Positions 1-64,000 of a DNA stretch of 64,000 nucleotides are shown here, in pieces. The number at the start of each line of letters is the position of its first letter. Position 1 is the stretch's first letter. The stretch comes from Cloeon dipterum (Eukaryota > Arthropoda > Insecta > Ephemeroptera > Baetidae). The notes under the pieces were generated by a model. It did no database searches. It had not been told where the DNA came from and worked only from the letters and a program-made list of their open reading frames with translations. The stretch is taken from the NCBI RefSeq assembly GCF_949628265.1, contig NC_088789.1, forward strand, positions 3,658,001 to 3,722,000. The letters are read 5' to 3'. The position numbers and the translations under genes are program-made.

Positions 1-752
1 AAATCATTGTCAATCGAGCCAACCATGCCGGCAATGTGCAAGTGGCTGTACTTCGCCCTGTCCTCCTTTGTAATTTGATCTAGAAGAGAGATGAGAAAGA
101 CCAATTATTGTCATCAAGTGTTGCTCTGGAGAAAGCACCTGTCTGGAGCAGCTCGTCCAGCAGACTTCCCCATTCCTGCCTGAAGAGGTTGGCTCCAGTC
201 AAAGAGCCGTCACCTCCGATCACAACCAGGTTTGTAATTCCCTTCATTACCAGATTCCTCGCAGCCTTCAGCCGACCGGCTCTCTCCCTGAAGTCCGTGC
301 AACGGGCAGAGCCAATCACAGTTCCACCCTGGAGCAATTATTACAAAAATGTTGATACCCCTGCCTTAGTTAGAGTAAAAATAAAATCGTTAAATCACTT
401 TGTGGATAATACAGGAGACGGAAGACCAGTTCGCTTCTATGATGTTGTCGCCGCCATCGACCATTCCTTGGTATCCCTCCTTAATGAAGTAAACTTTGCA
501 GCCTAGGTAGATGCCGAACCGTACAACAGCTCGGACAGCTGCATTCATGCCTATCATTCCAAAATTTAAAAAGCTATATATATCAAGTGCGTGAGATTAT
601 GGAACTGGAAAATAAAAATTTTTCAATAAATTGAACGTACCTTGAGAATCACCACCGCTGGTGAACACGGCAAGGCCCTTGCCCTTGTGAGCGCCACGTT
701 CGATTAACCTTTGCTTCTCGTTGTCAGTCATGATTATCGATTTTAAATCAGC
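1..752 (-). CDS. Pfk: ATP-dependent 6-phosphofructokinase, 5' part (partial)
   Basis: Phosphofructokinase phosphorylates fructose 6-phosphate, the committed step of cytosolic glycolysis. Four exons are visible on the minus strand: 641-752 (ATG at 731-729), 399-550, 139-328 and 1-79, the last cut by the window edge. Splice phases agree throughout. The translation shows the nucleotide-loop motif [17 protein letters not shown], then [43 protein letters not shown] and VGSIDNDF, all hallmark N-terminal-half PFK motifs. Intron 80-138 is only 59 bp. The start is the first ATG in the open frame. The frame stays open upstream across the 5' splice site into the leader exon but meets a stop near 1310 with no other ATG, so the leader is non-coding. 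The rest of the enzyme, including the C-terminal allosteric half, lies beyond the left edge. Identification is very secure. Confidence 0.96.
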
Positions 753-1252
753 CTGTAAATAAAGGACACAAATTTAAATTAACTGTCAAAACTCATTTTT
801 CTTCCAACATTTGGACATTGAACACTGGGAAAATTACTTGACACGCCGATACAAAATTATTTAACACAGTTCAAGCGATAAAATATATGACCGTATCACT
901 GTTTCTGAAGGATGGATTATATAAGAAAATAATTTAATAAAAAATATCACAATGAAGGTCATGTCAACCTTAGCTTGTCGGTCACCTCGCGCAATACGTT
1001 TTGATAATTTCAGCATAAAATGGATTTACACAGAAGTGTGTAGATAATTTTTCACGTTTCCTGATGCAATGGTGGAAATATAATATAAATTTACTCTAAT
1101 AAAAACAATAAAATAGAAATTCAATATATAATTGCAGTGAAGAACAGTGCTATTATTTGGTCTAGTTAAACTGACAGTCGCGGGTCGATTTCTTAAAATC
1201 ATGACACAAATTATAAATTATTTAGAACACGGTTTAGAAGACTGAATCTTAC

Positions 1253-1510
1253 CTCTCTTAAATATGCGTCAAGGCTGGTGGGCCAATTCGATAAAAGTGT
1301 CCTTTACCCCAAGTTTGAAGTGGTCTCAAGCAGGGCAAAGGTCACCTTGAAGAGGGTGTTAAAAGAGGAGGCGTGGTTTGTTGTGGTAATGAACCGGCGC
1401 ACGCGATTGGCCGAAAATTTGGAGCAGGGCCCAATAAATTTGACCTTATCAGGCGCGAAGCGTGTGACGCGCGAAACATTCCTACCTTTGCTGCTCACGC
1501 GGTGCGTGCT
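1253..1510 (-). promoter_or_regulatory. Probable PFK leader exon and promoter region
   Basis: On the minus strand a clean donor (AGAG|gtaaga) ends an exon at 1253, matching the acceptor at 753. This gives a 500-bp leader intron. Upstream sequence to about 1510 is richer in CpG than its surroundings, as expected for a housekeeping promoter. A 64-codon ATG frame (1498-1304, minus) lies inside and could act as an upstream ORF if transcribed. The transcription start was not located, and no TATA box is evident. The 5' edge of this entry is approximate. Confidence 0.5.
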
Positions 1511-1782
1511 GCGCAGCAGCTAGTCTCGCTTTCAATCAACAACACAATAATATATTGCTTTGTTATTGCGCGTCCTTCACTAACTGTAAGCTACCGCATT
1601 ATTTTTTTGGATTTCTTAGGTTGTTGTTTAACAGAAACAAAAAGGTCTCGCACATTGAAATTTACCGATTTAATCAATATTTAAAAAATACATATACCAT
1701 AATAAAACACCATAAAATGTAGCAAATTGAAGCCATATATGAAAATATAGAAAATAGTCAGACGTTGTAATGCTATGTGACA
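1511..1782. other. Gap between PFK promoter and HPPD 3' end
   Basis: AT-rich spacer. It should contain the 3' UTR of the HPPD gene (minus strand). An ATTAAA-type signal on the minus strand near 1672 is the only polyadenylation candidate seen. Nothing else is recognised. Confidence 0.4.
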
Positions 1783-4046
<2,264 letters not shown>

Positions 4047-5600
4047 GGCTGCTGCGTGTTGTCGGGGCGCCTCCAAGAAACGGAATGCGTGGAAATTTCT
4101 TGAGTTTCATCTGATTACTCGGTGCCTGGTGACGACGAAGGTGTGACCGCGCTCTCGGGTACCTGATTGGCGAAGATCGTCTCGGGGCTGGTGCCTCCGC
4201 TTCTTAATCGACTCCTGGCATTTTCTTCGACGATTTAACTATCCAAGGTTATCTTGTTTTTCGGAGGATGCATGGCGCAAGTTCAGTTATGCAGTCCCAT
4301 TGGTCCACCGCGCGCCTTCCTGGAGACAGCGACAGACACTGAACCTGTACATGACATTATAAATATGTCAAACTGGTCTTCATTTGAAAAAATGTTTTAT
4401 TAGTTTTTTTAATTATATGAAACATGTTATCATAGAAAAGCAAAAATGTTCGAAACCTTAATATAATATATATAAATTATTAATCAAATTCATAGTCAGC
4501 TATTTATGCTGTTGACTATTCTTTTTGACTATGTAGATGTACCTACAAAATTCATGAGGTTTTGAAAACCTAAAAATATTTAGTTGAATGAAAGAAAAAT
4601 GGGGTGCCCTCTGGCCAGCGGCATGCCACTATCGAAAAAGCAAGACGTCTCTCTTGTACTCTCACATTGAAAACAAAAAATATAATCCGATAAGTTATTT
4701 AAATCCGAGTATTAAAAAACAACATTTTGAGTGTAAGCTTTTATGACGAGCTAAATAAACTACATCGTTTTAGGCCAAATCCAGAACCTAATATGTAGCT
4801 GATAATTATGGTATATATATATATTTATCGGTTGAGCTGAGAACCTTAATTATGATGAGGTTAATTTTTTAAAGATCTTTTACAACAGGAACATAACAAA
4901 TCTTAATTGAAAATTGATTTTTCTGTGGATCATCAAGGTATCGCTTAATACGATAGTCCTGATATCCAAAAGAACGAGACAACAAAAAATTCCATTATAA
5001 ACAGAGAGGGAAAATCAGCCTGTTTGTTCAGCATTCCGCGAAAAACATTTTTTACGGCACAATATAAGAGGAAATACATATATGAGACACGATTCTTACT
5101 GGATTAATGTAACATTAAGTTTTTTGATTCGTTGGGATGATTTTTATACTAACACTATTATTAAAGTCATTATTTGTCATGTTTTGTGATAAACACTAAA
5201 CTAAAAATATCAAATTTAGAACAAACACAGGAAAGAATTTATCGAATTTATAATAATATTATTCTGATTGCCTTGACGCAGCTATACAATTATTATAGTA
5301 ATTATAGCAATTATTGCTAAAAATGTTTGTTTTTACAATCTGCAATTTTTAGTTTTAAATTGCAAAAGGTGAGTTTCAGCGTTGTTAAAGTGATGCTGAA
5401 GGGACAAAAATTTTAATTAAAAAAAATCAGGAATCTCTAGGAATTCTCATGATAAAAAATGCAAAATAATAAATTATTGAGGAATAATTTTTTCTTTGGT
5501 AAAAATTCAATTCATTTGTGTTTTTTACTGGCGCAAGCAAATTTGGTGAACCCTCTTACGGTTTCTAGGGGAATGGAGCAAAAAAGAGCTTTGTGTCTAT
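4047..5600. other. HPPD upstream region, otherwise empty
   Basis: The 4047-4370 block is relatively GC-rich and is the likely HPPD 5' UTR and promoter. It contains a CCAAT-box sequence on the minus strand near 4305 and a TCAGTG initiator-like site nearby. From 4380 to 5600 the DNA is AT-rich, with short A/T runs and no gene, repeat or RNA that I can recognise. Confidence 0.4.
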
Positions 5601-5646
5601 CGCCCGTTCCGTATTGAACCGGCAACTGCGGCCAGCGGCGAGATAG

Positions 5647-6281
5647 ATGGGCAGGCGAGACGAAACTGCAAGAGAACTGAAAAGAGCGACTTGCACGAAA
5701 CGAAATAGAAAGCAACAGCAGCAGCAGCTAGAGACAAGAAGAGAGCACAAAGGCCTTTTCATGCACAGAAGAGCCCAGAACTGGCAGCAAGAGCACAAAA
5801 TAATGGCATTAATCAGGTCATCAGATCAGGTTAGCATTTTGATTTATGCATGTGCTGTGTTTTTCATTGTGTAAAAAAATGCATAAACGTACAAAATGCA
5901 GTTATGTAATTTGCATTGGTTGCTGGTTGATGTTCGGTATTTTGTCAACTCAGCTGATCAGCTGCTCAAATTATTTTCTCATTGCTTGATGCGTCACTTG
6001 ATCTCGTCTACTGGATAATTAATTTTTTTTAATCTAATCTAGACGAAGATGCTGAACTACGGAAAGGTCTGCAGGTCGCATTGTTCAGCCGCGGCCGCTA
6101 TTAGAAGTTCGGCACACGTCAGCTGATCATGTCCTTTTCGTCCTTTCATGGGCCGAAGGGCGTTATGCAGCCAATCCAGATAAATCCTGCGTTGACCTCT
6201 TCACAGACAATTAAAAATGCCTGTTATGGTAACAAAAGATCATCGATCAGCTGGATTTTTACTTGAAAACTTAGGGGAAAT
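5647..6281 (+). other. Candidate short spliced transcript of unknown function
   Basis: An ATG frame from 5647 continues to a donor at 5829 (ATCAG|gttagc). A good acceptor at 6041-6042 (pyrimidine tract then AG) resumes the same frame and stops at 6126, giving about 88 residues. The first part is basic and glutamine-rich (RKQQQQQ). The second ends in a basic, alanine-rich stretch (GKVCRSHCSAAAAIRSS) that resembles an organelle presequence. A further donor (AAATTG|gtgagt) occurs near 6281. I recognise no family. It may be a non-coding RNA, an orphan 5' exon or chance. Confidence 0.2.
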
Positions 6282-8199
6282 TGGTGAGTTACATAGTGAA
6301 AATTTTTGTGTAATGTTTTTCTGTTGTAATAGATCTCAATTGATGCTAAAAATGTTTCGATTCCTATATTCACATTGAACAAAGGTGTTATGCAATTTGT
6401 TATTTTTGACTAATATTTTCATCAATTCTTGTGCTGTAATTTAAAAATATTGTGAAACAAAGAAAGAAATAATACTCATACAGGTTAAAAATTTAAATTA
6501 TGGAAAATTCTCTGTGGAAAACTAATTCTGGAGGTTTAGCCAAATAGTTAAAATAAAAATTTCATATTAATGAGCTCATTGCAACCCACGAGATCAAGAT
6601 ATGCGATATGAGCAGAGAGGTTAAAAAACTCTTGCTGTGCAGCAGCTGTTTTGGCTCCACAGGCCTCATCAGCAGTATTTTACCTCGAAAAAAGTCCTAA
6701 CCACATGAGAATTGGCTGCAGTGAGTTCTGAATCAGGGATCATTGAAAACGATCATTTAACTCATTTCTGGGTTAAAAATCGAAAAAACCATACAAAAAT
6801 TGACAAAAATCTTTACAACCGCATCACTGGCTTTCCATTTGATGCAACCTTCCCTCATAAAATTCACCAGCTGTAAAATAAATAAACAAAATAAAGGGAT
6901 CGAATTTCCCGGGTAACCGAATGTTTCCCGATCCCGAAGGATGCTCTAACGAGAACTTGTTCTTTGGTTTTTCCTCTTTGAATTTCCCGTCCAGAATGAA
7001 TTTTCCACACAGAGTAGAGATTTTCCTACCTGATCTAAATTCATTCTTAAATGCAAGACTAGGTACCTTGCACAATAATGCGCAAAATTAGAAGGAAATA
7101 AAAGGTCTTCAATTCATAATTCGTTGCTAACACAATTGCATTTTTACCAAACATTTCAAGTGCTGTTTATGTATAGACAAGATCTGAGGAAAACCCCGAC
7201 TCACATTCAAAGTTGGTAGATAAGATACATTTACAACTATTGATATTTTTAGCAATATTACTTAATGAAATAATTCCATTAATCAGGACTGTGAAAATCC
7301 CGCACTTAAAAAAATGCAGTGCAGTGGTAAAATACCTTTTCCTTTCAATTTTTACCAGTTTCTCTAGGCATTGTTTGCACCTCAGTTTTCAATAATTTTC
7401 TAATTTAGCTAATAATCTTGACTTGGAAAATTGTCAGAGAAATTTTAGGAGAAATTGAAGCAGCAAAATGACAATTTATAAGGAAAAATCTGCATAGTAG
7501 AGGAAATTTGGTTCACTCCGACCGCAAAATTTAGATTTTCACAGGGAAAATACGGAATAAATTCATTTCTTGCATTTCTGGTGCGAGGAATTGGTAAAAA
7601 TTGACAGGTAAAAACCGTTCAAAACCAGTGGTGAAAAAACCGGGTGGTAAGCAAATGCAACCCTGGCATTAGTTTTTAAATTTGTTTTTAATATGTGACC
7701 AATATGAGGTGTTCCAGGTTAAGTGACACATGAGTTGATGAGCCTTAACTCAGACCCACCCTAGGTGCTCCTCTAATGTTCTTCCGTGTGTCATGTGCTT
7801 CTTGTTCAATCCCGAAGACCTTTAAACTGACGTCTGCGCCCCCGAGAATTACATATAGAGATTTTACATGCTCAGGTGACCTCCAAACATTTTTTTTTAA
7901 TTTGGTTTTATCCTCTTTGGTTAGCTAGGCAGTCAGCACAAAGATTTTAGCATCATGTGCCGACACGCCAATAAATATTTAGGTGTTCAGTAAATTGTTT
8001 TTGGTTTATTATTATTTTGGATAGCTTTCTTTGAAGCAGGAATACTCACAAGTTTTGTATGTTATTCAATTTAACGTGGTGTTATTTATAACTAGCTAAA
8101 AACATCATTTGAAATTTTGAGGCACAACACTGAATTGTTTCCCAATTTTCGTCCCCTACCCCTTGGTTAAGAAATAAAGAAACGCAGGCACATTTGTAC
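6282..8199. other. Intergenic, nothing recognised
   Basis: AT-rich sequence. Occasional open frames under 90 codons lack any coding character, and no repeat structure was recognised. Confidence 0.4.
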
Positions 8200-8353
8200 T
8201 ATATATAGCAACAAGTTTAGTACAGCTTTAACTTAGGTTTCTTCACGCTTCTTGCGAAGTGTTTTGAACTATATAAAAACCAAACAAAAATGCTATCAAA
8301 CCCTAAAAAAGACGAGGAAGCAATTAACCTGCCACAAGAGCTTCAAGATAAAG
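8200..8353 (+). promoter_or_regulatory. Candidate promoter and first exon of the diverged PABP gene
   Basis: Two TATA-like elements occur, TATATATA at 8200-8207 and TATATAAAA at 8270-8278. They are followed by an exon-like segment ending at 8353 in a donor (ATAAAG|gtaaat). The second TATA resembles the TATATAAA ahead of the downstream paralog. If transcription starts about 30 bp after it, this segment is purely 5' UTR. If it starts from the first TATA, the ATG at 8290 opens a 64-nt frame that splices in phase to the acceptor at 10118 and would add 26 residues before the usual PABP methionine. The sequence alone cannot decide. Confidence 0.4.
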
Positions 8354-10118
8354 GTAAATAAGCTTTTACTCCATTATTAATTCTCTTTTTGCGCTTGAAA
8401 TTTCTCAAACGGCTTGATGTGATGTGGAACTAGTGATTACATCATAAAATTTTAGAAAATCAATCACGTTTTAGCTCATATCGTATGAAATTGCTTCTTA
8501 ATAGATCTGTCAGTTTCATCGACTCTAGTCTATATATTGCAGAAATAATAAGTGAAGAAATCAGACAAATTGCTAGCTCGTGATTACAATAGGATTAAAC
8601 AACTTTAAAGATCCGTTTACAAAATTTCAATCTCAAAATGTTAGGCAATATTATTACTTCAAGTTCTAAACACCGCGCGTGTCATTTTCCTTGCTGTCTA
8701 TATTACGGTTTACTTCTATGACAGTAAGTTTCCATTATTTGATACTGGTTAAAATTATTATAGTAGTTAATCATTTTTCATGGCGCGTGTAAGACATTTT
8801 GCAAATAAAAATTATGATTGTGTTGTACATTTAAATTAGAGCATAATAGTCACTAAATATTAAATATTAAAAGTTTTTTTGGTCAACCAAGGTTAAGCTT
8901 TGCCGGTACGTGCTTTTTGCATAAGGCACTGCTCCAAATTTTTGCCAAAGAAAAATGTTCAAAATATGATTTGTGATATGGTGTTATCCACACTCTAAAG
9001 ACATGCTGTGCCACCAGCACCTTTTATTTTTTGTAACTTCAAATGTCTGAATCAGTTCAGTTAGAGGCAAAAATTAACAAGAAGATGCATTTGATCAATT
9101 ATTATTTGAGCCATGTGTACAAGAGATTAATCAAACCCAAGTGCAGTGTCTCAGTCAAGCTTTGCAAAAGGTCAAGTTTTTTTTGCTACAAAAGTCCATT
9201 GAATACAAACATAAAAATTTCGTTCGATTATCGTGTTTATAAAATTTTGATTGACAATATCATTATTATACTATGAAGATTTAAAAGTATGCGCCAGAGA
9301 TCAGATACAGAATCAGTTAATAAAAATAGATTTTTACTTTTGAGAAACGTTGCTGGTTGATCGTGCAAATTCGATACCATTTTGAAAATAATATCTGTTA
9401 TTCCACTTAATTATTTTCTATGCTAAGAAATATCTTTAGAGATTGTTTTCAAAGCAGCAATAAGCTGAACTTATATTTAAACTATTGTTTTTAACGTCGA
9501 TATCATTTTATTTATATGAATTGAGCTTCAGTTTCAACCATGATATTTATTATCTAATCTATAACATGTTTTTAAGTATGCATGTGACATTGCTTTTTTG
9601 ATGAGACAGATGCAAGAAAACATCGAAATAACAAAAGTATTTTCGCTTCATTCTAAAAACATGTGAAAGAGAAAAAATATTGCGCGCGACCCCTCTTTTC
9701 CCGCTGATACAATATATATGTTTTCTAATAGTGCAGTAACCATTAAAATAGCTCAGCAGGAAAACTCAAAAATAATCGATATTTTTGTTATGATATTAAA
9801 AATGAAGGGGATATTCTTTGAAAGTTCTCTTTTTATATTCTTTATAACTTTTGTACCCTGCGTGGATTGTCTTGTTCAGTACACAGTGTTTGAATAGAAT
9901 AATTGGAACACTTTTCTACTAACTTTGTTCCCAGGATATCAATAAGCTGTTTAACTTATTGTAAAACTCAAATCAATGAAATTGCTCGGTAATTCAATAA
10001 TAAAAACACATCTAAAATATTTTTAAATTCTCATAAAACTCTCTTATCAATGTATAATATTCCTTTCACATCTATTACTAGCCATATTTATAAAATGTGT
10101 TTTTTCATTTCATTCTAG
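8354..10118 (+). other. Probable leader intron of the diverged PABP gene
   Basis: AT-rich interval between the candidate first exon and the acceptor (cattctag) at 10117-10118. No additional exon, RNA gene or repeat was recognised inside. Confidence 0.35.
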
Positions 10119-10132
10119 ACCAAAGAGAGAAA

Positions 10133-13100
10133 ATGAGTTCGCTCTATGTTGGAAATTTGCACCCAGACGTAACAGAGGCAGTGCTGTACAATACTTTCAG
10201 AGTAGCAGGCCAGATCAACACTATTCGAGTGGTCCGCGACAAGATATCTGGACGATCCCTCTGCTATGCCTACGTAAATTTTAATAGTCCTGCTGAAGGT
10301 AAGTAAAAGTTTACGTTTTTGACGCATAGGGCTAAACATATAGGTCCAAAATTTTACAATTATAATTAATATACTTGTCATAATGCACTCTGCGCTAAAT
10401 TAGTTGTGCGTTTTTTTTTTGTTTAATCAAAATAAGCCAAACAGCCACGCATCTTAAATTACGCCATTATAAAAACTATACATATAATACTTAAAAAAGC
10501 GACCCACGACCTCATTTATGTCTCAAAAACGAAAAATATACATTGCGCTGACTAAAATGTTTCGGACGTAGTAAAATTTCAAACATTTTTATTACATGCA
10601 TTTGCGTCAAGAAATTTTGGCGCTTCAATATCTAGCCTGCAATTTTACGATTTCGGCAAAATGTAGTGGCCTTGACTCTAACTGTCGATTTGTTGCCCAA
10701 ACAACTAAGCTTTCAAATAATGGCGTTGAGTTCCTTTTGTACTTTTTAACGCTACTTTTAACCCCATTAACTTTGGCAACTTTTGGAAATCGGAAACCTG
10801 AAATAATATGAAAGGGATATATTTTCAAATAAAATTAAAATGTATAGGTTACCACTGCTAAAAAAATCTGAACCTATTTAATATGAATTTATTTTTTTTT
10901 AGCTGAAAGAGCCTTAGATGACTTGAATTATGACTTGCTACTAGGCGAAGTAATGCGAATCATGAAGGCCCAACCCAGTTGCTCACGGCTAAATTGGATT
11001 GATAACAACGTCTTCATCAATCATTTGAACAAGACAATTAACACTAAAGAACTTCACAACACTTTCTCGGCATTTGGCAAAATCTTGAGCTGCAAGTTGA
11101 AAACTGACGAGGCCGGAAACTCATTGGGTTACGGTTATGTCCAATTTGAAACTGAGGAAGCCGCCAAAACCGCTATCAAGAAGGTGAACGGTATGTTGTT
11201 GGAGGATCAGAAAGTGTACGTTGGAAAGTTCATCCCTCGTAAAGAACGCTGTAAAGACGCAAATATCTTCACCAATGTCTATATCAAGAATTTGAGCGAC
11301 GACATCACTGACGACAAGCTGCACCAGATGTTTGAAAAGTTTGGGCGCATTACTAGCCACAAGGTCATGGTGTCTGAAAGTGGTAAAAGTAAGGGCTTCG
11401 GCTTTGTTGCCTTTGAAGAACATGCTGCCGCAAAAAATGCCTGCGAGGAGTTTAATGGCAAGCCTGATAATAGAAAGGTACGTGTGTTAAATATTTGTGG
11501 AAAAAAAAACTTGGAAAAAGTAAAATATATATATTATTCCATTCGCAGGTGTTGTACTGCGGACCTGCTGAAAGTAAATCCTTCAGGCAGAAAGGGTTAA
11601 GTATGAGGTCAAAGGAACTAAGAACCCGCGGCAAGGACTCAAATTTGTATATCAAGAACCTAGATAAGACCATCAACGATGCACAGCTGAAGAGCTTGTT
11701 TGAAAGTTTTGGCGAAATATTGAGTGTTAAGGTTTGATATTACATTTTTCCTATTTTTCTTTAGGTATATATATTTTCGTAAAAATTACTGTGTGAAATC
11801 AATGCTAGCTGTAAATATTATGTATTTACGGATTTTCAAATGACATTATTAACAAGTTAGGAAATATTATTACTTATTCTTGTCATATCATACAAATCTA
11901 CATATTGGACACACATTAAAATTATCAGCTCTATGTTGTTGCACTTTTCCTTACAAATCAATTTAAATCAATATTTGTAGTTTCCTTTAATTTGCCAGTT
12001 CACTTTTTACAATTCATGAGATCCAAACTTTAAACATGATATGCTTTAGAGCCAAATTATACACCATGAATGTTAATAATTTATTGTCATTGTTTTAGGT
12101 GATGTTGGATGCAAATACTGGAAGGAGCAGGGGATTTGGATTTGTGTGTTTCACAAGTCCTGAAGCAGCAACGGAGGCTATTAAAAATGTGAACGGCCAA
12201 ATGGTTTTATCTAAACCTCTATATGTTTCGCTGGCTCAGAGCAAGGAAAAGCGCTTAGCCGTGCTGCGCGCACAATTCATGAGTAGTCTAATGCACTCAC
12301 AACCGCCGCAATTCTACCGCAACCAGGTGGCGCAGAATTGGCCGCAACCTCAGTCTCAATGGACATCTGGTGAAATGCCTCATCCTTGTGTGCCTGGTCA
12401 GCCAACTTATTACTTGGGACTATCCAACCCGCAGAACCATTATCTAGTGCGCCCGCACTACTCGCCGGTGCCCATGACTGATATTGGTATGCATCCGCCA
12501 TGCTCTACTCAGATCCCGCAGCCTGCTACTGTAGGGACTCCCAGCCCAAAAGTGCGCCCTTCCTCTCAGGCAGCCAGCAGCCGCAACCTCGCATCCTATC
12601 CTCCTCATAATTACCCGCAAAAGCAGCAGGGCACTCATCAGAAGAATAAAAAGCTCTCGAGGCCCGCCAATTCGGACCATTCTAGAGCAGCCCCCAACAT
12701 GCCTGGCGGCGTGGCCAACCGGTCGACTAACCTTGGCCATCCCATAGAGCAGCAGCAGCCGCACACTCCCTCCTACTACAACATAATAAAAGAGCCGACT
12801 AATTATGGATACCCTCTGATGCACACCGTCATGGCACACAATGTGCCGGTCGGTTGGACGACTTCAAGCCATACCCAAACCTCCGTGTCAAGGGTGCAGC
12901 CGCCTCTCTCTCCCGCCACATTGAACCGGCAAGGAGCAAGAGCTGCCCTAAACCCGGAAGATGGTGCGGTCAGCAAGCAGAAGTGGTCTACCGGCACCAC
13001 AACCAGCGAGCAGAGCCCTCAGGATCATGCTGCGATGCAACCACAAGTGCAGAACCATGGACTTCCAACAGTGACCGCTTTTCTCGACCAGCAAGAAGCA

Positions 13101-13544
13101 GCGGCCTGCACTCCAGAATCATGCCTCACGGCCACTGACTTGAACTGTTCCAGTCAGGGCCTAACTAATGGCACCGATTCGACCAATAGCGCTCATCTCT
13201 TGGACGAAAACAAGGACACAATGACAAACAATACCTCGGCGACGCAGCAGCATGGTGTGCTTGCCACAGAGCCTGCTCTGACTGCCGCCATGCTTGAGGG
13301 TGTTTCTGTAGAAGAACGGAGAAATATGATAGGAAATCGCATGTTCCACTTAATCCATAACATGTACCCACAATCGGCGAGCAAAATCACAGGTATGCTG
13401 CTCGAGATTGACAATGCAGAGCTGCTGCATATGCTCAATAATCACGAAAATTTGAAAATCAAGGCTGAAGAAGCATTCATGGTGCTCACCGCCTTTGAAG
13501 CCAGCAAGGATTCAAAACAAACGATTCAGCATAACGGAAAGTAG
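10133..13544 (+). CDS. Diverged tandem paralog of cytoplasmic poly(A)-binding protein
   Basis: Poly(A)-binding proteins coat mRNA tails and link them to eIF4G and MLLE partners. Four coding exons (10133-10298, 10903-11477, 11549-11731, 12099-13544) give 789 residues from the conserved methionine. Four RRMs are present: RRM1 with LYVGNL and CYAYVNF, RRM2 with VFINHL and GYGYVQF, RRM3 with VYIKNL and GFGFVAF, RRM4 with LYIKNL and GFGFVCF. A C-terminal MLLE/PABC domain keeps [10 protein letters not shown]. Every intron matches the position and phase of the neighbouring canonical gene, so this is a DNA-level tandem duplicate, not a retrocopy. Differences: RNP1 of RRM1 has Cys for Gly; the conserved stretch between RRM1 and RRM2 is replaced; and the RRM4-MLLE linker is roughly 170 residues longer, rich in P, Q, S, N and T. 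No stop or frameshift is seen, so it looks functional, possibly tissue-restricted (inference). Confidence 0.93.
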
Positions 13545-14849
13545 TAAAAATGTCGTCAACTATTTAAATGAGTTATTGTTTATTTTTAAGTTCGCGCAAG
13601 GTCTTTTCCAGTGTAGTAAAAGCTAGAAAAAACACATGAGTAAATATTAACATATAGATTTTTTGTTAATGCTCTCAGATCATTTTTTTAACATATTTTA
13701 ATTTTCGTCACAAGCGCTTCGCGCGAGGGCGGGGGCGCGTCTGGTGTTGCCCCCCGGGTCGAGTAGGGGCCCGGCGTCACCGTTGGCGCCCCGAAAAATC
13801 TGTGTTGAGCACAAGTGCGAAATCCGCTTGTAAGAAGCATTAATTACGAACTAAGCGAAAAGAAGCACCGGCTAAACTGCGTAATGATAGTTCTCAGGAT
13901 GCGCGAACTGAGAAAAGTCAGTGACTCGGCGGCGAGGACGAACACTCGCCGCCAAACACCGTCAAATGTGCTTGAAAACACTTGAGTAAGTATGAAAAAT
14001 TAATGATTCCAGATAATTTTTTACTTGGGTAAAACATAATAGTAATTTTCTTCATCTAGTTTAATTATTTTATGTATTATTATGAACAGATTTCCTAAAA
14101 CGGAACATAATTTATTAAATTGTCAAGCACGCTGAAATAAAATTGGTTTTAGAGAACTCCGAAACGCAAAATTTTTGTTTTATTGCTGATAACTCCATTA
14201 TATAAGAATCTTTATGAAATATTATTCAATAAGTGTGGAAATTCTACAGGGTTGTGTGTAGCTGTAATACACGTGGCGTACCCGCCAAGGTAGCTTGCAC
14301 CGCACATGGATAGTTTATAAGGGAAGGAATGGCAGATGCGCCATATTAGTAGCTTTGTGATGGTTGAGAAATTTCAGATACCACCTCTACCTCTCTTGTT
14401 GTTGCTAAGAAAAGTTAACAATGATGTGCGTTGTAAGTGTCATCCAACAAAGTAAATGGGCGTTACATTTGAATCGAAATGTGGAGTTTCTTCCCGCTCC
14501 CTTTTACTTAACCAACATGATCCATTACGTGAATCAGGGTTACGTACCTTGGAAATAAGATCGCATGTAAGTTCACGTTTTGTTACAGTGGCTTGGAGAT
14601 AGCGATAGGCAAACCACGTTGTTTAGGAGAATCTATACGTGCCTCATTAAAAAGGAAATTTTTGAAAAAAGAAGTTTAGTATCAAGCAACAGTACATATA
14701 GCAGCAACACCAGAGTCGACAAGCAAGTACAGATCGTGTGGTCATCTGCCGGCAGCACCCCTCAGGTATTTTTTTTGCTCTTTTTTATCCCTTTCCTCTC
14801 GGACCGGAAAGGGCGCGCACTGCACTAGCATGAATGCTGAAACCCGGGT
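13545..14849. other. 3' flank of the diverged PABP gene
   Basis: No canonical AATAAA follows closely. AGTAAA occurs near 13639 and AATAAA at 14135-14140. A conspicuous GC-rich block with C and G runs lies at about 13710-13800 in otherwise AT-rich DNA; its nature is unknown. From 14200 to 14760 the sequence is mixed and contains no recognisable gene. Confidence 0.35.
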
Positions 14850-15320
14850 CCCAAAAAATAACACCGCGAACGGATAACATGGGCGCACCAGGCCGCACAG
14901 GGACCCAGCCCACTTAAGGGCCACTTACTTGCCTCCGCACCGAGAACTGCATTGAAACGGTAGAGCTAGACATTTGTCCCGTGAAGCCAAATCACGCATG
15001 CTGGAAAGATCTTTCTATGCAAACCAGCAAGTAGCGAGTCGGCGCCGGTGCGCCTCCCTGCTCGTTGAGCAATTCGTCCTGGTCCCGGCAAAATTGCGCA
15101 ACGTTCAACAAACACCCAAATATTCATTGTTGAATTGATTGTTGACCTTTTCTTGCAACAAGGAAATTCGCGTTTGGTTGTTGAAAGTTACGCAATTTTG
15201 CCGGGACCAGGACGAATTTGAGCATTTCGAGTCACTAAACTAACCACTTTTTGTCATCTCTGACATTGGGTAGCCAGTATTAGATCTCCGAACTGCTCAA
15301 ATACCTCCCATTGCTTTGAC
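14850..15320 (+). repeat. Dispersed repeat, copy A (interrupted by a MITE)
   Basis: This segment aligns by eye with 34460-34755. Shared blocks in the same order and orientation include GGGTCCCAATAACACCGC-like, TAACATGGG, CCGCACCGA, ATTGAAAC, TTTGTCCC, ACCAGCAAGT, CCGGCACCGG, GGTGCGC and GCATTGGGTATTAGATC. Copy A is split by a 146-bp inverted-repeat insertion at 15072-15217 that copy B lacks. No coding potential was seen and the class is unknown. Confidence 0.75.
15072..15217. mobile_element. 146-bp MITE with 31-bp terminal inverted repeats
   Basis: The element begins ATTCGTCCTGGTCCCGGC and ends with the reverse complement. The terminal repeats match over about 31 bp with one mismatch. It is flanked on both sides by TTGAGCA (15065-15071 and 15218-15224), a perfect 7-bp target duplication. 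The interior is short and non-coding, with a loose secondary palindrome of TTGTTGAA-type words. These are the marks of a non-autonomous DNA transposon. The 7-bp duplication does not by itself fix the superfamily. Confidence 0.9.
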
Positions 15321-16427
15321 ACTCCTGAGAATGCCTTAACAATGCGAGTCAACAGGCTGGTTATTATGTTTTAGTTAATTTATTTTAAGCTAGAGCTAGC
15401 TATTTTCTATAGAATTAAAGAGTAATGATACTGCAAAAGCCTGGAAAATGCTTGTTGCCAATGCATAAACTTGTCCCTTAGGATTCAGTTAAAGCGAAAA
15501 TTGACCTAGGAAGCACTGTAATTTTTCGAGAAAATTGGCTGGAAAGTTGCCGAGCTTTTCAAATGGTAATAGCTGTCTCCTTACTTGAAATCCGATTTAA
15601 TTTCAAAACCAAGAGTTTCCCCAATAAGTAGCATACACCGTTGGACAGATCTCGACGAGAGGAGTCGGAATATGCCAAGAAAATATGTTCAAGCACTGTA
15701 AATTTTCGATAAAATTGGCAAAATTTGAATTTTTATTGTAGGGGAAGGTCCATTTTTTATTATTACAAATTGTTGAACATTTTTGTTTAAAAGCGGATAT
15801 GATCGAACTTACAAAATTTATTACGCTGCGATTTTTCCGCAATTTTTCACTCTGTTAGTTTTACAATAGAAGTTCGAAATAAATATCGAAAAATGGGAAA
15901 AATATTATGTTTTCAATAACAAACACACCGGTGTATGGTGGATTTAGTTTCGTCTGGTTTCGCCACCCGCGGAAGTCCGAGATTCCGCGGGAAATTTTGA
16001 GTTCGGTTGTCAGTAGGGTCGTGCGTCTTGCATTATTTGCACATTAATAGACGTTGGATAAACACCAATAGAATTTTTTATAACTTAAATAATGTTTTGA
16101 AAGCGTTTTTGACTGGAACACTGGGAGAATAAAACTCACACTCATTTTTCCAATCTAATAAATTGCCGGTTTGAGCTTGTTTCCGTCGCGGAGGGATTCA
16201 CAAGATGTCGGCCCTGAACTGCACGTGGCTGCATGATCAATAGACGGACACACATTCCCATTGACTTTAAAATCTCTAGTAATTTACTAAATATTATTGA
16301 TAAATTTGTATTTTCTCAATGTTTTTGGGCTAAAGAAGGAAATATCACGATTCTGAACGTTCTCACGCGTCAATAACTTTGGAACTATTTGTTCTACTAC
16401 GTTTTAGCGGAGGACTCGATCCGAGCT
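15321..16427. other. Spacer upstream of the canonical PABP gene
   Basis: AT-rich. A 29-bp direct repeat (starting AAGCACTGTAAWTTTTCGAK) occurs at 15511 and 15691, 180 bp apart, with three or four mismatches. The sequence between and beyond the two copies is not repeated, so this is not a satellite. A GC-richer segment lies at 15950-16030. No gene is recognised. Confidence 0.35.
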
Positions 16428-16633
16428 TATATAAAGGGGAAGCGCCCTACTTTCACTTGCCTCCACTCAGAATAAGCAGGGACTGTTTGTCGTGTGGTTG
16501 TGTGCTCTTCCAATTTAGGCCACACAACCCACTCTTTTCGTCATATAATTTTAAAAAAACCAAAAAAATCATAAAATACATAAAAGCATAAAAAAATAGT
16601 AAAATATATTCAAAAATACCATAAAACTTTGAG
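16428..16633 (+). promoter_or_regulatory. pAbp: pAbp promoter and A-rich 5' UTR exon
   Basis: A consensus TATATAAA lies at 16428-16435. It is followed 20-30 bp later by pyrimidine-rich, initiator-like sequence (CTACTTTCACTTGCC), consistent with a TATA promoter and a terminal-oligopyrimidine start. The non-coding exon then carries a long A-rich tract (about 16551-16629) broken every few bases by T or C, and ends at a donor (TGAG|gtgagt) at 16633. The following leader intron is 66 bp. Known PABP mRNAs have such an oligo(A) element in the 5' UTR, which PABP binds to repress its own translation. That role is inferred here by analogy. Confidence 0.8.
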
Positions 16634-16675
16634 GTGAGTAACGAATTTTCTTCTCGCTCTTGCATGTGTGACTAA

Positions 16676-20172
<3,497 letters not shown>

Positions 20173-20830
20173 AGGGAGGTATTCCGCATAAAACAATATT
20201 GAAAAAACTAAAAAAAATTGTAAAACCTTTGGAAAGCGAAATATTTTCAGAAAAGAGGCACGTTGATAAACAAAACAAAAAAACAGTAAAATGTAAAGCC
20301 CAAAAAATTACTCTATAACAAACATTCACTTCATTCCCGCGTGGCTAGACAGTTTGGTGGCCACTGCGAAAACTCTTGGTTAATGTAAGAAAATTGCATT
20401 TTCAATTAAATGGGGAAAATGTAAGTGCTGCAAGGGGTAGTCCAAATTGTCTCCCTCTCTCTGTGGCATCCAGCATGCCTAGGTTTGATGCGCAATTATA
20501 TGAACAGGACCATGTTGTCTATACAAGCCAGCAATTGTTATTTAGTAATCTTCACCCCATTGATTTGAATCTGTCAAAATTCCATCTCAATTAAGTCGGA
20601 GGTCGCTTGTAATGCTGCGCCTTAACATCATTTAACGTCCTAAACGATTACGTGCCCCTTGCCATGCACACATCAATGAATTCAGTTCAGTGCTTAAAGG
20701 CACTGGACTCTTTGAATTATTTTCACCGTTTAGCTGGATTTTGTTAATGTTACACTGAGAAATTGGTATTGCCTTGTCTGTATCTCCTAACCATGTCGCG
20801 TTAACAATAAACTTCCTCATCTAATTCTGA
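20173..20830 (+). terminator. pAbp: pAbp 3' UTR with polyadenylation signal
   Basis: AATAAA at 20806-20811 is followed by a T/G-rich stretch from 20820, a convincing cleavage and polyadenylation site about 640 bp after the stop. Internal open frames here show no coding character. Confidence 0.65.
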
Positions 20831-22170
20831 TGTCTTTTATTTTTACGTCACACACTCCCAGCTGCTGACTGTTCTATTCATAATTTATAAATAGGAATTA
20901 AAATGAAGGACATATTATTTGATTTCCCTCTCAGACCATGGGAATTTAGGTAGACAAAAAGTGAGGACCGATTAATTCCTTAAATTCCTTTTAATATATA
21001 GCATGCTACTGAGGTAAGAACCCAGCAAACAAGCTAAGTGATGACAGTGCGAGATTGACAGAGCGGCGGATAGACGCGAGCTAAATTCGGTGGCCATGAA
21101 TATACTAATAAGAATCAAGCCACTTTTGTATCACCTTTCTAACCTGGAGATGATTGACATGAGATAGCTCTTGGTGTATTTTTTTCATGTATTGAATATC
21201 AAGTGCACGAGTTTCTTCCTCACCATAGTCAGAGCGCCGTCAATATCGGAATGAAAGAATAAGCTCGGTAGCGAAAGCAATAAATAATGAGGAAGCTTTT
21301 CACACAGAACTCAATTCTTCATTGTGGAAGCAGCAGCAATCGTCAAGTCGAAGAACTTACAGTCGGACCAGTTTCCTGAGAGCTTCCAACAGCTCTGGAT
21401 CTGCTGCAGATAACTACAATTTCTATATTTCTGTGGGAATTTGCTCAATAATAACAGCTCCTCTATGTATTGGAAGCAAGCTGCAAAATCCAAACTACTG
21501 CCTAGAAACGCGTGTCAATTAAAATCTTGACTTTATGTACTCCATTGTTTCCAATCAGAAAGTTATTTGAACAGCAAGTCAAACTAACTAAATAATTCAA
21601 CCACGGCTAAACAACATTATTTCAAATCTAATAGCTGCTTCAATAAAAATCTGCTCAAAAAACTTATTATCTATAAAAAAAATTAGATATTCCTGTGCGT
21701 TAATGGTCATTACATTTTTTCGATTTTTTCAGAGAAAACTATAGAGATCGCACAATTTTACAGTAAATTGCATTCTTGATCAACTGTATTAACAGCCTGA
21801 TACAGACGACAGTTTGCTTTTAGCGATCTTTTTACACATGTCGCATATTAGCAACCTAGCAGAAATTTATCATTAATATGATAGCAATACGCCATATGGA
21901 AGCAGCGATGGTGTACCAGTAAAATCTTACAAAATGAAACACACAAATTTGTGTTGCTAAAATCGCTCTTCCCTTATTGATGTCGTTTTACTGGCACATT
22001 GGGACGACTACAGTGTTTGATTAATTGGTTTTCCACTAGCTTCTTTGCATTTTCTCATTGTTAGCATCTCAATTTTACTGTCCGACTTATGTACCTATAT
22101 TTATTTGTACTAATTGGTTGTTGAAATGGAGAAGTTAAATAAGGATACCGAGCATTCTAGTAAAAATATT
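20831..22170. other. Intergenic, nothing recognised
   Basis: AT-rich spacer between the pAbp 3' end and the MRTO4 3' end (opposite strand). No gene, RNA or clear repeat was recognised. Confidence 0.4.
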
Positions 22171-23184
22171 TTAATTTTCATCTTCCAGATCATCGTCGTC
22201 TGATGGCAAAGGTACGTCGCTTGCATCCAGGTCAGGAGCAACTTTAACAAAGCTGCCATCATTTGACCAAAATGCACGAACAGTCATTTTGAAGTCAGCC
22301 ATTTGCTCTCCCAAGTATTTCTGAAAATTTAATGGTGAGTAATTCAACAAAAAACTAGTTTGAGAAATTTTACCAGAATCCTAGCTTGCTCAGGATTGAG
22401 AATGTCTCCCTCTTTGCACACCGTGTATTCTTTTGTCAAGGTCACCACACCTAGAAAGATGATTGAAAGTTGAATTTAATTGGTAAAACTCACGCATCAA
22501 ATTAAATACCTTTTTTCAAAGCTGTAGGCAGTCCCAACTGTCTCAGCTGCGGTTCCATAGAATGGACAAACTGCTCCATTGGGCCAGCTGGCAGCGTTAT
22601 TGTGCGTTTTACTTTACAGCCAGATCTTGCAAAATCTTGCTCCGAAAAGTTTTCAAACCACCTTTAAAACCATTAAATTACAACAGATGTATCACCACAG
22701 TAATTTAAAACATACGATAGCACTTCTTCCTTGTCTTTGTTAGTGAACAACAAGCCACACTGTCCGTGAAGGGTGTTTGCCAGCTTGTGAATATTTGGCT
22801 GGACCTCTTTCTCTTTTGTTGTGCCAAGAGCAATAGCCATCACTTTGTTCTTTCCAAAAAAGAATCTGTGTTTTGAATAAAATATGAACTCCGGATCAGG
22901 TTTACTAATTGCTGATGTACCTGCTTTGTTTCCACTCCTCGCGAACATCCTTCAATTTGTTATTCCTCATATTTTGTACCGAAAATACAAAAGCCCTTGC
23001 ATAGCTCTCTATGCATTTTTGGATCTCCTCCACAAGTTGCTTCTTCAAAGTTGGACCCTTCTTCGTCGTTCTGGTGAGGGAAACTGTAGTCAAACATAAA
23101 TATTAAGCATAAATATACTCTTATTACATTAAATCATCAAGTGTAATGACACTCACTCTTTTTGTCTCTCTTTGATTTCGGCAT
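22171..23184 (-). CDS. Mrto4: mRNA turnover protein 4 homolog, ribosome assembly factor
   Basis: MRTO4/Mrt4 is a nucleolar paralog of ribosomal stalk protein P0 that holds the P0 site on pre-60S particles. Six exons on the minus strand (23157-23184, 22921-23083, 22716-22865, 22510-22661, 22374-22450, 22171-22320) keep frame and give 239 residues, the same length as the human protein. Landmarks are [15 protein letters not shown] at the start, [66 protein letters not shown] and [15 protein letters not shown]. An acidic C-terminus (SDDDDLEDE) closes the protein. The splice at 22716 was chosen over an alternative 6 bp downstream because it restores the family's EEV-x-x-WF spacing. Introns are 53-74 bp. 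Confidence 0.97.
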
Positions 23185-23400
23185 CTTTGACAAAATTAAA
23201 CAAGCACACACGTGGTTTCGACCTTTTCCCTCGTGTTTACAAAGATGAACTTGTCTGCCTCCTCAAAATCGGGCTTCGAACTCGGGTGACGCTATCGATT
23301 TCTAAAACGAGCAAGTAGGCACACGTGCTAAGTGAATGGACAGCGGAGTGGGCGTGAACCGGCATTCATGATTTTTGGTATCGCCCATTCGTGTTTGGGC
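23185..23400 (-). promoter_or_regulatory. MRTO4 promoter region
   Basis: GC-richer sequence directly upstream of the MRTO4 start. It contains TATCGATT at 23293-23300, one base from the TATCGATA element found in promoters of insect growth genes. There is no TATA box. The start site was not determined. Confidence 0.35.
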
Positions 23401-26400
23401 CACCGCATACTACTCGAGTCAAATCTGAAAATGACCTCTCAGGTTAAAGAGTAAAAAAGAAACCTGACGCCTACTAAACAGAAACATCCAGTAAGATTAT
23501 GGAGACAAAAATTGGCATTTAACTTAGTAATGAAACTTTAAAAACATTTTTAATGTGAGCGCTAGCGAAGCTCTTCTTGTAGGATAGCCGGTGTTCTAAA
23601 AAAGGATGGGCACATCGACTGCGCATAAGGCATCTTTGACTAGAGCAGTCGTTCTTTGTTTCCGGTACTGTGAACCCCTTTTCGTTGCGGAGGTTACTGC
23701 CGGGCGCCGATAGACGGAATTTAGTGAGTAGCAGTTGTCAACTGGATTCCTGACACCTGAGGGTTGGAACCCTGAAACGTAAGTGCTTAAACACGTGAAG
23801 GGTATACAGAAATCGGCCCAACTGGCCGCCTTGGGCGCTCAAAACCGTTCCGCTGCCGATAGTATCCCTAATGCGCCATCTTGAATCGGACTTGATTTTG
23901 GGTTTTTCGCCTCTTTTTCCGGCTTATTCGGCCGCCGCCTCACAGCTACTCTGCGCGACCGATTCAGACCGCGCTAATTGTAGGTAAGGTGACAATTTTA
24001 GGACGGCGGTCCGCGTTCTCGGACTGTTTCATCCGCTTACAAAATGCGCTGAATGCGTGATTTAGAGAAATGGGAGGAGTCGGCAGAATCGCCTTTTTTA
24101 CCTGGCAATCACTCGATCGCCACCTATGTACCAGCCGAGCATTCCTCAGCAACGCATTTCTTGGCAAATCCTTGCTCTCGACTCATCTTACGCAGCATCT
24201 GCTTTCATCGAGGTCGTTATTCTTTTATAATTCCTAATTCCTTCTCTGCCCCCTTATCTACTAGCATCAAACGAGTTAAATTTAAAATCGTAGAAGATGT
24301 TCGGCACTAACTTCCTTGTCCATCTCCAAGGTTCTAACGATGCTTATGGGCATCATCTGCGTCATAGCGAAACGCTCGGTATCCTCGCGTATGGTATTTA
24401 TTATTTATATTTTTTTGTGTAATGATCTATTGAAAATCCGTACTTTGAGCAGAATCCATCATCCATCGCGTTTTTCCTTGTCTTTAATTGGAAGCCTCAT
24501 CTCCGAGTCTATCGGCTTAAACGTAATTTGTGTATTAATTCTTTCCTGCGCCTAATTGCTGGGGTGATTGTTGAGCAATCATGTGCTTAGCAATGCGGCA
24601 CGGCTTTCGTGAATCTTATCAGCCGCCCAGGTGTGTCACACCCACTTTCCTTAAAAGCCGAGTTTGACTCATGCCGCAATACTTTGTATCGCCGTGTGCA
24701 AGCATGCCAGCCACGATTCTCGATTCTCTCTCTCTCTCTCGACGCTTCTCGGCCTAGATCAATTTTTGCGACTGCAACATCATCGAAGCGTCTGCGTCAC
24801 AGAAATGAATTTCCAATTTTTATCCCAACTTTGAGCTTTGGCCTTTATATCTTAAAAAAATAATAATTTTAGTTTTCTTTTTCGGGTTATTCGAGAAGCT
24901 AAGAGCCATTTTCAGTGATTGTCGAACGATTTTGCTCTAATACATCGTCTTCAAGCTGCAGCTCATCGTGCAGAAAACAAATGGCGAGATTTGACGTGCG
25001 CCTGGCAATGGTTCAATGGAATAGACTTGTCCTGCATAAATAGCAGTGACGAAATGCTACGCGAGAAAGTGAATTCGAATGAAATTGCCTCCTACGCTAG
25101 AGCTCGCCTCTGATCCGAGAAAGCAGGCCAAATTAATTTATTGAGACTAAATTTGGTATTGTGTCGCGCTTTCCTTTCCCAGCCCTCGGCAGGCGACCAG
25201 GCGGCGTTCGCAGCCAATTTTCCGCCCTTTGATTACCGTTTCTTTCATTCTTTTCTCCGGGGGGAAATCCGAGCTGGCTTCCTATTACGCAACAAAAGAG
25301 AGCACTGGCTGATTGGCTCTTTCTATTCAATTGTTTGTCTCCATCGTAGATGGTTAATTGCTGCTTTCAGAGCTAATATTAAGTTGTTTTTAGAGCTGCC
25401 TTTCAATTTAAATTTATGACACATTTCCTCTGTTGAGCAACGTATTTGTAATTTGACAGCGCCAAGCAGAAATAGCTTAATAGCTGAACTTCAGCTGATT
25501 CTTGCAACGCAATATTTATTTTCAAAAAGCGCAGCTCTTCTAAATTTCAATTTCTATTAATTCAAACTACTCCACTGTTTTGTGTTCTTTTATATTTTCC
25601 CAACCATGAAAGAGCTGATTGCTATAAACACAGACGTATTTTACTTGAAAGGAAATGTATCACACCAGTAATTCTGACTTCCTTGTTTGGGCGATTGATA
25701 CGATTTCGTGGAGACGTGGAACACTGCAACAGTGTGACCGGATTTTTGAGCCGCACGCAAACGAACAGGCGAGGGATTGATTCGGTCAAGGGGCAAACAG
25801 CGATGCCGAAAATGATAATTGCGATAGCAGCGCTTGCTCTCATTCGTAGAGCACAGAGTCGCGGGTCGGCCGCTGATAAGGAGCACGGTGGGCAAGCGAG
25901 TGACGAATAAATTGATCGCGGCGGCCGCCGTACCGGCTCTTGCGCACTCTGCTCTTTTCGCCGGAGAGCAAGCGAGCGAGCGGCCCCGCTCGCTGCTCCG
26001 TTCGTCCGCCGTCCCTTCGTTTCGCTCCGCTCGCCGTTTTTGTCGCCCACTCGCCCGCCGCCGTCCGTGACGCTCGCTCGAATTTTCTCCTTTTTTGGAC
26101 GGCCGCACCAGCACCAAATCTGATTTGTTTGGCCCTAACGCAGTTTCCGCCGCCGACACGCACGCGTCATGCCTTTGAGAGGCGGCTGGCCCAGATTGCC
26201 GCTGACACGTGCACAGGTGTGCCCAGGTACGCGTCAGTCGGTGTGCTCCACGTGCGCGTTGGGTCGGCCTCAAATTTTCGAGACTGTGTCAAGGAGCTGA
26301 AATATTGTTAAAAATTGAGAAATAGAATATTGCTAATTCCTTAAGTTAAATCAGATGGAATGAAACTGGTCGTTTCTCTTGATAAACATATTTGGGTTCT

Positions 26401-26821
26401 ACTTAAAATGCACATCCACGCTTCGGTTGTGGTCTATACCCTTCAGTAAGGACACTAAATTGTAATGGAAAGAAACTAATTGTAAGCCATTTTTGCTATT
26501 TCATGGTTTGCCACTTCGACCCCCCCCCCCCCTCCGAACTGTGGCATTCTTTAATCTGAATGGCAACACTTGATGATGGTTCAGCATTGACCACTGCCAG
26601 CTATCCTAAGATCGTTTGAAAGTCAATTAAGTGTTTGTTTTCCCAATATCGCTTAATTTTACATGAATCACCATAAATTTTCGAGATCAATGTTATGAGA
26701 AGCGTAATAAAATTTTCATTTTTTAATTTCCTCTATGAGGAAATTCAGTAGCGAAATACGAGATGCGTTTCACGCTAAAACGCTAAAGCTAAACCACTGA
26801 AGATCGTTTTTCTTGTTTCAG
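23401..26821 (+). other. 14-3-3 zeta upstream region with candidate leader exons
   Basis: No protein gene is supported here. The coding exon of 14-3-3 zeta begins at an acceptor (gtttcag) at 26820-26821, so at least one leader exon must lie upstream. Candidates by donor quality are exons ending near 23779 (GAAAC|gtaagt), near 23983 (GTAG|gtaagg) and near 26227 (CCCAG|gtacgc). The last lies in a CpG-rich island (about 25640-26290) with many CGCTCG words, a likely promoter. Low-complexity patches are (TC)n near 24727 and a C run at 26521. Long open frames in the island reflect its GC content. Confidence 0.35.
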
Positions 26822-26927
26822 CGGAACCAGCAAGCTAGAGCGGAGACACTGCTGTTTGAGCAGGGGCGGCGAGCAGCGCGGCAAAAGCAACCCGTAACAC
26901 AACACAAACACACACACACCGGTTAAA

Positions 26928-29389
26928 ATGTCCGTCGACAAGGAGGAACTAGTGCAGCGTGCCAAGCTGGCCGAGCAGGCTGAACGGTACGATGACATGG
27001 CTGCAGCCATGAAGTCTGTGACTGAGACTGGCGTAGAGCTCTCAAACGAAGAGAGGAACCTTTTGTCTGTGGCGTACAAGAACGTGGTCGGTGCCAGGCG
27101 ATCCTCGTGGCGAGTCATCTCCAGCATAGAACAGAAGACAGAAGGCAGTGAGAGAAAACAGCAGATGGCGAAGGAGTACAGGGAAAAAGTCGAAAAAGAG
27201 CTCAGAGAGATCTGCTACGACGTTCTGGTCAGTCTCGCCCACTCGACGGCCGCTCGGAACAGTGATATTAACCGAAAGAATTTCCTCCTTGTCTGATTGC
27301 AGGGCCTTCTAGATAAATTCCTGATCCCCAAAGCCAGCAACGCTGAAAGCAAAGTATTTTACCTGAAGATGAAGGGAGATTACTACAGGTACCTTGCGGA
27401 AGTCGCCACCGGGGACAACAGAAATAGTAAGTTTCCGAATATCAAGCTCTCTTGTCATTTAGCATTAGTTGTAGTTAGACTGGTTGTGGTAATGAACAAT
27501 ACGCCTGCACACGAACCCTCCTGTTGTGGTCGCATATTGGCCCTCTAGGTTCCTAAAGAGTGCGAAAATCAAAAAAGGCCTCGCATATTTGAATCGGCGC
27601 GTCCCTGTCACGCGGGACTCACTGAATTCTTGAGTGGCCACATTTTCGGTGACAGCTTTTCTCTCATCCGTGCCGGAGTTGCCAGTCTTAATGGCGTCGG
27701 CGAATTCTTGGCGACGGTCGCATCATTGTCATGTGTGCCAGAACACGCTTTCAAATGATGCCTTGCAATTTATCCGCGAGGCACCTTGTCTCATAAGCAG
27801 TGAACAAGCGAGGGGTGGGGGGAACATTGCACCAGTAGTTGCTGACAATCAATATGAGAACATGACACAACTAGGCCAGCTGCACATTCATTCGCGGTGT
27901 GACTGGTATTCTCCCCAAAGCCACTTTCCGTCGAGTCAATTAGCTGGCTAATTAAAGACGAGAAAAGCTGCCACTCGGATTACGTGTTCTGTACACCCTC
28001 GGAAGTCGAATTAAGAACGAACTCTGCAGACGTCTCTCGTGGATTAAACAAGCGAGAAGATGTCGTTTGCACCCTCCCGCTAGAAAATACGTACTAACAG
28101 TAGACCTAAGCTAGATTAGTAGAGTTCACTAATACGCATGGTGTTTTAATGTGCAGGCGTAGTGGATGATTCACAGAAGGCATACCAGGACGCGTTCGAA
28201 ATCAGCAAGTCGAAGATGCAGCCGACACACCCCATCAGACTGGGACTAGCCCTCAATTTCTCTGTGTTCTACTACGAAATCCTCAATTCGCCAGACAAAG
28301 CATGCCAGTTGGCTAAGCAGGTGTGTGTTACGCCACGGATCTCACGTGTGCCCCTTTTTTGTTTGATTCGCAGCCGTTGTGGACGACTCACAGAAGTCCT
28401 ACCAGGAGGCGTTTGACATTGCCAAATCTAAAATGCAGCCCACCCACCCCATCAGGCTAGGCCTGGCCCTCAACTTTTCAGTTTTCTATTACGAAATAAT
28501 CAATTCCCCGGCCAGAGCCTGCCACCTGGCCAAGCAGGTATTGCCTGGTTACATGAGTGCCCTTTTCACCAGCATGGCCTCACCAAGTTTTTTTTCTCTG
28601 CTAACTCTGTGTGTCTTGTGTCGTCCTAACGTTTTTCACAGCGTCGTAGCGATTTGAGAGTGCATACTACACCTCTAACGCTGCTTAGTAAATTCTCATA
28701 TAGTCTCTTGACTGGTGAAACTGGTTACTTTGACCAAGTGATCTCGTGTTGGCCAATTAATTACGTTTCCATGTATTGATTAAATTAACAACCCCACTTG
28801 TCTTCTGCATTATCGTGCAAATCGCGAGCTTCCAAAGTGGCTGCTGCATGGTGCTTTGGGCTGATTGGTCAGAAATGTTTGTACAGTTCTTGTTATTTCA
28901 CTATTCAATGCTACTTTTACATGAGCTTTCATGAGCTTTCATGAGCTAGATCATTCTAATGAAAAAAATTAATTTTTCTAGTTTACTCTCACAAAAATCC
29001 TGATGAAATTCAAGGTTAACTTACAGATTATGTCAATCAATGAAACGTCTGACAATTTTAGATTCGCTATTTTGCAATTTTCTTCTGACCAAGCAGCTCA
29101 CGCACCTAACTCATAAGTAGTTATTTTATAACGTCTAGTCTCCTGGTGCTGCAATATTTAACCAAACCCCCGGCAAGCGCTCAAGCCAAGTGCCAAACCA
29201 TGTTCTAAAATGCTGATTTTTTTCCCACTCTAGGCGTTTGATGACGCGATCGCTGAGCTCGACACCTTGAACGAAGACAGCTACAAAGACTCAACGCTCA
29301 TCATGCAACTGCTCAGGGACAACCTGACGTTGTGGACGTCAGACACACAGGGAGACGGAGACGAGCCTCAGGAGGGCGGGGACAATTGA
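26928..29389 (+). CDS. 14-3-3zeta: 14-3-3 zeta adaptor protein, alternatively spliced
   Basis: 14-3-3 proteins are dimeric cytosolic adaptors for phosphoserine/threonine partners. Exons: 26928-27227, 27303-27426, one of two alternatives (28157-28320 or 28374-28537), and 29234-29389. Either isoform has 247 residues. Visible signatures are [20 protein letters not shown] (with the basic-pocket lysine and arginine), [15 protein letters not shown], the C-terminal signature [13 protein letters not shown], and [13 protein letters not shown] before an acidic tail. Residue 142 and onward is encoded by the alternative exon. The 5' UTR begins at 26822 and ends in an AC-repeat just before the ATG. Identification is certain. 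Confidence 0.98.
28157..28320 (+). CDS. 14-3-3zeta: 14-3-3 zeta alternative exon, version a
   Basis: A 164-nt exon entering at phase 1. It encodes [20 protein letters not shown] through [15 protein letters not shown]. Flanking splice sites are good (gtgcag acceptor, CAG|gtgtgt donor). It corresponds to the region before the C-terminal helix that contacts ligands. It is closest to the standard zeta sequence. Confidence 0.93.
28374..28537 (+). CDS. 14-3-3zeta: 14-3-3 zeta alternative exon, version b
   Basis: A duplicate of version a with identical length and phase, beginning 53 bp after it. It encodes [20 protein letters not shown] through [15 protein letters not shown]. Differences are mostly conservative (A/S, D/E, S/A, L/I) except PDKACQ to PARACH. 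The acceptor (ttcgcag) and donor (CAG|gtattg) are intact. Including both exons would shift the frame of the last exon, so they must be alternatives. This matches the duplicated exon known in fly 14-3-3 zeta. Confidence 0.92.
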
Positions 29390-30240
29390 TAGACCTGCCT
29401 CTAGCATGTAACACAACAACCAACTACAACATCCCTTTACTACCCTCCTTCATTATCTCTCTCTATCTCTCTAAAATGCAAAATGTAACAGCAAATTCGA
29501 AAAAGAAACCAACCAACATTGTCCTATCCTTTGTTGTTTATTTGTCACTCACGCAAAAATCTAAAGGAACTAAATGGAAAGGAACAAGCAACACACATAC
29601 ACACAACACGTTCACCTGTACTTGTACCCCTTGCTGGACTGATGAGTTGAATATGGTGTATTACACTTTCTCGGAACTGTGTAGTCTTCTCTGGAGATTG
29701 AAAAGAAACACAATGAATATGAATCTATTTCTTGCGGCACACTTCAATGTACCAACAAAAAATACTGATCGTATGATTGTCGACAAAAATTCGTCTTTTT
29801 ACTATCCAGAAATTCCTGGACACTGCCGAGTTTGCATGACTTGCAAATTAGGTGGCGTTTGATGTTGTGACTAATGAATATTTGCTATGAATTTGTCAAA
29901 AAGAGTCATCAATTGATCAGCCATATTAATATACCTAAAAAAGAATTAACTTGGACACTTGGTTTAAGATTTTGGCAAGTCTTAGTGAGAGTAAAAGCTT
30001 AACTGCTAATTGTTGTGTATAAATATATTGCTTGGTATATATTTTATTTATGGCAGAACGAAAAAAAATAATTAATGGCAACACAGTCTGATAAGTTAAA
30101 TGCAGGTGAATTTGGTTTGCATGCCATCTCTTCAATACTGAAAAATATTTAGCCACAACAAACCAGATTTCTCTTCAACATCTTAATTTGATATGCATTA
30201 TGAAATTAATAAAGAGAACTGTAATAAAAACCTGTTTATC
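29390..30240 (+). terminator. 14-3-3 zeta 3' UTR with polyadenylation signals
   Basis: Two AATAAA hexamers (30208-30213 and 30223-30228) followed by T-rich sequence mark the likely end. A long open frame over the stop codon region (to 29862) is in another frame and is not coding. Confidence 0.6.
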
Positions 30241-31009
30241 ATTTCAATCTTTCAACCATTACGCATTCTAGAGGAACGGGTTTAATGTCAATTTCCGCAA
30301 TTTCCCCTATAAAAAGCAATGAAAATATTAAATGAAATATATTAATAAATAGGATATTAAAAATTCAAGAAATCATAGAAAAATGAAATTATAAATTATT
30401 CCATCTCTTCAATGCTATGGTAAATTTGATTTTACCTGTTCAATTTACAATCATCTTAATTTGCATGAGATCAAGCAATAAATAAGTTAACTCTGAACCC
30501 CATAGTAAGATCAATTTAGATGGAGCGCAACTAAAATGAGGGCAGCACCAGTCGATTACAGCAACCAATGGAAGACAGCTGTTTGTTGATAATTTGTTTT
30601 GGAACAGCGGCTGCGGGTCGAGCGTGCATTTACTTGGCTTGGTCTTATTTCTGGAATTTTCTAAATCACAAAGTAAGTAAATTTCGATTCTCAACCTAGG
30701 TCAATCTAAAAATTGGGTAAAATAGTTTTCATTCTGATGGGTAATTACGTTACAAAAGACAGAGATGAAAATTGCCAAGAACCAAACCAAACATTATGGC
30801 TTGCATGATGCATGACTTTGTAGATTATTGTTTTTGTTCCATGTATGTATGGTCTCTCGTTTTATTTACATTAACCTCAGCTTTCATGCCAAAGTCAATA
30901 ACGGAACGATCGAATAGCTGCTGGAATAAAAAAACATTAAATTAAAGCTCACAATCAGTTCAAACCTTTACATATTTATGTATTATTAATTTCATTTTCT
31001 GCTCTCCAG
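30241..31009 (+). promoter_or_regulatory. FAM50 promoter and leader intron
   Basis: A CCAAT box occurs at about 30565 (GCAACCAATGG). It is followed by GC-richer sequence and a short exon ending at 30672 (ACAAA|gtaagt). An acceptor (gctctccag) at 31008-31009 begins the coding exon, so the leader intron is 337 bp. The start site was not pinpointed. Confidence 0.45.
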
Positions 31010-31030
31010 GTGTACTAATTTCATACAAAA

Positions 31031-32877
31031 ATGGCACACTACAAAGGAGCTGCCAGTGAAGCTGGCAGAGCGATGCAGTTGATGAAGAAGCGAGAGCAGG
31101 CTCAGCAGGAAATGGAGCTGCGGAAAAAGAAGCTGGAAGAGGAGCTGAAGGTTTCCAATATGGAAAACAAATTCGCGACGCACTACGATGCCGTGGAGCA
31201 GCAGTTGAAGAGCTCCACCATCGGTTTGGTCACTCTCGACCAGATGAAGGCCAAGCAAGAGGACATCGTGAAGGCCCGCGAGATGAAGATGGCGCAAAAG
31301 ATAGCCGAGAAGGAGAGGGAGCAGGAACGGCAGCGCAAGGCCAAACGGGAGGAGAAACGCAGGCAAAAGCAACAGATCCAGACGCTGTCGTTTAACCTTG
31401 AAGAAGATGGCGAAGAGGAGGAAGTAGAGCGGGCCGAAGAGGTGGAAGAGGCTCACGTGGAAAAAACGAGCATAAAACGAGAGGCGGACAGCAACGAGGA
31501 CAGTATGGAAGCCGACCCAGCTGTCACGGTCAAGAAGAAGATGAAAAAGAATCCTGATGTTGACACAAGCTTCCTTCCTGACCGCGAGCGCGAGGAAGAG
31601 GAGAACAAAGTCAGGGAGCAGCTGAGACAAGAGTGGGTCGCCAAGCAGCAGACGCTCAAGGAGGAGGAAATCGAAATCACCTTCAGCTACTGGGATGGAT
31701 CTGGACACAGGCGAAGCGTTAACATGAAGAAGGGTAATTTAGCTTTATTCATTACTCTTGATTACGACAAATTGGTCAAATCTAAGAGGTCTCAGCCGCG
31801 AGGCATAAGGCGGCCTCAATCTGGCAGGACTGGCTTAGCTCAATTTTTTTCCGGCGGCTGCTTGCCATTTTTACCGGCGGCTGGCATGGCTGAAAATATT
31901 TTAAACGTGAAGTTTGATAGTGTTTAATGGCCTGAAATTTGTCCGCTGACGCGGCGCAGGGTCAAATTCTAGTTAAGCCAAGGGAGGAAAAATGAATTAA
32001 CTGCTTTGACATTATCTGGTGATTTGTACACTGTAGCTTCATAATTCTGCGTTGGAACTGAGAATTGAGAGGCCAGTGACCTGAGTTTTAGGCCAAGCTT
32101 CATTTTTCAAAAATTCTAGAAAAATTATTCTTGTTTTAATCAAGGAAGAAACAAAACCAATTAAAAAGAATTTTCATCTCCCAAAATTAGATGACTTCAG
32201 ATTTGATTTTAATAAGAATGAAATTAAACTCATTTTATTTTGAAAAGAAAATAATTTACCACCTTCCTAAACTTTTCTGTTATCTATTTCAACCCCCTCT
32301 GGCTTTAACCGCAGTTCTCAATTGCAAAAGCATAATTTAAACTGCGCAGTACTTTCAATCCTCACAGATTAGAGCCATTTTCAAAGTTATTATCTTTTCT
32401 GTTCAATCTGCTTGGTCCCTGACTGAATGGATAATTTGGAATTATTCCTATTCTATCCAACAGATAATAATTTTTATTGTTGTTGCTTGTTTTGCAGGTA
32501 ATTCGATATACCAATTTTTGCAAAGGTGTATGGAGATGCTGCGGAAAGAGTTTAGCGAGTTGAAAACCGTGACTGCGGACCAGCTGATGTACGTGAAAGA
32601 AGATCTCATCCTTCCGCAGCACTACACGTTCTACGATTTCATCGTGACCAAGGCCCGCGGCAAGAGCGGTCCTCTCTTCCAGTTTGACGTTCGTGACGAC
32701 GTGCGGCTGGTCAGCGACGCGACCATTGAGAAGGAAGAGAGCCACGCGGGAAAGGTTCTCCTAAGGAGCTGGTATGAGCGGAATAAGCACATTTTTCCAG
32801 CGAGTCGGTGGGAACCCTTTGATCCGACCAAGAGTTACGACAAGTACACTGTTAACGACAAAAACTCAAAAAAGTGA
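31031..32877 (+). CDS. FAM50: FAM50/XAP5 family nuclear protein
   Basis: FAM50 (XAP5) proteins are conserved nuclear factors linked to pre-mRNA splicing and chromatin. Two coding exons, 31031-31733 and 32498-32877, join in phase to give 360 residues. The N-terminus [20 protein letters not shown] is diagnostic. A long charged coiled coil (about residues 15-120) follows, then an acidic/basic middle with a [17 protein letters not shown] segment that looks like a nuclear signal. The C-terminal XAP5 domain shows YIKEDL-like [34 protein letters not shown] and [13 protein letters not shown]. The 764-bp intron 31734-32497 holds a dispersed repeat. The start is the only ATG after the 5' UTR acceptor. 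Confidence 0.97.
31784..31928 (+). repeat. Dispersed repeat C, copy in FAM50 intron
   Basis: It starts AGAGGTCTCAGCC and ends with a 36-bp block (31893-31928) whose reverse complement, with about three mismatches, occurs in the torso-like intron at about 55421-55456. The middle carries repeated CGGCGGCTG words. The structure suggests a small non-coding mobile element of unknown class. Confidence 0.6.
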
Positions 32878-34223
32878 TCTAAGCTCCCAATGAGTTACTT
32901 GAAACTGTGTTACCTGATCTGCACTCCAAGTGTATTTAATTTTACTTTTCATTTTCTAAGACCTTACTTTTGCCTAAACTTATTTTTTTTAGATTTTCAC
33001 CACTTGGTTGTAAATAGTTGTCATTATATTTTATTAAACATAATTAAGAACTCGATTCCATGGCGTTTTAATTTTACTTTTTTCAACAATTCACAGTTAA
33101 AACTTAATATGTCAGTCTTTTCTCGTTACTGTTGGCATGACGAAAATAAAGTTTGCTCACAACTTATTTTTGAAACCACAACAACTAGAATATATCAATC
33201 TGGATTTAGATATTGGAGTGTTATCAATGTTGCAGAAAATATGAGATATGCATATCCTCAGAGGAAAGTGTGATTAAACGCGGCAATCTTGCAGAGGGAA
33301 TAAAAATAAAATTTTCGATGTTTTGCTTCAACCAGTTGAATTTGTCGCTGAATAATATCACTTCACATAGCAATTGAAACTAATAAAATGGATCAGCGCT
33401 CTTGCAAAAATTAAAACACGAACAGTGCATTGAAACTTTGTTAAATATAGGAAAGTCATATCTCTTTTATAGCCAGTTGCCGTAATATGTCTTGAAAGAA
33501 ATTCTCATTCCATAAAGAGATTTTATTTCCTATTTTACATCTAAAAAATTACGCTAGCGGTCTGTTCCTTTGTGGATAAAATTGGAATTTTAACATTGAC
33601 AACTCACTTATCTTTTCTATGATGTATTTCTCTTGTTCTTTCAAACGAATATAGGACATTCAAGGTCAATGTAAGTTAGAAATAGTTGCATGTCAGTGGA
33701 AAAGATTCATAAAATTTCAGGAATTTCAGAATGTAACTTTAAATTTGTCCAATCATACCAAAATCTGGAGATTGGTGGAGACTAGTTTTTAATGCAGAAT
33801 ATTAATAATCTGCGCCATCTCTATTTTATTTTGACTGCTCTTGTAGGAGATAAATAATATTAGAATAAATCAAAGATCGATACAATAAAGATGATCATTT
33901 TTTTCAAATAAAAAGTTGCATCCTATTTTTATTGACGCTTATTTAATGCGCCATAATTATTGTTATCATTGGAACAAATTTTCCACTTTCCTCACTTCTG
34001 AGAAAGAGAGAGGCATGATAAATCAGCAAAGATCACAACAACGATGAGGGTCAAAAATTCATTTGCTGGTGCGAAGCGTGGGTCAAAAAGGTTTCTCATA
34101 ATCTCAACGACCTTTGGCATTTATTCATGTGAAAAGTCCACAAACAGCAGTTGGGATCGAGAACAGTAGAAAACCCCACCACTGCCAATATATTGAAAAG
34201 AAGTTGAAAGTTTGTGTCGGTTC
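32878..34223. other. FAM50 3' UTR and spacer
   Basis: AATAAA at about 33299-33304, repeated just after, is the likely FAM50 polyadenylation signal, about 420 bp after the stop. From 33320 to 34223 the DNA is AT-rich with no recognisable gene. Confidence 0.5.
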
Positions 34224-34262
34224 TCAGTTGGAGGTTGGATTTTTACCCTGACGGATACTGAG
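34224..34262 (+). promoter_or_regulatory. Gel: Gelsolin core promoter (Inr + DPE) and first exon
   Basis: TCAGTT at 34224-34229 is a perfect arthropod initiator. With the A at 34226 as +1, positions +28 to +32 read GGATA, matching the downstream promoter element consensus RGWYV at the exact required spacing. The exon ends at 34262 with a consensus donor (ACTGAG|gtaagc). It would splice to the acceptor (catatag) at 35408-35409, one base before the gelsolin ATG. No TATA box is present, as usual for Inr+DPE promoters. Confidence 0.6.
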
Positions 34263-34459
34263 GTAAGCACCGCTTTTATTACTTAACTTGAAATATAAAG
34301 TAATTATTTTGCCATACATAGAACAGTGGATTTAATCAAGCATGTGTTTTAATTATTCATGAAAATCAAGGTCTTCAATTTATTTTTGACCAAAATTATA
34401 TAACTAAGAGGCAAATAAAATAATTTTTTAACCACTGCTCATCACATCCCGTGGGCTAT

Positions 34460-34755
34460 GAGCTCACCGGGGGTCCCAATAACACCGCCACTGAATAACA
34501 TGGGGCCCGAGTGACCACTGACAATGAGGAGCTTGGGATGTGGCCGCCTTTCCGCACCGAATTCTGTTTATTGAAACATTATTTTGTCCCTGAAAAGGTG
34601 GGAAAACCAGCAAGTGGCAAGCCGGCACCGGGGTGCGCATCCCAGACCGCCAAGCTATTTTAGCATTATTTTGAAGTCACAAAAATAAAACCACCTTTTC
34701 TCTGGCATTGGGTATTAGATCCGAGAATTGTTCAAACATCTTCCATAAATGAATA
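34460..34755 (+). repeat. Dispersed repeat, copy B (empty MITE site)
   Basis: This is a paralog of 14850-15320 without the 146-bp insertion. Here the segment reads GGTGCGCATCCCAGACC then CCAAGCTATTTTAGCATT, continuing directly to CTGGCATTGGGTATTAGATC. It lies in the gelsolin leader intron. There is no coding potential. Confidence 0.75.
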
Positions 34756-35410
34756 AAAAAGCAAACAAGTTTAGTAGCATTCTTCCATACCTAAAATCAT
34801 GCGTCTGCTGTTTGTTAGTTTATTCCAACGTAATATACGTGTCCACACATCTTTGACTCACGATGATGTATGTGTTAATGAGAAGTCGCCTATCTGACTC
34901 ACTTCTTTAGTTGAGCAGCAACTATATAGAGCGAAGCAAGAGACAAAAGAAGTATCAGCATAATTTCATTTACTCTGAATTTAAGGATTTTAAAAATAAC
35001 AAGTTATTGCACAGCGTTTCTTGACGTACGTATAAAATTATTTACTATAACTTCATTTTTTATCAGGTCTAGTACCACAAAATACTGCTGTAAAATCGAT
35101 TTTAAAAATTATTTTCCACTTTTATTATTATGATTAGAGGCTTGGACTCGGACTGAAATTTGGAAAAATTCCTTGAGAGTGTAATAACCTGGTACAGCCT
35201 TAGGCGCTATAATTAAAAAAAGGTTCTACGGTAATTTAAGCAGGCTACATATTACACAGTGTGCAAAAATAAATAGCCAATTGTTTAATTCGCCCTCAAA
35301 CCCTAAAAGACCATCTGCTTGATATATGACGCCGCATTTTAGGCTAACATCGTGTGGCTCGCTCAATCCTTATTGCTTTTAAGGTATGTACATATATATG
35401 CCCATATAGA

Positions 35411-38400
35411 ATGAGCGCGCGCGCAGCTGGAGCGGCGCCCGTGAGGCGGCTGTGGGCAGGCCTCTTGGTGTTCGCAGTGGTGGCGTCCTGCAGTTGGGGA
35501 ACAGCGTCTGCTCGAAGTGCACCGGTCACCCCAGCGCCTAAACTCAAGATGCCAAGCCACCAAGCCTTTGCGAACGCCGGAAAGACAGCGGGTCTTGAGA
35601 TCTGGAGGATCGAGGTAATGACGCGCGTGCAAACAAATTGGGCGTTTGCTCCACTTTGAATATGCAAATAAGCTTTTTTTACGAATGACAGTTGCTTGAT
35701 GATGATTAGGGTGCTTTAAATTTTAATATTTGAAACGTCACGCAAACTAAATTGTAATTAAAACCGCAAATTGTCCTTCAGGGTAATTCCAACCACAGAA
35801 TAAGATAAGGAGGTGGCTGATTGAGTGTTTTTACTTACAGTTAATTACTTTTTGAGTTAAAAAATAGAATAAATTTTAACTAAAGAGTTTTCGTTATCTA
35901 AATATCTTAAAAGCAAAAATATTTTTGGTGTAATAATTGAAATGTGATGTCATATATTGGAGACAGTTCCATTTAAAGACGTAAGGTTGAAATATTGAAA
36001 CTGAAGGAAAAAATCGAGTATTTTCAAGTAACAAATTCGAGGAAAAAATAAATTAATTAATTGTTAATATTAACCCTTTTCCCGACAGTTATCTTTTTAG
36101 GTTGAGATAAAAACTTAAATAAAAATAAAATAAGCACTTTAAGTGTGTTATATTATCTTCAATAATATATTTATATTTAAGCTTTCAATCCCATTAAAAT
36201 CTAAATTAGAACCAAAAAATAAGAGCGTAATACCTTGAGTTTTTAAACAATAAAACCGCACGAGGAAGATAAGAGACACGACTGCAGACACACCAAACAA
36301 ACCAGCAGGAAACTAAACATTATATGACTCACAGAAACAGTTAGACTTGAGCGCACCGATGCTCCATTTTTTTACCTTGAAAATCGCCGGCCATAAAGTA
36401 CACCTGTTCAAACGAACTTTTACTTCCATTCAAGGTGCAGCATAATTGTATCACTTTCGCTTTCAACAGCGCTTTTTTGGCTTTCTTAAAAAATGAAAGA
36501 CACACAATTTCCAGGATTTCAATTAGTAGATCCAAGATATAAAAAACTTACAAAAATAGTAAATATTTCTGACTGATTTTTTTTTAACAAAATTTAATTT
36601 TTTAGCAAATGTTCGCTAATGATTATTTTGACCTTTATTATACGGCTATATCACATTTTTAGGAACCCCTATAAGGACCCCCATGACCTCAAACTAGTCA
36701 AGCGCAATTAGCTAAATTTAACAAAAGAAAAGGGGAAAAAAGCTGCTCTATCTGAAACCACTTTTTGGCGGCTTTCCTTGCGTGCTGAAAGGCGTTCGCC
36801 ACGAATCTCACGCACCATATAGTCGCGTATAGTATTTTTAGAGAACACCAGAGGCATTATGAGAAGCAGGAAAGATGCACGTATTTATGTGTGGTGGGTG
36901 TGTTTGGCCCACCCAACCCCGAAATAAAAAACGCGAGGACCAGAGCGGCAGCGAGGAGAAGCGACGACGCCAGTTCCTTTCGCACAAGCAAACGCCGAGA
37001 GGAGCATTCGCGCCGGATCTCACACTGAGTCGCACTTCTAGACAAACAAATTTGCTTTCATGTTCATGCGTTTCAAAAAAATTCAAGACGGAGAGTATTT
37101 TTAACAAGTGTTCGTCTGCTGTCGGAAGGCTAATTTAAATAGAAGTTTGTCTGAGATTCTTGTCGCCAAGTTTGAAATATTTATACTGTCCTTTGGTTTG
37201 CAAGCGCATGCCAACAAGTTGTCAATTAGAAATAATTGTTTTACTTTTTCCTTATTAATGATAGAGAAGATGATGAGCTCATTTTTAACGTTTCCTCACT
37301 TAATTATGATTCATTTAAATTAATTGGTCTTCAAGACACGATTCAACTTGCATTAAATCCCGTATTTAATGTAGATTATTTCACTTTAATTTTGGATTTC
37401 TTGCGACAGAAAGGTTTATGAAAGCGGCACTGTGTTAAATAATTTCAAGCCCAATTAGAAATTGTCCTCACTCTCTCTGATGTCCTGCAAAATTATAAGA
37501 TTCATTTGCCCGTTGAAGTCGGTCGGTCGCCTTTACATCTTTGTATGTTGATTAAGTCTCGCGGATGTTTTTGATGAGTCGCGCCGGACCACGTCTATAA
37601 ATAAGCTACGTTATACATTAATTATTCGGCGCTGTGACTTTTTATTGCCGCGAGTCTGCTGCTGACAGATTTATGCAGCACCCATTTTCTCACGGGCTCA
37701 TAAAACTTAGTGTTTCGTACATCACGGATTTTACTTGATGCAAATCGCATTGCTAACACGATGATCGTGAAATAACATTTATTCCCTTAATTTATTTTCC
37801 GTCCATTGCAGAGCTTTGAGCCCAAGCCATTCCCGAAGAAGGACTACGGAAAATTCTACACTGGTGACTCCTACATCGTTCTTTTTGTGAGTATTTTTAT
37901 TTCCGTGGTATAATTTTTTTTTATAATCTTTTGTATACCCACTTTCAGACCAAGAATGTTAAGGGGTCTTTGAGCTGGGACATTCATTTCTGGCTCGGAA
38001 ACGAAACTTCCCAAGTAAGTAAAAGACAAAATCGAGTAGTTTGCTTCGCTTCAAATATAATTTTATTTGATTCAGTTGGAAACGATTCACGTTTTCAGCA
38101 GCTCTTTAAAATTATTCACACAAATACTCCGTAATAATATTATACAAAGTCTCGCATGCGAAATGAAAATTCGTTGAACATTGAGTCAAGAAATTTTGAT
38201 TATTTGCGTTTCTCTTCACTTCAACAAACAGTCAAGCCTTTCAGGGTAGCACATTTCAACGCGTAAACACAAATTCAGATTTTGATTCATCTCATTTCCG
38301 TAATCATATTTACTCGGGACATTTTTTGAAAGGCTGGACAACTGAGCGACGTTTTATTTTGTATTTGCTGGACACAAAGCACACAATACATTGAACATGT

Positions 38401-41400
38401 ATCGACACTGAACATGCTGAGATATAGTTTCTTCATCGTGCCCACTTTTCAAGCAGACAACCATAATTTTAGTTACAAGTAGCCCGTAAAATTCCACACA
38501 AAATATATATAGAGAGAACACAGTATGGAGTTTGAATTGATTCTTTTTTTCATAAGAGGTATGATGTATACCACAAGAGAGTAAAGATTTCAAAAATGGT
38601 TGTAAAAGTTCCCTTCATGAAATAGCGTATTACTTTTTTATTCGCCACTGCTGCTTTCCTTCCTCTTTATTGGAATTTTAACCTTTTTAAGTTTTATTGA
38701 TGGCTTCAATTTGGTCATTATCGTGTATCAATCATCCTTTGGTAGAAAAATAGTATTTTGTTTTCAATTCGCCCGCGATTTTCTCTGCTCAAAAACAGGA
38801 TGAAGCCGGCGCTGCCGCTATACTGTCCGTGGAACTGGACGATTCCCTCGGAGGAGCGCCCGTGCAGTACAGAGAAACCCAAGATCACGAGTCACAACTG
38901 TTCCTGTCTCACTTCCCGTCAGGTAATGCATTTTTTCAGTTTTTCAAAATATGTGTTGAGAAATAACGGCGGGAGTTTAAAATATTCATTACAAGTTTGA
39001 CGAAGTCGCATTTTAGGCTCCTGCGCTAAGGGTTCTAAAGGTCGAGCACCCGTTTGGCCTCTCTTTGAATTCGGTTTTGGAAAATTAGGCTCTTCCATTT
39101 TAGCCAATTCAATTCAAAGAACGAGGGAGACGGAAATTTTTTATGTTTGGCACAGTTTGTCAAAGAGAAATTCCAAGGTGCAAGGAAACATTGATAGTTC
39201 AAAATACGGAATTTTTCATGTTTTGACTCTGTAGGTTATTGAAGTTTTTTCGCGTGTTGTTAGGATTTATAATTGAACAGCAAAATTTATAATTTTGGGA
39301 AACAGTAAATTTATAGATTTTAGATATAGTTACCGTCAAGACTAAATTCAAAACACATTTTTAATGCCATTAATTTCATAGAATATCCTCCCCGTGATCT
39401 TAAAGATCCAACTCATATTATCTTATTTATTATTATTTGACTGATGATAGGCGTTTTGTTAATTCGCAAACAATATTTTTAAAATATTCCCTTGTTGTAG
39501 TTGTTTTAAGTGAAGTTCGTAGTAAGAGGCTGGAAGCTATTTTTAAAGTCGGAAAATAAAAGTGTGGAAATCAAGGTTTTTGCTTATTATATACTAGAGG
39601 GCCGCGCGTTCATTAAAATAATTGGCAGGCGCATTATTTCATACATGCGATAAATCAGTCACGGTTTCCCCATTTACAAATCTTGATATCGATGGGCTCG
39701 GGTCAAACCAAACAATTGCTTCGGATTGGGATAGGAGCGGCCCGTTATTCCGGACGGTGTCCCCTATTTCTCTTGCACGCCTCGTACTGGGCGTTGAGTT
39801 TGTCCCAGGCCTGCGCGAGCAGAGACTCGGGCACGGAGGACACGGCCCTGGCGATGCGGTGTCGCAGCTCGGCCACTGACGCCACCGGTCCAGAGTCGTA
39901 GACGTAGTCGTGCACGAAGCCCCACAGGAAGAAGTCGAGCGGCGACATTTCCGGCGAGCGCTGCGGCCACGGCGGCATCGAGTCCGACACGGGCCCGATC
40001 CAGTGGTCGGACAGGCGCGTGTCCAGCAGGTTGCGCAGCCCGTCCGAGAAGCGGCTCAGGGGCAGGTCCACCTGCAGGTACGCACCCTCGGGCAGGCCGT
40101 CCCTGCTCAGCTGCGGCAGCAGGCTCTCCTCGAACAGGCGTTGGTAGAAAAACTCGGGCGCGTCGTCCGTCAGGAAGAACGGCCCGAAAACCTTGGCCCG
40201 CGAGATCGCGCAGAAGACGGTTAGTTTGTCACTCTCCGGTTCTTCGATATCGGACACGTCCTGCGACTTGTCGCTGCCGAAGATGCACAGTTCCTTCCGG
40301 GAAACCTGTCGATTCGAATGAGCAAACATTAGGGTGGATGTGAAACTCGCACTTCCTTGGGGAATTTTAATTTTGAACAAATGACAAGTGGAGGTTACAC
40401 TTTGTTTATTGTTGTGGGGCAGCAAAACAATGTTTTTGCCCACATCCGAAAAAATATTATTGCAAATTGAGTTAAACAACTATATGATTAATGATTCATA
40501 TTCAGAAACGTCAAAGTTAAATTATCCCTAGGTGCCAGATAAATTTAAATTAAAATCAGTTCCAAAGTACTTGTGTTTTTTAAATGGTGATTGAGCACTG
40601 TTTGCAATCTGAAAATCGTGATTTTTCCTCACTATTAAATTGCCATATACACCAATGACGAGAGGAATCAATCGCAAAAACCTGCCACAGTCGTGCAAAT
40701 TTTCAAGAAATTCGATTAATACTGGCCTCTTGTAAGAAATAAATTGTTACTAAATAGCACTAACTTATGATTCATTTGGAAACTATATAAATCAGCTCCT
40801 AATATTTTTACCATTCTGAAGCAAAATCAATTGACATGAAGCTGAAGTCTGCAACTTGCTTGGGAGAATAAAAAACTGATTATATGGCATAATTCTATTG
40901 TAAGTGTTCCAGTTAAAAAATTGCCATGGGGGTAATTTTAAACTGGGATATAAAAAAGTAACAAATTAACCCGTCTGGTTCTGGTAGAAGATTGAAAATA
41001 GGGCGAATTAATCTGATTATTCGGGATATTAGCAAAATGATGGAAACGTTGAAAAAAGAAACGCAAAGCCAAGTTTGACTAAAACATTTGCTCAGTTTAT
41101 AAAAAATACTCGCAATTTAAGATATCAAAGTAATACTATATTATAAATTCACAAAAACTTGCAGATTAAGCAGAATTTCCCATTAGTGTTGAGAAAGTAA
41201 AAATAACTAAATTCATTTTGGAAAGGTTGAAAATAGTCAACGCCTTGCAAGAACTTCACGGAAAACTAAAAATATGTGTATAATTAGGTGAAAACAACAC
41301 ATTGCCAGCCGTCAATTGCTATAACGTCTGGCAAATGGCGAGCTAATTATTTCTAGTGAAAATGTAAGAATCTTGCTCAACAACTTTAGCAAAGGAAAGC

Positions 41401-44400
41401 GTTTATTATAAACGGCTTTTAAATACTTTTGCGTGGCGCAATGTCCAGTTGGCCTATGACATTTTGCTGCTTGAATAAATCAATTTGAAAGAATAAAAAA
41501 TCGGTATGTCACCTCTCCGCTCAAGAAGAAGCTCATCTCGCCGCTGAAGACGACCTTCTCGAGCCAGGCGTCGATGGGCGCGGGGATCTCCTTGATAAAG
41601 AGCAGCCTTTTGAGCGGGTCGTCGTCGAGGTCGCGGCCGATCTGGTAGCGGTAGCGCCTGATGCGGGGCTCGCGGTGCGTGTTGGAGCGCATGATTTTGG
41701 TGATGGTGGCCGGCGGGACACCGAGCTCCCTGCTGGCCCTGCGCGTCGACATGTCCGGGCTGGCGGCGAACGCGCTGCGCACCTTCTCGACCGTTTCGTC
41801 GCTGACGCTTCCGGGTCTGCTGGCGGTGCTCTTCGGGCACAGGCAGCCCGTCTCCGAGAACTTCTTGTACCACGCGTAGACGCACGCCCTCGAAGGTGGC
41901 GTCTTGCCGTACTGCGCCTGGTACCTGCGCTGCACCGTGCTCACCGACTGCGTGGACTCGAGCCACAGGACGCACTTGGCCTTCTCCACAGGTGTTGTCA
42001 TCTTCTATTGATTTTCCGCCAGCGTCAGCCTCCACCCTCCAGCCAGCCAGCCTGCCCGGCCGCCGCTCGCCAAATGAATCGGCCACCTGTTATACGGGCA
42101 CCGAACTAACCACCCCCGCGCCGACGGAAATTCATGCGCCCTGCGGCCGCCTCCGGATTCGCCGCCCTTAACTTGCCATTCCCATTCCCACCCCCGCGTA
42201 CGTGCGCGAGCAGGAAATCAACTTTGATCGAATTCGTTTATGAGACAAACTCTGTCAGCTCTATATGCTGGGGTGCACAGGCAGTAATGAACCATTTGAC
42301 TCGGGAGAGGAAAATGTTTGGAAAATTTTAATAAAACGATTAATCTGCGCTTCGAATCGGAAAATTAAAGAACAACACGAATGTGATCAAGAGCCAGGGA
42401 AAATGAAATAAAAATGCGGTTTTTTATTTATTTATAAAAAATTCCAGACATTATTTAAATCTGAACTTATTTCCCATTTTGTGGCCAGCATTTAAAACCA
42501 AAAATATAATGAATAATTCCAGGAGTGCGTTACATGCCTGGTGGAATCGCATCTGGCTTCCACCACGTAGACAAGGACAAGGTGGAGAAGCGCCTCTTCC
42601 AGGTTAAAGGACGTCGCAATGTCCGCGTTCGCCAGGTACAGTGTCACAATCAAACATGATAAATCTTTGGACTTTAGCGAATTATTCTTTTAGATCCCTG
42701 TTGGAATTTCCACCATGAACAAGGGCGACTGCTTCATTTTGGACGTGACCAAGGAAATTTTCGTCTACTGCGGCATGAACAGCAAGCGCCAGGAGCGACT
42801 GAAAGCAATCCAAGCGGCCAACCAGGTCAGAGATCAGGACCACGGTGGAAGACCAAAGGTGGAAATCATTGGTAGGATACTTCAAATGGATTCAATTTAA
42901 ACCATTATTTGGAACCACGTTTTCTTTAGATAACTTCAGCAGCGAGGTTGACGTACAGAAGTTCTTCCGCGAACTTGGAGGTGGATCGCGCGCTGAGGTG
43001 CCCCCAGAGGCGACTGGAGGAGATGACGATGCATTCGAAGCCACGCAGGACGTAAGACCTCATTTGGAGCTAATTTTAAATATTGAAAATGTCCTTGTAT
43101 TTTAGAACAAAGTCACTCTCTTCAAAGTAAGCGACGCCTCAGGATCCATGAAGGTGGACAAGGTCGGAGAGAAGCCTTTGAACCAAAATCTTCTGCAGTC
43201 CGCGGTAACACAAATTAAAATAATTGTGCTTGATTGTTTTCCAACCCCTTAACTGCTGCATTGACTTGTGCAGTTTGGTTTTGTGCTGAATTTCTAATTA
43301 AGGTGTGGTTTTTCCTTGATCTTATTGTACAATATTTTCTTTCTCTATTGCTCCGTGACGCAACAAAAACAGCAAACAGGAGGTGCTCAGGTAAATATGC
43401 CTACTTTCAAATTGCATGCGACACAGTCAATCACATGGACGCCTGAAGTAGACAATGTAGGCAACCCTCCGAGACGTCTGTGTTTCGCAGGCTGCCTAAC
43501 TCATGTTTTCACAGGCGCTACCACTACCACACACATAGTGCGCTTGTTAGACACCAGATTATTACAAGTAGAATATGGGCGATTAATTTCGTATTTTCCT
43601 TCTCACAAGTAGAGTTGTTGAGTGTTTTTAGATTAATTTCACGGTTTTAAATAGTCTTTTAGATTGCAGTTCAGCAGGTAACTGTACAAATTAATTGTAT
43701 TCAGATTTATTAAATGTTTGAAGAGATGCACAGAGATAATACAAAAAGTAGTAAAATACTTAAAACATTTAATATAGGGAAAATAGGCTGAGGATATCAT
43801 AAAAAATATATTATCAAAGAAAGGAACTAATAAATCTGCCTATTTTAGGATTGCTTCATTTTGGACACAGTCTCGTCAGGTATTTTCGTCTGGATCGGGC
43901 GAAGCTGCAACCAGAATGAAAAGGTCGAAGCCTTGAAGAAGGCTGACCAATTCTTGAAGGACAACAAGTACCCCGCTTGGACAAATGTGGGTGTCCTTGA
44001 ATTCCGGGCAATTTTTATAGTAATAATTTAAACGCAAACAGGTGCAAAGAATTGTTGAGGATGGAGAGCCAGTGGCCTTCAAGCAGTACTTCAGCACTTG
44101 GCGCGAGAAGCGCGTTGGACGCTCGATCGGCTCCGGACGAGTCTACGACATGAAGCAAATCTCTGGTACCTTCGCACAAAATTGCCCTTTTCAGAAAAAT
44201 AAAATAAAAATTCAACAGAAAACATGCCCGAGACCGACTTCAACCCCGCCTCCCTCCACGCTGAAAAGCTGATGCGTCTGCTGGCCAAGAGCTCAGGTCG
44301 CGCGTTCGGGTTCATGCCTGACGACGGCAAGGGCAAGGTGGAGGTCTTCCGCGTCGAGAACTTCGAACTCGCGCCCGTCACCAAAACTGCTCCCGGATTC

Positions 44401-46021
44401 TTCTTCGGCGGCGACTCTTACATCATCAAGTACACGTACACGAAGGGAAACAGGGAGAATTACATCATCTACTTCTGGCAGGTCGGTGGCATTTGACGAC
44501 GATGTTATGATTTATTACAAATTAATTTAAATTGCTCAGGGCAAGGATAGCACCCAGGATGAAAAGGCGGCGTCCGCTCTGCATGCCGTCCGCCTTGACA
44601 ACGAACTTGGCGGCAAAGCCACTCAAGTCAGAGTCGTCCAGGGCAATGAACCGCGCCACTTCCTCCGCATTTTCCAAGGTGACAATAATTCAATTATTAT
44701 GTGTCCACGCAGCTGGAGACTTGCGCATTTTCAGGTCGAATGGTTGTTTTCATGGGAGGTCACGCCAGCGGCTTCAAGAACTTGCGCGACCACGACACTT
44801 ACGACACTGACGGCGTCATGCTCTTTCAGGTAGAAAATCCGTCAAATTCAAAATAAACTTGTATTCGATTGCGAAATCCGCAGGTACGCGGAACTTGCGC
44901 GGAGGACGTACGCGCCGAGCAGGTGGAAGAAAAGACTCGCTCGCTGAATTCTGACGATGCTTTCTACCTAGTCACTAACCAAAATGACTACCTTTGGTTC
45001 GGAAAGGTAATTTCCAAAAGAGAGAAAAAACGATTTTTTATCCATGCTCCAAATTAAAATACATATTAAAGGCACTGAAATTTTTTTTTTAAATTTATAA
45101 AAATAGGACAGTTCCCCTGAAGAGCGGGAGATGGCCCGCACTATTTCTGGTATGATGGCCGAGCCAGATACTAAAGTGATCGAGTTGGAGGAGGGTAGCG
45201 AACCCGACGCATTCTGGAAGGTGCTCGGCGGAAAAGGACCCTACACGAGCGAACCCAAGGACGACGACAAGCCCCTGTTGGCGCCTCGTCTCTTCCACTG
45301 CTACATCCCCGAGAATGGAGGAAAACTCAAGGTCGAGGAAATTGACGATTTCGAGCAGGCGGTAAAAAACCCGATTTTTTCCTTTTCTGGCTGAGTTCTA
45401 ATAACATTAATTTAAAAGGACCTGAACCAAGATGACGTCATGGTGCTCGACTCTGGAGACGAAATTTACATCTGGATCGGCCAGGACTCGTCTAAGAGCG
45501 AGCAGGAACAGTCGATGAAGATGGCGGAGGCGTACCTGAAAACCGACCCCACGGACCGCAACCAAGACCAGGCTCTCATTTTCACTCTGCGCCAGGGCTA
45601 CGAAAACACGTCTTTCACCTCGCTCTTCCCGTCTTGGAACCCTAACATGTGGAAGGTTCGTGTGTTCATTTATATCTTAAAAAAAGAAATTTTAGATTAG
45701 ATTTTGATTTATTTTCATTATTTTATTCATTATTTTATTTGTTTATTTTTTTAAACAAAAACAGTGTACAACAAGACAATTATTCACAATTTTTGTAGGT
45801 AGCAGGACCAACTTCAGTGAGAGACATTATAGGCTTTTTTTCACATTCCAGGAGATGGTGAACAAATAAATGCTTTCACCCAGGTCTATCAGATAAATTT
45901 AAATGTGCATGGTGACTTTACTATTTAAAAAGTAACTATAAATAAAGAATTGTGCCTATACATATGATTTCAGGATGAAAAGAGCTACGAGCAACTGCGC
46001 AATGAGGCTCAAAACCAATAA
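35411..46021 (+). CDS. Gel: Gelsolin, secreted form, six gelsolin domains
   Basis: Gelsolin severs and caps actin filaments in a calcium-dependent way. Coding exons: 35411-35614, 37812-37886, 37949-38014, 38799-38922, 42523-42635, 42694-42871, 42930-43051, 43106-43204, 43849-43986, 44042-44165, 44219-44481, 44540-44678, 44735-44829, 44884-45006, 45107-45361, 45419-45655 and 45974-46021, all in phase, giving 800 residues. An 18-nt microexon at 43373-43390 would make 806. The first exon encodes a signal peptide (basic start, then [21 protein letters not shown]). G1 shows [11 protein letters not shown] and [10 protein letters not shown]2 has RLFQVKGRR and GDCFILD; G3 has DCFILD and FVWIGR; G4 has [13 protein letters not shown]5 has [15 protein letters not shown]6 has [15 protein letters not shown]. 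There is no villin headpiece. Intron 38923-42522 hosts an antisense transposase-derived gene. Confidence 0.97.
35615..37811 (+). other. Gelsolin intron 1
   Basis: AT-rich intron. A CpG-richer patch at about 36880-37040 could be a second promoter for a cytoplasmic isoform lacking the signal peptide, as flies have, but no start codon or clear donor was found to support this. Nothing else is recognised. Confidence 0.3.
38923..39744. other. Gelsolin intron 4, left flank of the nested gene
   Basis: AT-rich. It would hold the 3' UTR of the antisense transposase-derived gene. No terminal inverted repeat or target duplication bounding that gene could be recognised here or to the right of it. Confidence 0.35.
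39745..42001 (-). CDS. Mariner-type transposase-derived gene, catalytic residues altered
   Basis: Two exons (41513-42001 and 39745-40305) join in phase across a 1207-bp GT-AG intron into 349 residues, full length for insect mariner-related transposases. Residues 1-115 form paired helix-turn-helix DNA-binding domains ([38 protein letters not shown]). The RNase-H-like core follows: [15 protein letters not shown] then [11 protein letters not shown] across the splice, VFGPFFL, and [19 protein letters not shown]. In active relatives the first catalytic Asp lies in FSDE; here it is FSGE. The second lies in QQDGAPPH; here the aligned stretch is LQVDLPLSR, with Val at the Asp position. SPD has become SPE, while the D of PLDFF remains. 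No stop or frameshift occurs. Exons are strongly GC- and CpG-rich, while the intron and host intron are AT-rich. It lies antisense inside gelsolin intron 4. Domestication as a DNA-binding protein is an inference; a young but inactive element is the alternative. Confidence 0.85.
42002..42522. other. Gelsolin intron 4, upstream side of the nested gene
   Basis: The block 42002-42210 is markedly GC- and CpG-rich and lies immediately 5' of the antisense transposase-derived ATG, so it may be its promoter. The rest is AT-rich up to the gelsolin exon at 42523. Confidence 0.35.
43373..43390 (+). CDS. Gel: Probable 18-nt gelsolin microexon
   Basis: Between exons 43106-43204 and 43849-43986 (phase 0 on both sides) lies a pyrimidine tract (TTTTCTTTCTCTATTGCTCC), an AG at 43371-43372, 18 nt encoding QTGGAQ, and a donor (CAG|gtaaat). 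It adds six residues without changing frame, just before the G3 strand DCFILD. It could be constitutive or alternative. Confidence 0.5.
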
Positions 46022-46110
46022 ACCTAATAAACTTCTACTCCTGCGATCGAGAAGTTATAACCCGCGCAAATTTATTATATGTTTGGACAAGAAAATAAAC
46101 GTGTATCGCA
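46022..46110 (+). terminator. Gelsolin polyadenylation signals
   Basis: AATAAA occurs at 46026-46031, almost directly after the stop, and again at 46094-46099. The second is followed by GT- and T-containing sequence and is the more likely site. The 3' UTR is therefore very short. Confidence 0.55.
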
Positions 46111-49100
46111 ATTTATGAAATACCAAATCTCTGTTTCACTACCCCTTTATTCCTGCATGAAAATTACCAAATAAGTAAAAGCTTGATATTCTCGTCCAAG
46201 CTGTAGCGGCTATTAAATTTGAACAGTACAGAATTATGCAAATGAGACACAGGTGGTGATGAGCTGAGAGTGCTTATTATATGAAAGTGAGAGGAGCGAG
46301 GAATCCAGCTGGCACAATATGCGTATTTTTATGCCGCCGCCGCCGCCATGTAGCCATGGACATTTTTCACTCTCTCTGCCAACGGTATTTGGAATAAATA
46401 TACAACAGTGGTTAGCGAACAAAAAGTGGATCAGCGACATCAGCGTCGACACGCCAATTACACGGCGCATTGTTGTTGGCTTTAGACGAAATCGCGTGCC
46501 TAGTCAAAAAGCAGGCAGATAAAAACTCACAATCTTCACTTGTGTTACACTCACGCGTGTATTTTCTCTTTCAGCAGGTGATGCTGGTGCTTGATGAAAA
46601 TTAAATTGTTTAATTAGAATTCCTATTTACACCCGCAACATTTCAAAACTAGAGTTTCAAGATATCATCATATATGCGGGTGCATCAAAATTTCTCTTTT
46701 CAAATGTGTCTTTGATTTTAATTGTAAAAACGTAAAATCAGCATGGCATGGCGGAAAAATTAAATCAAGCGTATTTTTTTCATTTCCGTGGTGAAATTTT
46801 TGCATTCTTCTCTCCACTGGGTGAGGAGAAAACGCCAGCAGAAAATTAGCTCTCCTATTAATTTAACAAAATATCCACCTGCTGATGGAGTGAATTTTGG
46901 TTCAATGACTGCAGACATGGTGCTTTTCAACTGCTGTGTGCGGTCAGCGGCAAGTGAAGCGTGTTTTATAAAAAGTACAGCCAGTTTCCTTGCTTTGCAC
47001 GTGCTCTTCATGAAAATTCGCGGACGGGAATGAAATAGCAATGAGTTGACGACAGCGACGAAAGCTCCTCGTCGAATGTTGCCAAAATCCGGTGCGTAAG
47101 GTCATCGTGAGCAAAATATCAACGTTGGCGTTCAAATTGTCACATTTTCAACAGTTTCAGTTGATTTTCCTTTGAGCAAAATCTCCGACCGTAACGACAG
47201 CCGTTGCTTTTGAGAAGCAGCAACTCGCGTGTGCAGTACAAAGCAGATAAAACGTAATCGTCGCCAGTCAGCATCTCCAAAGCAAAACGGGGTCGAAACA
47301 TCAAAACAAACGTGTTCTTTACGTCTTCCTGTAAAATATGCGCGGCGGCGTAATCTTAACAAAAATGTCACCGAGTTTACACACACACATACACATGTGT
47401 GTCTACGTCTACCTGTGCGCTGGCTCGTTACAGCAAATATCGCGCGCGCGAGGCTCTCAGCAGTCAGAGAGGGGTTACGTCACGAGAGAGCACTTTCAGT
47501 TTTACTAGGCGTGCAACGATAACGATATTACGCTGCTGCCCCGTAATAATGAGCGCACGCAGCTCTCAGTCAGCACTCTCTGACATCTCGCAGCGTGTCT
47601 AATTCAATTTCTCTTTGACTGGTTTATTGCGTGCTTTCGTCCTTAACGATTGATTATTTCAATCAATTTCCTACTTTTTAATCCGCACAAGAAAGGAATC
47701 TAATCAAAGCCTGTACGTTCATTTGTTGAAACAGAAATTCAGCGCATAATGTAGCGAATTTTTGTGGTCAACTTGCGAGACCAAATAGATTTGTAGGTCA
47801 GGGCATTGAATAAGTTGAGTCAGAAAATTGGTTGTACGAAAATTACGAAAAAATAAACATTTTTACGAATATAAAGAAATATCCGTGTAAAGGGAGGAGA
47901 AGCAGAATTTAACTCTTTTGAAATTACCTCAATATATCGTATGAATTTTAGTAAAGGGAGCTGCATCGCAAGTACTAGGGTGAGTGCCAAGTGCCAACGC
48001 AGCTTTACAAGATTTCGTCACTTGTTGCTTTTGCTGTATGTGCAGTGCGTAAGGTGCAAGATATAGTTTTCTTACAGTTTGTTTGCTTTTATTAGCCTAC
48101 AATGAGCCACTATTTATATTGACAACCCGCACTAAGTAGAGCAATTTGTATATTTGCTTTATAATAATTATAAGAGAGGTGTTTAATTCGTACTTTTATA
48201 AATTTGAAAAAAATATTACACATCATTTTCAAATGCGTCTACTTCTTTAAATTAGCTTGGTTCTTGATTTCACAAATTAGTTCTAGTGTTAAAAAAGAAT
48301 CAACTCTCATTATATCTGTGAGTACAAGTATTTTATGGCTGAAAACTGAGTAGTGCATCGCAGAGCAAAACAATAATTGTGGAAACCATCTCACTTGACA
48401 ATGACGATGAGTGTGTGGCTCATTGTCTGAAAAGGCAATGACTTGCACACGCGTGCTATTGTCACATGAGTGCTCTCTGCTGGTGCATATACCTATAAAT
48501 TGTTGCGTTATATAATTACGCGATCTGCAACCCCGACCAGGGAATAAACACATACACACACACTCACGCGTCGTCGGTTTTACTAGAGGCATTGACTCAC
48601 CTTGTTTGGATTTCCCCTCCTCGGCGCGGTTGGTCGAAAAAAAAACGCAAAAGGTAAATATGTCTGACGAGAATAAGCAGTTTACAAACTCCTCATATCA
48701 AGGACAACTTGCCAATAATTATTTTTAAGAGGAAAATATATCCAGCCGTTTGAGGCAATGTCAAGAACAGGCCGCAGCTAGCAAAATCCGCCAGTGAAGC
48801 TGTGGCTTTGAAAGATGAGCTGGCTAGAGGGAATTCCGCAGATCGTGGGAAGCTAAAATGTAAACGCCTTCTAAATTATGCACGGATCAGTTTATTTGTT
48901 ATTTTAAATATTTTCCTTTTTGACATTGGTATAAGATCAGGGTTAAACATAAAAGAGTCATTTCACTAAATAATGGTTAGTTCAAAGATCAGGGAATAAC
49001 GCTCCATCGTCAACACTCAAAATACATTAAATCCTTGTGTGAATGGCCTTCAAATGTAAAGATTGTCTAAATTCAAGAGGAATTAGTTTGTGAAAAATAG

Positions 49101-52100
49101 CCAAGCTCGTAAAAATGAACATAACATGTATTTTATCACGAGGAACTAAAAAATTAAGGAAACACCATATAAGTAAAAAAAATTTGCTGCTCAAAAATAG
49201 ACAGTTTCCATACAATTAATTTAGTGCTAGCGGCAAAGCGTCACAAAATGCGTCAGACAATCATTAGTGCAGAACAGGAACCCACACGCACTCTGCTTTC
49301 CTCAGCAGAATGCCCACTTAATTACAATTCATTCTCGCGCTCTTAGAACGAAATCATATTCCGCAATATTTCCATCTCGGAGAGTTTTGAAGGTCGACCG
49401 GTTGAATGGCTTTCTGCTAATGTCGCTGCGTCCATCAGGGTCAGCCGGCCTTATTCACCAGTGAGCACAAAGCAGCAGGTGCATTTGGGCATGAAATGCT
49501 AATTGGCCGTTCGCACTTTGGCAACTCAGACGGAATCGAGCACTCGATCGTGCTAATTACGCGCGGCTGATTGGAAACAATGGGGCCATTAAATGATGCA
49601 ACAATTTCTGATGAAATTTCGATTTTTCTGAATGGATAAAAAAAAATAAAAGCAAAACGCTCAGGTTGCCAAAAACCAACGAGAAGAATTCCACATGTAG
49701 GGGAATAGTAAAATCATAAATATATTTTTATTGAACACGCAAGTGTGCAATGATAATAAATAAAAATTGTTACTCGCGCTGTCAGTGGTAATTATGAGTG
49801 AGCTAATGGCACGAGAGCACGAGTTGGATCAAATTAGGACTAATTTGAAAGTATTATTGGATGATGAACATGAACAGTCAGTAATAAATATCGAGCGAAA
49901 GAGACGCAGTGCTGTAAAATTACTGCAAATTGCTATTTAGTTCTCGTCACGTAATAAGCAATAATTTCCAGCATTTTTTTAGAGAAAAAATCGTTCAAAA
50001 ATTGTAAATGACAGCAAAAATTTATTCTTTTTTTAGGGAATTTGCAATATTTTAACCACTATTATTCATTAAATTTGATTAATGTGGTGACGCACTTGAC
50101 GTTGAGAAATAACGAGAAAATGATATATACTTCTAAAAAAGTAATTAAAACCGCAATTATTTATTTTTCTAGCCAGAGGAAAAACTTGAAAACCAAATGG
50201 TAAAATAGAAATGGGTGCTCTTTTAAAAATTCCTCTATTTCCATCTCACTCAGAAAAACCTTGTCACTTAGCTGTTCAAGTGTGTGCAGGGGAAAGGAAA
50301 ACCACCGAAATGCGGCAAACGGCTACGGGGAAATTGACTAATTCCCGTTTGACCTTACTCGTTGAACTTGATTTTGAATTCGCCGAGTGTGTCAACGCTC
50401 AAGCCAATTCCTGTTAGATCCAACGCGCATAACCTTACGGCGAAAAGCACAATATAATTGCTTGCACTCTCTTGCCGCCGTCGGCCGACTTGTTTGTGAC
50501 CTAGCTCATATACACAGCGTATATGTGGAAATACTCCGCCTAGGTGCGCGATTCAGTAGCTAAACGAATAAATCAGCGCAGAGAGCGAAGGTATGAGAGC
50601 GCGTGATTTGGCTCCGCTTGCTTCTCGTCTCGCCTCTAATTATTTATGGACTCCCTCTACGTGGTGTGATCCTCGCAATTTTCGCAGCACCGCCGTAATT
50701 CACGTTTAATATTTTATGAGCGCAGTTCTTGTTCAAGATGCATTTATTTCGTCTGGGGAAAGAGTTATATTTGACTTTGTGACTTATTCTGTCATTTTAT
50801 ATTTTCCAAAATTCGAATTCAAGTGGTTAATTTTTAGATTTACAGCGAGTTTAATCTCTGTAAGTAACGAAAACGTATGTTCAAAACGCTTAAATTAATT
50901 TGGAGTTCTTCCAAATGTAGAATACAACAATCTAAATATGTCTCAATAAAAAAATTAAATCTAGAATATATTTCAAAAAATCCTTATTTTAACATCAGGT
51001 AATCATCCCATACTCCCAATTAAAGTAAAATTCAATTGCAGGTTGTTTCAGTTTTAAATCATCAGCAATTTTTTCCAAACAGATATCGCGGAAAATTCCC
51101 AATGGCAACCCCTAAACAAAGAACATACGATGTTAAAAATAATGCAATTACTCCAAAATTGTGCAATTAGTTAGTGATCTCCATACAAGCATTATTTGAA
51201 AAACAAATTTGACGTCAGAGAAAAATTATGCTTGCTGTGCGTTCGTTTGCACAATGAAAACTGCAATAAATTTTGATGCAGTTTCTTCACGATTGCGGAG
51301 TGCGAATGCTAATTGCTGCTTGGCGGCACGTTCAATGTTGCTTTTGTATTATCAAAATTGCTGATTATGATTGTGTGCGGCATTGAAGTATAAATTAAAA
51401 CATGCGCTTTTACGCTGACTACAGGAAAATTTGTGCGACACTCAACAGTTTTATGTTTAAATTGAAATACGATAACAAATATTGCATAAATTGATAGATT
51501 TATATACTGACATAATACTTTCGAGAGGGAAATTTGTTACGGTGATGACTGAAGAATGAGGATGAATCTTTTGTCTGATATTGGTCAGCGACGGCTTTGT
51601 TATAAAAACAACAATGAGAACGGCGTGACCAATAATTATGTAATTACGTATAGAGCAGAAAACAGAAAACTTATAACTCCGCAGCCCTTCACTTTTTTCA
51701 GGCAAGCACTACAAAATCAAGCAACTCGATCGCGAAAGTGACATTAATGACACAGTAATAACAGACATCTCAAAACACGTACTATTCAATGGATTTTTTG
51801 TTTACTTCCTCGTTGACCTGCAACTCATTTGTTTGGATTTAATTTTCCTGACGGGGGTGTACGATTAGTTAAATTTACTCAAAAAAATTGTATTTTCAAG
51901 CAGTAAATATTTCGTAATAAAAATGATACCTTATTTCCGAGTGCTTCCCTCTTAAGTAATTTTTCTATCAAGCCGGAGAAAAATATTTCACATTCAGTAG
52001 AACAATTGGGGATTGACGTATTTGAATTTAAAGGTCTTCTGACACTGCTGGTTGCACACGTAATTTAATTTGTCATGAAGTTCACATTTTCAAAGGGATT

Positions 52101-52840
52101 TAGTCATATTTAGCATGTTTTAATGACTAAATTCAAATCAAATCAAAGAAAAAAATCCCTCCACTTATGAGCCAAATAAAGAGTGAAAATTCAAGTTTTG
52201 CAGCGAGCACTGCGGAAAATATTACGAACAAGATTGTACTTTGAGAAAACTGATTTAGAGAGAAGCAGCTAAAAATGTTAAAATTATTGTAACATAGTAA
52301 ATCATTGTAATTTTTGTGTGTGGGACAAGTAGAGAGTTTAATTAATTATTCAAATTTAAAGCTATTTATTGGTTTATTGGGAATTATTTAACAAATTTAA
52401 TTATTTTTAAGCAGTGAAAGTGTTGAAAGTTCATTATTTGAATTTCAAACTGTATGAATTGCAGGAAAAAACAAATTATTTAAAATCCACATCCCCGAAG
52501 CAAATAAAAAAAAATCGTTCATCTTTACTAAATTACGACAACCTTGACTGCTTCTGCCTTACAAACGTATAAAAATTAATTCTTATAATCAATTTTAAAA
52601 GCCTCTCTTTATGTACTGAATAGCTTAACAACCACATCCCGATTCAAAAGAACGCACATGCTGATTAACCGGGCTAAATTAGAATTCGGCCCCCGTTTCC
52701 TCCAAAAATTATCAGAGCCCACGGGAGGGTCCATCCGGAGGGTCTCGGCGGGCGTTCGTCCGGCGAGAGTGAAAGTAGGGGGGAGACTGTGGCGGTAGTG
52801 CTGCCGAGGGGAAGCAGCCAGCAAGGTGAAAGAGCGAGTC
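46111..52840. other. Large intergenic region, no supported gene
   Basis: This 6.7-kb stretch is AT-rich and mostly featureless. A short GCC repeat sits at about 46333. A CpG-richer block (about 47040-47600) contains an initiator (TCAGTT, 47495-47500) and a CRE-like TTACGTCA near 47475, and so could be a promoter. A possible decayed coding fragment lies at 48659-48890. CA-type repeats occur near 47385 and 48550. No RNA gene or transposon ends were recognised. Confidence 0.4.
48659..48890 (+). pseudogene. Possible broken coiled-coil coding fragment
   Basis: A 22-codon ATG frame (MSDENKQFTNSSYQ) ends at a TAA. Two following frames read acidic/basic helical sequence (EENISSRLRQCQEQAAASK, then a frame change to EAVALKDELARGNSADRGKL). 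This looks like a single helical reading frame disrupted by stops and a frameshift, but the evidence is compositional only and no family is recognised. Confidence 0.2.
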
Positions 52841-52985
52841 TGACAATCAGTGTGCGTCGTGCGGTTGTGGCAGCAGTAGTTGTTCGGTCGGCATGAAGGT
52901 ACGGCGACGGCACTGCTAACCTTGGTCAGCACTATGACACCGCGGCCTACAGGCGCTGACAAAAAACAGTGACACCTGGCACGCG
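52841..52985 (+). promoter_or_regulatory. torso-like promoter and 5' UTR
   Basis: GC-rich sequence precedes the coding start. An initiator-like TCAGTG at 52847-52852 lies about 135 bp upstream of the ATG, with no TATA or well-placed downstream element. An upstream ATG at about 52893 opens a nine-codon frame ending in TAA, before the torso-like start. Confidence 0.4.
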
Positions 52986-55900
52986 ATGCTGACCACGAGG
53001 CTGCTGGCCGTGGCGCTGGTCGTCGGCGCCGCCGTGCTCGCCGCCCCCGAGCAAACCCTCAACATTGGCAGGGCCATGAACCTGTTCACGCGCTACGGAT
53101 ACCTCACCCTCAGCATGCGCGTCGTGCCCAGGAACGACAGCAAAGTGTGGCTCTTCAGGGAGCCGACCGTCAAGATTTTCCAGGATGTCAAGCCAGAGGT
53201 AACTAATTATGCCACTTTTTACCACCGTCCAAGTTTTACTAATTTTAGCCGCTATTTTATTGCAAGACACACTTCACCTTATTTTAAAGAAAATATTTAA
53301 TAGTTCTGATTTTACTGGCTCGTCTATTACCTATTTCCTTTTTATTGATAAATATAAATATTATATTTCATCGCTTTACCAAATAAATAAAGTAACAACA
53401 ACTCTTGCATCATATTATGGTACACAATTATTTCATTATTTATCCTGTTTATGTCTTAATTAATTTAGAATCCATTTAGTTTCCCAATTAATTGGGAAAC
53501 AGCAATTTTCGTATTGTTGTTTATCTCATCCTCGGGACCTGTCATTAGTAGCCAGTCAAAGAAATCCTATCCTTTTCAAGGTCATTTGGTGTCATAAATC
53601 GTCCACATCTGATGCTTGAAAAGGAGACTGCGTGCTGGTATTCTCATTGTTCGCGCGCACATAAACACCCTTTGGACTGAAATATGTTTGCTTTAAATAA
53701 TAATTGACCAAACCAAACACAAAAGGTGACTAAAGGAAGGAAATGTTGTTTCTTTTTCATAAAGCACACTCTTCAATAATATTTGACGCCTGCTTCCTTT
53801 ATGAATAAGTAGATTTTTGGAAGTTTTGAAAAACACTTTAAATATTTGGTCATCGGAAATACACACAGAAAAATTGTTGAGCACCGACTCTCAACTTTCA
53901 ACACTAAAATATTGATATTAAACGTTGATAAAACACTGCGTAGTTAAATCCAACGCATTTAATTTTCCGTTTGTAATGCACGGTTCTGTTGGAGGAAAAC
54001 AGGATACCCTTTCTCTCTCGCTCTGACGCCGATTTTCCACAATGCACGCCGAAGGATATATCCCTGACAAGTGTATATGAAACGCGCGCGCTTTTGAAGG
54101 TTCATTAATTCCATCAGATCGTAATATTTTTGCCCACTCACACGAATCACTCGCTGCTTCATCCTTCGTGAGAAATGCGACCACGTGTGTGGCAATGTGG
54201 AGGTTCTGCACAAATTTCTTTAACGAGAGTCGCTAACGGGTGAGTGTTCGTGTTTTGTTGGAAATGTCAAGTTCAATCGAAAGTTCATCCTCCACCGCAG
54301 TGAAGTTATTGAGGTCGGTCTGTTCGGCAAGTGCACGGCATTCAATTTTGCAACGAAATTAATATACGCGGAGTAGGTGGAAAACGCGCTGCTTAAGCGT
54401 GTGCTTAATTCGTAAATTGGTGTATTGCAAAGATTTCGCACGATTGCTTTTCTTTTCTGGGTCTGCGATTAAACTGAGATAATTCATGCAAATTTAAAAA
54501 TAAACGCAACAGGGAATTCGAACAAATTCCACTCAAAAAATATTTTAAAATCAACGTTCAATTTACAGTAAGCTTATGAATCGAAAAAAAAAAATTGAAA
54601 ATTACACTATTCAACTCAAGGTTGGATCTATTAGCTCACGTCATTTTTAAATGCGTTGTCAGAGTTCAAAAAAATTTGTCGGTGGAATTTTTAGGCTGGT
54701 TGGACGGTCACGCCGAATTTTTTCCTGATGATGACAGCTGACCATTTTAATTGGCGGCTGTGGTGGCTGACAAATTTTAGATTGATGTGTTTGACGGCTG
54801 GAAGGCTTGGAAGCCCATTTTTCAAATTTGTTCGGCTTTTTGACTAACGTCCGTACGGCTACACTGACCACGTGACAGTGTAGTGCAACTGGATGACTCA
54901 TATATGACAACTCATTTTTGTAATAATGCTGCGATCAAAAATTCATAGGTTTGAAAGCAAAATCGGGTAGATTTGGCTGCTCTGCGGGAAATGGAGTACA
55001 ATTATTATTAAACTGTCAATTTCAAAAATGCAGGAACACTGTCCTGACACAAAACTTCAAATCTGCTTTCTTGGCATTTTCTTCTCTTTAAGAGCAGTTA
55101 TAAGTCAGTTTTATATCAAGTAGGGTTATATATTTAAATTCCTTTTCAGACGAATGCCCTTTTTCTTAGCTATTACTATTAGATAGCTGCTCTAAATCTT
55201 TGTATTGTATTAGAAAAATATAAAAATGGTTGGTCTAAAATACCTAAAATCACCATTTATTAGAGGTCTCAGCCAGCCGCGCTGTGCCACACCAGCCGGC
55301 AAATTTTGGGTCGCGTGGGCAGCCGCCAGCCACCGTGAACCTGAATCAGCAACGCCAGCCGTTGGTAAAAAGGGCCAAAAATATAAAATTGCAGGAGAAA
55401 TGTCTTCCAGCCCTTCGATCCGTTAAGCACTATCAAACTTCACGTTTAAAATATCATCAGCCGCCTCCCGAAAAAAAATTCGGCTGTAAGCCGGTTCCGC
55501 CAGCCGCTGTCTTAAACCTTTATATATACAGGATGAAATCACTGCTTTCCAAATTTACACTGATGGGCATCTACGTTTTTTTTAAAAATATTTTCCATTT
55601 AATTTTCAGGTGTTCAAGCCGAGGAACGGGCGCAAAATTCCGAGTGACGACCAGAAAGTGGTCTTCCACGGTGACTTCCACATGGAGTTCTGCGACAACG
55701 TGCGGCAGCTCTTCCACGCCTACTTCCGTGATTTCAGCATCGAGAAGCTGGACAAGCCGTGGACGGCGTTCACCAACAGCTGGAGCTCAGCGGACGCAGC
55801 CCGCGAGCTGGGCATCAACGCCAGTTTCGTCACGTCGCAGAGTGGACACAGTTTCATTTTGGTGCGCGTGTCCCGGTGGCGGGACAGCGGCAAGTTGGCA

Positions 55901-58900
55901 GAGGCGACGACGCGTCGGCCCATCGGCGCCGTCGCCAAGGAGATCGACAACGTCAAGATTGGCGACGAGACCACCGTGGTCAACTTCATCAAGAGCTACG
56001 GCAGCCACTACGTTCATTCATTCGTCACGGGCAACGCGCTTTATCAGGTAAATTACGCGTTTTCCCTCTTCATGCTTTCATTTTTACGGTGCAAAGACAA
56101 ACGAAGGCTTCTGCGACGTCAGGGATGTAATTAAAACGGATTTTTCTTCTCCTGAGATTTTTTGAAGTTATATCCAGAATGCGGTTACTATATATAGGAA
56201 CAGTTATTATTAACAGAAAATATAGCCCAGTAATAATCATTTATTATTAAAAATGCTATCTAATAATGTGTTCTTAAAAAATAAAAAATCCTGCAAGTAT
56301 GGAATGGAGTTAATAAAATCCCTGAAAAGTGCATTCTGCAGAAATAAATCTTATTTAAATAATTTTTGAGAGACTAAATCACGGCCGGGTTTTCTCCGAA
56401 AATTTTAAAATAAATATTTCAAATTTTTTATATTCCCGCACATTAGAAGTTGGTTTTATATCATTTTGTATGTATTTTGCGGGTAAAAAATTGGATTTTT
56501 ATGAAATAGTAAACAAAATTAAAAAAAATCCAATTAAAACTTTTATGACAGTGCCGGACCACTGAAAAATCTGGTTGATAACCAATAAAAAAATTGCAAA
56601 AAATAGTTATCAGTACTTTAAAGTGAACTGACAGATTTGCAAACCTCTTGACCGATAAGCTTTACAGTTTTATACACAGTCCAGGAAAAGAATCGATAAG
56701 CCCCAGAACGAAAGTGCATTTTCAATATTTATCTTAATTTTTTTTCAAATTTTACATTTTTCCTAAAATGGGTTGAACGCTCTTGTTGAAACTCTGAAAA
56801 TCCTTTTAAAAAATTAAAATAATCTCCTCCGTCCGGTCTACTCATGTTTCTCAAGTTCATTGGAACATGAAATCAAGGAAATCGTTCTTCATGCTGGTGT
56901 GGGCTTGAAGACGAGAAAGATTAAGTACAATAATGGGCTGCGGCTGCTCGAAATTATATCAGCTCTCGCGCGCTCTCGAGTGTGTGCTGCATTTTGTATG
57001 CGTGCCTCAACGCACGCCTTATCATTTCCTCATTAGAGTTTGAAACAAAACGATGACGCCGAAAACATATTTCAGCAACGCCTGTCCGTGACGGGGAATG
57101 ATGATTGTTATTAAAAGTATTCAGACATACTTTAAAATTTAACATGTGGTGTATAAAGGGCATGAAGCAATTTTCCAAAAAAAAGTTGCCTTGTCAGGTG
57201 CGTTAGAGCAATTATTTTTTTAAGGCGAATAGAGCTTCACATTCGGGGACGACCAAAATACTGTCATCCGCGTCTAAACCCTTTTTTGGAGTTACAATTT
57301 TTATAATTAGAGTTTTAAACTGCTATTGCCATGGTTGCGTGCGAAATGCGAACTGTTGGATGGTGAAATTCAAATCAATTGAGGACGAGAAGTAAAAATT
57401 CACTGCACAAGACGATAGAAACAGTTTAACACGTCCCTCGCAATAGTTGCAAATCACCAGGAGCAGTTTAGCAAAAGACGCAAGCTTCGTTTTGACGGCT
57501 GTCGCCTCTCAAATGCCCTGCAAAAAATGCAAATTGCTGTGCTGTAAAAGAAAATTGACATCCTTGAATAACGACGCTAATGTGTTCTCGCTGCATCCGA
57601 AATTAAGGAAGTTGTCGCTGCGCATGCTACTGTGTGTCTCTTGCTGTGTTCGACACATATACAGGAATTAATAATTCATTTGGAGGGTCAAAGCAGGACC
57701 TTGAGGCGCAAACGCCACCACAAATAGAATTAAAGTGAGGCATGTGGGTTGTTTTTTCTCCGTGTAGTTAGCATGGCCGCATCTCGCTTGCAACCGCGGT
57801 ATAGCGTTTCCGCGTGCCCGAAATATGTCTTGTGTCTAGCCAGTGTCTAAACGTCTTAAATTGAAATGCATTAGGCGCACATGCGGTATGTTTGCATTTG
57901 CAGGTTTAATTTATTTATCTTGGCACAAGACCGGTGTAGGCTTATGCAAGGTGCCAAAACAGCAATTACATTTACACTTTAAATAAAAACTAATAAAAAT
58001 ATTTGGAGTGCTAGGGGACGTTTAGACCGTAACAAAACCGTTTCAAATTTTGTTCAAAAAATCTGTTCCTTGCAAACATTGCTGTAGTCAATTCCATTGC
58101 ATTAATAAATTACAACGAATGTGTTTGGACACGGGGCTATTAAGTATAACAACGTGTTATGCCGCACCGTCCTAGTTACTGCAACTCCTATTTGCGTTAA
58201 CACGTTTATTTTTACATTTTGCCTTTTTACATCAAGCTAAACAGTACACATGCGAGTACAACAAGTAGCATTAAATAAAAATAAGTATGCGTGCGTATTG
58301 CTTCATTCAATCGGTCAATGCGTGACATCAACCTGCGTTTGGCTGTACACAAAAAACGCGAACAACTAACCGCAAGTACGTTTTCACAAGCTACACATAC
58401 AAACTCCATTGAATGCAACAAATTCAATATCGAAATCTACTAATTTGAACAAAAAATAATTCGCAGCATGGTTGTTGATGTTTTGCTTTAACTTTCGTCA
58501 CGTTTCATTTCCAATTCTTGAACAATAGAGCACTCTCGTTCAGAGCAATAAAATCGCGGAAATCCTCTGCTTTTGAAGCTTTTTGCCTTTATTAAATTTC
58601 ACCTCCAATCCACATAAAAGAAGTCTGGCTTGCATGGTAATGAGCCGGCTTTCGAGCAGCGCATGGCTGCAAGCGCGGCTGCATGTATAGAATGTGCACG
58701 CTCCAGCAAATGCAATACAAATATGATTGCGCTTTTTCTTATTACGTACCATTACCTTTTATTAGATCGCTCACGTCGAAGGCAGAACGAGTTGTATCCT
58801 TGAAAGGAGTTGGAATATTGGCATGGGAGGCGCCAGTAATTCACGGATCGACACCTGCCGCGAGCGCTGCTGACAAAAGTGTGTTTCCTGCTTCCAAGTT

Positions 58901-61282
58901 GAATGACAGAAAGTGTGATTTTTTGAACAGTCACAGCCGCGAGTTACATGTTCACGACTGTTGCCAAAAAGCGGGATTTATAGACTCGTGGCGCTTTTTA
59001 TTAAAATAGCACTGCCGTATCTTTACACCAGTTGGACTAAATTCTGGTCAATAAAAAGGTTACAATATAAAGGTCATAAAATACGCAGTTGCCTTTTAGA
59101 AAGGATTTGATAAAAAAATTCCACATAAATTGATTATTATCTTGTTCTAAAATTAAAAGGAAACATCCACTTAACTGTGTCCGAATTTAAATCTCATTGT
59201 CGTGGGAATAAGCGTTGCCCAGACAAAACTGACCAGCGAGACAAAAAAGCATATATTGCGAAGGGGAGGACTGTCTAGTGGTTGACGTGACGGTTGTTGC
59301 GGAGCATCACGCATTCCACGCAGAAGTCAATGGCAGTATAATTGTAACAACTCTCTTTCTTAACCGCTATATAGCTGCGATTATTTAACAATGCTTCCAC
59401 ACGAGTTATTACACTCCGCATGCTGATAATTGTGACTGCAAGATGTGTATCGGGATGTGGAGCTGTACAAAAGCAAAAAGTGGTTGCCTCTTAAGTTCTC
59501 AGCAGCAGCTGCTGCCTTTTCATGTCGCTGCGTTTAACTGCATCACATTGTAAAATATCTTTTGTTTCAAGCCGATTTGTGGAAACAATGATATATATGA
59601 TGAAATGGAATCATTTTCTCAGAAATGGATAACTGCAGCTATAAACTTTTCAAATTTTCTTTTTGAACGAAGTTTCTTTAAGTTTATAGGCTGAGTGGTT
59701 TCTGTTGCTATAGGAAACTCAAGATTTTAAAAATGAATTGAATTTTTAGTTTAAAGAGAAAAATTTAAAGTTTTGGAAAATTTGAAATTTCGATCCTTCA
59801 AAATTTCCAACAATTGACATTTTAAGAGCACAACGAAATAAATTTTTAACTAAAGAGGCGTACAATATTTTATATTTTTCGTCCCTGATGCTTCAAGATA
59901 ATTGAAGAACTTTTTGAAATACATCGCCAAAAATGTTTCAGTATCTTATTCCAAGATGGTTTATCGTGGAATATTACGCAGAATGATTCAGCTTTAAATA
60001 AAACCGTGACACGAATGTATTCAAAAACTATTCCTGAATCCTGTGGGATATTCCTGGAGGATCTTTTCAGGAATATTCCTGAACGAAATATTTTCTGGGT
60101 GATATTTATCGGGTTTTATAATAAAATTCATAGGCACAATACTTACAAATTTCAAAGTTTTCACCATATGTAGCGGTTTGTGGTATTTTAAAATAATGCT
60201 TGTGGTTATTTCTTTTTTCTTATGATATATTGCGTCGCGCAACGAGCGTGAAAAGTGCGTGCAGTGGCGAGTGCAGCGAAAAGGAGATGCGAGACATTGT
60301 AAAATAGACTGCCCGCCTAGCTGCGTTGAACTATGTAGGTCTGTCGTGCTACCTCTCGCGTGTAAAATCAGTCAGTAGTGCGTCGCCCAATAACTATTAT
60401 CTCTGATAGAAAGGGTTAAAAATACAAATTACTCTCAGCACAAAAAGTAGAGCCAGCAGATTTATTAAAAATAGAGGGACAAGGAAAGGGATAATCACAA
60501 ATATTATTTAAAAATACCATAAATACCGTTATAACCAATAAAATAAAAGCTATACAAGTAGTAAACAATTCCTGAAAAATAATAACTGTGAGAAAAGTAT
60601 TCAAATTTCGAACATTCCTTGAAAGCGACGAAGCGTGTCCCATTAATTTTATATTTTCCTCCAAGATTAAAATAATGCTTTGGTAAAATAACCAAAAAGT
60701 GATGGTTAAAACAATAAAACTGCTCTCTAGTTTTCACTTTTGTAGGAGCCTTAACAGTTAAGTCATCCTGACAAGAGATGTCCTTTAACATTCAAGAATT
60801 TGCATTGCAGATTAAAACTAGCAAAATAAAGAAAAATTGTGCATATAATAAATATTTTAACTCAAATTTCTTTGTTTGGTTTTCAGGTGTATGTGTACAC
60901 GCCTTCAGTCTACGCTAAGATCAAGGAGCGGCTCAAGTCGCAAGGCATCTCCGAGCTGTCGGCGTTTGAGCTGGGAGGTTACTTCTCCCCCTGGCACGCT
61001 GTCCAAGTGGGAAAAATAATGTCGGCCAGCGGCAATCAGACAGTGACCGAGTGGGCAGACAAAAATCTGGAGACGTCCTTCTATCTGTACAAGTTTCCAT
61101 CGCTGCTTCGGCTCCACGGAAACGCCGAGAAGCTCAAGCAGCTGGATTCGATGCTGCTCAACGAGGCTGTCCTTCAGTTGGACCTGCGGACAGTGACGCC
61201 AGTTTTCCAAGAGCCACAGCAGAGGTACTTTTTCGAAAAAACCTTGGACAACCAAATCAAACTGTGGGAGTTCAACATGTAG
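52986..61282 (+). CDS. tsl: Torso-like, secreted MACPF-domain protein
   Basis: Torso-like is a secreted perforin-like protein. In flies it is laid down at the egg poles and permits local activation of the Torso receptor; it also has growth roles, and is found in insects generally. Three exons, 52986-53198, 55610-56047 and 60887-61282, all phase 0, give 348 residues, close to the fly length. The N-terminus is a signal peptide (MLTTRLLAVALVVGAAVLAA). Exon 2 holds the MACPF core, with the signature KSYGSHYVHSFVTGNALYQ. Exon 3 begins VYVYTPSVYAKIKERL and ends FFEKTLDNQIKLWEFNM. The Tsl-specific segments YFRDFSIEKLDKPWTAF and FELGGYFSPWHAVQVGKI support the assignment over other MACPF proteins. The two introns (2.4 and 4.8 kb) are long for this genome. 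Confidence 0.96.
53199..55609 (+). other. torso-like intron 1
   Basis: AT-rich, except for GC-richer patches at about 54680-54860 and 55263-55515 that carry repeated GGCGGCTG/CAGCCGCC words. The second is a copy of dispersed repeat C. No exon was recognised. Confidence 0.4.
55263..55515 (-). repeat. Dispersed repeat C, copy in torso-like intron
   Basis: The 36-bp block at about 55421-55456 is the reverse complement, with about three mismatches, of 31893-31928 in the FAM50 intron. CAGCCGCC words flank it. A 13-bp stretch (AGAGGTCTCAGCC, 55263-55275) matches the start of the FAM50 copy in direct orientation, so the two copies are rearranged relative to each other. A weaker relative may lie at 54680-54860. 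Confidence 0.55.
56048..60886 (+). other. torso-like intron 2
   Basis: A 4.8-kb AT-rich intron with no supported nested gene on either strand. Open frames up to about 110 codons (for example 58683-59009) lack coding character. No transposon ends were recognised. Confidence 0.4.
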
Positions 61283-61931
61283 TGTAAAAAAGGAACCTTA
61301 TCAAAGGCAGTGCCATGAACACGACTTCTCAAGTGCCCTATTATTTATCGACAGAGCGATTGCTGTGATAAATTTTGTTAACTCTTACGCCTCAGCTAAT
61401 TAATAATAAACCTTACTTTGTAATCAGCCATACGTGAAATACTAAAGGCCAAATTTGCGGTAAAAAAAGAACTGAAGTTTTATTCGACTTTTTGGTCAAA
61501 TTACATTGTGTGCATTTTTTTAAAAAGAGAGTTAATATTTTAACACCTTGGACCTTATCAATTTCAAGTGTTATTTGAAAGCTACTGGGTTCAGTTTTTA
61601 GAGCAGAATGCTTGTCAAATCATATTTCCCACTTTGGAGTACAAGTGCAAAGCCTGGACTTTGGCACAGACAATATGAAGCGCATTTTAAACTACAATCA
61701 TGGATTTATAATGTCATTTTTGTGTTTATCACAGACATTACTCAAATAATTGATTTTTGCTTTGACTTTTGAGTGCTATAAAAATAAATAAGGAATACTT
61801 TACGTTCCATGTTTAGCCTGTTACCAATTTAAGTTTTTAAATTATTTTGCGCTTATTTGTTAGTGAGATCATTATTTAAGAGTTAATCAAGCATGAGACA
61901 AGCACTTAAATAATAAAAGCTGCACGAAGAA
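61283..61931. terminator. Convergent 3' ends of torso-like and TTC5
   Basis: AATAAA at 61405-61410 is the likely torso-like polyadenylation signal. TTC5 reads toward it from the right with its stop at 61932, so the two 3' UTRs share about 650 bp. Confidence 0.55.
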
Positions 61932-63964
61932 TCAAGAAGTGTAGTCGCTCTGTGTAGTGCTGGCCACTTTGGTGGTGACCAAGGTGCAGGCGTGGTGCTC
62001 TCGACTCAGTCTTCTTCCGTTGACCACAAGGACCAAAGGAGTCGGAACTCGTATCGAGTTGAAATTGAAGCTCTGTTTAAGCAAAGGAACACCATGAATC
62101 ATCAAGGGAAATTATGCATTTTCTTAGGCTTGATTTTTGGCTAATATTTTGCTAAAAAATTGTTTCTTTTTTTATTAAATCTTGTAATGACTTTTTTCTT
62201 TAAAATCATACATAAATAGCTAAGCAAGAAACCTGTGAAAAAATCAAACGTAAAATTATTCACAATAATTAAAAAACACATCACCACATAAAAACATTAA
62301 GTCGGGGTCAAGAGAAAACAATTTGAAAATTAATGAAAACTAAGTGCAAACATTGCCTGCAAGATTCTGGTAAAAAATGAAAAAAAAGAAAACTGTTTTT
62401 AAACACACTGCATTTTGGGTGTTTTGCTACCCTGCATAGTTCTTCGGAAGCTCAGCAATTCACCTACCTTGTCTTTGTGGGTAAACGCCACTTTGCAAAG
62501 GTATGGCTCAGGAATGGCGATTGAGTCTCCGATGATGAACCCCCGGCCTTCAGCCAGGTTGTAGACAGTCACAACAACGCAAGTCTCATTCTTGTCAGTG
62601 ATGCAGAAGGAGCTGAAAAATAAAAGTTGAGCGAAAGCTAGAACTATCGCTTTACGAGTGATTTCTTACAAAGCAACAGAGTCTTCGGAATGCAGTCCAC
62701 TGACAACCTTTCCAAGCACCACCTTGTCCTTATTCAGACCCTCTTCTAAATCCTTGAGAGCCACATTTGTCATTGTCACTTTTGCCTCGCCACCCTTCTC
62801 AGCGCTCTCCTCATATGGTCCCAAGTGCTTCAAACTTAATCCCTGCGTCATATTTTTTGTTTTAAATGAGGAAAACATTCACAATTTCATTACTAATAAG
62901 TTATAAAATCGGGACCCAGTGAGCTCATGGTGAGTAGAGTTTAAAAATGGATTTAAATACAAAGAATGGAATTGACTGATCTCCAGTTTAAAGGAGTGAG
63001 GTGTTTTTATTAGGTTTCTTAAAGAAAACCATTTGCTGAAATGCACGATGAAATATGGTTTGTTTGGTTAATTGTGCATGCAAACATACCTTCAACATGC
63101 TGTGCAATTTCTTTGGCCTCTGTTTGCCTTGAGTTGTCACTAGCTGCTGGGCAGTCTCTAAGTACATAATTAACTTCCTTTCTTTTTCTTTCGGCAAGTT
63201 CCAAGTTGGATCAAGAGCAGCGGCTTTTGAAAAGGCTTCTAAGGCAGGCAGGTACTCTTCTTGATACTGTAAGGCCTAAAAAAATAGATAGCATATTATT
63301 GTTGTTTGCCACGAAAAATGCTTAACCGACTCACAATGCCTTTGTTGTAATACAAGTCAGGGTCAACTTGCGCTATCACATCTTTTTCCTGAAAACAATA
63401 ATAATTATTGGAATAGTTGGTGACGTGCTGATAGCAATTATAAAATACCGCTTGTAAATAAGCTGCTAAAGCCTGCTTCATCTTCTTTGGCGATTGCAAT
63501 ATGGAGAAGAATGACACGAGATATGAATTTCCAAGCACAACCCACGAAAGACCGTCGCTTGGGTCCAGCTCAACGGATTCAGTCGCCTTCACCAGGGACT
63601 CTTCTATGATTTTCACCCTCTCCTCGTGGTTTGCCGACGGTTGCTGCCTTAAAACGATAGCCAAACTGCGAAGGGCCACTTTATCCTTGGGCTACAATTA
63701 ATTACTACAGTTTTAAATCATGTTTGGATAGGGGAAGTAGAAGGAATTGATTTACATTTTTCAAAAAGCACTTTTTGGCTCCTAGGGAGTCGCCTCTTTT
63801 CCACATGCAAAATCCAAGCTCATTCCAAGCTTCCAGAAGATTAGAGTTCAGTTTTATCGCTTTTGAGAGGAGCTTCTCTGCCTCAGGGTCGTGGTCTTGC
63901 GTGACATTCAACGCTCTGCCCTTTAGGTAAAAGAATTTTGATTTGTCTTCAGCTTGAGCTTTTC
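61932..63964 (-). CDS. TTC5: Tetratricopeptide repeat protein 5 (TTC5/Strap), partial
   Basis: TTC5 (Strap) is a stress-responsive p300 cofactor and, in animals, the factor that reads nascent tubulin for tubulin mRNA autoregulation. Eight exons on the minus strand (63756-63964, 63449-63691, 63335-63388, 63090-63275, 62670-62842, 62468-62612, 61932-62072) plus more beyond the right edge; seven are seen here, in phase, giving about 382 residues. TPR motifs include YLKGRALNVTQDHDPEAEKL, KAIKLNSNLLEAWNELGFCM, LDPSDGLSWVVLGNSYL and KAAALDPTWNLP. The C-terminal OB-fold shows VVLGKVVSGL, VVTVYNLAEGRGFIIGDSIA and RVPTPLVLVVNGR. The first visible exon opens at an acceptor (ctcag) near 63965, so the N-terminal part lies outside the window. 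The order of motifs matches the vertebrate protein throughout. Confidence 0.95.
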
Positions 63965-64000
63965 CTGAGAAAATATTTCAGGTTTTATAATGGGCACTAT

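Follow-up and report, generated by a model that had tools for sequence, protein, structure and literature searches.

An intact two-exon gene nested antisense within a gelsolin intron of Cloeon dipterum is predicted from its sequence to encode a domesticated, probably cleavage-dead transposase of the Tc1/mariner type that acts as a DNA-binding protein, a reading to which we assign a probability of about 0.75. The gene lies in a 64,000-nucleotide stretch of contig NC_088789.1 (the window), to which all coordinates refer. Judged from this one genome, host recruitment is partly supported and is the best-supported reading, because the gene is single copy, sister copies were not detected, no terminal inverted repeat (TIR) exceeds chance, and codon use is host-like. 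Two criteria of domestication are observed: a single copy in the genome and an intact frame without the hallmarks of a transposable element. One of the three residues that cut DNA has been lost, which suggests that the host probably kept the protein for DNA binding.

Table 1 Features of the nested gene and its host intron (window coordinates).
Feature	Position	Strand	Description
Exon 1	41513..42001	-	163 codons: ATG, DUF4817 helix-turn-helix (HTH; aa 6-54), second HTH (~aa 65-105), linker, first catalytic strand with FSGE
Intron	40306..41512	-	1207 nt, GTGACA...CGACAG, 33% GC, single copy in genome
Exon 2	39745..40305	-	Remainder of RNase-H-like region with D243 and D287; 186 codons plus TAA
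Putative 5' UTR/promoter	42002..42220	-	64% GC; inferred role
TATAA-like sequence	42090-42094		Within GC-rich stretch upstream of nested gene
Candidate polyadenylation signal	39426..39431	-	AATAAA, ~314 nt past stop codon; inferred role
Enclosing gelsolin intron	38923..42522	+	Encloses entire nested gene; flanking exons joined, Gelsolin Pfam matches

Translation of the spliced exons yields a minus-strand frame of 349 codons (39745-42001) that ends in TAA and is free of stops and frameshifts. The coordinates, GT...AG sites, stop codon, and unbroken frame of the initial annotation were all reproduced, as was its antisense placement in gelsolin: the gelsolin exons on either side of the gene, when joined in frame, encode an uninterrupted stretch of gelsolin whose best PDB match has E 2.9e-27, and two Gelsolin Pfam matches are located at 42694-42870 and 45416-45697. 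The start codon is preceded by an A at position -3. The splice sites of the nested gene are not strong, with a donor that lacks G at +5 and an acceptor with a poor pyrimidine tract; this feature counts against recruitment.

These splice sites also bear on a model in which each exon is a separate remnant and no splicing takes place, which would leave either a pseudogene or a product confined to DNA binding. Translation continued past exon 1 meets a stop after 10 codons of intron, giving an HTH protein of 173 residues, and an open junction is not rare: among 48 GT/AG pairs in the vicinity, 15 leave the frame intact. We nevertheless consider this model very unlikely, since the coding composition of exon 2 equals that of exon 1 (four-fold-site GC of 0.887 and 0.897 in the two exons) and the two protein halves meet at the predicted junction nearly in register with a maT-like transposase.

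The N-terminal half of the protein is predicted to contain an HTH DNA-binding domain of the Tc1/mariner type. A Pfam profile search of the protein identified PF16087 (DUF4817) at 25.7 bits against a cut-off of 22.6; HTH_32 scored 26.6 bits, which is below its cut-off of 33.7. In the predicted structure of the exon 1 product, the second HTH comprises helices 68-80, 86-93, and 97-105. The model reaches a pLDDT of 85-87 (10-residue block means) over aa 71-100 and is otherwise poor (mean pLDDT 47.4). When used as a Foldseek query, it returned zero matches at E<=0.001. Exon 1 weakly matched the DNA-binding domain of SETMAR in both phmmer (E 0.083) and Foldseek (E 0.11), and matches to annexin and myosin (E 0.0014 and worse) were discarded as chance.

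Over its C-terminal half, the protein can be aligned with Tc1/mariner catalytic domains and is colinear with the maT-like transposase. To assign the catalytic triad, we compared the protein with an intact maT-like transposase encoded elsewhere in this genome, which phmmer in turn aligned to Sleeping Beauty and Mos1, and used a four-way alignment of these proteins. The first catalytic Asp is replaced by G154 (FSGE), whereas the second and third are retained as D243 in QVD and D287 in SPEMSPLD, a gap of 43 residues. The loss of catalytic positions described in the initial annotation thus applies to the first position and not to the other two. The Val proposed there as the second position was rejected, as it is the residue just before D243; SPE was likewise rejected as the third, for the D of SPD is conserved and is replaced by E here, yet it lies outside the triad. 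In these alignments, the complete DDD/E triad of active Tc1/mariner transposases is absent, and the protein is probably cleavage-dead. The RNase-H-like region had been called complete, which was borne out only partially: DDE Pfam models gave zero matches at E<=1, and the protein keeps 8 of the 21 columns that are invariant among maT, Sleeping Beauty, and Mos1. Further changes affect deeply conserved core columns (Y170C, F240L, P246L, H248R, D282E, and L283M). The eroded RNase-H-like half would also fit a decaying copy, an observation that counts against recruitment.

Retention of the second and third Asp, together with an acidic residue (E155) adjacent to the lost one, raises the question of whether the gene encodes a still active, highly divergent transposase in which this or another nearby acidic residue takes the place of the first Asp. 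E155 is independently conserved in maT, Sleeping Beauty, and Mos1 and is therefore not a shifted catalytic residue; moreover, the gene exists in one copy with no TIRs above chance. Continued activity appears extremely improbable.

Searching the 190-Mb genome with the translation returned a single copy; the many near-identical copies that the initial annotation named as evidence against recruitment were looked for and not found. No second copy of exon 1, the intron, or the downstream flank was found there either, and the profile search gave a single PF16087 match, namely the nested gene. None of the 14 control genomes gave a PF16087 match, and PF01359 was uninformative, with zero matches in the genome and in the 14 controls. 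The positive control, a distant maT-like family, was recovered from five large contigs at 13 places, of which 11 lie in frames of 343-344 codons. Because the genome search scores the best candidates only, it may have overlooked a degraded relative. Beyond the host genome, a protein search and three degenerate motif patterns revealed no relatives in viral contigs; pattern and alignment searches revealed none in prokaryote genome contigs, where 0 of 85 pattern matches were confirmed; and a search of phages gave no match. A plasmid collection yielded IS630-type matches covering <=28% of the query at E 0.2 to 0.4, among the 20 listed of 24 records. Within the host genome, a COX1 search returned just one short, stop-containing fragment, and neither end of contig C1, the sole contig inspected, displayed a telomere repeat.

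An ungapped search of 38922-39744 against 42002-42521 detected no TIR above chance, in agreement with the earlier report of no terminal repeats around the gene; the best arm pair was matched or beaten in 79 of 100 shuffles. A TA target-site duplication cannot be assigned because the ends of the element were not found. These results weigh on the possibility that the gene is a recently inactivated, single-copy insertion that reached this lineage, perhaps by horizontal transfer, was inactivated by D154G, and is too young to have acquired stops. An early dead copy would be expected to carry a single triad change in an otherwise intact frame, and in neutral simulations started from the present sequence (200 runs per point), about half of the runs were still stop-free at 0.02 substitutions per site. 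However, a young copy should retain TIRs and none exceeds chance, the genome search found no sister copy, the exons have 65% GC compared with 33-35% in the intron and outer flanks, and the core-column changes listed above point to a long period without catalytic constraint. Recent inactivation is, in our estimation, unlikely. The simulations disfavour an old dead copy: 3-4% of runs were stop-free at 0.1 substitutions per site and 0-1% at 0.15, and third-position GC dropped to 0.77-0.81. The intact frame by itself is weak evidence, because these GC-rich exons are intrinsically stop-poor; 117 of 3141 single changes create a stop, and the five other frames contain 2 to 9 stops.

The GC content of the nested gene is 0.648 and 0.644 in the exons, 0.326 in the intron, and 0.349 in the downstream flank. 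The contrast in GC noted initially was therefore confirmed against the intron and the downstream flank, but CpG does not distinguish the exons from that flank: the observed/expected ratio of CpG is 1.15 and 1.13 for the exons, 0.82 for the intron, and 1.22 for the downstream flank. At codon positions 1/2/3, GC is 0.58/0.47/0.89. For comparison, third-position GC was 0.64-0.77 in six host open stretches, two of which (44203-44493 and 45107-45391) have no Pfam match and were assigned to gelsolin solely from their position. Twelve further loci were measured, with L015 and L019 (longest frames antisense to actin) and L020 (which repeats L014) excluded; among the rest, two actin exons had values of 0.71-0.785 and seven mobile-element ORFs, named from DDE_3 or transposase matches plus reading of the sequences, had values of 0.37-0.56. 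Codon use of the nested gene correlated at 0.74 with host stretches, 0.54 with actin, and -0.07 with four mobile-element ORFs. The gene's codon use thus resembles that of host genes and is unlike that of the sampled mobile elements. Its third-position GC exceeds that of all sampled host stretches, so part of it may derive from a GC-rich source rather than from host adaptation.

We propose that the ancestor was a DUF4817-type Tc1/mariner transposase recruited as a host gene. Transcription would start in the GC-rich region upstream of the gene itself and run antisense to gelsolin, and the transcript would then be spliced. The product would be a nuclear protein with sequence-specific DNA binding through two HTH units and would be unable to cut, because metal binding requires all three acidic residues. 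The most likely job of such a protein would be that of a DNA-binding regulator, acting on host sites or on remnants of the old element's ends. More speculatively, and with considerable doubt on our part, the locus may represent a domestication, as yet undescribed, of a Tc1/mariner transposase of the DUF4817 type, possibly akin to rosa, in which a cleavage-dead, sequence-specific binder with its own promoter within the gelsolin intron gives rise to two products: the spliced 349-residue protein and a 173-residue DNA-binding half, made by intron retention, that could compete with it.

The nearest named families are candidates among DUF4817-HTH Tc1/mariner transposases, namely rosa (DD41D) and maT (DD37D). 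The nested gene resembles this group in its HTH domain, colinear RNase-H-like half, and second and third Asp; it differs in having Gly for the first Asp, no TIR above chance, one copy, and an intron. The gap between the second and third Asp, 43 residues here, is close to the 41 residues of rosa and fits none of the families named in the literature passages. Host genes have arisen before from transposases of the Tc1/mariner superfamily, as described in part of one account: SETMAR from Hsmar1 and CENP-B/TIGD from pogo, with CENP-B binding DNA (PMC7325037). These derive from other transposase families; SETMAR, unlike the nested gene, is a fusion, and the role of the nested gene is predicted. BPLG1 and BPLG2 of cockroaches, according to the passages available of that report, are intact two-exon genes derived from PIF/Harbinger that lack TIRs, a pattern taken as evidence of domestication (PMC9710019). 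The nested gene is similarly two-exon, intact, and transposase-like, with no TIRs above chance. It belongs to another superfamily and is known from one genome, whereas orthologues and purifying selection were reported for the insect domesticated PIF/Harbinger genes (PMC9710019). Among the titles and abstract openings surveyed in the open-access literature, none described domestication of a DUF4817 transposase; the print record may differ. Transposase domestication is already known, and the nested gene is a new candidate case.

The domestication reading predicts synteny at one gelsolin intron and specifies one locus, exact splice sites, and an exact catalytic change. If the reading is true, another Tc1/mariner subgroup would join the sources of host DNA-binding proteins, and the element would be recorded by this gene alone, since the searches of this compact genome turned up nothing else of the parental family.

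The two-exon frame proposed in the initial annotation was reproduced: joined across a GT-AG intron, the exons of the nested gene specify 349 codons followed by TAA. Fifteen of the 48 GT/AG pairs tried near both intron ends keep the frame open, so openness by itself does not settle the junction. The annotated pair gives the longest product among the 15, and its halves lie nearly in register (one-residue gap) when aligned to an intact transposase from this genome. Left unspliced, exon 1 runs 10 codons into the intron (window 41480–41512, minus strand) before a stop; this 173-residue product would contain both HTH units without the catalytic half. The exons on either side of the enclosing intron, when joined, read through as uninterrupted gelsolin sequence (E 2.9e-27 for the best PDB match), which bears out the proposed nesting, and two later stretches of the window match the Pfam Gelsolin repeat. 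On the lower-coordinate side of gelsolin, an XAP5 family gene occupies 31019–32874 on the plus strand, with a Pfam score of 129.6 bits for 32581–32874.

Features of the nested gene and its surroundings
Feature	Position	Strand	Remark
Exon 1	42001–41513	minus	joined frame with exon 2
Exon 2	40305–39745	minus	ends with TAA stop
Intron	between exons 1 and 2, 1207 nt	minus	GT-AG
GC-rich upstream stretch	219 nt adjoining ATG		GC 0.64
Gelsolin intron enclosing the entire nested gene	38923–42522		flanking exons joined

The nearest sequences found in the host genome are maT-like transposases, 22–25% identical, in which 37 residues separate the second and third catalytic aspartates (our count from the alignment); by count, the family is DD37D. 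Rosa has been described as DD41D and close to maT (PMC5490172). The nested-gene protein matches DUF4817 (PF16087) at amino acids 6–54 (25.7 bits; cut-off 22.6) and HTH_32 below that model's own cut-off; none of the Pfam DDE models matched at E ≤ 1. AlphaFold2 modeled the exon 1 product alone with a mean pLDDT of 47.4 and a confident three-helix unit solely at about amino acids 65–105. Foldseek with this model returned nothing at E ≤ 0.001; its weak matches include the DNA-binding domain of SETMAR (E 0.11) and the paired domains of Pax proteins (E 0.26–0.29). The predicted model and these matches fit an HTH but prove little.

In the Tc1/mariner superfamily, three acidic residues (D1, D2, and D3) bind metal ions. 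Because the maT-like transposase at locus L004 can be aligned both with Sleeping Beauty (E 1.7e-10) and with Mos1 (E 1.9e-5), what we take to be the triad residues of those enzymes fix the corresponding positions in the nested-gene protein: D1 is G154, and D2 and D3 are D243 and D287, with 43 residues between them. All three had initially been described as lost, with FSGE in place of FSDE; the first loss stands, but the second and third were misplaced, since both aspartates are present. MaT, Sleeping Beauty, and Mos1 agree at 21 core columns; the nested-gene protein retains 8 of these residues and differs at 13 (including Y170C, F240L, P246L, H248R, D282E, and L283M). Because the alignment of the four proteins is poor away from the motifs, some of these agreements are due to chance.

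The reported GC contrast was also found. GC at four-fold sites reaches 0.90 in exon 1 and 0.89 in exon 2, and the three codon positions have GC of 0.58, 0.47, and 0.89. Overall GC is 0.33 for the intron and 0.33–0.35 for flanks past the GC-rich upstream stretch. Third-position GC is 0.64–0.77 in host stretches (n = 6), 0.71–0.785 in actin (n = 2 exons), and 0.37–0.56 in mobile-element ORFs (n = 7). The correlation of codon use is 0.74 with the host, 0.54 with actin, and −0.07 with mobile elements, much of it reflecting third-position GC. The nested gene exceeds every sampled host stretch in third-position GC, so its fit to the host cannot be called perfect.

The genome searched (190 Mb) lies nearly all in contigs C1 (43.2 Mb), C2 (37.5 Mb), C3 (>36.4 Mb), C4 (36.4 Mb), and C5 (33.2 Mb). 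At the nucleotide level, neither exon 1 nor the intron nor the downstream flank found any place besides the nested-gene locus, and PF16087 matched nowhere else across the genome. With the protein as query, both of its own exons were recovered along with three maT-like places. Queried separately at E ≤ 10, exon 1 hit, apart from its own locus, two places only weakly (E 0.35 and 1.5), and exon 2 hit 13 places in addition to its own. The gene appears to be single copy, with no near-identical copies among the best candidates, which alone are scored; an old degraded relative could escape detection.

A DDE_3 search gave 49 matches, among them the same 13 places, which are distributed over all five contigs with frames of 343–344 codons in 11 and 271 in two. 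Three (L004–L006) were read, and the other 10 were assigned as maT-like from frame length and match. Recovery of this family at 13 places shows that a live family would have been detected. The maT-like family looks recently active; around D2, L004 has QQDGAPAH, and L005 and L006 share a changed QKDVAPAH. Elsewhere, the first 6 kb of C1 (1–6000) consists of degenerate, AT-rich satellite DNA whose nested repeats have periods near 50, 106, 146, and 350 nt, with no TTAGG array among the repeats listed there. A short COX1-like fragment with stops, below the Pfam cut-off, at 1501–1638 of locus L008 on C2 is perhaps a nuclear mitochondrial insert.

Random substitutions, without indels, were simulated into the present sequence (200 runs per point, two mutation spectra). 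Stop-free runs fell from 50–53% at 0.02 substitutions per site to 13–16% at 0.05, 3–4% at 0.1, and 0–1% at 0.15, where third-position GC dropped to 0.77–0.81. Their rarity at 0.1–0.15 makes an old dead copy unlikely. The simulation alone leaves room for a very young dead copy, given the half of runs still open at 0.02. Against such a copy stand the missing element ends and sister copies. The latter are missing among the scored genome candidates; as for the former, when the parts of the gelsolin intron flanking the gene were compared for ungapped inverted matches, 79 of 100 shuffles equaled the best one, in keeping with the earlier report of no terminal repeats, and a 14-nt pair (39148/42244) is one of many comparable short pairs.

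Judged from sequence, the nested gene is probably, at roughly three chances in four, a domesticated, cleavage-dead transposase gene. Published work describes the domesticated Tc1/mariner genes SETMAR, CENP-B, and TIGD (PMC7325037), six families of transposon-derived transcription factors across animals (PMC10027918), and two-exon domesticated PIF transposases of insects, for which an intact frame, the lack of TIR/TSD, conservation of introns, and dN/dS served as criteria of domestication (PMC9710019). Domesticated transposase genes are already known, and the nested gene appears to add a new candidate to them.
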